The notes under the pieces were generated by a model. The model saw only the letters and a list, made by a program, of their open reading frames with translations. It was not told the DNA's origin and ran no database searches. Below, piece after piece: positions 1 to 42,655 of a DNA stretch of 42,655 nt. How positions within the stretch are numbered: position 1 is the stretch's first letter; every line of letters starts with the position of its first letter. A program made the translations under genes and the position numbers. The DNA is taken from positions 1-42,655 of the IMG/VR virus record IMGVR_UViG_3300032431_000017, one strand, 5' to 3'. Source of the DNA: a virus.

Positions 1-90
1 ATATCTCAATAGGGCCACCGCTTGGCGCAAACAAAATTCTTTTTCCTGCCACGAATCCCCTTCTAAAACTTCTATTTTGTATTTGCTCAT
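1..90 (-). CDS. partial copy of small head-region protein (5' end only)
   Basis: The first 30 codons of a gene whose full-length version lies at 42107-42349; it is cut by the window edge. The two 5' ends differ only at codon 3 (Lys here, His in the full copy), two bases apart. The start ATG at 90 lies just after the stop of the 229-aa gene in transcription order. The simplest reading is that this is the same gene seen twice because the sequence is circular or terminally redundant. A true tandem duplication is the alternative. Confidence 0.75.
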   Translation of the reverse strand, partial: MSKYKIEVLEGDSWQEKEFCLRQAVALLRY

Positions 91-396
91 GGCTAAAGGA
101 TGTTGATAAAGGGGGTTTGTGTTTCTACCAAAAATGAGTACCAGAAAGCATCATCCAACGAAAATTCAACTGCAAAGTTTCTTGGGGCTATCAATTCTTC
201 ACCTTTTGCGGGCGTGTTCATTACGATTTTGCCCCTAGTCGGGAACCCTTGGATGTTCAGCCCTACCCGCTTGCCCCAAACGTTGTTATCTGTTGTGCCA
301 AAATAGACCACCAGATTGTAACAAAAGAGGTTTTGCAAGCTTGTGAATTGGGCCGGGCTAAGGTTTTCAAACATGAACATGACCTTATCCCGCTTC
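2..396. repeat. imperfect terminal direct repeat, left copy
   Basis: Aligns without gaps to 42261-42655 at a constant offset of 42259 with about 23 differences (~94% identity), clustered in the 3' coding part of the 229-aa gene. The 87 bases nearest the window start are almost identical. Confidence 0.95.
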
Positions 397-782
397 ACTT
401 TCCCCAAGGTTCGTTCTGAGCCGTCAACCGTGTCAGTAGTCCGCTCAAAATCCCCGGGCGTAAAGGTTACTTTTTTGATTGAAGCCCGAGGGGTCAGCGT
501 TATTTTAGTGTCATCAATCGCGGCCAGTTTTGTCACCCAAGTTGCTTGGAGCAGGATGCTAACTGGTGTGAACTCATCTTGTGGGGCCGTCTCCTTTTGA
601 AATACCAACCGGGTGATCAATTGGAAGTCCGGCAAACAAGTCTCCTCGGCCACGCTTGGAATTATCCCCGTGGGGCAAGCGGCACACCCCAAAAAGCCAG
701 CATAGCCACGGCTTTTTGATAGGCCATTGATCAGGATGACAAAGGCCGCGATTACTGAGATTAAAAATACTAAGTCAAACAT
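93..782 (-). CDS. head/virion-type protein with N-terminal membrane segment (229 aa)
   Basis: Function not recognised. Residues 2-20 form a hydrophobic, probably membrane-spanning segment, followed by a CAAC cysteine pair near residue 33 and a soluble, beta-rich remainder. It starts 11 nt after the 452-aa gene stops and precedes the 80-aa gene, inside the capsid-to-tail-completion interval, so a virion or assembly role is inferred. The C-terminal 95 codons occur again at 42352-42655 with about five amino-acid changes. A transmembrane start is unusual for a capsid-associated protein. Confidence 0.8.
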   Translation of the reverse strand: MFDLVFLISVIAAFVILINGLSKSRGYAGFLGCAACPTGIIPSVAEETCLPDFQLITRLVFQKETAPQDEFTPVSILLQATWVTKLAAIDDTKITLTPRASIKKVTFTPGDFERTTDTVDGSERTLGKVKRDKVMFMFENLSPAQFTSLQNLFCYNLVVYFGTTDNNVWGKRVGLNIQGFPTRGKIVMNTPAKGEELIAPRNFAVEFSLDDAFWYSFLVETQTPFINIL

Positions 783-793
783 GGTTTTTTGGG

Positions 794-2152
794 TTAAATC
801 GTTCGTGTAAAAACTCCGGGTTTGTTATCGCATGGCAGGCATGGGCTTTTAAAATCGCTGTAATCAAAAGAAACCGCATCATAGGCTTGTTGCAATTCCT
901 TGTAAACGGAGGTCACACCCTCCGGGGCTTCCTTTTCTCGGGCCGCGTAGTCGTAAGCTTTGCTTTGCGTCCGGTTAATTCTTATGTTGGCCAGTGCCTC
1001 CTCCATCAAAAGGATAACAGCTTGCAACCCGATTGCCCGATCCAAGATGTTTGCATTCCGGCAAATAAATGAATCAAGCTCGCAAGCCACCGAAATGAAC
1101 AAGTTCAGGCCGTACGTTTTGCCGGGAGTGCGGACAATGTTTGAATCAGCAAAGCCGAGGGTGGGGAGGCTCTCACCATTGAGAAATTCCGAGTTTATAT
1201 AAAACGGGGAAATGCCAACATAGCCGCTATATCGTTCCCAAAACAAATAATCCTCCCGGCTGCCACAAGTAAGACATGGCCGCGAAAACCAACAATGGCC
1301 CTCAGATACTGTTTTGTTGACGGCAAAAACCGAATCGGGCAGGCCATCTTCGTAATATCCAAGCAAGTAACTTTCCCCGGGCGACTGGATAAGGTTGTCC
1401 CCAAACAGGTCAATTCTTGTGTCCGGGGTTGTCCATTGAAAGCTTAACCCTGACCCTTGGATCGCCCCTATGTCATTTATAATCGGCTCCGTTTGGCTAC
1501 GGTGGTACAAATATAGGCCGGTTGATATACCGAACGGGAGTTGGGCCGCCCCGCTAGTTTGCAGGCCCAACCGACTGATTGAAACCCGGACACCCTCCCA
1601 GTTTCGCGGCTGGATCTCAATCCCAACAAACCGCCCAGACTTCGGCTCAGTGTTGGTTGGGTTGCCTATTCCCGTAAACAATGCCCGCTCTTGAATGAGC
1701 GTTTTGGTAAGTCCCCGGGCCGTTTTATCCTCAAAGACCTTTTGCAAAACCATTTTGCAGGCCCGCCGCCTTATTTCGGCCAAAAACCCGTTTACGTTCG
1801 GGGCAAACCGCTCAAACCTCCAAAGTGGAGAATCAAAGCTGGGGGCCTCGTTCGGGGGAACAAATACCTTAGCTGACCATTCCCCCACCTCGTCCCTTAC
1901 CCTGACGTTTGGCTGCCATGTGGCGAATGGTGTCCAAACAGGCAAAGCCATAAACCCGGCGGTTTGGGCCTGACTGTAATTTGGGGCAATGTCCTGAATA
2001 TAATCAGTCCTAGCAAAAGGGCTAAAATCGTTTAAATACATACCTGATTGACTCTCCGTCAAAAATGACGCAAGCCGGGGCGGACAATCGGAAAGGCCCT
2101 GATTGACCCCGATTCGCTGCTCTAAACAAGTGTAGGCCCTTTTGCTGAACAT
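794..2152 (-). CDS. virion-type protein following the capsid gene (452 aa, CxxC motifs)
   Basis: Function not recognised. It starts 7 nt after the major capsid stop in the same transcript, so it should be a structural or head-assembly protein. Two CxxC motifs are visible, CLTC in the middle and CLPC near the C-terminus, with further cysteines near residues 9 and 23, which may bind metal or form disulphides. The region around residues 380-420 is helical. Its size excludes a small head-decoration or adaptor protein. It could be a minor capsid, vertex or portal-proximal protein. Confidence 0.8.
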   Translation of the reverse strand: MFSKRAYTCLEQRIGVNQGLSDCPPRLASFLTESQSGMYLNDFSPFARTDYIQDIAPNYSQAQTAGFMALPVWTPFATWQPNVRVRDEVGEWSAKVFVPPNEAPSFDSPLWRFERFAPNVNGFLAEIRRRACKMVLQKVFEDKTARGLTKTLIQERALFTGIGNPTNTEPKSGRFVGIEIQPRNWEGVRVSISRLGLQTSGAAQLPFGISTGLYLYHRSQTEPIINDIGAIQGSGLSFQWTTPDTRIDLFGDNLIQSPGESYLLGYYEDGLPDSVFAVNKTVSEGHCWFSRPCLTCGSREDYLFWERYSGYVGISPFYINSEFLNGESLPTLGFADSNIVRTPGKTYGLNLFISVACELDSFICRNANILDRAIGLQAVILLMEEALANIRINRTQSKAYDYAAREKEAPEGVTSVYKELQQAYDAVSFDYSDFKSPCLPCDNKPGVFTRTI

Positions 2153-2159
2153 AGATTAC

Positions 2160-3197
2160 TTAGCTATCAAACTCCATACGGACAATAGGAGATACTTGGG
2201 TGGCAATGTTGCTGTTGTATGACACTATCGTGGCTACAGAAATAGTAAACCCAAAGGTTTTCCGTTCGACGGCCGTCGCGCTGCTGTCGCCGCTGCCAAC
2301 TGAATTGTCGGCGCAACCGTAAGTGTAATAAACGCCCATGTCCATTCCGAGTTCTGGCACAAAAACCCTGTCCCAAATCTTGTCGCCTGTTTTTGGCGAG
2401 TTCGGATCCGAGAATTGGCCGGGAATCCATTCAACAATACCAACCGTGCCGCGTGGCATTACGAAGGCTGATCCGATTGAGGTCAAGCCGGGGGTTACGC
2501 GTCTGGAAAAGTTAAAATTGAAGTTCAGGAACTGGAACGAACTGTTAACGCTGTTTGCCGCCCCCTGATTCATCCAGTACATTATATCGGGCCAAACACC
2601 ATACCCGGCCGCCACATTCAATTGCCCGGTTGGAAAATCGTTTGCCCCAAAATACGGGGTAATTGTATTGAACGCTTGGGCGCGTTGGGCCGGGGTAACG
2701 CGCAAGGCGTTGGCTGTTTGCGTGAATGGCCCCAAGGTCGTCGGGTTCCAAACCTGATTGCGGTTGTTGTTCAGTGCCGCAACGCATTGCGCCTCAATTG
2801 CAATCTTTATTTTGTTAATGCCGTCCTTGAACTGGTTGTTAAAATCTTCCTGCTCAGAAATGTAGTTATTGGCAAACTGATGGGGGTATTGGGTTATCTG
2901 AAACGAATGAGTTACATAGTTCAGGTTGAGCATTGCGGAAACGTTGATCGTATCCGGAACCGTACAAGTCAACCCAGCGTTTGTTACCGTAGTGTTGGCC
3001 CTGTTTAAAACCGGGATTTGTACGGGCCGGTCACGGCTGCCCTTTATTCCCCTTAGAGTTGTCGGGTTGACCAGATTGGGAGTGTCGCGAATAAACAGGT
3101 CAAGCACTGGGGCGACGGTTTCGCGGTTTTCGTTCGCGGAAAGATTGTTTGCCTCTTCTAGTACATAGCCAAGTAGGCGGGTTTGGATTAACGACAT
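2160..3197 (-). CDS. major capsid protein (345 aa)
   Basis: Assigned from position and expression context rather than a diagnostic motif. It follows portal and scaffold genes, has the typical length for an HK97-fold capsid subunit, and is the only head gene with its own promoter behind a terminator, as expected for the most abundant virion protein. The protein is rich in Asn, Thr and Ser and lacks transmembrane segments. The N-terminal ~120 residues include a helical stretch (around EEANNL, QFKDGINKIKIAIEAQ) and the C-terminal half is beta-rich. No protease gene is seen upstream, so maturation cleavage may be absent. Confidence 0.75.
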   Translation of the reverse strand: MSLIQTRLLGYVLEEANNLSANENRETVAPVLDLFIRDTPNLVNPTTLRGIKGSRDRPVQIPVLNRANTTVTNAGLTCTVPDTINVSAMLNLNYVTHSFQITQYPHQFANNYISEQEDFNNQFKDGINKIKIAIEAQCVAALNNNRNQVWNPTTLGPFTQTANALRVTPAQRAQAFNTITPYFGANDFPTGQLNVAAGYGVWPDIMYWMNQGAANSVNSSFQFLNFNFNFSRRVTPGLTSIGSAFVMPRGTVGIVEWIPGQFSDPNSPKTGDKIWDRVFVPELGMDMGVYYTYGCADNSVGSGDSSATAVERKTFGFTISVATIVSYNSNIATQVSPIVRMEFDS

Positions 3198-3288
3198 TTG
3201 GGTAAGTGGTGAGTATTAAAAAATCGTAGGCACTAAAGCTGTCGTTTGGCTTTACGGGTTCGATTTCCGCGTCCTTATTGAGTAGGTG

Positions 3289-3296
3289 CAAATATA
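3289..3296 (-). promoter_or_regulatory. Bacteroidota-type promoter (-7 box) for the capsid gene
   Basis: Reads TATATTTG on the minus strand, a perfect TAnnTTTG. The capsid ATG is ~90 nt downstream and a terminator hairpin lies just upstream, so the capsid gene forms its own transcription unit. A T-rich stretch with TTTTG lies upstream but at shorter spacing than the consensus 19 nt. Confidence 0.7.
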
Positions 3297-3300
3297 CGAT

Positions 3301-3347
3301 TTTACCAAAACAAAATGCACCAACCGGGAAAATCCCGATCAGTGCAT
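3301..3347 (-). terminator. intrinsic terminator between scaffold and capsid genes
   Basis: On the minus strand an ATGCAC/GTGCAT outer stem and CGGG/CCCG inner stem, bridged by wobble pairs, enclose an ATTTT loop and are followed by TTTTGTTTT. It would stop or attenuate the upstream terminase-portal-scaffold transcript just before the capsid promoter. Confidence 0.7.
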
Positions 3348-3387
3348 CAATACAAAACCATCAATCAAATTATAAACACACAAAAAA

Positions 3388-4224
3388 TTATCTTTTGGCG
3401 GCGATAAGAAGCTCTTGCCCCTCACGGCTCAGCGGCGAAATGCCTTGTCTTGAAAGCATTGCCGTTTGGGCTTCCATATCTCCGGCTATCCGAAGCTCGG
3501 CCACCAGTGGCTTCTCCTTGGCATTTGCCCCGCCTGCGCCTGTTACGGTCTTTTGCTCTTGCGGATTTATGACCCCCCTTAACTTTGGCATAATCAGATC
3601 GGGGAACCCGAGCACCGCCCCGGTTTGTTGGTCTTTGAGCATATTGTAACGCTCCGGAGTTTGGCCCTTTAAGACAAACCCAAAAACCCCATCAATCTCG
3701 ATCGGGTCATGCGTTGAAAGAATGTCCCTTTTGGCTTGGCTTGTCAGTGCGCTAAAGACTACGCCCATATCAAGTCCATCTTGCTTCTTGATTCGGCTTC
3801 TAAAGTTTTCAACTGCCGCAGTGAAGTGCCCATCAACCTTTTGGATGAAAAAGGACGCTTTGAGTTTCTCGGTTTCGGAAATGGCATCGGCTTTGGCTTG
3901 GGCAAGATCCAATCTGAGCTTTTCAGCCTCTGTTTTGTACACCTCTATGCCCTCACCTGTTAGCGAGTTCTTTTTGGCGGCATATTCCGCCTTCACGTCC
4001 ATAAGGTCCTTCATGACCCTCAAGTTATAGTCGTAATATTTCTCATTCGGGTTCTTTTGCACCCCGGTCGTGTCTTTCACCGTCTGCTCCATCTTTTCGG
4101 CTATTCCCCGGGTTACGGTGTCTTTAGCCGCTTGGATCTGGTCTTCAAATTCTTTTGTGGCCAGCACGGTGAAGCCTAGGGACTCATATGCTGATTTGTT
4201 GTCTATGATTTCTTGTGCGGTCAT
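3388..4224 (-). CDS. putative capsid scaffolding protein (278 aa)
   Basis: Position between portal and major capsid genes, high helical content and a long charged stretch (about residues 25-130, rich in Lys, Glu, Asp and Ala) fit a scaffolding protein that guides procapsid assembly. The C-terminal ~70 residues are less ordered with a Gly/Ala patch (TGAGGANAKEK) before a final helix, as in scaffolds whose C-terminus contacts the capsid. No serine-protease motif was found, so a protease-scaffold fusion is not supported. It starts 3 nt after the 93-aa gene. Confidence 0.6.
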   Translation of the reverse strand: MTAQEIIDNKSAYESLGFTVLATKEFEDQIQAAKDTVTRGIAEKMEQTVKDTTGVQKNPNEKYYDYNLRVMKDLMDVKAEYAAKKNSLTGEGIEVYKTEAEKLRLDLAQAKADAISETEKLKASFFIQKVDGHFTAAVENFRSRIKKQDGLDMGVVFSALTSQAKRDILSTHDPIEIDGVFGFVLKGQTPERYNMLKDQQTGAVLGFPDLIMPKLRGVINPQEQKTVTGAGGANAKEKPLVAELRIAGDMEAQTAMLSRQGISPLSREGQELLIAAKR

Positions 4225-4227
4225 TGT

Positions 4228-4509
4228 TTATTTCGTTAAGTTTGGTGGTGTGCCTTCAAGTACCTGAACGGTATGCCCGTAAAATCCTTTGCTCGCTTGC
4301 TGGGCGTATTCATCGGGGGTCAAATAATCCTCAAAGGGGGCTTGCAGTGGGTTGCCAAAACCATCGGTTGCGGACGTGCCTTTTTTAACCAAAATGTAAC
4401 CCAGTTCAATTGGGTCAACCCCTCCGATTTCGGATTTACCTTGGCCGACCGGCTGGTCAGTCATTCGGCGGGGTGATTGCGTTGTCGGTTCTGATTCCTT
4501 CTTTGCCAT
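4228..4509 (-). CDS. small hydrophilic head-region protein (93 aa)
   Basis: Unrecognised. It overlaps the portal gene end by about 50 nt and precedes the scaffold gene by 3 nt, so it is co-translated with the head module. The first 30 residues are polar and probably disordered (Ser/Thr/Gln/Pro-rich); the rest is a compact mixed region. A head-assembly accessory role is inferred from position only. Confidence 0.65.
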   Translation of the reverse strand: MAKKESEPTTQSPRRMTDQPVGQGKSEIGGVDPIELGYILVKKGTSATDGFGNPLQAPFEDYLTPDEYAQQASKGFYGHTVQVLEGTPPNLTK

Positions 4510-6112
4510 AATTCATAAACGATTTAAGTTGACTTTTTAATGACTCAATGTTTTCTGTCCCAGTTATCCGTCCTATTTCGCGCTCATACCTAGCAACCAA
4601 GGATGAAAATTGAAGTTGGAACAATAAGGTTTCCCGGTCAATAACTTGGGCGGTGAACAACGGCAATAAATCGGCCGGGGGGATGTTATAGACACATAAT
4701 AAGTCCAAGATTTGCATCCGGTTAAATTCCGTTTCGGTCTTGGCCTCATTCCTTCTTATTTGGTCTGTCAATGATAATATTTTGCCCGCGCCCGAACCTG
4801 TTTCCTTTGCCTCTTTCAACGCTTGGGCCAGATATTCGGACGATTCTATAATGAACACCTTGCCGTAATCAACTACACACTTATTGAAATCGGCAAACAT
4901 CACCCGGCCGGCCGCTCCCAGTAAAAACTCGTGGGCGTGTTCAAAAGTTCGGGCAAACAGCTTTATCAGGTTTCTTTTCGCTTCAAATATCCCGCTTACT
5001 TGTTTTTCATTTACGGCCTTGTTGTTGAACCCCTCAGGATTGCCACCGCAAAGAATCCTAAAAATAGAATTTGTATAATCTTCCGTCACCTTGGCATTAA
5101 ATTCCAAAGTGTCAACATCAGCACCAATTACAGACACCAAGGTTGGCAAACTAGCCTGTCCGTCGGCAAGTGTTACTGATATTTCCGTGCCGGGGCCGAT
5201 GCTGCTACTTGAATTACATGAGCATTTTTCCGTACAAAATTCCCCATCAACCATGTACTCGAACTTTTCCCCGTCACACCTTTTGCCAAACTTCAACACG
5301 GTACACTTTTCCCTTACCCGGGTGACGATCGGATACTTTGCATAAAGCCCCAAGTTTTGCTCACCAGTGGCATGGGTCAGAAAATTCTCCATTTTGTTGG
5401 CCGCTGCCGATGCTGGCGTACTCCGTGGCAAGCTTGATTCGCTGCTCAATGGGGTACGCCATAAAAAACAGGCAGGGCAAAATCCAATACCATGTACCGC
5501 TTCCGATATTGGGCTTTGCAGTTGTGTATCTTTTATATCATAAACGCGGTAATGCTCATCACAATAGACCGCTATTGTTTTCTCAAGTTTCACGGCCAAC
5601 ATCTGGAAGTTTCCAGTGTCGTCCAGTCTAAACGCGAAAATCTGGGCCGGCGGGGGTGCAAAAATCTTGGCCCGGCCCTCGTCGCTATCAATAATAAGTA
5701 TCTGGCTAGGGGAAAAAAGGCTTTGCCTGATTGCGTGCTCCCGGAAATAGGTTTCAATTACCTCGGAAATCTCATTGAACGATTCTTGGCTTTCGGTAGT
5801 CCTAAATTCGCAAACAACCAATTTATCAACGGCCTGAACGCTTGTGCTCAGTGCCGCTATAATCTCGGCCAACATCTCGGGGAGAGGGTTGACAAAGTTT
5901 TGACAGTGCCGGGCGTATTTATCGGCGGACAATAAGCGACGCACCCCGGCAAAATAGCGAGAGGCTCCGGCCCCCATGTCATCATTGAGGCTTGAAAAAA
6001 GGCTTTCCGAAAAAAGAAAAGTCATCCTTTCTTTTTGCTCGGCGGCCGTGGAGATTTGGCCGACTTGCTTGCCCCTGTTTTTTGCTATTTCTCGGATTTC
6101 CTCTTGTGTCAT
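4457..6112 (-). CDS. putative portal protein (551 aa)
   Basis: It starts with a 4-nt ATGA overlap on the terminase large subunit gene and has the expected size for a dodecameric portal vertex protein, through which DNA enters the head. An alpha/beta central part is followed by a strongly helical C-terminal third (about residues 380-540), consistent with a stem/clip and crown. It has a cysteine-rich insertion (FCPAC near 220, then a CNSSSS patch near 300), unusual for portals and possibly metal-binding. The call rests on gene order and size, not a diagnostic motif. Confidence 0.65.
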   Translation of the reverse strand: MTQEEIREIAKNRGKQVGQISTAAEQKERMTFLFSESLFSSLNDDMGAGASRYFAGVRRLLSADKYARHCQNFVNPLPEMLAEIIAALSTSVQAVDKLVVCEFRTTESQESFNEISEVIETYFREHAIRQSLFSPSQILIIDSDEGRAKIFAPPPAQIFAFRLDDTGNFQMLAVKLEKTIAVYCDEHYRVYDIKDTQLQSPISEAVHGIGFCPACFLWRTPLSSESSLPRSTPASAAANKMENFLTHATGEQNLGLYAKYPIVTRVREKCTVLKFGKRCDGEKFEYMVDGEFCTEKCSCNSSSSIGPGTEISVTLADGQASLPTLVSVIGADVDTLEFNAKVTEDYTNSIFRILCGGNPEGFNNKAVNEKQVSGIFEAKRNLIKLFARTFEHAHEFLLGAAGRVMFADFNKCVVDYGKVFIIESSEYLAQALKEAKETGSGAGKILSLTDQIRRNEAKTETEFNRMQILDLLCVYNIPPADLLPLFTAQVIDRETLLFQLQFSSLVARYEREIGRITGTENIESLKSQLKSFMNYGKEGIRTDNAITPPND

Positions 6113-7482
6113 CTGCTTATAGTGACCTTTAGGCCGCTGTCTGCAAAGATACTATCTAAGCATGTAAAAACTAACAGATCGACCATCTCGTCATGTTTCA
6201 CATTCGGAAAGCCACAAACTTCATCCAAAAACTTGCGGTTCCAAGTACCGGCCAAAAGCCCGCAATGGCCCGAACGCAAATAGGGGGTTATGCCAGAGGC
6301 CCGTTTATATTTATCGTCCCGGCTCTGAATTGCGGATGAAACCGGGTATTTGTATTCAGCCACATTCAGCCTAGTTTCCTTCCTGAGCAAAGAAACCAAT
6401 GTTTTGCCCGAAGCTTTTGGCTCAATGTAGATTGTTGAAAATGGCGTGTACCCGTTTCTGGCCACGTATTCGGCCGTTTTTTCAGCCAAGTAAGCGCTAT
6501 CAACATGTTCCGAATAAGCATCCAAAACAACATGATTGGGCGACCGGTGAACGGTCATGAACCCGGCCGGGTCATTTGCGGCGTCGGAAGTGTAAGCCGT
6601 GTCAATATAGAAATCCCTTGAAAGTCCGGCCGGGATGTCCGAGGGCCGCAAAATTGGAAACCAGTCCCTTAATATCAAATTCCCCTTTGCGGCCGTGGGT
6701 TGCTGCTGATAAAGGGCCTCAAAACTGACCGGATCGAGTTCCCGTTGCTCGTAAATCCGTTGTTTGGATTGGAATTCTGGCCAAAGCACGTCACCGATTT
6801 GCCTAGGGTCGCCTTCGGACAGTTCCTCTAAAATAGCGGGGAAAGATACAACCTCCCAGCCTTTTGACTCCTTTTCATCGTTCAGGATTCGGCCGGCCAA
6901 GTCGTCTTCATGCCAGCGCGTGAAAAGAAGTAACTGCCGGGACAAATTGTTTAACCGGGTTCTAAATACATCCAGATAAAACCCCCAGACTTTTTCCCGC
7001 TGATTTGCCGACATGGATGAAATGCGATCTTTGAAAGGGTCATCAATGATGCCCAGCGTAACCGACTTGCCCGTTAACGCGCCCTGAATACCAACAGCGT
7101 CCAAAAACCCATCAAACCCGACAACCCCGAATTTGCTCCGGGTTTTTTGTGAAAGGGTCTGCTCCTCTTTTGTTCGGGCCAACCGTGTGTGTGGGAATAT
7201 TTCAGCGTACTTAGCCGATGAAATCATGCCCTGCGTCTTGGCTGCAAATCCGCTGCTCAGTCCGGCCCCGTACGAAACCAAGGCGATCCGCTCATCTGGA
7301 TTCTTGCCTAGGGCATAGGCCGGAAAGAGGATGCTTGAAAGGGTGCTTTTGCCATGCTGAGGGGGGACAAATATCATCACCTTTTTAATTTCGCCGCGTT
7401 GCAACAAGTCCAGTTTTTTTATTATCTTCTTGTGGTGCCAATTAATTTTGTAATTTGGCAGCATAGCATAATAAAAGCCCAA
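6109..7482 (-). CDS. terL: terminase large subunit (packaging ATPase/nuclease)
   Basis: Packages DNA into the prohead with an N-terminal ATPase and cuts it with a C-terminal RNase H-fold nuclease. Visible: Walker A PPQHGKST (residues 40-47), Walker B GIIDDP (144-149), nuclease acidic motif DTAYTSDAANDPAG around 290, and a C-terminal HDEMVD. The start is uncertain. The listed start is TTG; the reading frame stays open upstream for 21 codons, encoding SLVNAVARESL just before the TTG, which looks like a conserved TerL N-terminus, but contains no ATG or GTG before the TAA at its upstream end. An internal ATG lies at 7464. The frame is +1 to TerS, whose last sense codon and stop are CCC TAG, so recoding is possible. 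Confidence 0.93.
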   Translation of the reverse strand: MGFYYAMLPNYKINWHHKKIIKKLDLLQRGEIKKVMIFVPPQHGKSTLSSILFPAYALGKNPDERIALVSYGAGLSSGFAAKTQGMISSAKYAEIFPHTRLARTKEEQTLSQKTRSKFGVVGFDGFLDAVGIQGALTGKSVTLGIIDDPFKDRISSMSANQREKVWGFYLDVFRTRLNNLSRQLLLFTRWHEDDLAGRILNDEKESKGWEVVSFPAILEELSEGDPRQIGDVLWPEFQSKQRIYEQRELDPVSFEALYQQQPTAAKGNLILRDWFPILRPSDIPAGLSRDFYIDTAYTSDAANDPAGFMTVHRSPNHVVLDAYSEHVDSAYLAEKTAEYVARNGYTPFSTIYIEPKASGKTLVSLLRKETRLNVAEYKYPVSSAIQSRDDKYKRASGITPYLRSGHCGLLAGTWNRKFLDEVCGFPNVKHDEMVDLLVFTCLDSIFADSGLKVTISR

Positions 7483-7522
7483 GAGACTTTCCCGCGCAAC
7501 GGCGTTGACCAGCGATGATCTG

Positions 7523-7999
7523 CTAGGGGTTTCCAGTTGCTTTTTTGATTAACTCAGCAAGTTGTAAAATTTCATCTGCATCTAAAGCAGACAAATCCAA
7601 CGGAGGCTCTGGGACAATTGGTACGGAAGTATCTAGGTCTTTGTAAGCAAACCTCATCACGGCCAAAAAGTCGGCGGTACTCATTCTGGCCTTGGATACA
7701 AAGACCCGAATGAGTTGCAAAAGAATGACGGCCTTTTCCTCGCCTCCGGGTTCGGGCATGAGCTTTTGCATCAACTCAGCCTCGGTCATGTTAAGGGCGG
7801 CCTTGGCAGCGTTGCGAATATCATAGCCTTTAAGCTCATCTTCGGGGCCAAAATGTTCCTTTAAGAACCGTTGTACCGTAAGTGGGCGGCCAAATTTTGG
7901 ACTTTTAACGTTTTTTAACACTTGCAAATTTACTTCATCCTCACTAAAATCTAGGTCTATATTGGGCATGACCTTTGTTTTGCCCTTGATTTTGGCCAT
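7523..7999 (-). CDS. terS: putative terminase small subunit (158 aa)
   Basis: Immediately upstream of TerL and first gene of the late transcript, the standard position for the DNA-recognition subunit. The ATG at 7999 was chosen because a promoter box at 8018-8025 lies inside any longer version. Residues ~35-130 are helical, compatible with a DNA-binding plus oligomerisation core; the N-terminus is basic (MAKIKGKTK). No clear HTH pattern is visible by eye, so the call rests mainly on context. It ends CCC TAG, a sequence able to support +1 slippage into the TerL frame. Confidence 0.6.
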   Translation of the reverse strand: MAKIKGKTKVMPNIDLDFSEDEVNLQVLKNVKSPKFGRPLTVQRFLKEHFGPEDELKGYDIRNAAKAALNMTEAELMQKLMPEPGGEEKAVILLQLIRVFVSKARMSTADFLAVMRFAYKDLDTSVPIVPEPPLDLSALDADEILQLAELIKKATGNP

Positions 8000-8017
8000 T
8001 TTTCGGCTTGGTTTATA

Positions 8018-8025
8018 CAAATATA
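8018..8025 (-). promoter_or_regulatory. late promoter (-7 box) for the packaging/head operon
   Basis: TATATTTG on the minus strand, a perfect TAnnTTTG, 19 nt before the TerS start codon. No equally good -33 box is visible, so an activator may be needed. Confidence 0.7.
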
Positions 8026-8052
8026 GTGCATTTTTCAACAATTCCCGCACGT

Positions 8053-8072
8053 ATTTGTAAATAATTTGTAAA
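8053..8072. promoter_or_regulatory. direct repeat between divergent late promoters (operator candidate)
   Basis: ATTTGTAAA occurs twice, at 8053-8061 and 8064-8072, with an 11-bp period, so both copies lie on about the same DNA face. It lies midway between the leftward (8018-8025) and rightward (8116-8123) -7 boxes. A regulator bound here could control both promoters. Confidence 0.45.
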
Positions 8073-8115
8073 GTTTTGCGCGTTTATTTTAAATTAATGT
8101 AACTCAAAATTGTGT

Positions 8116-8123
8116 TATATTTG
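8116..8123 (+). promoter_or_regulatory. promoter (-7 box) for the one-TM protein gene
   Basis: TATATTTG, perfect TAnnTTTG, 25 nt before the ATG at 8149. It diverges from the late promoter at 8018-8025. Confidence 0.65.
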
Positions 8124-8148
8124 CAGAAACCAAAATCCGCTATTCATT

Positions 8149-8568
8149 ATGGAACAATTATTAAAAAGCGAGGTCATTTCTTTGGTTACTGTCCTTGCCA
8201 GTTTGGTGAGCGTTTTTGGCGCGTTCATAATAATTTATGCCCGGCAAAATGCCCAAGCGATGAAAGAGTACACCTCGAGCATCACCCAGAGCACCGCCGG
8301 CAACAATTTACACTACCAGCAACTAACGGATAAATTTGTCAACACGCTGGAAAAGCAATACGAATCGTATAACAGGGTCTTTAGCACGGCCATTGGCAAT
8401 ATTGAAAAGCTAAACGACAATATTGAGGCCATGAACCTGTCCAAGGATAGTTTTTATTCTTCATTCGGCGAAAAGCTTTTGACTTTGGCCGAGCAAAACG
8501 CTGAGATAAAACGGATGCTGATAACCATTGCCCAAGACGTTTCACTATTAGGGGCAAGAAACAGGTAG
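8149..8568 (+). CDS. one-pass membrane protein with coiled coil (139 aa)
   Basis: One hydrophobic segment at residues ~8-30 followed by a ~105-residue helical, coiled-coil-like soluble region. The ATG at 8149 is preferred over an upstream in-frame ATG because that one overlaps the promoter. It is the only rightward gene in this part of the genome, has its own promoter back-to-back with the late promoter and is not part of an operon. A holin/spanin-type lysis role or a superinfection-exclusion role is possible; neither is shown by a motif. It ends 15 nt before the convergent accessory operon ends. Confidence 0.75.
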   Translation: MEQLLKSEVISLVTVLASLVSVFGAFIIIYARQNAQAMKEYTSSITQSTAGNNLHYQQLTDKFVNTLEKQYESYNRVFSTAIGNIEKLNDNIEAMNLSKDSFYSSFGEKLLTLAEQNAEIKRMLITIAQDVSLLGARNR

Positions 8569-8583
8569 CGGCCGGGCAAAAGA

Positions 8584-9015
8584 TTAAGTATTCTGCCCAT
8601 AAGAACCTGAAAGCTTCAACAAAACATCAGCGTGACATGGGCATTCAAGCGAACAAAAGCAAGATAGGTTTTTGTTCGCCAATTCCCCAATGTCCAGCCT
8701 GCCCGCGCTATTCTCTCGCAAGATATGCTCCTTGTATTTCTCAAGACAGTAGGCCAGTGCCTCCTTCTTAGTGTCAAAGCTGCCCACGTGGTACAAAGCC
8801 CAAGTGTCAAAGCTGCCCACGTGGTACAAAGCCCAAGACTCCGGTGAACGATTGAGCACCTGCCATTGGCTGGCCAGATACATGACCTTGTACGGGTTGC
8901 CCCATTTGCCCGGCCGGGAAACGATAATGCAGGGTAGGCCATTGGCAGCAAAAGATTCCGCCTGCATGTTGAACCCCTTTACTCTTTTTCGCTGTAACCT
9001 GATTGGCTTTGTCAT
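8584..9015 (-). CDS. DUF4326 family protein with internal 33-bp duplication (143 aa)
   Basis: The family signature is visible: SRPGKWGNPYKV near residue 32 and the C-terminal CFC-SLECPCHADVLLK motif. DUF4326 proteins are widespread in phages and have no settled biochemical function. The start at 9015 (MTKPIRLQRKRV) follows an A-rich leader ending AAATC-ATG; a longer frame overlaps the previous gene. An exact 33-bp tandem repeat duplicates the 11-residue block WALYHVGSFDT in frame. It is the last gene of the leftward accessory operon. Confidence 0.85.
   Translation of the reverse strand: MTKPIRLQRKRVKGFNMQAESFAANGLPCIIVSRPGKWGNPYKVMYLASQWQVLNRSPESWALYHVGSFDTWALYHVGSFDTKKEALAYCLEKYKEHILRENSAGRLDIGELANKNLSCFCSLECPCHADVLLKLSGSYGQNT
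8771..8836. repeat. perfect 33-bp tandem duplication
   Basis: Two identical, adjacent 33-bp copies (8771-8803 and 8804-8836) inside the DUF4326 gene. The length keeps the reading frame and perfect identity implies a very recent event or an assembly artefact. Confidence 0.97.
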
Positions 9016-9041
9016 GATTTTTTTTGCTTTGATTTTTTGAA

Positions 9042-9275
9042 TTAAACAGCATTGCTCCCGCCCGGCCATTCGGTAAAACCGGTGAGGTGCTCAAGTGCGT
9101 CCTGAGCTTGATCAAACCTTGCTGGGATTTCTGGAATTTTCATATCGGGCAATATTTTACAGAATATCCTTCCTCTGTACTTTACCGCCAAATAATCCTT
9201 TTTCAACACAGCGGTATAGTCGGCACTCCAATTATTATTTATTTCCAATGCCAATTCTGTTAGTGTGATTTTCAT
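9042..9275 (-). CDS. small protein paralogous to the 18202-18405 product (77 aa)
   Basis: Unrecognised family. Residues 4-42 match the plus-strand product of 18202-18405 closely, with a shared core NNN....Y.AVL.KDYLAVKY.GR..CK; the C-termini differ. It sits between the DUF4326 gene and an 84-aa gene in the leftward operon. The start is supported by the paralogue alignment and by the leader CAAAATC-ATG. Two paralogues in oppositely oriented operons suggest an old duplication or separate acquisition. Confidence 0.8.
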   Translation of the reverse strand: MKITLTELALEINNNWSADYTAVLKKDYLAVKYRGRIFCKILPDMKIPEIPARFDQAQDALEHLTGFTEWPGGSNAV

Positions 9276-9287
9276 GATTTTGTTGTG

Positions 9288-9542
9288 TTAATTTAAATGC
9301 ACTTTCCCTTGATATTGTTCGCCGGTTTGCAAAACCACGCCCGCGAGTTCGTTGAACTGCGCAACCTTGTCATCCGCTACTTCAACTATGACTTCCACCA
9401 AAAACATGGTGGCCCGCTCCCGGGAATAGTCTTTTAGGTTACAGGAATACGAGCTTGTCAGCTTCGCCCCGGTCTTAAAGATAGCAAAAAGGACGCTGTC
9501 CATTTTGTCCTTGCTGATTCTCATTTTGAAAAACCCAGTCAT
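9288..9542 (-). CDS. small hypothetical protein (84 aa)
   Basis: Unrecognised. The ATG at 9542 is preferred because upstream in-frame sequence overlaps the preceding gene; this leaves a 23-nt gap. The sequence looks like a compact alpha/beta domain with alternating hydrophobics (TMFLVEVIVEVADDKVAQF) and no membrane segment or catalytic motif. Part of the leftward accessory operon. Confidence 0.7.
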   Translation of the reverse strand: MTGFFKMRISKDKMDSVLFAIFKTGAKLTSSYSCNLKDYSRERATMFLVEVIVEVADDKVAQFNELAGVVLQTGEQYQGKVHLN

Positions 9543-9565
9543 AAGTTTGGTTGTTAAAAAGTTGA

Positions 9566-10306
9566 TCAATAATTCCAATCCGTACCATATAAAACCAGCA
9601 TCAAGGCCCGCCAATCCTTGTGCCCCGGGCCAATCGGTAAAGGCCCCGGTGGCTGGTTGATGACCGGGACGGGCCTCGCGTGCTTGCCAATGCCATGCCC
9701 GCACAACAACCCCTCAGGCCAAAGCGGGCAACCGGCCCCGATCCATCGGTCAATGTCGGGATTTTTGGCCCCGCGCCACTTGTTTTTTATCGCAGCCAAA
9801 AGGTGCTCAGGTGATGAGAGCCGATTGTTTTCGCCAATGCCAAGGCTAAAAACCCCGCTGGCCCGCCCCGGTGAGGTCTCCAGCAAATGGGCTAGATCCG
9901 TGGTGGTCATTTCAAACGCGGGCAACTCCCCAACCGGGTTGACAGCCAGCCGGACGGCCAATGTTTGGGATAATGCCATTACCCGCTTTTTGCCGGGGAC
10001 TGGCCGCTTTACCGCCGGGAGCAGGCCGAAAATGTGGGCATCAAGCACCCCCGCAATCCCCGCGTTGGCGATAAAAGGCAAAATCTGGGCAAGTGCGCTG
10101 GCTGTTACCCCGACCGTCTTGGCTTTTTTGTCGTGCCAACTGCATTGGCCGTCCCGCCAAATGCCCAAATGGATCGCGCAATCGTAAATGAATGTGCATG
10201 TCTTTGGCTCAAGGCCGGTCATTATCGCCAAAGAAATGGCAGGATAGATCTGGAACCGGCTGACTTTTCTCTTGGTGGCTGGTATGATCGGGTTTGGCGG
10301 TGGCAT
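9566..10306 (-). CDS. hypothetical protein (246 aa)
   Basis: Unrecognised. The frame is open for 247 codons with an ATG after the leader ACCAATC-ATG, 30 nt after the DUF5131 gene. Pro- and Gly-rich ends flank a mostly hydrophobic, helical middle (ALAQILPFIANAGIAGVLDAHIFGLLPA around residues 70-100), possibly a buried core rather than a membrane span. Cysteines at about 37, 42 and 54, and later at about 198 and 207, are scattered. The opposite strand also has a long open frame, so gene reality is less certain than for the neighbours. Confidence 0.65.
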   Translation of the reverse strand: MPPPNPIIPATKRKVSRFQIYPAISLAIMTGLEPKTCTFIYDCAIHLGIWRDGQCSWHDKKAKTVGVTASALAQILPFIANAGIAGVLDAHIFGLLPAVKRPVPGKKRVMALSQTLAVRLAVNPVGELPAFEMTTTDLAHLLETSPGRASGVFSLGIGENNRLSSPEHLLAAIKNKWRGAKNPDIDRWIGAGCPLWPEGLLCGHGIGKHARPVPVINQPPGPLPIGPGHKDWRALMLVLYGTDWNY

Positions 10307-10336
10307 GATTGGTATGGGTTGTGGTGGGGTGGTGAA

Positions 10337-11059
10337 CTAAGCTGAATAACTTTTAGGCATTTCGTCCCAGATTTCACCCTCCAAAAGTCGCCCTGTTTTC
10401 TTTTTGTTTGTCCCGCCCCACTGTTTGAAAAAGAAGGCAACGCCTGCTTCTAAACACTGGTTCTTGATGTCCACGGCCCATTCTTCTTTCATTGGCCGTG
10501 GGGTTCGGCCACTTTCCCCGCCCACAATTACCCAGTCAATCCCCTTTAAATTCATATTTGGGATTGGCCCGATCAATGGTTCACAAGAGAGGAATTTAAC
10601 CCTTGCCCCTGTTTCCCGCAACAAGTCAATCCTATTGGCTACCTTGTTGTTTTCTACTGATACGCCCATCCAAATATTGTGGCTCCAATCCAGCCAACCT
10701 TCACTGTCATAATATTTTAAAACATCAGCACGTTTTGTAAGCACCTGAAAAACGTGCTGCGGATTGTCTTTCATGACCTTAAAAACCTTCCTAATAAAAT
10801 CAATTGGAACGTCCTTGTGAAAGAGGTCGCTCATTGAATTTACAAAAACAACCTTTGGTTTTTTCCAAGTGTAAGGCGTTTGCAGTTCGCCCTCGTGGAT
10901 GGTTATCTCAAAATTGTTTTTGTATTTCTCGGCCCCCATTGCCTGCAACCGCTGGGACATGATTTCTGCATAGCAGAATTTACACCCCGATGAAACTTTG
11001 TCGCAACCCGTTGTTGGGTTCCAAGTCATTTCAGTCCATTCTATGCTTGATTGTGCCAT
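10337..11059 (-). CDS. phage Gp37/Gp68 family protein (DUF5131, 240 aa)
   Basis: Typical of the Gp37/Gp68 family: N-terminal SSIEWTEMTWNPTTGC, then the cysteine cluster GCDKVSSGCKFCYAE (C-x7-C-x2-C) that in related proteins suggests an iron-sulphur, radical-SAM-like fold, then VFVNSMSDLFH, LTKR, GVSVEN and FLSCEPLIG, and C-terminal VGGESG and KQWGG. The exact reaction is not established. The ATG at 11059 follows an A-rich leader and avoids a longer frame that overlaps the methyltransferase gene. Confidence 0.9.
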   Translation of the reverse strand: MAQSSIEWTEMTWNPTTGCDKVSSGCKFCYAEIMSQRLQAMGAEKYKNNFEITIHEGELQTPYTWKKPKVVFVNSMSDLFHKDVPIDFIRKVFKVMKDNPQHVFQVLTKRADVLKYYDSEGWLDWSHNIWMGVSVENNKVANRIDLLRETGARVKFLSCEPLIGPIPNMNLKGIDWVIVGGESGRTPRPMKEEWAVDIKNQCLEAGVAFFFKQWGGTNKKKTGRLLEGEIWDEMPKSYSA

Positions 11060-11084
11060 TTTGTTTTTTGTTTGTTTGGTGCTT

Positions 11085-11855
11085 TTAAAAAAGTGATTGC
11101 TGGGCAACAACATAATTTGTTACCAATATTTCCGTTTTGCGGTTTTTGATGTTGTTCCGCTCGCCAATGATGTTGATGAACAACCCACGCGCCTCGGCCT
11201 GCTGCAAGATGAACGGGTGGTCAAATTCCGACATTGCCCACTTCATCCCCGTGCCGGCCAATACGTCAAACAAGTCTAGGCTGTCCGCCTCCGTGAAACC
11301 GTGAGCATAATTGTTTCCCGTGCCCAGATAGGGCGGATCGCAATAGACAAAGCAGTTGTTTTTATCCTCCTCACTACGAAACCCTATTTTTTTGAACACC
11401 TCCCTAAAATCGCAATTGGTGACATTGTCGTCCTGCATGTATTTTAGGGTGTCCCCAATGTTTTTTAGTAGGATTTTTTTACGGTTTCCTATTACAACCT
11501 TTAATGTGCCAACGGCCCCAAAAAGGGAAAAATTGGACAGGAAAAGAAACCTTACCGCGTTCAGCACATCGGTGGCCTCGCGCTTTCCGGCCGTCCATTC
11601 GTCAAACTGGCACTGGGATATTGGACAAAGCTCAACCCATTCGGCCAGTTCATCGGGTTGATCAACCAGCACCCGGAAAAGGTTGTAAACGTCCCTGTCC
11701 TTATCGTTCAGGAAGTTATACTTTGCCTTGGGATGCTTTTTAAAATACATCCCGCCCGCCCCAAAGAACGGATCAATATAAGACGTGTGGGCGGGAAAAT
11801 ACCGCTGTATTTTTTCGGCAAGCTGGGACTTATTGCCCAATCTCCTTAGTAGCAT
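11085..11855 (-). CDS. D12-class (Dam-like) DNA adenine methyltransferase (256 aa)
   Basis: Would methylate adenine N6 in a short site, typically to protect phage DNA from host restriction. Visible: the SAM-binding motif IDPFFGAGG (residues 27-35), the catalytic DPPY (173-176), and the start MLLRRLGNKS typical of Dam-like enzymes. The last six residues AQQSLF fit the sliding-clamp-binding pentapeptide (QxxLF). The gene starts inside the 3' end of a truncated relative (11830-12021), with which it shares 28 bases of leader and start. The target site cannot be read from sequence. Confidence 0.92.
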   Translation of the reverse strand: MLLRRLGNKSQLAEKIQRYFPAHTSYIDPFFGAGGMYFKKHPKAKYNFLNDKDRDVYNLFRVLVDQPDELAEWVELCPISQCQFDEWTAGKREATDVLNAVRFLFLSNFSLFGAVGTLKVVIGNRKKILLKNIGDTLKYMQDDNVTNCDFREVFKKIGFRSEEDKNNCFVYCDPPYLGTGNNYAHGFTEADSLDLFDVLAGTGMKWAMSEFDHPFILQQAEARGLFINIIGERNNIKNRKTEILVTNYVVAQQSLF

Positions 11856-12021
11856 GGTTAATAAAGTTGTCGGTGCTTATAATCTCGGTTTGCATTGGTG
11901 GAATACTGGCGAAGCGCGCCCCAGCCACCCCAATGAACGGCTCAACATAACAATCGCTTGGCCGGGGAATTTCGTTTTTGTTAGTAAATTTGGCCTTGTT
12001 GCCCTTTCTCCTTAGTAGCAT
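11830..12021 (-). pseudogene. 5' fragment of a second D12 methyltransferase gene
   Basis: Begins MLLRRKGNK and contains VEPFIGVAGARF, matching the start and SAM motif of the intact methyltransferase just downstream, but resemblance stops after ~49 residues. The remaining codons run out of frame through the leader and start of the intact gene. It has no DPPY and is too short to be an enzyme. The shared leader (11841-11868 and 12007-12034, 28 identical bases) suggests recombination between two tandem copies that deleted the rest of the first. Confidence 0.75.
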
Positions 12022-12045
12022 GGTTAATAAAGTTTCCCGTGTTTG
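12019..12045. repeat. shared leader repeat, copy 1 (other copy 13092-13118)
   Basis: The 27 bases before and including the start codon of the methyltransferase fragment are identical to 13092-13118 in front of the N6/N4 methyltransferase. The 16 bases nearest the start codon recur at 11853-11868 before the intact D12 gene, and a shorter form (TTTATTAACC-ATG) at 31683 before a tail gene. Read on the minus strand it is an SD-less leader. Confidence 0.9.
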
Positions 12046-12053
12046 TTGCGTTG

Positions 12054-13094
12054 TTAAAAAAGTGACTGCTGGGCTTTTATGATATTGGCCCTTTTGTTCC
12101 CCATGTCCACATATTCAAGCTCAATATCAAACCCGATCGCGTTCCTGCCCTCTTTCAGGGCCATTGCAACCTCTGTCCCGCTGCCAGAAAAAGGCACAAA
12201 AACCAAGTCGTTTGGCCGGCTGCAAGTCAAGATCAAGGCCCTTGTCAGCGTTTCCGGCTTGCATGTGTCGTGTGCGTATTTCTTTGTTATGTGCGCCTCT
12301 TGCGAAAATCCCAGCACGTCATGCAATTTCTTGAAGTTGTCAAAACATCTCCGGTGGTTTGTCCCAAACTCTTTGCGGACAGCTTCAAACTCTTTGCGGA
12401 CAGCTTCAAACTCTTTGCGGACAGATTCAAAATCTTTCCCGACAGCTTCAAACTCTTTAAACAACCCCAATTCTTTTAGTTTCTCGATGTTGGCCTCAGC
12501 GGGAAAGCACCACTGGCTCTTGCAAGTCCAGTGCCCTATTGCCCGGGATGAAATACCACAATGTTCAGCCGCTTTTTTTGTCCCGACCTTTGCTATTTCG
12601 CTTCTAAAATAGAGCCTGAATTTTTCAAACCCGCTAAAATAAACCGTTGCGTTGTTGTTTTTCCAATCGTTTTCCCCTTCCGAATAATTCGAGTACATCA
12701 AAATGCGCTCGGTGACAGGGGCAAAGCACCGCGCTTGCTCAAATTCTTGTTGCATGGTCTGGCATTCGGTTTTTCTCCACACCAGCGAGTTTTCCAGATT
12801 GAAATACTTGTCAAATATTATTTGAGAGTAAGCAATCTTTTTGGCGTGGCCATACCAGAGCAACGTGCCATTTTCGGCCAGCAACCTTTTGCACTCAATT
12901 GCCCATTTTTCAACATCAACCAAATACTCTTCAAATGACCCCCAAATGAAGTCAAAATCGCCCTTTACCTCAAAATATGGCGGGTCTGCAATTATCAGCT
13001 GCACCGATTTGTCGGGCATGGCATTGGCAAGCCAATCGCCGTGGTGGATGTTGTTTGTTGGCTCAATTTGTGGCCCTTGGGGTCGTGCTTGCAT
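12054..13094 (-). CDS. DNA N6-adenine/N4-cytosine methyltransferase (346 aa)
   Basis: Amino-methyltransferase of the N6/N4 class in the order catalytic motif then SAM motif: ADPPY at residues 36-40 and VPFSGSGTEVAMAL near 300. A coiled insertion at about residues 210-245 carries 7-residue repeats (EFEAVRK) encoded by 21-bp tandem repeats, placed between the methylase halves where target recognition is expected. The protein ends AQQSLF, identical to the end of the D12 enzyme, fitting a C-terminal beta-clamp-binding motif. The leader before the ATG is the same 27 bases as in front of the fragment at 12021. Confidence 0.92.
   Translation of the reverse strand: MQARPQGPQIEPTNNIHHGDWLANAMPDKSVQLIIADPPYFEVKGDFDFIWGSFEEYLVDVEKWAIECKRLLAENGTLLWYGHAKKIAYSQIIFDKYFNLENSLVWRKTECQTMQQEFEQARCFAPVTERILMYSNYSEGENDWKNNNATVYFSGFEKFRLYFRSEIAKVGTKKAAEHCGISSRAIGHWTCKSQWCFPAEANIEKLKELGLFKEFEAVGKDFESVRKEFEAVRKEFEAVRKEFGTNHRRCFDNFKKLHDVLGFSQEAHITKKYAHDTCKPETLTRALILTCSRPNDLVFVPFSGSGTEVAMALKEGRNAIGFDIELEYVDMGNKRANIIKAQQSLF
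12365..12448. repeat. 21-bp in-frame tandem repeats inside the methyltransferase gene
   Basis: Unit beginning caaactctttgcggacagct; copies at 12365-12385 and 12386-12406 are identical, 12407-12427 has one change near its end and 12428-12448 is diverged. Each unit adds one heptad, extending a predicted coiled coil. Confidence 0.93.
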
Positions 13095-13096
13095 GG

Positions 13097-13477
13097 TTAA
13101 TAAAGTTTCCCGTGTTTGTATGGCCGGGTCTTGTTGTATTCCAATTTGGCCTCAATGTGCTTGCCGATGTCAATGCCAAGCTGCCCGCAAATGTCAGAAA
13201 GCCTGATCAACGCGTCGGCCAGTTCATCCCCTACGGTATCCTTCACCAAATACTGGAACAGGGCCGGGTCAAAGGGGCTTTCGGCCAGTACCTTTTCCAA
13301 TGCGCCCGGGGCTGCATGGTTGCTGTTCTTGTGGGCCTCAACCGCTTCGGCAAGCTCTCCCACTACTCCCATGATCGCCTCGGGGAATGACCGGATCGGC
13401 GCATCCCAAAAGCCCTTGGCCTTGTTGGCGGCGTAAACTTGTTTTGAAAACTCGGTAATCATTGATAAATCCTTCAT
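13097..13477 (-). CDS. MazG-like nucleotide pyrophosphohydrolase (126 aa)
   Basis: All-alpha NTP pyrophosphohydrolase that removes pyrophosphate from (d)NTPs or related signalling nucleotides using Mg2+. The metal-binding signature is complete: ExxE at residues 41-44 (GELAEAV) and ExxD at 85-88 (DELADAL), with a C-terminal GIDIGKHIEAKLEYNKTRP typical of MazG-like phage proteins. It lies between an inactive-looking paralogue and a DNA methyltransferase. Phage MazG enzymes are thought to counter starvation alarmones or cleanse nucleotide pools. Confidence 0.85.
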   Translation of the reverse strand: MKDLSMITEFSKQVYAANKAKGFWDAPIRSFPEAIMGVVGELAEAVEAHKNSNHAAPGALEKVLAESPFDPALFQYLVKDTVGDELADALIRLSDICGQLGIDIGKHIEAKLEYNKTRPYKHGKLY

Positions 13478-13520
13478 TTTTGTGGTGGTTTTTGTGTGGT
13501 TTGTGAGGTTTTGTTGTGGT

Positions 13521-13892
13521 TCAACCTTTCGGCTGGCTTTGGTCGTACTTCATTTTGATAGCAACAAAGCGGCCAATGTCGATCTTGTAATAGGCGCAAA
13601 GGTCAAGCAATAAAATGAGCGCGCCGGCCAAATTATCTTCAAATCCCCCCTGTATCATATTTTTATAGTCGGGCGGATAAAAGGGATAGGCATTCAACAT
13701 ATCGGGCAGCAAGTTACCGCCCCCCGTTTTCCCATCACGGTGCGAGGTCAGCGCGTCAAACATTTTATTGGTCACCTCCAGCGTCTTGTCCCCAAATTCA
13801 GGGGCTGGCCCGTCCCATAAACCCTCCGCCTTCCTGTACTTAAATATTTCGCTTGCCAACTCGTTTAGGTTTGTTATTATTAAATATTGCAT
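13521..13892 (-). CDS. degenerate MazG-like paralogue lacking catalytic residues (123 aa)
   Basis: Aligns end to end with the neighbouring MazG-like protein: shared KAxGxWDxP, LAxALIxLxDxC and IDIGxxxxxKxxYxxxxP. The four metal-binding acids are changed: the ExxE glutamates align with Lys43 and Asp46, and ExxD becomes Asn87 and Gly90. It is therefore probably not an active pyrophosphohydrolase. It may bind nucleotides, inhibit or pair with the active copy. The ATG at 13892 follows a CA-rich leader; an upstream ATG lies inside that leader. Confidence 0.75.
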   Translation of the reverse strand: MQYLIITNLNELASEIFKYRKAEGLWDGPAPEFGDKTLEVTNKMFDALTSHRDGKTGGGNLLPDMLNAYPFYPPDYKNMIQGGFEDNLAGALILLLDLCAYYKIDIGRFVAIKMKYDQSQPKG

Positions 13893-13951
13893 TTTGTTGT
13901 GGTTTTTGTGTGGTGGTGATTTGTTGTGATTTTTTGTGGTGGTGGTGGGAT

Positions 13952-14263
13952 TCATTCCCCCAATTTTTTCAACCCAAATCTAACAATGCCCTTCATTTGC
14001 TTGTGCGCCGCCTTGCCAGCCTCGGGAATGAGGTGCTCTATGTCATCCAGATATGAATCCATCCAATGGGAGGAATAGACCAAATTGGCCAATGCCCCGG
14101 CGATGCGAAGCTCCCTTTTGCCGATTGCCGCAATCAGCGCATCCAGCCCCTTTTCGGCCTTGGTGAGCCGCTTAAAAATGTCCGGCTCCCTAAGCCGATC
14201 GTAATCCTTTTGCAGCTCGCGGACTTTGGCCGCTTGCGCGTGCAATTCTTTGAAGATTTTCAT
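13952..14263 (-). CDS. helical hypothetical protein (103 aa)
   Basis: Unrecognised. It is almost entirely helical and charged, with a likely coiled coil at residues 5-50 (AAKVRELQKDYDRLREP). No membrane segment or catalytic motif. A TATCTTTG box at 14295-14302 lies just upstream, so it may begin a sub-transcript that also covers the MazG and methyltransferase genes. Its leader is a long CA-rich tract without a Shine-Dalgarno sequence. Confidence 0.75.
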   Translation of the reverse strand: MKIFKELHAQAAKVRELQKDYDRLREPDIFKRLTKAEKGLDALIAAIGKRELRIAGALANLVYSSHWMDSYLDDIEHLIPEAGKAAHKQMKGIVRFGLKKLGE

Positions 14264-14293
14264 TGTGCTGGTGGTTTTGTTGTTGTGGCACTA

Positions 14294-14779
14294 TCAAAGA
14301 TAGACTTTGTAACTCTCAACAGGGATGCCGTGCATCTCCGATATTTTGATATAATCCGCTGCCTTTCCCCCGGTGTAATTGCATTTGTACTGGGTGCTGC
14401 TTCCGTGGGGGCCGCTTCCGTGCTTGATTTTAATAAGTGGGCAAGCCCCCCCGTCGTTGACAGACTTGCAATACGTTGGCACTCCGGCCATTGAATCTAC
14501 CCAGCCCCATGATACCCTTTGATAATGACAGGGGATATCCCGAAACACCCTTGTTATTATCCTTGGTTTTGACATTATTTTCCTTCTGTCAAAAACAGTA
14601 AGGGCTGAGTAGTTAAAACCTTTTACCCTTACTGCAAGGTAGTCGCCAAAATCAACGATCCCCTCAATCGGGGTATCCTTGCTGATTATCTCGGAAGCCC
14701 CCCCGCGACAATGGTCATATTTGCCGGCCATCAGATACCCAATAGGCTGGTCGGCCGGCTCATTTAGTGTGTCCATCAT
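14294..14779 (-). CDS. hypothetical protein (161 aa, Cys-rich)
   Basis: Unrecognised. Cysteines at about 24, 84, 104, 113 and 131, with a Gly/Ser/His-rich loop (KIKHGSGPHGSSTQYKC), may form a metal site. No membrane segment. It begins with a 4-nt ATGA overlap with the 57-aa gene upstream, so the two are translationally coupled. Its stop codon overlaps the internal promoter box at 14295. Confidence 0.75.
   Translation of the reverse strand: MMDTLNEPADQPIGYLMAGKYDHCRGGASEIISKDTPIEGIVDFGDYLAVRVKGFNYSALTVFDRRKIMSKPRIITRVFRDIPCHYQRVSWGWVDSMAGVPTYCKSVNDGGACPLIKIKHGSGPHGSSTQYKCNYTGGKAADYIKISEMHGIPVESYKVYL
14295..14302 (-). promoter_or_regulatory. candidate internal promoter (-7 box) in the accessory operon
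   Basis: TATCTTTG on the minus strand fits TAnnTTTG and is the same octamer as at 18145 and 19281. It overlaps the upstream gene's stop and precedes the ATG at 14263 by ~32 nt. No clear -33 box. Confidence 0.45.
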
Positions 14780-14949
14780 ATCAGGGGCCTAATGGTGGTG
14801 GTATCCGGCCGGACAACTTTTGCCCGGGCCGGCCTGTCAATGACCGCGCCGGGCCACGGGGTCTGTTTTTCGGCGTTCTGTTTAGCCGGGGCGGGCACCT
14901 GAATCAGTGCCCAGATAATGACAGCCTTATATAATAGGTAATGGTTCAT
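14776..14949 (-). CDS. small signal-anchor protein (57 aa)
   Basis: A short gene supported by context: it starts in a 4-nt ATGA overlap with the end of the 82-aa gene and ends in another ATGA overlap with the 161-aa gene. The start is MNHYLLYKAVIIWALIQVPAP, a short N-terminal hydrophobic segment with a Lys in the middle, followed by a basic, Pro-rich tail. It may be a membrane-anchored or secreted small protein. No function recognised. Confidence 0.7.
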   Translation of the reverse strand: MNHYLLYKAVIIWALIQVPAPAKQNAEKQTPWPGAVIDRPARAKVVRPDTTTIRPLI

Positions 14950-15194
14950 GATTTTGATGGTTTGGCATTTTGTTTTACCAACTTACGATACTGTTTAATG
15001 GCTGCTTTGGCCATTGTCTCGGAAATGTCGTAACGCTGTGAGTTTAGTAGATCAATTCCCGCGTAGTGCTCAAGGCACTTCGTTTCGGGCGACAACAAGA
15101 ATTTAAAGACCACCTCAGCCAGATTATCGGTCAGGCTTTCCGAAACAAGATCGGTGGGTGTCTCAATTTTTACGTGTTTGAGTTGATGGGGCAT
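14946..15194 (-). CDS. small hypothetical protein (82 aa)
   Basis: Unrecognised soluble protein. The ATG at 15194 (MPHQLKHVKI) follows the upstream stop at 15196 with no gap; longer frames run into the DUF3310 gene. Residues 15-80 are mainly helical, with a basic C-terminus (KQYRKLVKQNAKPSKS) that could contact nucleic acid. Its end overlaps the next small gene by 4 nt. Confidence 0.75.
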   Translation of the reverse strand: MPHQLKHVKIETPTDLVSESLTDNLAEVVFKFLLSPETKCLEHYAGIDLLNSQRYDISETMAKAAIKQYRKLVKQNAKPSKS

Positions 15195-15195
15195 G

Positions 15196-15873
15196 TTATT
15201 TTTGGGTTGCGAGTTCCTTTTGTAGGGCGGCAACAACCAAATAGAGCTCACCATCAGCCAGATGTTTAACCGCATCCACTAGGTTAACGCTTTCAAGGTT
15301 CCATGCGCAAATGGCCCCGGTCAGGTCGTCGGCCGAAACCAACGTTTTCCGGCAATACCCTTGGCCTATCGCAAACTTCACGAAGGTGAGGGCTTTGGTA
15401 ATATCTTCAAAGTAAGCTTTGGGATTCTTTTTGCCGGCCCTGACAAGGTACTTTAAAGTGCTCCCCAAGGCAAAATCAAGCTGCCAACGGTAAGCCACTT
15501 TTACCGCCTCGTAATGGTTGCCCTCCCCACCGTAATAGGCGGGCCGGATTTCTTGGGTTGTCATGGCTGGCTGGTGTTTGGGGACGGTGCGCAATGGCTC
15601 ACTTGGACGGACTCCCTGCTTGCGCAGCTCAACCGTTTCCGGGTCGGTGATGGCAATAGTGGCCCACCCGATACCCTCAATCCAAGCGCGCTCAAATTCT
15701 ACGTAAAAAGCCCAGCTTTCAACAGGGTTGGGATACATGAAGCGGCCGACTTCTTTAGCTCCATCATTTTTATCCAGTGAGTACAAGCCAACCTCCCCGC
15801 CCTTCGGGAAAGACTCGTACACGGGGCTATTTAGACGCGCCCATTCAAATTCTCCTATTTCCTTGTCTGTCAT
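15196..15873 (-). CDS. two-domain protein: duplicated N-terminal domain plus DUF3310 (225 aa)
   Basis: Residues 1-~95 match the 103-aa product of the adjacent upstream gene (shared MTD.EI..FEWA, NSPVYESF, EGIGW, TDP.T..LRK). Residues ~105-180 match DUF3310 (SaV-like), with HYEAVKVAYRW....LGSTLKYLVRAGKKNP....DI.KAL, a helical domain common in phages whose reaction is unsettled. The ATG at 15873 begins where the paralogue begins; upstream in-frame codons are not conserved. The arrangement looks like a duplicated small gene fused to a DUF3310 gene. Confidence 0.8.
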   Translation of the reverse strand: MTDKEIGEFEWARLNSPVYESFPKGGEVGLYSLDKNDGAKEVGRFMYPNPVESWAFYVEFERAWIEGIGWATIAITDPETVELRKQGVRPSEPLRTVPKHQPAMTTQEIRPAYYGGEGNHYEAVKVAYRWQLDFALGSTLKYLVRAGKKNPKAYFEDITKALTFVKFAIGQGYCRKTLVSADDLTGAICAWNLESVNLVDAVKHLADGELYLVVAALQKELATQK

Positions 15874-15914
15874 GATTTTTTTGGCTGTGGGCGGGATTAC
15901 CGCCCGGGTTGATT

Positions 15915-16226
15915 TTAGTTTGCTTTTTCGGTGCGCAAAGGCCCGCCCGGCCGGGCCGCATACTTGCGCAGTTGCAAAGTTCCGGGGTCGGTGATGACAA
16001 CAATGCACCACCCGATACCTTCCACGCAAGCGCGCTCAAGGTTGCCGGTAAAAGCCCAGCCCTCCATTGAGCATGGCTGCATGAAGTGCCCGACTTCTTT
16101 ATCCCCTTCGTTTTGTTTAAATGAGTATATGCCCCTATCCCCGCCAAAGAAAGACGCAAAAGACTCGTACACGGGGCTATTTTCCAGATGCGCCCATTCA
16201 AATTTAGCAATCTCTTGGTCTGTCAT
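15915..16226 (-). CDS. paralogue of the N-terminal domain of the DUF3310 fusion (103 aa)
   Basis: Unrecognised domain, roughly half identical to residues 1-95 of the 225-aa neighbour and encoded 42 nt upstream of it in the same direction. It appears to be an independent copy of the domain, ending where the fusion continues into DUF3310. Conserved Trp and acidic residues (FEWA, WAF, ERA..EGIGW) suggest a small binding fold. The leader before ATG 16226 is AT-rich and SD-less. Confidence 0.8.
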   Translation of the reverse strand: MTDQEIAKFEWAHLENSPVYESFASFFGGDRGIYSFKQNEGDKEVGHFMQPCSMEGWAFTGNLERACVEGIGWCIVVITDPGTLQLRKYAARPGGPLRTEKAN

Positions 16227-16233
16227 GGTTGAT

Positions 16234-16557
16234 TTATTTGATAATATTGTAAAACGGTTGCAATTTCTTTATGTATTTCATCTCAATCTCCCGCAGCTGG
16301 GTCTCGGTAGCGAGCGGGCAAAGCTCCAGAATCTCAAACGTGAAAACTTGGGGGCCAAACCTGAGCACGTCGGTAAGAAGCCGGATATTGGTAAGCTTCA
16401 CATTTACCGGGTTTTTGTAGCAGACCCAGGCGGTAACATGTTGCTGCCAACGGACAAACACATTGTGCGAGCTTCCGATATAAAACCGGTCAGGAAGCTT
16501 GGTGCAGGATATTTTATATACCCCGCGGCCGCTAACTAAAAATTGAGATCGGATCAT
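16234..16557 (-). CDS. GIY-YIG nuclease domain protein (107 aa)
   Basis: The GIY-YIG core is visible: GVY at residues 12-14 and FYIGSS near 26-31, then an Arg-containing helix (VRWQQHV) and a later Glu. In the family these residues form the single-metal nuclease site. The small size with no obvious DNA-binding extension fits a free-standing phage GIY-YIG protein, possibly a homing-type or degradative nuclease. The ATG at 16557 is favoured over a TTG 12 nt upstream. It overlaps the previous gene by 26 nt. Confidence 0.8.
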   Translation of the reverse strand: MIRSQFLVSGRGVYKISCTKLPDRFYIGSSHNVFVRWQQHVTAWVCYKNPVNVKLTNIRLLTDVLRFGPQVFTFEILELCPLATETQLREIEMKYIKKLQPFYNIIK

Positions 16558-17044
16558 TTTCCTCGGCAAGAAAAGAGTCTAGGTTGGAAATAATGTAGGC
16601 TTCCACCTTCTTTATAAGGGCGCAAAGGATGTTGAACCTATAAGCCCGTTCGCTTATGATTGCCTCAGCTAGCGGCGTTTCTTGGTCATCCGTTGCCGCA
16701 AGGCGATAAGCCTCGTATTGAAGGATGAAGTGGTCTGGGATGCGCACCATGCCAATTGACTCGGTGTTGTTGGCCACCAACAAGCCGTTTTGGCAATTTG
16801 CGTAGGCGAACCTTACGCGCTCATCTTTCTCATCTTTCTTGGGCGGGGATATGGCAAAGCCTAGTAATGCCTCTTCCCCAGTACAACCCATAAACTCTTC
16901 AAATGTATTTTGCATTGAGCGGAAGTCGGCTTCCAGTTCCGAATCAATCGGCACATTGGCAAACGTGGCCCGGGCCTTGTCGTTGTAACTGACCGTGAAC
17001 GTGGCCAGTAACTCTTCATCTACCTTAAATTTGATTAGTTTCAT
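16532..17044 (-). CDS. hypothetical protein (170 aa)
   Basis: Unrecognised soluble alpha/beta protein, second in the leftward operon, overlapping the small HTH gene by 20 nt and the GIY-YIG gene by 26 nt. The C-terminal 70 residues are helical (AEAIISERAYRFNILCALIKKVEAYIIS region). No catalytic motif was found. Close coupling to the regulator suggests it is an early product. Confidence 0.8.
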   Translation of the reverse strand: MKLIKFKVDEELLATFTVSYNDKARATFANVPIDSELEADFRSMQNTFEEFMGCTGEEALLGFAISPPKKDEKDERVRFAYANCQNGLLVANNTESIGMVRIPDHFILQYEAYRLAATDDQETPLAEAIISERAYRFNILCALIKKVEAYIISNLDSFLAEENDPISIFS

Positions 17045-17249
17045 TGTCTTGTTTTTTGTTTATTGTGATTGATAAATCCAAAAACTCGGCAACCTTAAAG
17101 ACCAGCCTCATCTTGACATTTGACCCGGGCCGCAACATTCGCGAAACCGTGTCACGGGGCAAGGACAATTGCCGGCAAATGGCTGCATGTGACAACTTCC
17201 TGCGCTTGATTTCGCTAAGCATATAAAGGATTATTTTGGAGTGATCCAT
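17025..17249 (-). CDS. small HTH (Cro/CI-like) transcription regulator (74 aa)
   Basis: Start chosen at MDHSKIILYM because a promoter box lies at 17267-17274. Residues ~20-60 show an XRE-type helix-turn-helix: SHAAICRQLSLPRDTVSRML followed by a third helix. Size and position, first gene of the leftward operon facing the rightward early promoter, fit a Cro-like regulator of the divergent region at 17275-17379. The paired GTTAAA element there and at 23566 is its most likely target. No dimerisation or cleavage domain is present. Confidence 0.8.
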   Translation of the reverse strand: MDHSKIILYMLSEIKRRKLSHAAICRQLSLPRDTVSRMLRPGSNVKMRLVFKVAEFLDLSITINKKQDNETNQI

Positions 17250-17266
17250 GTCTGATTGTTTGCCCA

Positions 17267-17274
17267 CAAATGTA
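17267..17274 (-). promoter_or_regulatory. leftward early promoter (-7 box)
   Basis: TACATTTG on the minus strand fits TAnnTTTG and lies 17 nt before the regulator start codon. The paired GTTAAA element begins 22 nt further upstream, next to where its -33 box would lie, so a bound protein could block or activate it. Confidence 0.65.
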
Positions 17275-17296
17275 AACAACCAGCAACTAAAACGCA

Positions 17297-17313
17297 CGTT
17301 AAAAAATGTTAAA
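17297..17313. promoter_or_regulatory. paired GTTAAA element, copy 1 (operator candidate)
   Basis: CGTTAAAAAATGTTAAA holds two GTTAAA half-sites exactly 10 bp apart, one helical turn. Its end is 37 nt before the TTACTTTG box at 17351, the same distance as the near-identical copy at 23566-23582 from its promoter box. Confidence 0.65.
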
Positions 17314-17350
17314 TAGTCCAAAAAGGATTTATTTTTATTTTTTATTGCCG

Positions 17351-17358
17351 TTACTTTG
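17351..17358 (+). promoter_or_regulatory. rightward early promoter (-7 box)
   Basis: TTACTTTG, one mismatch to TAnnTTTG, with TTTA 19 nt upstream at 17328-17331 in place of TTTG. It lies 21 nt before the ATG at 17380 and diverges from the leftward promoter. Confidence 0.6.
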
Positions 17359-17379
17359 TAGCGTAAAACCATAAGAACC

Positions 17380-17676
17380 ATGCAACATTGTATAATTAAA
17401 GACCAAGACTTACTAGTGCTGGTCAACATCAAAACGGGCGAGTGTGCCGCCCTTCATGCTGATGAGGTGGATGATATTGTGCCCCTGTTGGTTTGGGAAA
17501 GCGATTTCCATAACGCTAGCATGGAATACGGGGATGCCCTAAGCCCGTCAGCTAATTCTTTGCAGGATGGGATATACAAGAAGGTTGTACTTTGGGAATA
17601 TGAATTTTCCGATGATGAAATCCAACATCTTGCCGCCCACTGTGACCTTGTCCAGCGTTGGGCAAAGCTTACTTAA
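17380..17676 (+). CDS. first rightward early protein (98 aa)
   Basis: Unrecognised, small, acidic soluble protein. It is the first gene after the rightward promoter, 13 nt upstream of an AT-hook-like protein gene, so it is expected among the first products after infection, a class that often includes host-takeover inhibitors. Hydrophobic strands alternate with acidic loops (DEVDDIVPLLVWE, YEFSDDEIQHL). No membrane segment. Confidence 0.8.
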   Translation: MQHCIIKDQDLLVLVNIKTGECAALHADEVDDIVPLLVWESDFHNASMEYGDALSPSANSLQDGIYKKVVLWEYEFSDDEIQHLAAHCDLVQRWAKLT

Positions 17677-17689
17677 CCTCAAAACGAAC

Positions 17690-18040
17690 ATGGAACAAGA
17701 AAACAAAAGAGGCCCGGGCAGGCCACAAATGCCGCCCCGCTACATGCTTCGGCTAATGCTGCCGATGGAATTTGCCCCGAAAATCATTAAAGAGATTGGG
17801 GTGATTATGGAAAAATACACCAAGACACGGCTCAATGACGGACAACTTGCCAAGGAGCGCGAGGAGGCCCGGTTGCAGGCTGAGGCCAACCTAACGAAGG
17901 CCAAAGAAACGGCCGCCGAATTTGCAGGCCAGGGGATGAAGAATTGGCAGATCCTTTTGGAATTACAGAAATCCGGCTGCAAAACAAAACGGGGCCGGCC
18001 GTTTTCCCAGCAAAACCAAGTGGCCAAGCTACTGGAATGA
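17690..18040 (+). CDS. AT-hook-like DNA-binding protein (116 aa)
   Basis: The N-terminus KRGPGRPQMPPR and the C-terminal region KTKRGRPFSQQNQ each carry a GRP core flanked by basic residues, the signature of AT-hook minor-groove binding. A long helix lies between (about residues 40-85, Glu/Lys/Ala-rich). The ATG at 17690 follows a CA-rich leader after the previous stop; an upstream start would overlap that gene by more than 100 nt. It may coat or bend DNA, or alter host transcription. A strong terminator follows. Confidence 0.75.
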   Translation: MEQENKRGPGRPQMPPRYMLRLMLPMEFAPKIIKEIGVIMEKYTKTRLNDGQLAKEREEARLQAEANLTKAKETAAEFAGQGMKNWQILLELQKSGCKTKRGRPFSQQNQVAKLLE

Positions 18041-18045
18041 GACAA

Positions 18046-18078
18046 AAACACCTTGCCCGATAACGGCAGGGTGTTTTT
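18046..18078 (+). terminator. intrinsic terminator after the first early genes
   Basis: A 12-bp stem AAACACCTTGCC / GGCAGGGTGTTT (one wobble) with a 7-nt loop ends in TTTTT, 5 nt after the stop of the AT-hook-like gene. Confidence 0.85.
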
Positions 18079-18144
18079 ATAAGTACGCATAAAAATAAAT
18101 ATAAAATAAATGGGAATACTATTGCATCTATAATATTAATAGTA

Positions 18145-18152
18145 TATCTTTG
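18145..18152 (+). promoter_or_regulatory. promoter (-7 box) for the second rightward unit
   Basis: TATCTTTG fits TAnnTTTG, with ATTG 20 nt upstream. It follows a terminator and precedes the ATG at 18202 by ~50 nt of CA-rich leader. Confidence 0.6.
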
Positions 18153-18201
18153 TAACATGATAGAGAGACAAACAAACTCTATTGCAAAACACACCACGAA
18201 C

Positions 18202-18405
18202 ATGGGCCTCACATTAGAATTTATCGCACAAGAAGTAAACAATAATTTCACCCGCGAATACAATGCTGTTTTAGAAAAGGATTATTTGGCGGTAAAGTAC
18301 AATGGCCGGACAATCTGTAAGGTATCGGAAGATTTTGAAGTGTCGCCTGTGCTAAAGAAGCACCTTGACGTGGCTGAGTGGCTCGAGTATCTTATCTCCC
18401 GCTAG
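18202..18405 (+). CDS. small protein paralogous to the 9042-9275 product (67 aa)
   Basis: Unrecognised family. It shares NNN....Y.AVL.KDYLAVKY.GR..CK with the minus-strand product of 9042-9275. The ATG at 18202 (MGLTLE) is chosen because it aligns with the paralogue's start and because an upstream ATG at 18157 would sit almost on the predicted transcription start. Compact alpha/beta fold likely. First gene of a transcript of small unknown proteins. Confidence 0.75.
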   Translation: MGLTLEFIAQEVNNNFTREYNAVLEKDYLAVKYNGRTICKVSEDFEVSPVLKKHLDVAEWLEYLISR

Positions 18406-18417
18406 CCAATCCCCAGA

Positions 18418-18444
18418 GCCGGAACCGTCCGGCCAAGTATTTTT
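18418..18444 (+). promoter_or_regulatory. intergenic hairpin-T5 element, copy 1
   Basis: A GCCGG/CCGGC hairpin containing GTCCGGCC is followed by TTTTT and then a CA-rich leader to the next ATG. Similar elements lie at 18733-18760 and 19542-19559. It is too weak for a firm terminator call; attenuation or RNA processing is possible. Confidence 0.4.
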
Positions 18445-18476
18445 CACAACAAAATCACCATTAAAAAATCATCATC

Positions 18477-18707
18477 ATGATCATCCAAGGAAAAGAGTAC
18501 GAACTTGTAAAAATCCGGTATTCCGGCAAAGTGTGGCAATTTGCCGGGGAACCAGGCGAGACCACATTTGCCACTGAGTCGCACATAACGCGGTTCAGTG
18601 CCGCCGAGGCCGACAGGTTTAACCGTTTGACCGATGGAGACGGTGGCACTGGTCACATCGGAGTCGTATTGTTAAAATACGATCGGCTGCGCTTCGTCAC
18701 TTTTTAG
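18477..18707 (+). CDS. small hypothetical protein (76 aa)
   Basis: Unrecognised. Beta-rich, with strands KEYELVKIRY, VWQFAG and GVVLLKYDRLRFVTF around a Gly/Asp-rich loop, resembling a small barrel. The start ATG follows repeated ATC triplets (ATCATCATG) and a CA-rich leader after a hairpin element. One of a row of small genes at 18.2-21.3 kb that probably act on the host early in infection. Confidence 0.75.
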   Translation: MIIQGKEYELVKIRYSGKVWQFAGEPGETTFATESHITRFSAAEADRFNRLTDGDGGTGHIGVVLLKYDRLRFVTF

Positions 18708-18732
18708 AGTATAGTCCCCTAATCGCACCCGA

Positions 18733-18760
18733 GCCCGGACAGTCCGGCCACGGAATTTTT
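18733..18760 (+). promoter_or_regulatory. intergenic hairpin-T5 element, copy 2
   Basis: CCGG-ACAGT-CCGG hairpin including GTCCGGCC (18742-18749), then TTTTT at 18756-18760 and a leader resembling that of copy 1 (CACCATTAAAATCAC). Confidence 0.4.
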
Positions 18761-18784
18761 CACCATTAAAATCACAAACACATC

Positions 18785-19279
18785 ATGGGACAGCACATCT
18801 CAATAAAAGTAAAAGCCAGCAGTGAAAACCACATGCTTGCATTTGAAATGAACGGAAGCGAGCGAATGAATGTGATTCATTACGTAAGTGACCTAACCAA
18901 CGTGGTTAGTGCCATTAGCACCCTGTTCCCAGATGAAACTTTCTATGTTTATGCCGTAGAAAGTATTGAATTTGACCCATCCAACTGGGAATGGATGGAG
19001 ATGGTCGCAGGTATCACAACGAAGTTGAAAAGTGTGACAGAAGGCAAGGCGGGATTTGACCTGACCGTGCCGGCTTGGTTCTTACCACCGGTGGTGGAGT
19101 CCCCGTCGCAATTTACGGTAACCCAAGGCAAGAACTCGCAAACCATCGACGTGGGCGGATTTACGCCTGCGGAAATGTACCAAATTGCACGCCTCTTCAT
19201 GTCAGAAATTGAACCTGACTTTATTCAATTTAACGACACTGAGCAACTAAACAGCGATTACGAAACCGTTCCTGTTTAG
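18785..19279 (+). CDS. hypothetical protein (164 aa)
   Basis: Unrecognised soluble protein. Acidic, with a helix at SDLTNVVSAISTLF and a Pro-rich linker around residues 98-110 (VPAWFLPPVVESPS) that may separate two domains. No catalytic motif or membrane segment. The ATG follows a CA-rich leader ending ACATC-ATG. Its stop is directly followed by a TATCTTTG promoter-like box. Confidence 0.8.
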   Translation: MGQHISIKVKASSENHMLAFEMNGSERMNVIHYVSDLTNVVSAISTLFPDETFYVYAVESIEFDPSNWEWMEMVAGITTKLKSVTEGKAGFDLTVPAWFLPPVVESPSQFTVTQGKNSQTIDVGGFTPAEMYQIARLFMSEIEPDFIQFNDTEQLNSDYETVPV

Positions 19280-19280
19280 T

Positions 19281-19288
19281 TATCTTTG
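19281..19288 (+). promoter_or_regulatory. candidate promoter (-7 box)
   Basis: TATCTTTG right after the stop of the upstream gene and 20 nt before the ATG at 19309. Same octamer as at 18145 and, on the other strand, 14295. No good -33 box. Confidence 0.4.
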
Positions 19289-19308
19289 ACCACCACCTAA
19301 CCGCCCCG

Positions 19309-19554
19309 ATGGGCAAGCACATGACACTAGAAGAAGCAGTGCGCGAGTGCGCAACCGGGCAGCAGCGTCGTCCGATGCTCGGGATGCTGCAATCGAACTA
19401 CAACGACTCCCAGCCACCCGCTGTTATAAACTTCCTTGAAAAGAGGGGCTACATCATCAACTACGTAAAGTGTGGCACGTGCTTGTATGGTTGCTACCAC
19501 CTTGACGCGGTCAAGGTGGTAGCAGATGCCCCCGCCGAGGAGTCCGGCCGCTAA
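19309..19554 (+). CDS. small hypothetical protein (81 aa)
   Basis: Unrecognised. It contains CGTCLYGC near residues 55-62, possibly a metal or redox site, after a helical N-terminal part (LEEAVRECATGQQ). The start is supported by the upstream promoter-like box and CA-rich leader. The third GTCCGGCC...TTTTT element overlaps its last codons and the following gap. Confidence 0.75.
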   Translation: MGKHMTLEEAVRECATGQQRRPMLGMLQSNYNDSQPPAVINFLEKRGYIINYVKCGTCLYGCYHLDAVKVVADAPAEESGR

Positions 19555-19559
19555 TTTTT
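19542..19559 (+). promoter_or_regulatory. intergenic GTCCGGCC-T5 element, copy 3
   Basis: GTCCGGCC at 19542-19549 overlaps the gene end and TTTTT lies at 19555-19559, followed by a CA-rich leader to the ATG at 19596. Hairpin pairing is poorer than in copies 1 and 2. Confidence 0.3.
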
Positions 19560-19595
19560 AATTCCACCAAAAAAAACCACAACCCAAACATTATC

Positions 19596-20108
19596 ATGGA
19601 AAAAATCTTTGTGGCGTTCAGCCACACCCCCACCGATTCCCAGATTGCTGGGGTGGGCGGGAAAATTGTCACCTTGCAAGAGGTGGCCCCCGAGCTGCAC
19701 GTGACAATCGGCAAAATCCCAGCTATGGCCACGCTGGGACAAGTAAAAAAGTTGGCCCAACTTGTCGTCATTCAGGCGATAGAGTCCGGGGCCAGCCACT
19801 TCTACATTGCCGGGCAGCCCACCCTTGTCATGTGGGCGAACTTGTACGCGTCGGCCCGCGTGCTACTGTTCTATGACAACGCGGCCAAGACATGGCCGGA
19901 GGCGTTTGGGACGCTTTCCGAAATTCAGGCCGACCACAATTGGTTGCCATTTATTGGCGACCCAGCAATCATTGTCCGTGCCGCCGCGATCCCGATGGTG
20001 TGTGTTGAGAGCACCACCGAGCGAGTGGCTACCGAGGTTGACAACGGGGACGGGACAAGAACCAAGACCACGGTTTTCGCCCACGTGCAGTGGCGCGAAG
20101 TGTTTTAA
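19596..20108 (+). CDS. Csx20-like protein, candidate cyclic-oligoadenylate ring nuclease (170 aa)
   Basis: The start FVAFSHTPTDSQ resembles the [LF]FSHxLTxxQ start of Csx20, and the end ESTTERVATEV...DGTRTKTTVFAHVQWREVF resembles the Csx20 tail ([ST]T.R...E....G...KT..F.H..FRE). Csx20 is associated with type III CRISPR systems and is regarded as a ring nuclease that degrades cyclic oligoadenylate messengers. Here there are no cas genes and the gene sits among early phage genes, so an anti-CRISPR role is inferred. It is longer than Csx20 as I remember it, with about 50 extra residues before the tail. The assignment is from memory of the family pattern. Confidence 0.5.
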   Translation: MEKIFVAFSHTPTDSQIAGVGGKIVTLQEVAPELHVTIGKIPAMATLGQVKKLAQLVVIQAIESGASHFYIAGQPTLVMWANLYASARVLLFYDNAAKTWPEAFGTLSEIQADHNWLPFIGDPAIIVRAAAIPMVCVESTTERVATEVDNGDGTRTKTTVFAHVQWREVF

Positions 20109-20190
20109 GGCAACCCCTCACCCCAACCGGTCGGGATTGCCGGCCGGTTCAAAACCACCCAAAACCCACCACCAAAACACAATCAAAATC

Positions 20191-20616
20191 ATGAACATCA
20201 AAGAAGAAACAACCGCAAATTTGACTGAGCTACTGTTCAGTTCGGGCTTCGCAACAAGCCTGACAATGAAAAGTGTTGCCATGTCCAACGCAAGAATTTG
20301 GGCCGAAAAGGCCGAAAAGGCCGAAAAAGAGTACTTGAAAAGGGTGTCGCCTTTTGAGGGGCATCCTTTGTACACGGATTACAAAGGGACAAGCGCAACC
20401 TTCTCGCAGCACACGCTGCCAAAACAGAGCCTTGTAATCCAAAAACTAGCCCACCAGAGGCTAAAACCTTTTATCCATTACCCTGTTGGAAGCAGGGCAG
20501 CAATCCATTTATTCCATTCAACTCAAGGCAAGGAAGAATATTTCCTTGTGGAGAATCTGGATAAAGTACACAAATTTTGGGCGGCTCTAATTGACGAGCT
20601 TTATTCTCGCCCCTAA
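20191..20616 (+). CDS. hypothetical protein (141 aa)
   Basis: Unrecognised. An N-terminal helical part contains a short Ala-Glu-Lys repeat (AEKAEKAEKEY, residues ~38-48) encoded by 9-bp repeats, followed by an alpha/beta C-terminal half. The ATG at 20191 follows a long CA-rich leader (ACCACC repeats); longer frames run through the previous gene. No membrane segment or motif. Confidence 0.75.
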   Translation: MNIKEETTANLTELLFSSGFATSLTMKSVAMSNARIWAEKAEKAEKEYLKRVSPFEGHPLYTDYKGTSATFSQHTLPKQSLVIQKLAHQRLKPFIHYPVGSRAAIHLFHSTQGKEEYFLVENLDKVHKFWAALIDELYSRP

Positions 20617-20629
20617 CCACCACGAAATT

Positions 20630-20923
20630 ATGCAAAACATTGAAGAAATGAGCAACCCCGAGTTGCTGGCCCTTAGCGGCTATGTTCGCGACCCGTTGAA
20701 AGAGGCAATGAGCCAGATGCAGTACGGAGACGGGGCCAGAGGGCTTCAAATCACCATACAAAAAGACGGCGATAAGTTCACCGCTGTTTTTGTCCACTTG
20801 ATAATGCAGAACGGGTATTGGGCACAACTTCCAATAGGAGGCCGCAATGAGCTAAGTATCACCACCGCTGATTATAAAATTGCTGCGGGGGCTATCACCT
20901 ACCAAAGGCAGATAGCTTTGTAG
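20630..20923 (+). CDS. small hypothetical protein (97 aa)
   Basis: Unrecognised soluble protein that starts 13 nt after the preceding stop behind ACCACCACG. The N-terminal third is helical (IEEMSNPELLALSGYVRDPLKEAMSQM region); the rest alternates strands and turns. The ATG at 20630 avoids a longer frame that overlaps the upstream gene. Confidence 0.75.
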   Translation: MQNIEEMSNPELLALSGYVRDPLKEAMSQMQYGDGARGLQITIQKDGDKFTAVFVHLIMQNGYWAQLPIGGRNELSITTADYKIAAGAITYQRQIAL

Positions 20924-20953
20924 CCACCAATTCACCATCAAACCACAACCAAA

Positions 20954-21340
20954 ATGAACACCAAAAACCTGCGCGCCATTGCGAAATTGTGCCGCGAAAT
21001 ACCCCAAAGCAAGTTCGGTATGGCTAAGTATCGGCAATACGACGATCAGGCATCCGCCGAATGCGGATCGGTAGGGTGCGTGCTAGGGCACGCGACCCGG
21101 CTTGAAACCGGGAAACTACCCAGAGACCTAGGAGGCATTCGCTTTACGCCCTGGAGCGAAGTCTTCACCGGACTGGACAGGTGGTCCCGTGAATGGGGTT
21201 GGTGCTTCGCCAGTAGCTGGGATCGTGTTGATAACACCCCCACCGGCGCGGCTGCTCGGATCGAGTGGATGTTGGCTGGGAACCCGATCCCCGAAATAGA
21301 CCTTATGTTCACCGCCGAGGCGGTGGCCATGTACAGCTAA
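20954..21340 (+). CDS. conserved phage-type hypothetical protein (128 aa)
   Basis: Its pattern CGSVGCVLGHATRL followed by an aromatic-rich segment (WSREWGWCF, SSWDRVDNTP) and ARIEWML is one I associate with phage and plasmid proteins of unknown function; I cannot name a family with certainty. Two cysteines six residues apart beside a histidine could be a metal or catalytic site. It is the last gene before two terminators. Confidence 0.75.
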   Translation: MNTKNLRAIAKLCREIPQSKFGMAKYRQYDDQASAECGSVGCVLGHATRLETGKLPRDLGGIRFTPWSEVFTGLDRWSREWGWCFASSWDRVDNTPTGAAARIEWMLAGNPIPEIDLMFTAEAVAMYS

Positions 21341-21346
21341 CACCCC

Positions 21347-21376
21347 AACCCGTTCCCCAAAAAGGAGCGGGTTTTT
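21347..21376 (+). terminator. intrinsic terminator of the small-gene unit
   Basis: AACCCGTTCC / GGAGCGGGTT stem (one wobble), 7-nt A-rich loop, then T5, 6 nt after the preceding stop. Confidence 0.85.
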
Positions 21377-21396
21377 TGTGCCGGCAAAGCTTGGGG

Positions 21397-21425
21397 CCGG
21401 ACTAAAATAAAAGTCTGGAATTTTT
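21397..21425 (+). terminator. second, weaker terminator-like hairpin
   Basis: CCGGACT / AGTCTGG stem with an A-rich loop, then AATTTTT. Together with the first terminator it isolates the downstream promoter from read-through. Confidence 0.5.
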
Positions 21426-21456
21426 ATGGGCACGGGCTTGGATACCAAAAAATGGT

Positions 21457-21464
21457 TATATTTG
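21457..21464 (+). promoter_or_regulatory. promoter (-7 box) of the structured RNA / replication leader
   Basis: TATATTTG, a perfect TAnnTTTG, with TTG at 21438-21440 as a weak -33 candidate at short spacing. No other promoter is seen before the replication genes. Confidence 0.7.
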
Positions 21465-21470
21465 CGGATA

Positions 21471-21576
21471 TAGAAAATGAGCCTTTGCGGTGTGGTAGCC
21501 TCAAAATCTCATTTTAAACCTGACCCTCATTTGTCTGGTTGCCCGTTCAGATCTACCACCTGAACGGGCTTTTTTT
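21471..21576 (+). ncRNA. structured RNA with three hairpins and a kissing-loop; leader or sRNA
   Basis: From the predicted transcription start to a terminator this ~106-nt RNA folds as three hairpins: H1 AAAATGAG (21474-21481) with CTCATTTT (21508-21515); H2 AACCTGAC (21517-21524) with GTCTGGTT (21533-21540, one mismatch); H3, the terminator. The H1 loop holds GTGGTAG (21492-21498), perfectly complementary to CTACCAC (21553-21559) in the H3 loop. It lies upstream of the replication genes, which lack another visible promoter, so it is either a separate sRNA or an attenuating leader. A 28-codon frame from ATG 21477 ends at TGA 21561-21563 in the terminator stem, so a leader peptide is possible. 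Confidence 0.6.
21541..21576 (+). terminator. strong intrinsic terminator ending the structured RNA
   Basis: Perfect 10-bp stem GCCCGTTCAG / CTGAACGGGC, 9-nt loop ATCTACCAC, then T7. The replication initiator gene starts 32 nt later. Confidence 0.92.
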
Positions 21577-21607
21577 GTCCTATTTTTCACCATAATCAGT
21601 TACCAGA

Positions 21608-22465
21608 ATGCCAAACATGACAATAATCCGCCCAAAATCAAACTTTTCAGTCATTAGCAACATGATTGCCCGAGACAAGCGGGTAAGCATGGCCACGCTG
21701 GGACTATATTACAAAGTCATGTGCCTCCCGGATGACTGGGACTTTAGCGTGGCTGGGATTCAATGCTGCCTGCCAAATGGCAAGGATGCGATCTACTCAG
21801 CACTTCGCGAGCTTGAGCAACTTGGGTATTGTGTTAGGGAGCAACTCGCCTACGGGGGCAGGTTCCTTGGGGTCAATTACGTTTTTCTCAATGAACCGCA
21901 TCCGGAAAAACCGCATCCGGAAAAACCGCATCCGGAAAAACCGCATCCGGAAAAACCGCCACAATTAAATAAGTATATAAGTAAAGAACCATTTAAACAA
22001 ACAATTAAAGAGAGAGGTGGAAAAAAAAATTCCGCGCTCGCTAATGAAAAAATTGAAGTTGTTCAGGGGGAGACCCCCAACCCCCCAAAGGTTTTAAAAG
22101 AAAAAAAGGAAGGCCCCCCGGTTGCGGCGGCCCCCCCGACCATTCAAGAGGCAACGGCCGAAATGACCGTCCTTGGTCAGCCAAATGAGGCGGGCAAGTT
22201 TTGGGCATACTACCAAGCCAAGGGCTGGGCCGGGATTATTGACTGGAAGGCCGCTGCATCATGCTGGGTGCTCAGAATGAGCCAGTACACCACCACGGCA
22301 AACAATCCCGAATCAACCTTGGCCCGGGGCGTAACAGGCCGCCCATACAGCACCGACTTCACGCCCAAGGAAAAGCCGGTGAGCGAATTGCAGGCCCAAG
22401 CAAGGATTGAGCACGCTCAAAGAATGGAAGCGAAGGCAGCGAAGGCAAAACTTTCGGCCTTATGA
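21608..22465 (+). CDS. replication initiator with iterons inside its gene (285 aa)
   Basis: The N-terminal ~100 residues read as a winged helix of phage replication proteins: LGLYYKVMCLPDDWDFS, then GKDAIYSALRELEQLGY and a GRFLGVNYVF wing. A linker of four HPEKP repeats (residues ~97-117) is followed by a charged, low-complexity stretch and a C-terminal helical part around FWAYYQAKGWAGI. It overlaps the helicase-loader gene by 4 nt. This O/P-like pair would recognise the origin and load host DnaB helicase. The HPEKP repeats are encoded by 15-bp iterons. Confidence 0.85.
   Translation: MPNMTIIRPKSNFSVISNMIARDKRVSMATLGLYYKVMCLPDDWDFSVAGIQCCLPNGKDAIYSALRELEQLGYCVREQLAYGGRFLGVNYVFLNEPHPEKPHPEKPHPEKPHPEKPPQLNKYISKEPFKQTIKERGGKKNSALANEKIEVVQGETPNPPKVLKEKKEGPPVAAAPPTIQEATAEMTVLGQPNEAGKFWAYYQAKGWAGIIDWKAAASCWVLRMSQYTTTANNPESTLARGVTGRPYSTDFTPKEKPVSELQAQARIEHAQRMEAKAAKAKLSAL
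21896..21955. repeat. four 15-bp iterons, candidate replication origin
   Basis: Four perfect head-to-tail copies of ccgcatccggaaaaa (21896, 21911, 21926, 21941), plus a partial ccgc. Each contains the palindrome TCCGGA. They lie inside the initiator gene just before an AT-rich stretch, the layout of lambdoid origins. Confidence 0.8.
21961..22035. other. AT-rich stretch next to the iterons (candidate unwinding element)
   Basis: Strongly A/T-biased in an otherwise G/C-balanced gene, with runs such as TTAAATAAGTATATAAG and a run of nine A. It is directly adjacent to the iterons, as expected for a DNA unwinding element. Confidence 0.6.
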
Positions 22466-23235
22466 CATTGGATCAAGCAACAACCGAGTTTAACTCGGCC
22501 GCTGACATTGTATTTGGCGGCCAGTTTGCCAATAACCTTGAATCCAGTGGGGTGCTGACCCAATTGGTTGGCTACTTTTCGGGCAACGACACGGCCCTTG
22601 ACAAGTCAAAGGGGATTGTTTTGGTAGGGGCAAGGGGGACGGGCAAGACTACCCTGCTGACCCTGTTTCAATACCTTGTCAGGGGGAGCCGCGATTTTGC
22701 TTTTGGCTCCCAGAGCTTGGACGATGTCGAGTCAGCGTACAGAACAACCGGCCTAATGCCTTGGGAGGCCCGCCATAAGGTTCAATCTTGTATGTGGGAC
22801 GATATAGGGATTGAGAAGCAAAGTTCACGCTACGGGCAAAAAAAGCAGGTTGGTGAGGATGTTATCATGAAAACCTATCAATGGTGGTGTAATCTTGGCA
22901 TAAGAAGCCATTTTACGACAAACATTGCCCCGGCGGATTTTAATTTAATCTATGATGATCGGGCCGCTGACAGGCTGTTGCAAATGTCCAACATCATCCC
23001 CCTGCCAAGTATTGACTTTCGGGACATTACGGGCGTTAGGCCCGATTTTGATTCCCTTGGGTACTCCGGCCCCGGGTTTTTCAAGCAAGCCCCAGGGGAG
23101 GCGGAATTTAGGGAAACGCAAAGGGCCGGGTGGATTGAGCAATCCGAAAAAGAAAATCTGGCCGGCCGGCAAACCCGATCAGACCAATTCAATGCCATGT
23201 GGGCCGACCACATAAATGCAATAAAAAACCGTTAA
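22462..23235 (+). CDS. DnaC-like AAA+ helicase loader (257 aa)
   Basis: AAA+ ATPase that would deliver the host replicative helicase to the origin. Walker A GARGTGKTT (residues 56-64) and Walker B MWDDIG (111-116) are clear, followed by a sensor-like TTNIAP near 155 and an arginine in DDRAADRL near 165. The N-terminal ~50 residues may bind helicase or the initiator. The ATGA overlap with the initiator gene shows coupling. No phage helicase, primase or polymerase gene is seen, so replication depends on the host replisome. Confidence 0.88.
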   Translation: MTLDQATTEFNSAADIVFGGQFANNLESSGVLTQLVGYFSGNDTALDKSKGIVLVGARGTGKTTLLTLFQYLVRGSRDFAFGSQSLDDVESAYRTTGLMPWEARHKVQSCMWDDIGIEKQSSRYGQKKQVGEDVIMKTYQWWCNLGIRSHFTTNIAPADFNLIYDDRAADRLLQMSNIIPLPSIDFRDITGVRPDFDSLGYSGPGFFKQAPGEAEFRETQRAGWIEQSEKENLAGRQTRSDQFNAMWADHINAIKNR

Positions 23236-23253
23236 CCACCAAACCATCAAATC

Positions 23254-23565
23254 ATGAACAATTTAGATTTAGAATTAGCCGCAAACGCCGCGACAAACGC
23301 CGTAACCCTTTCGGTACTTGCAAGGAACGGGGATTTTAGAGTGAGGGAGGCCGTCGCGTCAAACCCCAACACCAGCGAAAAGACGCTGGTCAAGCTGGCC
23401 AATGACAAGGACGGGGCGGTAAAGGCAGCGGTCGGGGCAAATCCCAACACCCCATCAAAGACAATCAAGGCACTGCTAAAGTCTTGCCGGCCTTGGGTAA
23501 ATGCTGGGATAATAAAAAACCCGAACGTCAGCCAATCAATAAAAGACAAATTGATTTATTGCTAA
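23254..23565 (+). CDS. leucine-rich repeat variant (LRV)-type repeat protein (103 aa)
   Basis: Three to four helical repeats of ~24 residues with the LRV/HEAT-like pattern LARNGDFRVREAVASNPNT, LANDKDGAVKAAVGANPNT, LLKSCRPWVNAGIIKNPNV. Such solenoids bind proteins. Very short for this class, with a charged concave face. It is the last gene before the promoter at 23.6 kb, 18 nt after the helicase loader. Confidence 0.8.
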   Translation: MNNLDLELAANAATNAVTLSVLARNGDFRVREAVASNPNTSEKTLVKLANDKDGAVKAAVGANPNTPSKTIKALLKSCRPWVNAGIIKNPNVSQSIKDKLIYC

Positions 23566-23582
23566 CGTTAAAAAGTGTTAAA
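23566..23582. promoter_or_regulatory. paired GTTAAA element, copy 2 (operator candidate)
   Basis: CGTTAAAAAGTGTTAAA differs from the copy at 17297-17313 at one base, keeps the 10-bp half-site period and ends 37 nt before its -7 box, exactly as in copy 1. It begins at the stop codon of the LRV gene. Confidence 0.65.
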
Positions 23583-23596
23583 GCCATTGGATTTTT

Positions 23597-23627
23597 TTTG
23601 TTTTTGTTTTTGTTTTATTTATGTTTG
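23597..23627 (+). promoter_or_regulatory. promoter with consensus -33 and -7 boxes
   Basis: TTTG (23597-23600), 19-nt T-rich spacer, TATGTTTG (23620-23627): full match to the Bacteroidota consensus. It drives the operon from 23651 onward. Confidence 0.8.
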
Positions 23628-23650
23628 TGCATCAATAACTCCATCAAATC

Positions 23651-24292
23651 ATGAGCGAAAATCCGAATAAAATATTTTATGAAGAGGGTAATCCCCTTCA
23701 TGTCCGGGCCTCCTTGGGTTCCCCGGGTTTCTTCAACATCGGGGGCGCGCTCAAGGGGGACGACTACCTTGGGGACACCATCAAGATGCGCGTCTTGGCC
23801 TTTGAACAGTTCACCGGGGTAATGTTTCCATCCTTCAATGAAGGGGAAACCGCCGCCGATAAGCAAAGAGAGAAGTTTGAGTTGTATTACATCAATGAAG
23901 TCGGATTAGTCTGCTGCCTGCTGGTTGGCGGCTCTTATTCCCCGTCGGAGTTCCGGCAACAGGTGATGAGGGTACGCCTCAACCCCAAGACCGGGGCCTT
24001 GTGCAAGTTTACGGAACTCAGCGTAACCGCAACGATTGTCCCCAAAGAAAAGGGCAATCAAAAGTTTAGCATCATAAAGTTCGCGGTTGAGATTGCCACG
24101 CCTGAGGATACTCAGGAACGGGAGGCGTTTCTGGCCAATGGGAAAGTATTCAGTTACGAAATGATGGCAGAAAAACTTCGCTGGTCTGCCTTCTATAAGT
24201 TTTCCCGCGCTATCAACGTCTTTGACGTTTATAATAACCCGCTCACCATTGAATCCAATCAAGACACTAACCTTCAAATCGGAAATGAATAA
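23651..24292 (+). CDS. hypothetical protein (213 aa)
   Basis: Unrecognised. Soluble, beta-rich N-terminal two thirds and a helical end. First gene of the promoter/operator-controlled unit and followed by overlapping genes for a coiled-coil protein and a PD-(D/E)XK nuclease, so a recombination or DNA-metabolism role such as single-strand binding is possible, by context only. It overlaps the next gene by 8 nt. Confidence 0.8.
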   Translation: MSENPNKIFYEEGNPLHVRASLGSPGFFNIGGALKGDDYLGDTIKMRVLAFEQFTGVMFPSFNEGETAADKQREKFELYYINEVGLVCCLLVGGSYSPSEFRQQVMRVRLNPKTGALCKFTELSVTATIVPKEKGNQKFSIIKFAVEIATPEDTQEREAFLANGKVFSYEMMAEKLRWSAFYKFSRAINVFDVYNNPLTIESNQDTNLQIGNE

Positions 24293-25202
24293 CCTTCAAC
24301 GCGCAACCAAAACCGTCGCCGATAATCTGGCCGTTTGGCAAACCGGAGCGGCCGCGCTTGCCAACAAGTTCGCGGATCTGATTAATCTGCCCGTCCTGAA
24401 CGAGGATCAGATAAAGGAAATTGGCAAACACGTATCCGAGGCAACCAAACACCTCAAAGAAATGGAAACCGCCCGGATGTTTGTAACCCGGGTTCTGGAT
24501 GAGGAAAAAAAGATTTGGATGGCTTGGGAAAAGTCCAATATCAAAGAACTGGCCGAATTGGGAGACCGGGCCAGAGCCTTGGCCACCAAGTCATTGGCTT
24601 CAATCGCGGCCGAAAAGGCCCGGGTTGAGCGTGAGGCCCGGATTGCCCGCGAAATTGAGGCGGAAAGGGTCAAAATGTTTCAAGACAGGTTGATCAGCCT
24701 AACGGACAATATTGTTGGGAAATTCCATGCAACCCAAACCGCTGATGAGTGCAATCAAATGATAGCTGAGTTGCAAAAGTTCAGCATTAAACCCGGGTAC
24801 TATGGCGAGTTTGCCGACAATGCCAATGCAATGTTGGATAAATGGGTTGGACTACTTCAGGAGCGGGCTGATATGTTTGAGCAAGGCAGCAAATCCGAGA
24901 TTGAGGCCCATGCCCAAGAAACAGCCAAAGACCAGCAAGACAAGGTAAACGAGGCCATTGAGATGGCCCAAGCCGATGCCTTTATGAACCTGCCCGAGGC
25001 TCAGCCAATGACCAAGCCCACCAACCAACAAGTTCGCATAAAGGCGACTGCTACCGAGGATGGGATCGGCCACTTGGCCAAGTGGTATGCCAAGCAATTT
25101 GGAGTTGAAAAATTCCAATTTATGCTCACCGAGGCTGCGAAGCAACGTGCAGTAGTCCCCGGGGTCAGCTATCGTGAGGAAGTTACCTTCGTGGCCCGAT
25201 GA
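24285..25202 (+). CDS. coiled-coil protein preceding the nuclease (305 aa)
   Basis: Unrecognised. Residues ~40-150 form a long charged coiled coil (ARALATKSLASIAAEKARVE, REARIAREIEAERVKMF), with another helical stretch around 200-230 and a folded C-terminal part. The ATG at 24285 overlaps the upstream gene by 8 nt; a longer frame would overlap it by more. It overlaps the nuclease gene by 4 nt, so the two likely act together, possibly as a recombination pair, but no annealase motif is visible. Confidence 0.8.
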   Translation: MNNLQRATKTVADNLAVWQTGAAALANKFADLINLPVLNEDQIKEIGKHVSEATKHLKEMETARMFVTRVLDEEKKIWMAWEKSNIKELAELGDRARALATKSLASIAAEKARVEREARIAREIEAERVKMFQDRLISLTDNIVGKFHATQTADECNQMIAELQKFSIKPGYYGEFADNANAMLDKWVGLLQERADMFEQGSKSEIEAHAQETAKDQQDKVNEAIEMAQADAFMNLPEAQPMTKPTNQQVRIKATATEDGIGHLAKWYAKQFGVEKFQFMLTEAAKQRAVVPGVSYREEVTFVAR

Positions 25203-25804
25203 ACCCCGATCCTTATTACAGCTACAGCCACCACAATGGCCAGCGCATCTTATCCAATTCGCTATTAAGTAGCGAGTTGGGTAAGTTGGAGGGGCTGCCG
25301 GAGATGGATCCCAAAAAGGCCGAGAATTACCGGTTTGGGTCATTGTTCCACCAAGCGTTGCTTGAGCCGGCAATGAAAGTTTTGGATACCGCAGCCGATC
25401 AGGATTACCGATTGGTCTCCCAGATGATAAAGAGTTGCTACAAAGAGCTTGGCGTGAATTTCTTTTTTGGGAAGCAAATCAAAAAGGAACACGCCTACAT
25501 TTGGCGAATGTACGGGAAATGGTGGAAATGCAAGATTGACCACCGAATCGGCTCAGTAGTCAATGATTTCAAGACCACGGCGGCAACCAGTCAAGAGGAA
25601 TTTGAGCGAAATGCCAAATTGTTCAATTATGACCGGCAATGCTTCATCTACATGCAGGGGACAAAGACCTCTGAAATGAACCTGATCGGGGTTGGCAAAT
25701 CAGCCCCCCACGAGTTATATTTTATGCAGGTCACGCGGGGCGACACCATTTATGAGTCAGGAAGGGAAAAAACAGAGCAGGCACTTACCATCTTAAAACT
25801 ATGA
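25199..25804 (+). CDS. PD-(D/E)XK nuclease (exonuclease VIII/RecE-like, 201 aa)
   Basis: The order of motifs fits phage PD-(D/E)XK exonucleases: FGSLFHQALLEP near residue 46, then KWWKCKIDHRIG and VVNDFKTTAATS near 102-126, giving the D...DxK core, followed by the helix YDRQCFIYMQG. The family resects double-stranded ends for recombination or degrades host DNA. Slightly short for RecE/YqaJ-type enzymes. ATGA overlaps on both sides place it in a tightly coupled operon. Confidence 0.8.
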   Translation: MNPDPYYSYSHHNGQRILSNSLLSSELGKLEGLPEMDPKKAENYRFGSLFHQALLEPAMKVLDTAADQDYRLVSQMIKSCYKELGVNFFFGKQIKKEHAYIWRMYGKWWKCKIDHRIGSVVNDFKTTAATSQEEFERNAKLFNYDRQCFIYMQGTKTSEMNLIGVGKSAPHELYFMQVTRGDTIYESGREKTEQALTILKL

Positions 25805-26100
25805 AATTCACACAAGAAGAAAAAGAGCAGGTCAAATCGCTCAGGATTGCCGGGACTACAATCCGGGACATAGCCGTTAGCCTTCGCGTGTCAAACTTCA
25901 AAGTGTGGACGCATCTAACCGAATCCGGCACAAGTAAGCCGGGTGTTTGGAGCAAACAGATAGCTTTAAAACTTCGGGCAATGTCCGAAAAAAAGGGCGG
26001 GGACGGGCCAGCCAGTAGGTTCTATAAAATCCCGTATTGGCGATTCCACTACGCAAAAGAGTTTTTACTTAGGTCAACCACAACCAAACCCACAAAATGA
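25801..26100 (+). CDS. HTH DNA-binding protein (99 aa)
   Basis: Residues 1-40 (KFTQEEKEQVKSLRIAGTTI, RDIAVSLRVSNFKVWTHL) match the helix-turn-helix seen at the ends of resolvases and in small regulators. The C-terminal part is basic and aromatic (RFYKIPYWRFHYAKEFLLR). It could bind phage DNA, regulate late genes or aid the neighbouring nuclease. ATGA overlaps with genes on both sides. Confidence 0.75.
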   Translation: MKFTQEEKEQVKSLRIAGTTIRDIAVSLRVSNFKVWTHLTESGTSKPGVWSKQIALKLRAMSEKKGGDGPASRFYKIPYWRFHYAKEFLLRSTTTKPTK

Positions 26101-26675
26101 ACAAATTTATAAAGCAAACCAACCAGTGGGCCTTGTACGCAATCGCGTTTTGGTTCTTGCCCGCTGGCCAATTCTCTTTGGTCGTTCTGGGCACAATGAT
26201 TGAGGCCCCGGGAATCGCCATGTTTTTCAGTAGCCTTTTCATTGACAAGGCCAGTATGTACTTCGTGAAAATCGGCGTTGCCAATGCCGCTTTTCTTGCC
26301 GGCGTGTTTTCCGCTGGCATCGGGCTTTTGCTTTGTTTCGTTCAGGCGGCGGCAACTTTCGCTTTTCGGATCATGGGCAAGAACAATTTGGCCACGGCGT
26401 TTTCTGTCCTGTTCTACCTGATAGGGACAACATCGTATTTTAACATGTTGAAGATCAGCGGTTCGCTTTTACAAAACGCCGGCTTGCTTTTGGCCGTCGT
26501 TTTGCTCATGCTGGTTCCCTCGGTCACGATCGGGGTTTGCAGCACGCACTTGGCCCAAACCCTGTCCAATCAACCGTGGTTCAAAGAGATGCTTGACAGC
26601 GTAAGAAGTAGTAAATCAGCTTCATCAAGAATGTTTGCAAACCTTAACGACCAAAATCAAAGAAATGCAGCTTAA
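26097..26675 (+). CDS. polytopic membrane protein (192 aa)
   Basis: Four hydrophobic segments at about residues 12-35, 55-85, 98-118 and 128-150, followed by a polar cytosolic-type tail rich in Ser, Asn and Gln. No transporter signature. It overlaps the DNA-binding protein gene by 4 nt and the next membrane protein gene by 11 nt. Possible roles are membrane remodelling, exclusion of other phages or lysis; none is shown by motif. Confidence 0.8.
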   Translation: MNKFIKQTNQWALYAIAFWFLPAGQFSLVVLGTMIEAPGIAMFFSSLFIDKASMYFVKIGVANAAFLAGVFSAGIGLLLCFVQAAATFAFRIMGKNNLATAFSVLFYLIGTTSYFNMLKISGSLLQNAGLLLAVVLLMLVPSVTIGVCSTHLAQTLSNQPWFKEMLDSVRSSKSASSRMFANLNDQNQRNAA

Positions 26676-27252
26676 TATATCAGACGTAGCCAGAGCCGCC
26701 GTTATGGTGCTGCTTGGCGCAATCCCCGTGTATTTTCTTGAGTCCACGACTGACTTGCCGCGTGGGACTTTATCCGTTATAGCAATCCTGCTAATTCTGG
26801 TTCTTAGCTTCCTCAATATGATTGGCCGCTGGGACAGGATGGATGGTCTGTATCAGTACCTGATGCAAGTGCCTCCCCTACTGCTTGACAAGCTTTCAAA
26901 AATTGATGACGATGGGGAAATATATGAGTTACTACTGAGCCACGCGAGGGAGTCAAGCGAAAACGTAGCGAAAATCTTAGCGGAAAACCGAACCGCCAAA
27001 GCGGAATGGGAAACCCAAAAAGCGGAACTAGATTTTTTGCTAGGGGCCGCCAAACAAAATGAAGCGAAGGCAAAGCAAACCGCTTTTGCTCTGGAATCTC
27101 AAAAAGCGAAATTGAGCGAAGAAAATGAAGCGTTTAAGACCAAATACGCATCATTGGAGTCAAACGAAAACGCGCTTATTCTGGCCTATTGTAGGTCTGC
27201 AATTAACCGGATAAACGCATCGGGTGCAAGAAAAACGGGTAATGAGCTTTAA
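26665..27252 (+). CDS. membrane-anchored coiled-coil protein (195 aa)
   Basis: Two hydrophobic segments in the first 55 residues (about 10-25 and 38-53) followed by a long helical, Lys/Glu/Ala-rich coiled coil (about 95-175, KAEWETQKAELDFLL, ESQKAKLSEENEAFKTKY). The ATG at 26665 lies inside the end of the previous gene (11-nt overlap). Together with its neighbour it may form an inner-membrane complex. Topology resembles anchored scaffolds rather than enzymes. Confidence 0.8.
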   Translation: MQLNISDVARAAVMVLLGAIPVYFLESTTDLPRGTLSVIAILLILVLSFLNMIGRWDRMDGLYQYLMQVPPLLLDKLSKIDDDGEIYELLLSHARESSENVAKILAENRTAKAEWETQKAELDFLLGAAKQNEAKAKQTAFALESQKAKLSEENEAFKTKYASLESNENALILAYCRSAINRINASGARKTGNEL

Positions 27253-27263
27253 TCCAAACCATC

Positions 27264-27704
27264 ATGACAGAATCACAAAAAGAGGCGGTTGAGGCGGCAC
27301 TGGCCATGCACTCCCGCGAGAGTGTCCCATCGTTTGACTTGCACTTAATGTACAAGATCGGGCTGGAGCAACTGGCAAAAAGGGGCGGGCATGAAACCGT
27401 GCTCTTGCGCGAGCTTGTAACTGGTTCAGTTTTAAAGTTCTGGGATGAGAACCCAGAACAAGCTGATGCCGCGATACACTTTTTTAAGGCCCTTCGCTCA
27501 GCCCCGTCCAAGAAACTAGGAGAAGTAAGCTATGCGCAAATAAAAGAGATTAGATCTAACCCTCGTGTTGCCGAGAACCTAGGACTTTATATTGCCAAAC
27601 TTGACCAATACGCGTGGGTAGGGCTAAGAAACCTAAAGGGGGAGGCCAATTTTGGGGAATTCACATCAGAGGAACACGCATTGCGCTGGCTGACAAACTT
27701 CTGA
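27264..27704 (+). CDS. small-protein family member 1 (146 aa)
   Basis: The C-terminal ~65 residues (VSYAQIKEIRSNPRVAENLG, then YIAKLD..AWVGL.NL.GEA.F.EF.SEE.AL.WL) form a domain shared with the two genes downstream; the N-terminal ~80 helical residues are unique. After the stop, bases matching the C-terminal coding end of the copies continue (ending GATGAGTAA), suggesting this copy lost its last few codons by frameshift. Function unknown. Confidence 0.8.
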   Translation: MTESQKEAVEAALAMHSRESVPSFDLHLMYKIGLEQLAKRGGHETVLLRELVTGSVLKFWDENPEQADAAIHFFKALRSAPSKKLGEVSYAQIKEIRSNPRVAENLGLYIAKLDQYAWVGLRNLKGEANFGEFTSEEHALRWLTNF

Positions 27705-27730
27705 CGGTTTTGATGATGAGTAAACACCCT

Positions 27731-28212
27731 AATCAGCTTCCACCACCAAATACACCAAATACACTTTTACCACCACCAAATACACTTTTTACACACCATC
27801 ATCATGACAAATCCATTTGAAGTAATTGAGGCAAGGTTGATCGCTATCGAGGCTTTGTTGATTGACCTCAAACAGTCACCAAAAGAGCAAGCTGCCCCGG
27901 CCGACGTGTTGCCCGCTAACATGGTAATAAAGCAAGTAAGCTATGCGCGAATAGAAGAAATTGTATCCAATCCTTGTGTTACCGAGAATCTAGGATTTTA
28001 TATTGCCGAGGTTGACCAAGACAGGTGGGTAGGGCTGTATAACCTAAGAGGGACAGCCATTTTTGAGGAGTTCGGATCGGAGGCATACGCATTGCATTGG
28101 CTGAACAACCCGGACGACTGGGACGATGAGTAAGCCCCTAATCAGTTTCCACCACCAAATACACTTTTACCACCACCAAATACACTTTTTACACACTATC
28201 AATCGCATCAAA
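27731..28212. repeat. tandem segmental duplication (leaders plus gene starts)
   Basis: The leader before member 2 (27731-27803) and before member 3 (28138-28212) share repeated ACCACCAAATACAC and TTTTTACACAC tracts; the following coding starts are also near identical. The unit spans ~409 bp start to start. Confidence 0.8.
27804..28133 (+). CDS. small-protein family member 2 (109 aa)
   Basis: Starts MTNPFEVIEARLIAIEALLI, an amphipathic helix, then an Ala/Pro linker and the shared C-terminal domain (VSYARIEEIVSNP...ENLGFYIAEVDQDRWVGL). The N-terminal ~40 codons are nearly identical in DNA to member 3, while the C-terminal domains are much more diverged. It is preceded by a leader with repeated ACCACCAAATACAC units. 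It ends acidic (NNPDDWDDE). Confidence 0.8.
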   Translation: MTNPFEVIEARLIAIEALLIDLKQSPKEQAAPADVLPANMVIKQVSYARIEEIVSNPCVTENLGFYIAEVDQDRWVGLYNLRGTAIFEEFGSEAYALHWLNNPDDWDDE

Positions 28213-28560
28213 ATGACAAATCCATTTGAAGTAATTGAGGCAAGGTTAATCGCTATCGAGGCTTTATTGATTGACCTCAAGCAGTCACCAAAAAAGCAAG
28301 CTGCCCCAAAAAAGAAAGCCGCCCCGGCCGACGTGTTACCCGCTAACATGAGAATAAAGAAAGTAGGCTATGCGCGGATAGGAGAAATTATGTCCAACCC
28401 CGGTGCTGCTCAAAACCTAGGACTTTACATTGCCAAAATTAGCCAAGACAGGTGGGTTGCGCTAATAAACCTAACAGGGGAAGCCTGCTCTGTGGAATTT
28501 GGGTCAAAAGAATCTACATTGCATTGTCTGAGAGACCAGTACGGACGACTGGGACGGTGA
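28213..28560 (+). CDS. small-protein family member 3, frameshifted tail (115 aa)
   Basis: Same start as member 2, with a 6-codon KKKAAP-type insertion in the linker, and a diverged C-terminal domain (VGYARIGEIMSNP, QDRWVALINLTGEA). Near the end a 4-base length difference shifts the frame, so bases that encode DDWDDE in member 2 are read here as GRLGR. The ATG at 28213 follows the same leader repeat. Last gene before the convergent terminator. Confidence 0.78.
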   Translation: MTNPFEVIEARLIAIEALLIDLKQSPKKQAAPKKKAAPADVLPANMRIKKVGYARIGEIMSNPGAAQNLGLYIAKISQDRWVALINLTGEACSVEFGSKESTLHCLRDQYGRLGR

Positions 28561-28583
28561 GTAACCCCTAACGAATTTATTTT

Positions 28584-28622
28584 AAAATCCCGGCCTAGGA
28601 TCGCTCTAAGCCGGGATTTTTT
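28584..28622. terminator. bidirectional terminator between convergent operons
   Basis: Perfect 11-bp stem AAAATCCCGGC / GCCGGGATTTT with a 15-nt loop, T6 on the plus side and a shorter T-run on the minus side. It lies between the end of the early plus-strand operon (28560) and the end of the late minus-strand operon (28629). Confidence 0.9.
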
Positions 28623-28628
28623 GCCAAT

Positions 28629-29069
28629 TTACTTTTTTTTCATTGCGGCCAAGTACCGTGATACAATCCGCCTCGCGTAAACAAGCCTCCCTCCCCCTGT
28701 ATTGAGATAACCCCAAACGGCTGGGGTTTTTCTGGTGTCGTCGTTATCAAAGTGCAGGGCGGTGAGCATGACCCCGATGCGCCTGAACCCAGCGGCCAAA
28801 GCGGCGTGGATTAGCTGCTCCATTTCTTGGGTTGAGCAAAGAACATCGGCGGCTCTACCTATCTCGTGGGCACTTCGCTTCACTGCCTGATACCCACGGC
28901 CTCGCAATATATCCCCGTACTGTTTTGTCCTGAACCCGTGCGTTACGATGATCGGCTTTTTGTAGCGGTCGCGCGCCTCATCAATCATTTCCAAAAAAGC
29001 CGGGTTCATTTTTTGGCCGCTCCCGGGCTGGTCTGGGCTGTCAAACTCTTTTGATTTGAAGTATTTCAT
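28629..29069 (-). CDS. peptidase M15-type endolysin (146 aa)
   Basis: Zn peptidase of the M15/DD-carboxypeptidase fold, which would cleave peptidoglycan peptides to lyse the cell. Visible: SAHEIGRAADV near residues 66-76 (SxHxxGxAxD, first His and Asp ligands) and ALHFDND near 104-110 carrying the third His ligand. The N-terminal SKEFDSPDQPGSGQKM resembles related phage enzymes. No signal peptide, so a holin or equivalent would be needed. It overlaps the adhesin stop by 1 nt (TAATG) and ends the late operon. Confidence 0.88.
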   Translation of the reverse strand: MKYFKSKEFDSPDQPGSGQKMNPAFLEMIDEARDRYKKPIIVTHGFRTKQYGDILRGRGYQAVKRSAHEIGRAADVLCSTQEMEQLIHAALAAGFRRIGVMLTALHFDNDDTRKTPAVWGYLNTGGGRLVYARRIVSRYLAAMKKK

Positions 29070-31378
29070 TATTCTATGAGTGATTGTAGGTAAAGGATTG
29101 CGGCTGGGATGTTGGCTTGTCCGGGTAAAAGGTCAGCCAAGGCAATCCTGACAGTTGGCACGCCCGGCGGGTACAATGTGAAGACCCCGTTGGAATGGTC
29201 AAAGACAAACTGCGTTTTGTGCATGGAAATTGTCCGGTTTGGCCCAATAATCTGAACGACGTTTTGCCCGGTTCGTGACACCGTTGTTGTTGTTACCGGC
29301 GGGGCTGTCAACGTCGTAAAGCTGGTTGTTGAGCTTGTAACGCTCCGGTTTCCGGCTGCATCAACGGCCTGAACCGTCACATTGTAATTGACGTTCCCGG
29401 TTAGTCCCGTGAGGTTGCGTGACAAGTTGGCCGTGCTGTCGGCCAATGGCACATTGTTTACCCGAAAAACGTACCGGGTCACGCCGATGTTGTCCGTGCT
29501 GCCGGTCGTGGTCAGCGTTGCGGTCGTTATCTGGATCAGGCTAAAAGTTGCTGCGCCCGGCACTGTCGGCGGGATTACGTCTGGGTTGGGCAGGGTAGTA
29601 AAACTTTGTACGGACTGATCGCCCTCTTGGCCCAAGTTGTCCACTCCCCTTACCGCAACTTGGACTATTGTATTGGGCGGCAGGCCCGTGAGTGTCCGGC
29701 TAAGGCTGCTGTTGAACGGCAATGGCAGCCATGATGCTCCTGCGTTAAAAAATGGGCGGTACTCAAGAATTGTTCCCGTGGTGGTGCTGGCCGGCCATGT
29801 GCCCGTTGCGCTGGTGGCGGTGATGTTGGTAAACATAATAGCCCCCGGGGCAGATGGCGGGGCTTGTACAATCGCTGGCCAGTTCTGGTTTGCTGCCCCC
29901 ACCAAGTTTGCTCCTTGGGCTGCGTTGGGGCCGAAGGTTCGGTGATCCGGGAAACTTATGCCGCGTGGAAACGCGTTTTGGGGCAAAGCCACCGTGGCTG
30001 GCACACCCCAACTAATCCCAGGAACGGACGCTTGTAAGATGTTGCCCCGGCGCCGGGCCAATCCGGTTGCCGGGTCTGTTCCGTCGCTCCGGGTGATGGC
30101 CCGGGGGTTCAAAAATGTCGCGTTTGTCGGGTGAATGACGATGTTGTTGATTGCAAACAACGTGTCCGAGTTTGCCCCGTTGGTCGGGTTTTCAATCGTT
30201 AGCGCGTTACTTGCTATTACCTGCAACGTTGGCGGGATATAGCTCAACGCTGGGATGGGTATCAAGTTGGCATAAATCTGGGTCGGTGGTGCAAATATGA
30301 CCGTGTTATTTTCATAAGTCACCCTTACTATTTTGCCAGTCCCGGGTGCGCGGTTGTTGAGGTACCCGCTGGTCAGCACGTTGTGAAACAAGTTGTTTCG
30401 TATGAAATAGTTCACGATCATCGGCGTATTGTTCCCGGGCGGCGTATCCAAAAACCCGCCGATCATATCGCCTTGAATGTCCCGGAAGGTGTTATTGGTG
30501 ATGATCACGGTAAAGCCAACCCCCCAACCGTTCCACGAAAACCCGCCCACTTGGCCGTTGCCCGGCATTTGGGCCAATGCGATACTTCGCATATCATTGC
30601 GGTTGTAGATAAGCTGAGAGCCAACGCCCACGACTTGCACGCCGTTGTTGTACACGTTGGAAATCCGGCACCGCTCAATCCGAACGAAGTTCACCACTAT
30701 TGCGGCCCCTGATGTTGGCCCGCAGTAAATGCCCTCAAAAACTGCCCCTTCCACCCGGCAATCAATGAACTGGATACTATCTTTGCTGGTTGCTTGGTTG
30801 TCCTTAAATGCCGTTCCGCTGGCATTCTTGGCAAAACATTGCCTAAATGTAATGTCCCCCGAAGTTGTGCCCTCAAGTGCAAACCCATCGCGCCGGCCGC
30901 CCGGCGGGTTTAAGCTGGTGTTGGTTCGCAAGCCCTCAATCACAAAGTTATACTTAGCTGTCTGGTCGGTCACAAATCCCATGTAGCAGGTATCCACCGC
31001 GCTATTTGGGTCATAGACCCTTGTCCCGTTCAGGTCGCCCACCAAACTAACATTTCGGCATCTGGTCAGCACTATTGCATCGCCAACAATCCTAACTTGG
31101 TCGTTGATGTTGGTGATCTTGATTCCGGCTGGTGCTCCGTTTAGGTCTTGGAAGACCATATACGCGTAACTGGCCGATCCGTTTACCCTTACCGTCCAAC
31201 CGGATTTGACCCGGAAACGAAACAATGGATCGGCGTTGGCTTGGTTGATGAACCCTCCCGCGAAGTTCGGGCCGCTGATGGTGGCTATCCGGTTCGTACC
31301 AGTTGAGTCATACGTTATTTGTCCATTAGCCGCAAGGGCTAGGGCAAAGGATAGCAAAAATAAAAGCGTGATTTTCAT
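29069..31378 (-). CDS. secreted-type beta-helix and fibronectin III adhesin (769 aa)
   Basis: Residues 1-20 form a classic signal peptide (MKITLLFLLSFALALAANG). Residues ~25-430 show repeating Asn-rich turns and short strands of a right-handed beta-helix (VEGAVFEGIYCGPTSGAAIV, NNTFRDIQG), common in tailspikes that bind or cut polysaccharides. Two fibronectin III-like domains follow (~505-690) and a C-terminal ~75-residue domain. It lies between tail genes and endolysin, so a host-binding fibre or spike is likely. A cleavable signal peptide on a virion gene is odd and suggests derivation from, or function as, a secreted protein. Confidence 0.85.
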   Translation of the reverse strand: MKITLLFLLSFALALAANGQITYDSTGTNRIATISGPNFAGGFINQANADPLFRFRVKSGWTVRVNGSASYAYMVFQDLNGAPAGIKITNINDQVRIVGDAIVLTRCRNVSLVGDLNGTRVYDPNSAVDTCYMGFVTDQTAKYNFVIEGLRTNTSLNPPGGRRDGFALEGTTSGDITFRQCFAKNASGTAFKDNQATSKDSIQFIDCRVEGAVFEGIYCGPTSGAAIVVNFVRIERCRISNVYNNGVQVVGVGSQLIYNRNDMRSIALAQMPGNGQVGGFSWNGWGVGFTVIITNNTFRDIQGDMIGGFLDTPPGNNTPMIVNYFIRNNLFHNVLTSGYLNNRAPGTGKIVRVTYENNTVIFAPPTQIYANLIPIPALSYIPPTLQVIASNALTIENPTNGANSDTLFAINNIVIHPTNATFLNPRAITRSDGTDPATGLARRRGNILQASVPGISWGVPATVALPQNAFPRGISFPDHRTFGPNAAQGANLVGAANQNWPAIVQAPPSAPGAIMFTNITATSATGTWPASTTTGTILEYRPFFNAGASWLPLPFNSSLSRTLTGLPPNTIVQVAVRGVDNLGQEGDQSVQSFTTLPNPDVIPPTVPGAATFSLIQITTATLTTTGSTDNIGVTRYVFRVNNVPLADSTANLSRNLTGLTGNVNYNVTVQAVDAAGNRSVTSSTTSFTTLTAPPVTTTTVSRTGQNVVQIIGPNRTISMHKTQFVFDHSNGVFTLYPPGVPTVRIALADLLPGQANIPAAILYLQSLIE

Positions 31379-31389
31379 TACTTTTCTGG

Positions 31390-31683
31390 TTAAATGGTGG
31401 ACAAATATGATCTAACTACTATTGGGTCAGTACTAAAAAACTCGGACAGTTGCTCGGCGGCTCCTCTTATCAGTACATCAAGCTCATCAAAATCGGTTTC
31501 CAGAACCCAAACCTTCCGGGCCAGCGGGATTAATGTTTGATCGGTGTTGGATGTCGGGATTGTGGTCAGTTCCACGGTCTTGTCATGCAACTTAAAGTCA
31601 AAGAACCCGGTTCCCTGCTTTTGATCAAGGGCCACCTGTATGGCGGCGGTCTGATTTACGTTTATTACGTAGTAGGTGTTCAT
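31390..31683 (-). CDS. small tail-region protein (97 aa)
   Basis: Unrecognised soluble alpha/beta protein between the LamG-type gene and the beta-helix adhesin. Its leader TTTATTAACC-ATG is the same as before the methyltransferase genes. It may be a tail-fibre accessory or chaperone by position. Confidence 0.75.
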   Translation of the reverse strand: MNTYYVINVNQTAAIQVALDQKQGTGFFDFKLHDKTVELTTIPTSNTDQTLIPLARKVWVLETDFDELDVLIRGAAEQLSEFFSTDPIVVRSYLSTI

Positions 31684-31685
31684 GG

Positions 31686-32522
31686 TTAATAAAATGGTTG
31701 AAGTGTGGGGGTTGCTTGTCCAATTACGTCCATGTGCCGGTTGTTGCCAGAAATGTCCAGCGTTTTCAATTGGCTGGAGATTACCGCAAAATCGCTTGGG
31801 TCTCCTAGTGGCAAATGCAATTGCCGGGCGTTCATGATTCTGGCTGGGTAATATGCTGAGTAATTTGCTTTGTCGTTTGTGGCAAGATTGAAAAGGCCGG
31901 CTACTTCGGTAGGGGTGGCCACCACCGAGGAGATCATCAAATCGGCGTGCTTAGCACCTGAAAAATCAAGATCCGAGTAATCGCGGCCCAAAAAATAGCA
32001 TTCATTGGTAAATGAAGCCGACGTATCAGTTGATTGAGGCCCAGAAACATTGGGGGGAATATTCCGGCGGTTAACATAAATTCTTGTCCCTGCATAGTTG
32101 ACAGATCCGGGGTGCGTTACAACTACATGATACCGCGAACCCGGCACAAATTTAACAAATGCAAAAGCAATAAAAAAAAGCCCGCCCGCTTCGGTAGCCA
32201 ATCCAACTCCGTCAGCATTGTAATATGCAAAAAATCGCCGGTAATTTGCGTTACCAGTGAAACTTGTAAAAGACCAAGGCAGCGGGCTTTTTACGGCCAT
32301 TAAAGCGGTTGACCTAATTGGAAGGACAGACCCGGGAGTTTGCCAGTTAACCCAAAACGACAAGGTAAACGATTTGTCTGCCCAAAAGAAGCTGCTTATA
32401 TTCCCGGTGTGTGAAAATAAATAATCGTTAATCCCATCGGCTTGCCATGTTTGCAAGAAAGGGCGGTGAAACGGGGCTGAGGTATCGCCTAGAATCCTGT
32501 TTGTTGTTGTTATGGTTGCCAT
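31686..32522 (-). CDS. LamG/concanavalin-type lectin domain tail protein (278 aa)
   Basis: Residues ~25-215 show the beta-sandwich pattern of LamG/concanavalin-like domains: DGINDYL, FTLSFWVNW, YHVVVTHPGS, TRIYVNRR and CYFLGRDYSDLDFSGAKHADLMI. Such domains bind sugars and occur in phage receptor-binding proteins. No signal peptide. It lies between the fibronectin-bearing tail protein and a small gene, consistent with a host-recognition part of the tail tip. Confidence 0.8.
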   Translation of the reverse strand: MATITTTNRILGDTSAPFHRPFLQTWQADGINDYLFSHTGNISSFFWADKSFTLSFWVNWQTPGSVLPIRSTALMAVKSPLPWSFTSFTGNANYRRFFAYYNADGVGLATEAGGLFFIAFAFVKFVPGSRYHVVVTHPGSVNYAGTRIYVNRRNIPPNVSGPQSTDTSASFTNECYFLGRDYSDLDFSGAKHADLMISSVVATPTEVAGLFNLATNDKANYSAYYPARIMNARQLHLPLGDPSDFAVISSQLKTLDISGNNRHMDVIGQATPTLQPFY

Positions 32523-32525
32523 TTT

Positions 32526-34238
32526 TTAGCTGTAAGTAAGGTTAAAACTGGCCACCGCTGATACTTCGGACGATGCTGGGTTGTAAGAAAAATACACCCC
32601 AACGGCGTAAATCGTTCCAATCGGCAAAAGGTTGATCGCGGTATTGAGCGAGGCCAGACTACTAACGTTGTAATCCACCGCGCTAACCATCCCGCCCAAA
32701 TTTGAAATTAGCTGATAAGACAAAGTCCCGGCCCCGACGGCTGCCACCGTCGCGTTTGAAAATGTGGTTTTGTTGATGAAGCCAATAAACACGTCTTGAG
32801 AAATCACCCTAAATTGATAGGTCAAGCACCCGGCCGATATTCTTACCCTTGGGACTACATAGGACAAAACCGCCAAGCCCTCTTGCCCCTGAGCGTACGA
32901 TTCGGCTTCTACGTATATTGAGAATGCCCCGGCCCCGGTGTTCAGGATGTCGGCCTCAATTTGCGCAAAAGTCCGGTAAGAGTAGCTACCCCAAATGAGT
33001 ACGCCGTGTATCGGGGCATACTTGAACCGGACAGTTTCAAGGTTCCCCCAAAAATTGACAAATTGCAAGTCCCTTAGTTTGAAGCTTGGCAGCAACAATT
33101 CCGCTACGCAAACATTTTGTTCCCCGCGAAAGTGCATTGACACCGTTTCCCTGGTCTCCCCTGTTGTCCAAGCTGATACCCCAGCACAAGATACCGCCCT
33201 AACCCGGTAGTAGTAAATCGTGCAAGGGGTCAGCGGCGAAAAGGTGAACTGTGTTAAAACGGTTGAAACTGATATAAGGGTAGTCCCAAATGCCTCATCC
33301 GTGCTCAACTGAACATCAAAACTATCCGCACCATTAGCCGACCAGTTGGCCGTAAAGCTGGTATCGTTTACGCTTGTCACGCTCGTGATGGCCACAAGCG
33401 GGACTAGTAAGTTTTCACCTCCGGCGGTAATGGCCCTAATCCGGTCGGCTACCTTTTTTAATGTTGCTGTGGCCGGGTAAAGGTCGCCAAATGGCACATG
33501 TTGGCTTTGGTAGTTTTGCAGCCATTGCCAATCTGAAAAATAGGTTTTGGCTGCTACCTTTTGAATGACCGTTAAGCGCTCATGCCGGATTGCATATTGG
33601 GTGATAAGGTGAAGGTATTGGGGTGCAGCAAAAACCTGCAATGTCCGCTCCCTGAAATGGGCCTCGGCCAAATACACGTCTGCCAATTTGCTGTCCATGT
33701 GGCTATCAAGCTCCCGGGGCTGCTCCGGCTCAACCAACCTTCCGGGAATATAGGCCACCATTTCAAAACAGTTTAAGTAGCTACCGATTTGAAGGTGGTC
33801 AAACTCGTTTGAATAAACAAGCTTTAAGAGGGACTCCCGCTCACCATATCGGATCGGCTCACTTCGGAAACGGTTCGCCCCCTGGGTGATGACAATGTAA
33901 CTGCATTCCCTGAACCCTGTCACGGCCGCCCAATTGATTGTAAAGTTGTACACCCGGCTATCGGCCCGGCCAAGTGCGAGGCCGACAAAAGCCATGGAGT
34001 TTGTCGCTATCTGGGTATTGGCCGGGTTGAAGATTTGGACTGTAATAGTTGCATTGACCGGGCTGATAACCTGAATAGTGCTGATGTCCATACCATCAAC
34101 AAGTTGGCTGTATTGCTCTTTTGTGTGGCTGTAAGTCTTTTGCAGGCCATAAGTCTCACGCTCAAAATCAATCTCAATTGAGACCAAAGAAGCGTTTACC
34201 CTGAAAAATCGTAGCCCGTTGTTTAGCGGTAAATACAT
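32526..34238 (-). CDS. tail protein with fibronectin III domain (570 aa)
   Basis: The first ~250 residues are a beta-rich tail domain, followed by a helical stretch. At about residues 275-365 a fibronectin III domain is visible (ITSVTSVNDTSFTANW, FDVQLSTDEAF, CTIYYYRVRAVS). The remaining ~200 residues are beta-rich and may be two further domains. Its start overlaps the 840-aa gene stop by 1 nt (TAATG). Probably a tail-tip or fibre component. Confidence 0.8.
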   Translation of the reverse strand: MYLPLNNGLRFFRVNASLVSIEIDFERETYGLQKTYSHTKEQYSQLVDGMDISTIQVISPVNATITVQIFNPANTQIATNSMAFVGLALGRADSRVYNFTINWAAVTGFRECSYIVITQGANRFRSEPIRYGERESLLKLVYSNEFDHLQIGSYLNCFEMVAYIPGRLVEPEQPRELDSHMDSKLADVYLAEAHFRERTLQVFAAPQYLHLITQYAIRHERLTVIQKVAAKTYFSDWQWLQNYQSQHVPFGDLYPATATLKKVADRIRAITAGGENLLVPLVAITSVTSVNDTSFTANWSANGADSFDVQLSTDEAFGTTLISVSTVLTQFTFSPLTPCTIYYYRVRAVSCAGVSAWTTGETRETVSMHFRGEQNVCVAELLLPSFKLRDLQFVNFWGNLETVRFKYAPIHGVLIWGSYSYRTFAQIEADILNTGAGAFSIYVEAESYAQGQEGLAVLSYVVPRVRISAGCLTYQFRVISQDVFIGFINKTTFSNATVAAVGAGTLSYQLISNLGGMVSAVDYNVSSLASLNTAINLLPIGTIYAVGVYFSYNPASSEVSAVASFNLTYS

Positions 34239-36760
34239 TATACAGCCCTCAAAAGTTTAAATTTACCGATTACCCGCTCCCCGTTCCTTACCCTTTTTGC
34301 CTCAATTATGTAGCCCTTAAAGTGTTCCTTATCCGAGTTGCTCACCCAGACAACCCCGTGCCGATTCTCCATCAGGGACTGCCATGTTTTGATTGTTACT
34401 GGGGCTTCAAACGTAATATGTTCCGGCAAGGAGACTGGGCCAAGTGTGTCGTCCTTTGACACGATGGATTGATTTTGCTTTAACGGGTCTTGTAAATATT
34501 CATCCGCCCCGAATGGCGCAGCATCTTTTTTGCTTATAAACAACACATTGCCCTCCCCGCCCGCAAATCTCCACAAGCCGTTGGGCTTTTTGAGCATCCC
34601 TTGATTCCACATCCATTTGTGCCGCAATAGGGAACGGGTTGGCGAAATGTCAAAATTATACCCCGACGAAGGAAGTTCATAGTTTTGGATCAGGCTGTAA
34701 TTTTCGGTCGTTTGGGCTATGTAGTCAAAAGCCTCATCCTTTGTGATGACCTCAATGTAGGTTTGCCCAATAATTATTTGGGTTGGGTCTGGGAGTGCTG
34801 GCACTGTGTCCAAAACCCCACCAGCCAAGATGCCCACAAATGGATAAATGCCATTGTTTGCCCCACCGTTCACAATAGCAAAAAATACTGGCAAACTGCT
34901 CAGCGGGATTGGGTTAAAGGCCGGAGCGGTAATTGAAAACCGGGAAAGGTACCAGTTTTTAACGTCCGAATTGGGGACAATGATAAAGTTGCCGTTTGCA
35001 TCCGCTCCCAAGACCGGGATTCTTACCCGCTTACTTTTGGCTATACAAACAAAAAACTTGTCTTCATCATATCCGGTTTTGGCGGTTTCCCCATCGGCCG
35101 GCCTCCTCATTGCGAGGTCTATGCTTTCCCCACTGGCCAAGTATGCGCTGTTTAGGCTGTATGATTTATCGGAAAACTTGAGCGGGGCATTAAACCCCAC
35201 CTTGCCATGTATATCTTGGGCGAGGTTGGCCCCGCGCGACTCATATTTGTTATAAGCAAAGCTGGCCTCATTGTAAAGCCTGTCCCCTGCTACGCTTATT
35301 GAAATATTCTCAACATTGTCAAACTGTGCCGCCTTTACCGATTTTCTGTAAAGGTTTCGGGCCATGTCAATGGTAATTTTGTCGGTATCCTTGTTGACCC
35401 AGAGGCCCACACTGAACACTGCTTGTAAGCTATCAAATGCCTCGTCAAAACTTGTGCTCAATGGGCCTACCTGAAACCTAAGCCCCTTACCCGAAAATAC
35501 GGACAATAGGCTTGCTGGCCCAAAATCGTCGTAAGTTGTCGGGTAACTATCCGGCCGGCCGATCGCTGATGAAAACAGGCATTCCCGGCCGATTATGTGC
35601 CTCAAAATAGCGGCCATAAATTCGTGGATGAAATAACCATCCCGCAATGCCCCGTCCGAATAGTCATACCGGCCTATTTCAACTGTTTGGCTGGTGGTAA
35701 ATAGTTGGACAGTGTTGTTTATGCCAACGGCGGCCGGCGGGAGGGCGATCCTCCAATAAAGCCATACCGATTCGGTTGGGTTGAGGAAAAACGAAGCGGT
35801 AAAGGAGACGTTAAAATCTTGGGTCGCGCTCGTTCCAAAGCCTACGTTGTTGGCAGTTTGAAACAGGACAATAAACTTGTCGTTTGGTGAAGTCCCATAC
35901 CCAAGCCGGAGTTGCAAAAAAGAGTTTGAGGTCAGGCCAGAATTTTGCCACCGGACGATGCCCGAATAGTTTATTTTGGCCCGAAATGAGGCAACATTTG
36001 CCGTCGTGAAAAAGGCTGGCATCGTGGATGGGTTGCCATTTGAAAACGGGATAGTTTCCGAAGCCCCGGGCAAGTCATCATTTTTTACTTTCAATTCTTG
36101 CGAAATCCACCAGTCATCATCAAACAGGCCCGCGCCGCCTTGGGTGCTTTCGGCTGGTAGTGCCTCTGGCCCCAAAATAGATTGCCTGAACTTTGCCCGG
36201 CCGTGAAGGTATATTTTATCGCGCCGAAACAATCTCAGGTCTTCTAAACTATTTCCATCAAAATCGGTATTGTCCAAAAAAGTGCTTTGGGTATCTTGCC
36301 AAAATAATGGGCTGCCTGTTAGGTTGTACACCTCTTGCAAGGCTACCGGGAGTTGTATCTTATTTTTCCGGCGGGATTCCAGTAGCGTTTTTAGGTCGCT
36401 GGCAACGGGGATAACTTCCAAGGTCAAAAAGTCAGGCTCAATAACTGGGTTAGTCCCAAGTTTTCGGAACGTTGCATCTTCCGAAAAATTAAGCAGGCCC
36501 GTTGTGGTGAGCACATCCCCAAGCCCGTTTGCCTCGGTTACTTCAACCTGAACAAAAACATCCGCCCCATCGCGTTCATAGGCCCTTGACAAAAAGCGAA
36601 GTGCTGGGCCAAAAAAGGTAAGCGATAAACCGAAACCGTCAAAAACTCCATGGTATTTTTCCGAGCGCACCAAACTATATTCCAATTTATCCCAACCCCT
36701 GAACTCGTTGGGACAAATGAACTCGCCAAAAAAACCATGGGTAAGCTTTACGGTAATCAT
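34238..36760 (-). CDS. large tail-tip/baseplate-type protein (840 aa)
   Basis: A long, beta-rich, cysteine-poor protein of the size and place of tail-tip or baseplate hub proteins: downstream of the tape measure and a small Dit-position protein, upstream of host-recognition proteins. Residues 1-150 resemble a hub-like domain start (TVKLTHGFFGEFICP). No catalytic motif was recognised. It starts with a 4-nt overlap on the preceding gene. The function is inferred from gene order. Confidence 0.75.
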   Translation of the reverse strand: MITVKLTHGFFGEFICPNEFRGWDKLEYSLVRSEKYHGVFDGFGLSLTFFGPALRFLSRAYERDGADVFVQVEVTEANGLGDVLTTTGLLNFSEDATFRKLGTNPVIEPDFLTLEVIPVASDLKTLLESRRKNKIQLPVALQEVYNLTGSPLFWQDTQSTFLDNTDFDGNSLEDLRLFRRDKIYLHGRAKFRQSILGPEALPAESTQGGAGLFDDDWWISQELKVKNDDLPGASETIPFSNGNPSTMPAFFTTANVASFRAKINYSGIVRWQNSGLTSNSFLQLRLGYGTSPNDKFIVLFQTANNVGFGTSATQDFNVSFTASFFLNPTESVWLYWRIALPPAAVGINNTVQLFTTSQTVEIGRYDYSDGALRDGYFIHEFMAAILRHIIGRECLFSSAIGRPDSYPTTYDDFGPASLLSVFSGKGLRFQVGPLSTSFDEAFDSLQAVFSVGLWVNKDTDKITIDMARNLYRKSVKAAQFDNVENISISVAGDRLYNEASFAYNKYESRGANLAQDIHGKVGFNAPLKFSDKSYSLNSAYLASGESIDLAMRRPADGETAKTGYDEDKFFVCIAKSKRVRIPVLGADANGNFIIVPNSDVKNWYLSRFSITAPAFNPIPLSSLPVFFAIVNGGANNGIYPFVGILAGGVLDTVPALPDPTQIIIGQTYIEVITKDEAFDYIAQTTENYSLIQNYELPSSGYNFDISPTRSLLRHKWMWNQGMLKKPNGLWRFAGGEGNVLFISKKDAAPFGADEYLQDPLKQNQSIVSKDDTLGPVSLPEHITFEAPVTIKTWQSLMENRHGVVWVSNSDKEHFKGYIIEAKRVRNGERVIGKFKLLRAV

Positions 36761-37314
36761 TTCAATTCCCTAGTTAACAGTTTATACAATGGGTATAATA
36801 ACCGGGTTGCCCTGTAATACAAATTCGCGAACCTAAAACCCGCCTCCCTCATCATTTTCAGAAATAACAAGTCTGATACCTTTCTGGGGATTGTATGACC
36901 CCTGTGGTATTGATAAAGCGCATCATGTACTAGACTTGCATAGTACGTTTGCGGCAATCCGTCTTCCATTATTGGCCCATCCGGTGTCCCCACAATTGTG
37001 CCCAAGAAACAAAACTTTGGGGTGCACCCATCCCAAGAATACCCGGCCGGTATTTTTATCGTCCCATCGGTATGTATCTTCAAATACTTACGGATGAGCA
37101 ATTGGCCCACGATGTTGCTTTTGTATTCGTAATCTTTCTGCAATGTAAATGCGTACCTTATTTGTCGTTTACAATCTCTCATTTCTTTTTCGGTTTGGTT
37201 GATGGCGTATTGATATACTTGGGTGCGCTCCCGGGTTTCTTCATTGACCCCTTGGCTGGCTTGGCTGGCATTTTGTCTTTTTTCTTCATACCCAAAGTTA
37301 GTTAAAAATTCCAT
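36757..37314 (-). CDS. DUF1353-like domain protein in the tail module (185 aa)
   Basis: The N-terminal ~55 residues are helical and charged. The rest resembles DUF1353: IPAGYSWDGCTPK, YYASLVHDALYQ, RKVSDLLFLKMMREAG, then YRATR. This family, of unknown function, is found in phages and prophages, often near tail or lysis genes. It overlaps the tape measure stop by 13 nt. A His-Asp pair (HDALY) is strongly conserved in the family and might be catalytic. Confidence 0.65.
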   Translation of the reverse strand: MEFLTNFGYEEKRQNASQASQGVNEETRERTQVYQYAINQTEKEMRDCKRQIRYAFTLQKDYEYKSNIVGQLLIRKYLKIHTDGTIKIPAGYSWDGCTPKFCFLGTIVGTPDGPIMEDGLPQTYYASLVHDALYQYHRGHTIPRKVSDLLFLKMMREAGFRFANLYYRATRLLYPLYKLLTRELK

Positions 37315-40124
37315 TTCCTGTGTGCTGCCGTTGCTTTAGCCATGGTCTCGGTTCGGGTATGATACCCGGTCTCATCCCAAACATTGACCGCCAAAGGAAG
37401 CCCTTTAATTTCCTTGGCTATCGCTTTGGCTATTTCATCACTGTTAAATGTTTGTTGAACTGTAAATATCTGGCTTCCAATGCCATGTACGTCGCTCATC
37501 TTGCCCTCGGCCACTATCCCGAGTTTTGCAAGCCTGACCAAATTATTATTGTCCCCAACATTGCCAAGCTCTTTGTTGTGCTTGTGTGACAATATCCGTT
37601 CCCCCCTTGCCGCTTTGATGAACAAGGAATCTTTGCCAAGTGGTGCGGTGGCGTTGTCTTTTGCCAAGAAAGGTGTCCCTTCCTCAAACCCACCGGCAAA
37701 CAGTCCCTTTACCAATCCGATCGCTGAGACCAGCACCGCCAAAACTGCCGGGACGCTGATAAGTGCCCCAAGTCCGGTTTGGGCGGCGGTCTTTCCGACG
37801 GCCGCGGCCCCTTGTGCTCCCGCGTTTTTGAGTGCGGCGGCGGTATTGGCATTTGTCTCGAGCGTGTCCTTTCTTTGTAAAATAAGGCCGTTTTCTTTCA
37901 GCTTTAAGAAGGCTTGGTATAGTTGAAGGCTGCCAGACAGGAAACGGGAAAATGGGTTATCCCCGAAAGCGGTTTTTAACGCATCGCCTATGCCACCAAA
38001 CGACGCGGCAAGTGCGCTGTTATTTTCAATCATCTGCATCTGATAATCAAAGAAGCTATCAAATTCCTCAATCGCGTTTGAAGAAAAAGAAAATAGGCTG
38101 GCTATTGGGTCGGCGTTTTCCTCAGCCAAAGGGGAGTCTATGTTTTTGACCGGCAGCCTGCTCTTTCTTGCGGCGGCTTCCTTGGCGGCCATTGCGCTCA
38201 TGTACACCTCAAGTTCTTTTTGTAGGTTGAAGGTTGTTACTTTTATCCGCTCAACTTCTATTACATCCAAGAAATCGGATAGTTTGCGCTCTTGTGCGAT
38301 CCGGTCTTTGACCCTGTCTTCATTCAGTTTCTTGGACTTTTTTGCATTGCCCTCTTGGGCGGCCAAGGTTCTTTCCTCTGTTTGCTTGGTCTCGTTTTCC
38401 GCCTTTTTTGCAATGGCCCGTAACACTTCATCATAGCCCTCAATGCTCAACCTGTTAGTTTCATAGAACTGGGTTAGGGCTTTTACCCCCTCCTTGGTCA
38501 GGGTGGCTTTGTACGTTTCAAGTTCGGCTTGGATTTCCAAAAGCCTTTTTTCCGCTGCATACCGCTTTTCAAGGATTTTCTCCTTGGTTATTTCCCCTTT
38601 TTCAAACGCGGCCAAGGTCTCGGTTATGTTGTCAGCCTGCTGGTCTTTGTTTAAATCATCCTGCGTTAGCATCATAAAGTTCAAAAGCTTTATGAAGCCG
38701 GTCATCCCGTCTTTTGCCGACTTCAATGCTGGGGCCAGCCTAGTTCCCAGTATTGTCCAGAATTTTGTAAATTCATTGCTGAGCCGGTTTGTTGAGGCCG
38801 CTAACGTGTCGGTAACTCCCCCAGCCCCAAATTCTTCACGCAGGACTTTGGCCAGTTTGGGCAAGGCATCCGAGGCCAGCACCTCGCCGCGCTCAAGCAT
38901 TTTATTCAATTCTTGGGTGGTGACCCCCAGCCCTTTTGCCATAAGACCGAACGCGCCCGGTAAAGCCTCTCCAAGTTGGCCCCTCAATTCCTCAGCCTGA
39001 ACCTTTCCCTTGCTCATCATTTGCCCCAAGGCCAATAATGCCCGTTGGGTTGCTTCACCGGAAATGCCAAGGCTGCTCGCGGCGATTGCCACACTTTCAA
39101 AAACATCACGGGCCTTTTGCCCCTCAATTGCTGTGCCCTTGCTTGCAGCGGTGAAGGATTTAAAGCTATCCCCCAAATCATCAACTTTTAACCCCAACCG
39201 ATCGGCCGTATCAAAGAGGAAGTTCATGTTGACCTCAGCCTCCAGTGCGTTGTCGGAAGCGGCTTTGAGTCCTTTTTGTAGGGCCTCAAACTTTATAAAG
39301 GCTTGCTCGGCCTTGCCCATCCCGGTAACAATTCCCGCAATACCCGCAACAACCAGCCCGATCGCGGCGGCTGCCCCACCCGCCCCGCTCAAAAGTGAAG
39401 CAATGTCCCCGCCGCCGGGCAAAGCACCAAGCAGGGCCAACCCTTTCGGATAGTTGCCCACGTTCCTCTGAAAATTGCCGAGCGTCTTGTCCGTCCCCTT
39501 TACCGCTGTGTCAAGCTTTTGAATCTTGACCAATAGTCTTTGCATTTCGGCAGCTTGTCCCGCAATTGCCGGATTAAGTTCGCGGTATCGCTGCCTGAGC
39601 CTGTTTAGGGCGTTGCTTTGCTCGTTATATGTTTTCAGGCTTGCAATATTTATGTTATTGGCCTGTGTCGTGTCGGCTTGGGCGGCCTTGATTGCTTGCT
39701 GGTTCAGCTTGATTGCCTGTGTCGTGTCCCGGATCTGTTGATCCATTGTTCCGGCAGTGTTGGCGGTCACGTCGTATTGGCTTGTCAGTTGGGACAGTTG
39801 TTTGCGTAGTTCGCCGAGGGTTTGGCCTTGGGCTTGGGCTTGGGTCTGGGCCTGTCTTGCGGCGGCGGTGCTGTTTCTCAGGGCATTGGCTTGCTGGTTC
39901 AGTGCTGCAATTTCATCAAGGGTTGCTTGCACAATCCTTTGGGCGGCGGCTTGGGCGGCGTTGGCATTGGCTGCCATTGTCCGTGTGGCCGAGGCTGATA
40001 CATTCTGGGCTGCTTTTTGCAATTCGCCCAGGGCTTTTTCCATTTCCTGAACCTGCGTGACGAATTTGGCCGGTTCTGAGGCATCGCCAAAATCAAAGAG
40101 GTCGCTATATTTGATCGGGTTCAT
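37302..40124 (-). CDS. tape measure protein (940 aa)
   Basis: Sets tail length and is ejected with DNA. Long coiled coil in residues ~10-215 (Ala/Gln-rich), then the tape-measure domain at about 225-430 (FDTADRLGLKVDDLGDSFKS, EELRGQLGEALPGAFGLMAKG, EVLASDALPKLAKVL), a mixed helical region and a hydrophobic helix near 815-835. At roughly 0.15 nm per residue it predicts a tail near 140 nm. It overlaps the chaperone frame by 4 nt, and the two upstream genes are linked by a frameshift site typical of tailed phages. Confidence 0.93.
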   Translation of the reverse strand: MNPIKYSDLFDFGDASEPAKFVTQVQEMEKALGELQKAAQNVSASATRTMAANANAAQAAAQRIVQATLDEIAALNQQANALRNSTAAARQAQTQAQAQGQTLGELRKQLSQLTSQYDVTANTAGTMDQQIRDTTQAIKLNQQAIKAAQADTTQANNINIASLKTYNEQSNALNRLRQRYRELNPAIAGQAAEMQRLLVKIQKLDTAVKGTDKTLGNFQRNVGNYPKGLALLGALPGGGDIASLLSGAGGAAAAIGLVVAGIAGIVTGMGKAEQAFIKFEALQKGLKAASDNALEAEVNMNFLFDTADRLGLKVDDLGDSFKSFTAASKGTAIEGQKARDVFESVAIAASSLGISGEATQRALLALGQMMSKGKVQAEELRGQLGEALPGAFGLMAKGLGVTTQELNKMLERGEVLASDALPKLAKVLREEFGAGGVTDTLAASTNRLSNEFTKFWTILGTRLAPALKSAKDGMTGFIKLLNFMMLTQDDLNKDQQADNITETLAAFEKGEITKEKILEKRYAAEKRLLEIQAELETYKATLTKEGVKALTQFYETNRLSIEGYDEVLRAIAKKAENETKQTEERTLAAQEGNAKKSKKLNEDRVKDRIAQERKLSDFLDVIEVERIKVTTFNLQKELEVYMSAMAAKEAAARKSRLPVKNIDSPLAEENADPIASLFSFSSNAIEEFDSFFDYQMQMIENNSALAASFGGIGDALKTAFGDNPFSRFLSGSLQLYQAFLKLKENGLILQRKDTLETNANTAAALKNAGAQGAAAVGKTAAQTGLGALISVPAVLAVLVSAIGLVKGLFAGGFEEGTPFLAKDNATAPLGKDSLFIKAARGERILSHKHNKELGNVGDNNNLVRLAKLGIVAEGKMSDVHGIGSQIFTVQQTFNSDEIAKAIAKEIKGLPLAVNVWDETGYHTRTETMAKATAAHRKWNF

Positions 40125-40459
40125 GACGGTTGCTGGGAGTTGGACAGGGCTTCTATGATTGCAATGAACTTATAAATAGATAGTGCCTCGGGATTAACCC
40201 CGGTGTTTTTTTGAATATGGATGCAAAGCGCGTCAAACTCTTTTTCCGATTGGAGCGGGTGATAGTCTTGCGATTGCTCATTCCAATTATAAGTCTTGCG
40301 GTCTTTCAGTAAGTCGGTTGCGGCTTGCACCAAATTAATTTCCGCGTTTTCGTCGTCTGGCAATATGACTGTTTGAAGTGTCCAGTAAACGGCTGCCCTG
40401 TGTTTTGTAAGTGTGCCAACTTCATTATTTTTAAAATACCCGGCAAACCGGTAATTCAA
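40121..40459 (-). CDS. tail assembly chaperone, frameshift-extension domain
   Basis: This frame has no ATG at its 5' end; the only start-like codon is a TTG at 40459. It continues without a stop upstream into the T-rich slippery site of the preceding gene, in its -1 frame. It is therefore best seen as the extension of a G-T-type fusion (249 aa, spanning 40121-40869) made by frameshifting before tape measure synthesis. The protein is helical with an acidic middle (PDDENAEINLVQAATDLLKD). Confidence 0.8.
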   Translation of the reverse strand: MNYRFAGYFKNNEVGTLTKHRAAVYWTLQTVILPDDENAEINLVQAATDLLKDRKTYNWNEQSQDYHPLQSEKEFDALCIHIQKNTGVNPEALSIYKFIAIIEALSNSQQPS

Positions 40460-40869
40460 TCCAGCCCCAACCTTTTCAAAAAAAAACCAACGGCCTCCTC
40501 GAGTTGGGCTTGGGTAAGGCCCTTCATTGCAAAGGATTGGTATTTGTCTTTAGCCGCATCCCTGTCCATCGCGGCGGCTTCGGTCGGGGTTGCTACAATG
40601 TAACCAAAGGCTTCATGTAGGGCCTCATTGTCCGAAATGGCGCAATGGCAAGAGTAATAAGCCTCTTGGATCATCTTTTTAGCTGATTCTATATCCAAAT
40701 CAATTGCATTGACGATGTTTTCAAACTTGTCCCGGATTGCGGCCGGGGTGCTGCAAAGGGAGGTCATCCTTGCGGCGATGATTCTTAGCTGGTTGAACTG
40801 TGCCGCGCCAACCTTCTTTGGGTCGCCCACTATTTCTAAGGTTTCTCCGTTTTCAAACTGTATTTTCAT
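40456..40869 (-). CDS. tail assembly chaperone, short form (137 aa)
   Basis: A helical, acidic protein two genes upstream of the tape measure, the position of lambda G-like chaperones. It ends with GGTTTTTTTTTGAAAAGG, containing the slippery heptamer T TTT TTG in the correct phase (40477-40483); a -1 slip continues into the 40121-40459 frame. The short form stops normally. Chaperones of this kind coat the tape measure during tail tube assembly. Confidence 0.8.
   Translation of the reverse strand: MKIQFENGETLEIVGDPKKVGAAQFNQLRIIAARMTSLCSTPAAIRDKFENIVNAIDLDIESAKKMIQEAYYSCHCAISDNEALHEAFGYIVATPTEAAAMDRDAAKDKYQSFAMKGLTQAQLEEAVGFFLKRLGLD
40477..40483 (-). promoter_or_regulatory. -1 programmed ribosomal frameshift site (slippery heptamer)
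   Basis: T TTT TTG within a nine-T run on the minus strand, in the zero-frame phase required for -1 slippage. Slippage joins 131 codons of the upstream frame to 118 of the downstream frame. The downstream frame has no ATG. Confidence 0.78.
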
Positions 40870-40870
40870 G

Positions 40871-41098
40871 TTAGTTCTGTCGTGGTTTGAATGATTGGAT
40901 TTGCTCGTTCATTTGCTCCAATTTTTCGGCTGTTTGCTCAAGCAGTTTCTTGGTTTTGTGGTGTGCCCGGATTGCTTTTCTGGCCGCTGTCTTGGTCATC
41001 AAGGCCAATGCCCGCTGCTCTTTTTCCAGTTCTTTGAGTTGCCAATAGTAGTTATTTAGGTATGGCTCATCAACAAAGTCAAATAATCCTGCTGTCAT
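40871..41098 (-). CDS. small coiled-coil protein (75 aa)
   Basis: Almost wholly helical, with a likely coiled coil at residues ~15-70 (ELEKEQRALALMTKTAARK, KKLLEQTAEKLEQMNEQI). The ATG at 41098 overlaps the tail-terminator gene stop by 4 nt and is preferred to a TTG 6 nt upstream. Located between tail terminator and chaperone genes; it may be a tail assembly factor. Confidence 0.7.
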   Translation of the reverse strand: MTAGLFDFVDEPYLNNYYWQLKELEKEQRALALMTKTAARKAIRAHHKTKKLLEQTAEKLEQMNEQIQSFKPRQN

Positions 41099-41658
41099 AG
41101 GCAAAGCTCAATATTTGGGATTACGGGCGTTATACAGTTTTGACTAATTGTAATTTCGTAATTTAAACGGAAAGCGCAAAATGGGGCTTTTGTAAAACCT
41201 TCATCAATTTCGGGGGTCTCATCAAAGATGTCACTTGCGCTTTCAAGGGTCATATTTTTGAGTTGCTTTGAAAATCCCCAAACGTTGTACTTGATTTTTT
41301 GGGTGAGTTCAAGGGCAAGCGCTGCATGGTATCGGCCGCTGGGGATGGTGGTTTTTATTATCCTGTCCAGATTTGCAAACACAACAACAGACCAATCAAA
41401 GGTGTAAGTTTGGTCACTCACGGCGATCATCGGCTCGGTGGGAAACATGTAGGCCAAGGATCTGAAAGAATCGTCGGGCCTAAGTTCCAAGTGTTCCGTC
41501 CCGCCATTGTGGCCGATCATTTGCCCGTTCACGACTTTGCCAATCGGGAAAACGACATCAAGCCAAGCGGCTTGGATTATCGCATCGGCGAATTCCTTGC
41601 CAACAAACTCAAAAAACATATTATTGGCAAAGCTGGGATATTGCGGGACAAGGATCAT
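41095..41658 (-). CDS. putative tail terminator / neck protein (187 aa)
   Basis: Position after a head-completion protein and before the tail chaperones, together with its ~190-residue alpha/beta composition, fits a tail terminator or tail tube-proximal protein. No diagnostic motif. It overlaps the 151-aa gene by 4 nt and the next by 4 nt. A major tail tube protein is not otherwise recognised in the window, so this could instead be the tube protein. Confidence 0.5.
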   Translation of the reverse strand: MILVPQYPSFANNMFFEFVGKEFADAIIQAAWLDVVFPIGKVVNGQMIGHNGGTEHLELRPDDSFRSLAYMFPTEPMIAVSDQTYTFDWSVVVFANLDRIIKTTIPSGRYHAALALELTQKIKYNVWGFSKQLKNMTLESASDIFDETPEIDEGFTKAPFCAFRLNYEITISQNCITPVIPNIELCL

Positions 41659-42110
41659 TGCTTCTTTATTTTTCTACGTAGTTCGCCAATCAGTTGCGAG
41701 GTGTATTCATCCCTAAATTGCTTTTGCCAATCGCTGGCCGACAACCCAAGCACCTCATCACCATATTTGTCGAGCAACTTGGGCGTTTTCTCATCTGTTG
41801 CGGAATAGGTAAGGGAATTTTGCCCGGCCGCGACCTTGATGCTGTCATGGAATGCCTTCGTGTCCCTGAGCGTTACCCGGTCAAACGGTTGTGACTTCCT
41901 TGCTTTTATGGTCCTGGTCCTGGGGGAATACCTTGGCCCAATCCGGGTATTATCAGATCTTTTGCCTGAGTAAATCGTTTCGGCGTTCGCGTCTGCCATT
42001 TCCCCAGAATTAATAACGGTAGCGGATTTCATCGCTATCATTATCCTTTTTTCTAGTTCTGCTTTTGCAAATTGGGCCACGAACGCCGAAAACAATTTCC
42101 TGACCCTCAT
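41655..42110 (-). CDS. putative head-tail connector/completion protein (151 aa)
   Basis: Basic, helical protein downstream of the small head gene and upstream of the tail terminator, matching the place of HK97 gp10-like or virion morphogenesis proteins. Basic segments (RIGPRYSPRTRTIKARKSQPF) are followed by a pattern seen in such proteins (LRDTKAFHDSIKV) and a helical end. It overlaps the 80-aa gene by 4 nt and the tail-terminator gene by 4 nt. Confidence 0.6.
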   Translation of the reverse strand: MRVRKLFSAFVAQFAKAELEKRIMIAMKSATVINSGEMADANAETIYSGKRSDNTRIGPRYSPRTRTIKARKSQPFDRVTLRDTKAFHDSIKVAAGQNSLTYSATDEKTPKLLDKYGDEVLGLSASDWQKQFRDEYTSQLIGELRRKIKKQ

Positions 42111-42349
42111 TTTCGTTTGGCTGCTGGTTTCATCGCGGCGTCTTCATTACATCCTTTACAGTCTTCATCTGGGCCAAGGGTACCAAATTCGGATTCCATT
42201 TCTGCAAATGTTTTGCCCGTGGGAGATACGCGGGCAAATTTGCGGCCCTTAGCATCTGAGTATCTCAATAGGGCCACCGCTTGGCGCAAACAAAATTCTT
42301 TTTCCTGCCACGAATCCCCTTCTAAAACTTCTATTTTGTAGTGGCTCAT
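42107..42349 (-). CDS. small head-region protein (80 aa)
   Basis: Unrecognised. A short alpha/beta start (YKIEVLEGDSWQEKEFCLRQ) is followed by an acidic, Cys-containing tail (DEDCKGCNED, CxxC) and a basic end. Its first 30 codons occur again at 1-90. It sits between the 229-aa membrane-start protein and the head completion gene and overlaps the latter by 4 nt. Confidence 0.75.
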   Translation of the reverse strand: MSHYKIEVLEGDSWQEKEFCLRQAVALLRYSDAKGRKFARVSPTGKTFAEMESEFGTLGPDEDCKGCNEDAAMKPAAKRK

Positions 42350-42655
42350 GGCTAAAGGATGTTGATAAAGTTGGTTTTTGTTTCTACCAAAAATGAGTAC
42401 CAGAAAGCATCATCCAATGAAAATTCAACGGCAAAGTTTCTTGGGGCTATCAATTCTTCACCTTTTACGGGGGTGTTCATTACGATTTTGCCCCTAGTCG
42501 GAAACCCTTGGATGTTCAGCCCTACCCGCTTGCCCCAAACGTTATTATCCGCTGTGCCAAAATAGACCACTAGGTCATAGCAAAACAAATTTTGCAAGCT
42601 TGTGAATTGGGCCGGGCTAAGGTTTTCAAACATGAACATAACCTTATCCCGCTTG
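42261..42655. repeat. imperfect terminal direct repeat, right copy
   Basis: Partner of 2-396. Joining the ends yields a continuous head-to-tail operon, which favours circular permutation over a gene duplication. Confidence 0.95.
42352..42655 (-). CDS. partial second version of the 229-aa head gene
   Basis: The C-terminal part of the gene at 93-782, cut by the window end. It encodes the same 95-residue end with about five substitutions (for example Asn/Asp, Thr/Ala, Ala/Val, Gln/Lys, Pro/Asn). See the terminal repeat entries for interpretation. Confidence 0.8.
   Translation of the reverse strand, partial: KRDKVMFMFENLSPAQFTSLQNLFCYDLVVYFGTADNNVWGKRVGLNIQGFPTRGKIVMNTPVKGEELIAPRNFAVEFSLDDAFWYSFLVETKTNFINIL

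Follow-up and report, generated by a model that had tools for sequence, protein, structure and literature searches.

A family of phage leader RNAs with exchangeable kissing loops upstream of replication-initiation genes

Results

Main Finding and Layout of the RNA

A short RNA located just before the DNA-replication genes of a bacterial virus belongs to a widespread phage RNA family without an Rfam match, in which an upstream element pairs with the loop of an intrinsic terminator, and in which many related viruses keep the pairing while swapping its sequence, as if each virus needed its own private on/off password for replication. The window analyzed was the whole 42,655-nt stretch of IMG/VR virus record IMGVR_UViG_3300032431_000017, and the RNA, on the plus strand like the other parts of the locus, was placed at 21471–21576. 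The observation made in the first-pass annotation, of a promoter box, two hairpins and a terminator with a 7-bp complementarity between the first loop and the terminator loop, was confirmed, with each element lying where it had been put.

The predicted promoter (21438–21464) consisted of a -33-like TTGGATA at 21438–21444 and a Bacteroidota -7 box TATATTTG at 21457–21464. The same TTGGATA...TTATATTTG layout was found in L255 (L numbers designate the sequences retrieved in this study). The predicted transcript comprised hairpin 1 (21474–21515), with the stem AAAATGAG at 21474–21481 and CTCATTTT at 21508–21515 plus a short inner stem, and kissing element 1, GTGGTAG, at 21492–21498; hairpin 2 (21517–21540; arms 21517–21524 and 21533–21540), a spacer hairpin that is usually present as a small hairpin in the family but is poorly conserved; and an intrinsic terminator (21541–21576) with a 10-bp stem, GCCCGTTCAG at 21541–21550 and CTGAACGGGC at 21560–21569, the loop ATCTACCAC holding kissing element 2, CTACCAC, at 21553–21559, and a run of seven T at 21570–21576. 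The 5′ end was inferred from the promoter box and was not mapped. The RNA folded to -39.3 kcal/mol (z -5.5), and none of 200 shuffled sequences folded as well.

Upstream of the unit, a good intrinsic terminator (21347–21378; stem 21347–21373 followed by a T run) that insulates it, and a second, weaker terminator-like hairpin (21397–21423; stem 21397–21418), were found. The loop of the former had no upstream complement (longest match 3 nt). A separate promoter between the terminator and the initiator gene had been named in advance as an observation that would make the RNA irrelevant to replication; no TAnnTTTG box was found between the terminator and the ATG at 21608. The gene behind the terminator (21608–22465) encodes a replication initiation protein (HTH, PHROG 4707/270; no Pfam match), and is followed by a DnaC-like AAA helicase loader (22462–23235), which had weak AAA matches in the Pfam search. 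Four 15-bp direct repeats AACCGCATCCGGAAA at 21894–21953, inside the initiator gene, are putative origin iterons. A 28-codon open frame over the RNA (21477–21563) is not conserved and is probably not a gene.

GTGGTAG, on either strand, occurred four times in the window, in the two loops of the RNA and in the two arms of a perfect 15-bp palindrome, TGCTACCACCTTGAC-GCG-GTCAAGGTGGTAGCA, at 19492–19524 inside an ORF at 19309–19554. The arms of the palindrome match each RNA loop over 8–9 nt; it is a possible trans target, decoy or operator, and was not seen in the other loci checked. A resemblance of GTGGTAG to the tRNA D-loop was discarded because the loop sequence varies between relatives.

From One Locus to a Family

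No close relatives were found using the initiator protein or the DNA of the locus, and the record had only distant terminase relatives, the best named one being Flavobacterium phage 1/32. However, L058, a contig retrieved only for its terminase, held the same layout, and pattern searches subsequently yielded 6 and then at least 120 stretches. In total, 88 loci, including the window and L058, passed a fold test in which both 7-mers lie in hairpin loops. In 64 of 85 loci a TAnnTT[TC]G box was located within 70 nt upstream of loop 1, against 4.8 expected, and in most the T run was followed by an ATG within 6–25 nt, leaving little room for another promoter. The downstream genes included several non-homologous replication proteins, namely Lin1244_N, BT4734/PriCT-1 primase, DUF6291, HTH_36 and a DUF1376-like protein below the Pfam cut-off. 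In several phages (L107, L119, L131, L137, and L139), HNH/GIY-YIG-like homing nuclease genes, named from their translations, sat directly behind the terminator, a possible insertion hot spot. A GC-rich contig (L085: 7186–7278, minus strand) had the RNA layout in front of a Rha/ANT antirepressor gene instead of a replication initiator, so the RNA may also serve other early operons and reach beyond Bacteroidota.

Neither the window nor 12 relatives matched a family other than tRNA when searched against Rfam 15 at gathering score, although whether this release holds a guanidine-IV model was not checked separately, and a search at an E-value threshold gave only matches below gathering scores. Hits in about nine contigs of one roe-deer gut Clostridia MAG (RGIG4231; L206, L209, L210, L213, L215, L217, and L221–L223) were a repeated 70-nt GTGGTAGCCC...GGGCTACCAC element with long complementary arms and a T run, which looks like a repeated mobile or terminator element and is not this RNA. 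Among 395 Bacteroidota genomes, there was one true member of the GTGGTAG type. Named phages with related initiators but no such RNA directly upstream on inspection were BK649P1, a Porphyromonas phage, EF62phi, phi46:1, Panino and several Vibrio phages. Literature searches, which covered open-licence papers only, found no description of such a class.

Sampling Through the Downstream Genes

Because pattern searches fix the loop sequence, relatives were retrieved again through three downstream proteins, blind to the RNA. The same RNA appeared upstream of non-homologous initiators (Lin1244_N, DUF6291, and BT4734-type primase) but with different loop pairs: GTGGTAG, GTAGGAG, GTGAGAG, GTGGAAG, and GTCGGAG with their exact complements in the terminator loop, and quite different pairs in the primase group, such as ACTTCGACA/TGTCGAAGT. 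In primase-type phages (L344, L305, L311, and L337, about 170 nt upstream of the primase start) the 5′ partner seems to lie unpaired at the very start of the transcript and to pair over 9–10 nt with a 26-nt terminator loop, a variant architecture without hairpin 1.

Of 151 distinct upstream regions, 117 had a terminator, while 34, mostly of distant primases, had none by the criteria used. In 114 of the 117, at least 7 nt of the loop were perfectly complementary to an upstream element, in 23 different words, although a few of the 23 are one type with a longer match. Only 3 of 99 control terminators reached 7 nt, one of them the window's own. Pairing within a locus was 7 nt or more in 79 of 81 Lin1244/DUF6291 loci, where pairing of one locus's loop with another type's 5′ region had a mode of 4 nt. 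Cognate duplexes had energies of -8.9 to -11.7 kcal/mol, and most non-cognate ones were much weaker. The terminator arms had no upstream partner beyond chance, their complementarity being equal to that of shuffled sequences, so there is no classical antiterminator stem and the loop is the only contact.

The absence of covariation of the loop pair in homologs had been specified beforehand as grounds for rejecting the RNA; when examined, the pair did covary. In an alignment of 37 sequences (A2), the kissing helix was paired in 100% of cells, with 34 cells changed on both sides and none on one side, and covariation was 0.320, against 0.114 when shuffled (0 of 500) and at most 0.12 when slid. This alignment varies at only two kissing positions, so the wider variety rests on the scripted comparison of upstream regions; an earlier MAFFT alignment (A1) misplaced the loop and was not used for statistics. 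The stems also covaried, although only 72% of cells were paired in hairpin 2. A covariance model built from A2, which contains no window sequence, found the window RNA full length at 21460–21573 (25.6 bits, E 0.0026). An apparent depletion of the loop 7-mer elsewhere in the genomes (32 against 59 expected) vanished when other loop types served as control.

Polymorphism and Exchange of the Kissing Pair

On trees of the initiator proteins, the kissing type was nearly shuffled, changing 17 times in 42 rows and 18 times in 36, with a minimum of 4 each and 23.1 and 20.8 changes, respectively, for shuffled labels. Among initiator genes at least 94% identical, 30 of 66 pairs differed in type; RNA flanks were then 0.72–0.84 identical, against about 0.96 when types agreed, so much of the switching is exchange of the whole unit.

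Cultured phages show this directly. Elemovirus isolates on Flavobacterium BAL314, from a Baltic mesocosm, carried three types: GTGGAGG (elemoE/F), TGAGAGC (elemoA_15-9B and elemoD_13-5B; the other elemoA–D records whose hits look the same were not read individually) or GTGAGATG (elemoA_11-9C, with three records of similar match length). Between elemoA_15-9B and 11-9C the flanks were 98% (upstream) and 99% (downstream) identical while the RNA was replaced. The virulent phage tooticki6-1 (PMC7077304) and Olleya phage Harreka_1 carried further types. In a few relatives (elemo phages, tooticki, and Harreka) a small ORF lay between the RNA and the initiator. A prophage of Spirosoma sordidisoli carried the window's type in front of an initiator, a DnaB-like helicase and a clamp, gene names being read from the translations. 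Integrases were found in 4 of 45 records (3 over the family cut-off) and not in the window; with one prophage carrier and few integrases, these data do not settle whether carriers are temperate.

Discussion

A Proposed Kissing-Loop Attenuator of Replication

We interpret the RNA as the leader of the replication operon, working as a kissing-loop transcription attenuator with self/non-self specificity, a reading that we consider somewhat more likely than not. The sequences themselves demonstrate that a promoter-leader-terminator unit is followed directly by a replication initiation gene, that the terminator loop is almost always complementary to an element near the 5′ end, that the pair is kept by compensatory change, and that whole alleles of the unit are exchanged between close relatives; the trans step, the direction and the biological use are inferences, as no expression, termination or trans-activity data exist here. 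In this view, as polymerase makes the terminator, the 5′ element would seize the terminator loop before the 3′ arm is complete, hindering the terminator as in the guanidine-IV riboswitch (PMC11611296; PMC7736828), so that polymerase reads into the initiator gene and across the putative origin inside it. When RNA of the same type has accumulated from other genome copies, or from a resident phage of the same type, it would occupy the loops in trans, the cis pairing would fail, the terminator would form and replication would be shut off. This would give gene-dosage control and exclusion of same-type superinfecting genomes, and would favor new loop types; rapid exchange of largely orthogonal types is what one expects if same-type RNA from other genomes competes in trans and restores termination. 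The logic is that of P4 CI RNA, a leader RNA carrying a sequence and its complement that terminates its own replication operon (PMC4825925), and of plasmid incompatibility RNAs. That the RNA is a real conserved family is almost certain and that it is a cis attenuator of the replication operon is likely, whereas sequence-specific action in trans is only rather more probable than not, and the direction (cis pairing ON, trans pairing OFF), inferred by analogy with the guanidine-IV riboswitch, is tentative.

There are arguments against this reading. Loop diversity could also come from neutral compensatory change plus ordinary recombination, without any trans role; in the terminated RNA both loops can pair with each other, which would weaken it as a trans regulator; and kissing could instead stabilize the terminator. 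The small ORF between the RNA and the initiator in a few relatives, and the upstream regions without a terminator, also count against it. Given the scarcity of integrases, classical lysogenic immunity does not seem to be the general purpose, and superinfection or copy control in virulent phages must be assumed. The IMG/VR contigs are mostly of unknown completeness.

The interpretation given in the first-pass annotation was partly supported. A cis-acting attenuator in front of the replication genes, a real kissing pair and dependence on read-through were supported, and no described class was found in the open-licence papers searched, while its alternatives of leader-peptide attenuation and of put-like antitermination, in the strict sense, were not. 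Working from a single sequence, it could not see that the pair is polymorphic and exchanged between near-identical phages, which is the most telling fact and points to specificity in trans.

A bolder reading, not excluded but held tentatively, is that of a previously undescribed, widespread class of phage RNA in which one self-complementary sense transcript is both sensor and target. It would count phage genomes of its own kissing type and switch replication on or off by opening or closing its own terminator, so that virulent phages sharing a host are sorted into RNA-defined incompatibility groups that diversify by cassette exchange. If the trans reading is right, this is an RNA-only self/non-self system for virulent phages, common in Bacteroidota phage contigs, that decides who may replicate in a co-infected cell, evolves new specificities by paired base changes and allele exchange, and would extend plasmid-style RNA incompatibility to lytic viruses. 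Even if it acts only in cis, it would be a new family of kissing-loop attenuators with modular, orthogonal pairs.

ALTERNATIVES

Among the other explanations, a cis-only attenuator is the most probable and remains possible, though we consider it less likely than the main reading. Here, the kissing pair would set a constant read-through fraction, or answer a phage or host protein, and the loops would vary only because any complementary pair will do. The pairing is kept by compensation, the unit is always in cis in front of the initiator, and guanidine-IV riboswitches show that such a pair can work in cis. Nevertheless, neutral drift does not readily explain near-random switching of types among initiators over 94% identical, nor exchange of whole cassettes between isolates on one host, and no one-sided intermediates were seen in the aligned set.

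A second, improbable alternative is that kissing stabilizes the terminator (OFF) and intermolecular pairing opens it (ON), as a positive, quorum-like switch releasing replication when several same-type genomes are present. The same structural facts apply, a kissing helix can stack on the terminator stem, and the guanidine-IV authors note that binding might be expected to stabilize that stem (PMC7736828). However, the closest measured precedent is held to be an ON switch upon loop pairing (PMC7736828; PMC11611296), and positive feedback would not favor loop diversity, since rare types would lose.

Equally improbable is a primer or origin-activation RNA, in which the read-through transcript crosses the iteron origin inside the initiator gene and the RNA controls priming or origin transcription rather than protein supply (ColE1 RNA I/II-like). 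Iteron-like repeats were located 300–430 nt into the initiator gene in the window, the Spirosoma prophage, 31 of 37 DUF6291 and 20 of 43 Lin1244 genes, but in only 1 of 36 BT4734-type genes, yet those phages carry the RNA; moreover, an intrinsic terminator hundreds of bases before the repeats is not a primer signal.

That the GTGGTAG half-sites are DNA operator sites of a repressor and the RNA structure is incidental is very unlikely, despite the same 7-mer in the palindrome at 19492–19524, because the spacing between the two elements varies (38–65 nt among pattern-found members), the sites sit in hairpin loops whose stems covary, and the sequence itself varies with complementarity kept. Leader-peptide attenuation is close to refuted, because, although the 28-codon frame exists and ends in the terminator stem, ATG frames of 15 or more codons were present in only 8 of 85 pattern-found and 17 of 110 gene-found loci, while the loop pair is kept.

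Comparison With Known Systems

The RNA works like a kissing-loop attenuator and plausibly like a P4-type immunity RNA, but it is a member of none of the families tested. In the guanidine-IV riboswitch (GGAM-1/mepA motif), as here, an upstream hairpin loop kisses the loop of the terminator hairpin, and that pairing is proposed to lead to read-through of an intrinsic terminator (PMC7736828; PMC11611296). By contrast, that riboswitch is a ligand-binding RNA with highly conserved nucleotides, mostly in front of guanidine exporters, whereas here the loop sequence is exchangeable, pairing involves 7 or more Watson-Crick pairs, and the genes are phage replication initiators.

Phage P4 CI RNA (seqA/seqB/seqC), considered together with P1 C4 RNA, is likewise a leader RNA of a phage replication operon that holds a sequence and its own complement and controls the operon by transcription termination, but it is a processed RNA that pairs with seqA and seqC up- and downstream of it (PMC4825925). 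Here the target is the apical loop of an intrinsic terminator, and most carriers lack an integrase. Homology to P4 CI or P1 C4 immunity RNA was not supported by any Rfam match at gathering score; termination in trans of the operon of a superinfecting genome was not assayed, and only allele exchange and loop diversity point to it.

In plasmid countertranscript RNAs (ColE1 RNA I/II, pT181 and pMV158 types), kissing loops of about 7 nt decide specificity, small compensated loop changes make new incompatibility types, and replication is the target. Those systems use an antisense RNA from the opposite strand, whereas here one sense RNA carries both partners; an antisense transcript or promoter was not specifically sought.

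Finally, the HK022 put antitermination RNAs are phage leader RNAs that promote read-through of terminators. Binding of the RNA by polymerase and read-through of later terminators were not measured for the present RNA, but the exchangeable loop argues against put-like action. The put RNAs act on polymerase and confer resistance to later terminators, whereas the loop pair here is exchangeable rather than a fixed polymerase-binding sequence, and the RNA contacts the loop of its own terminator.
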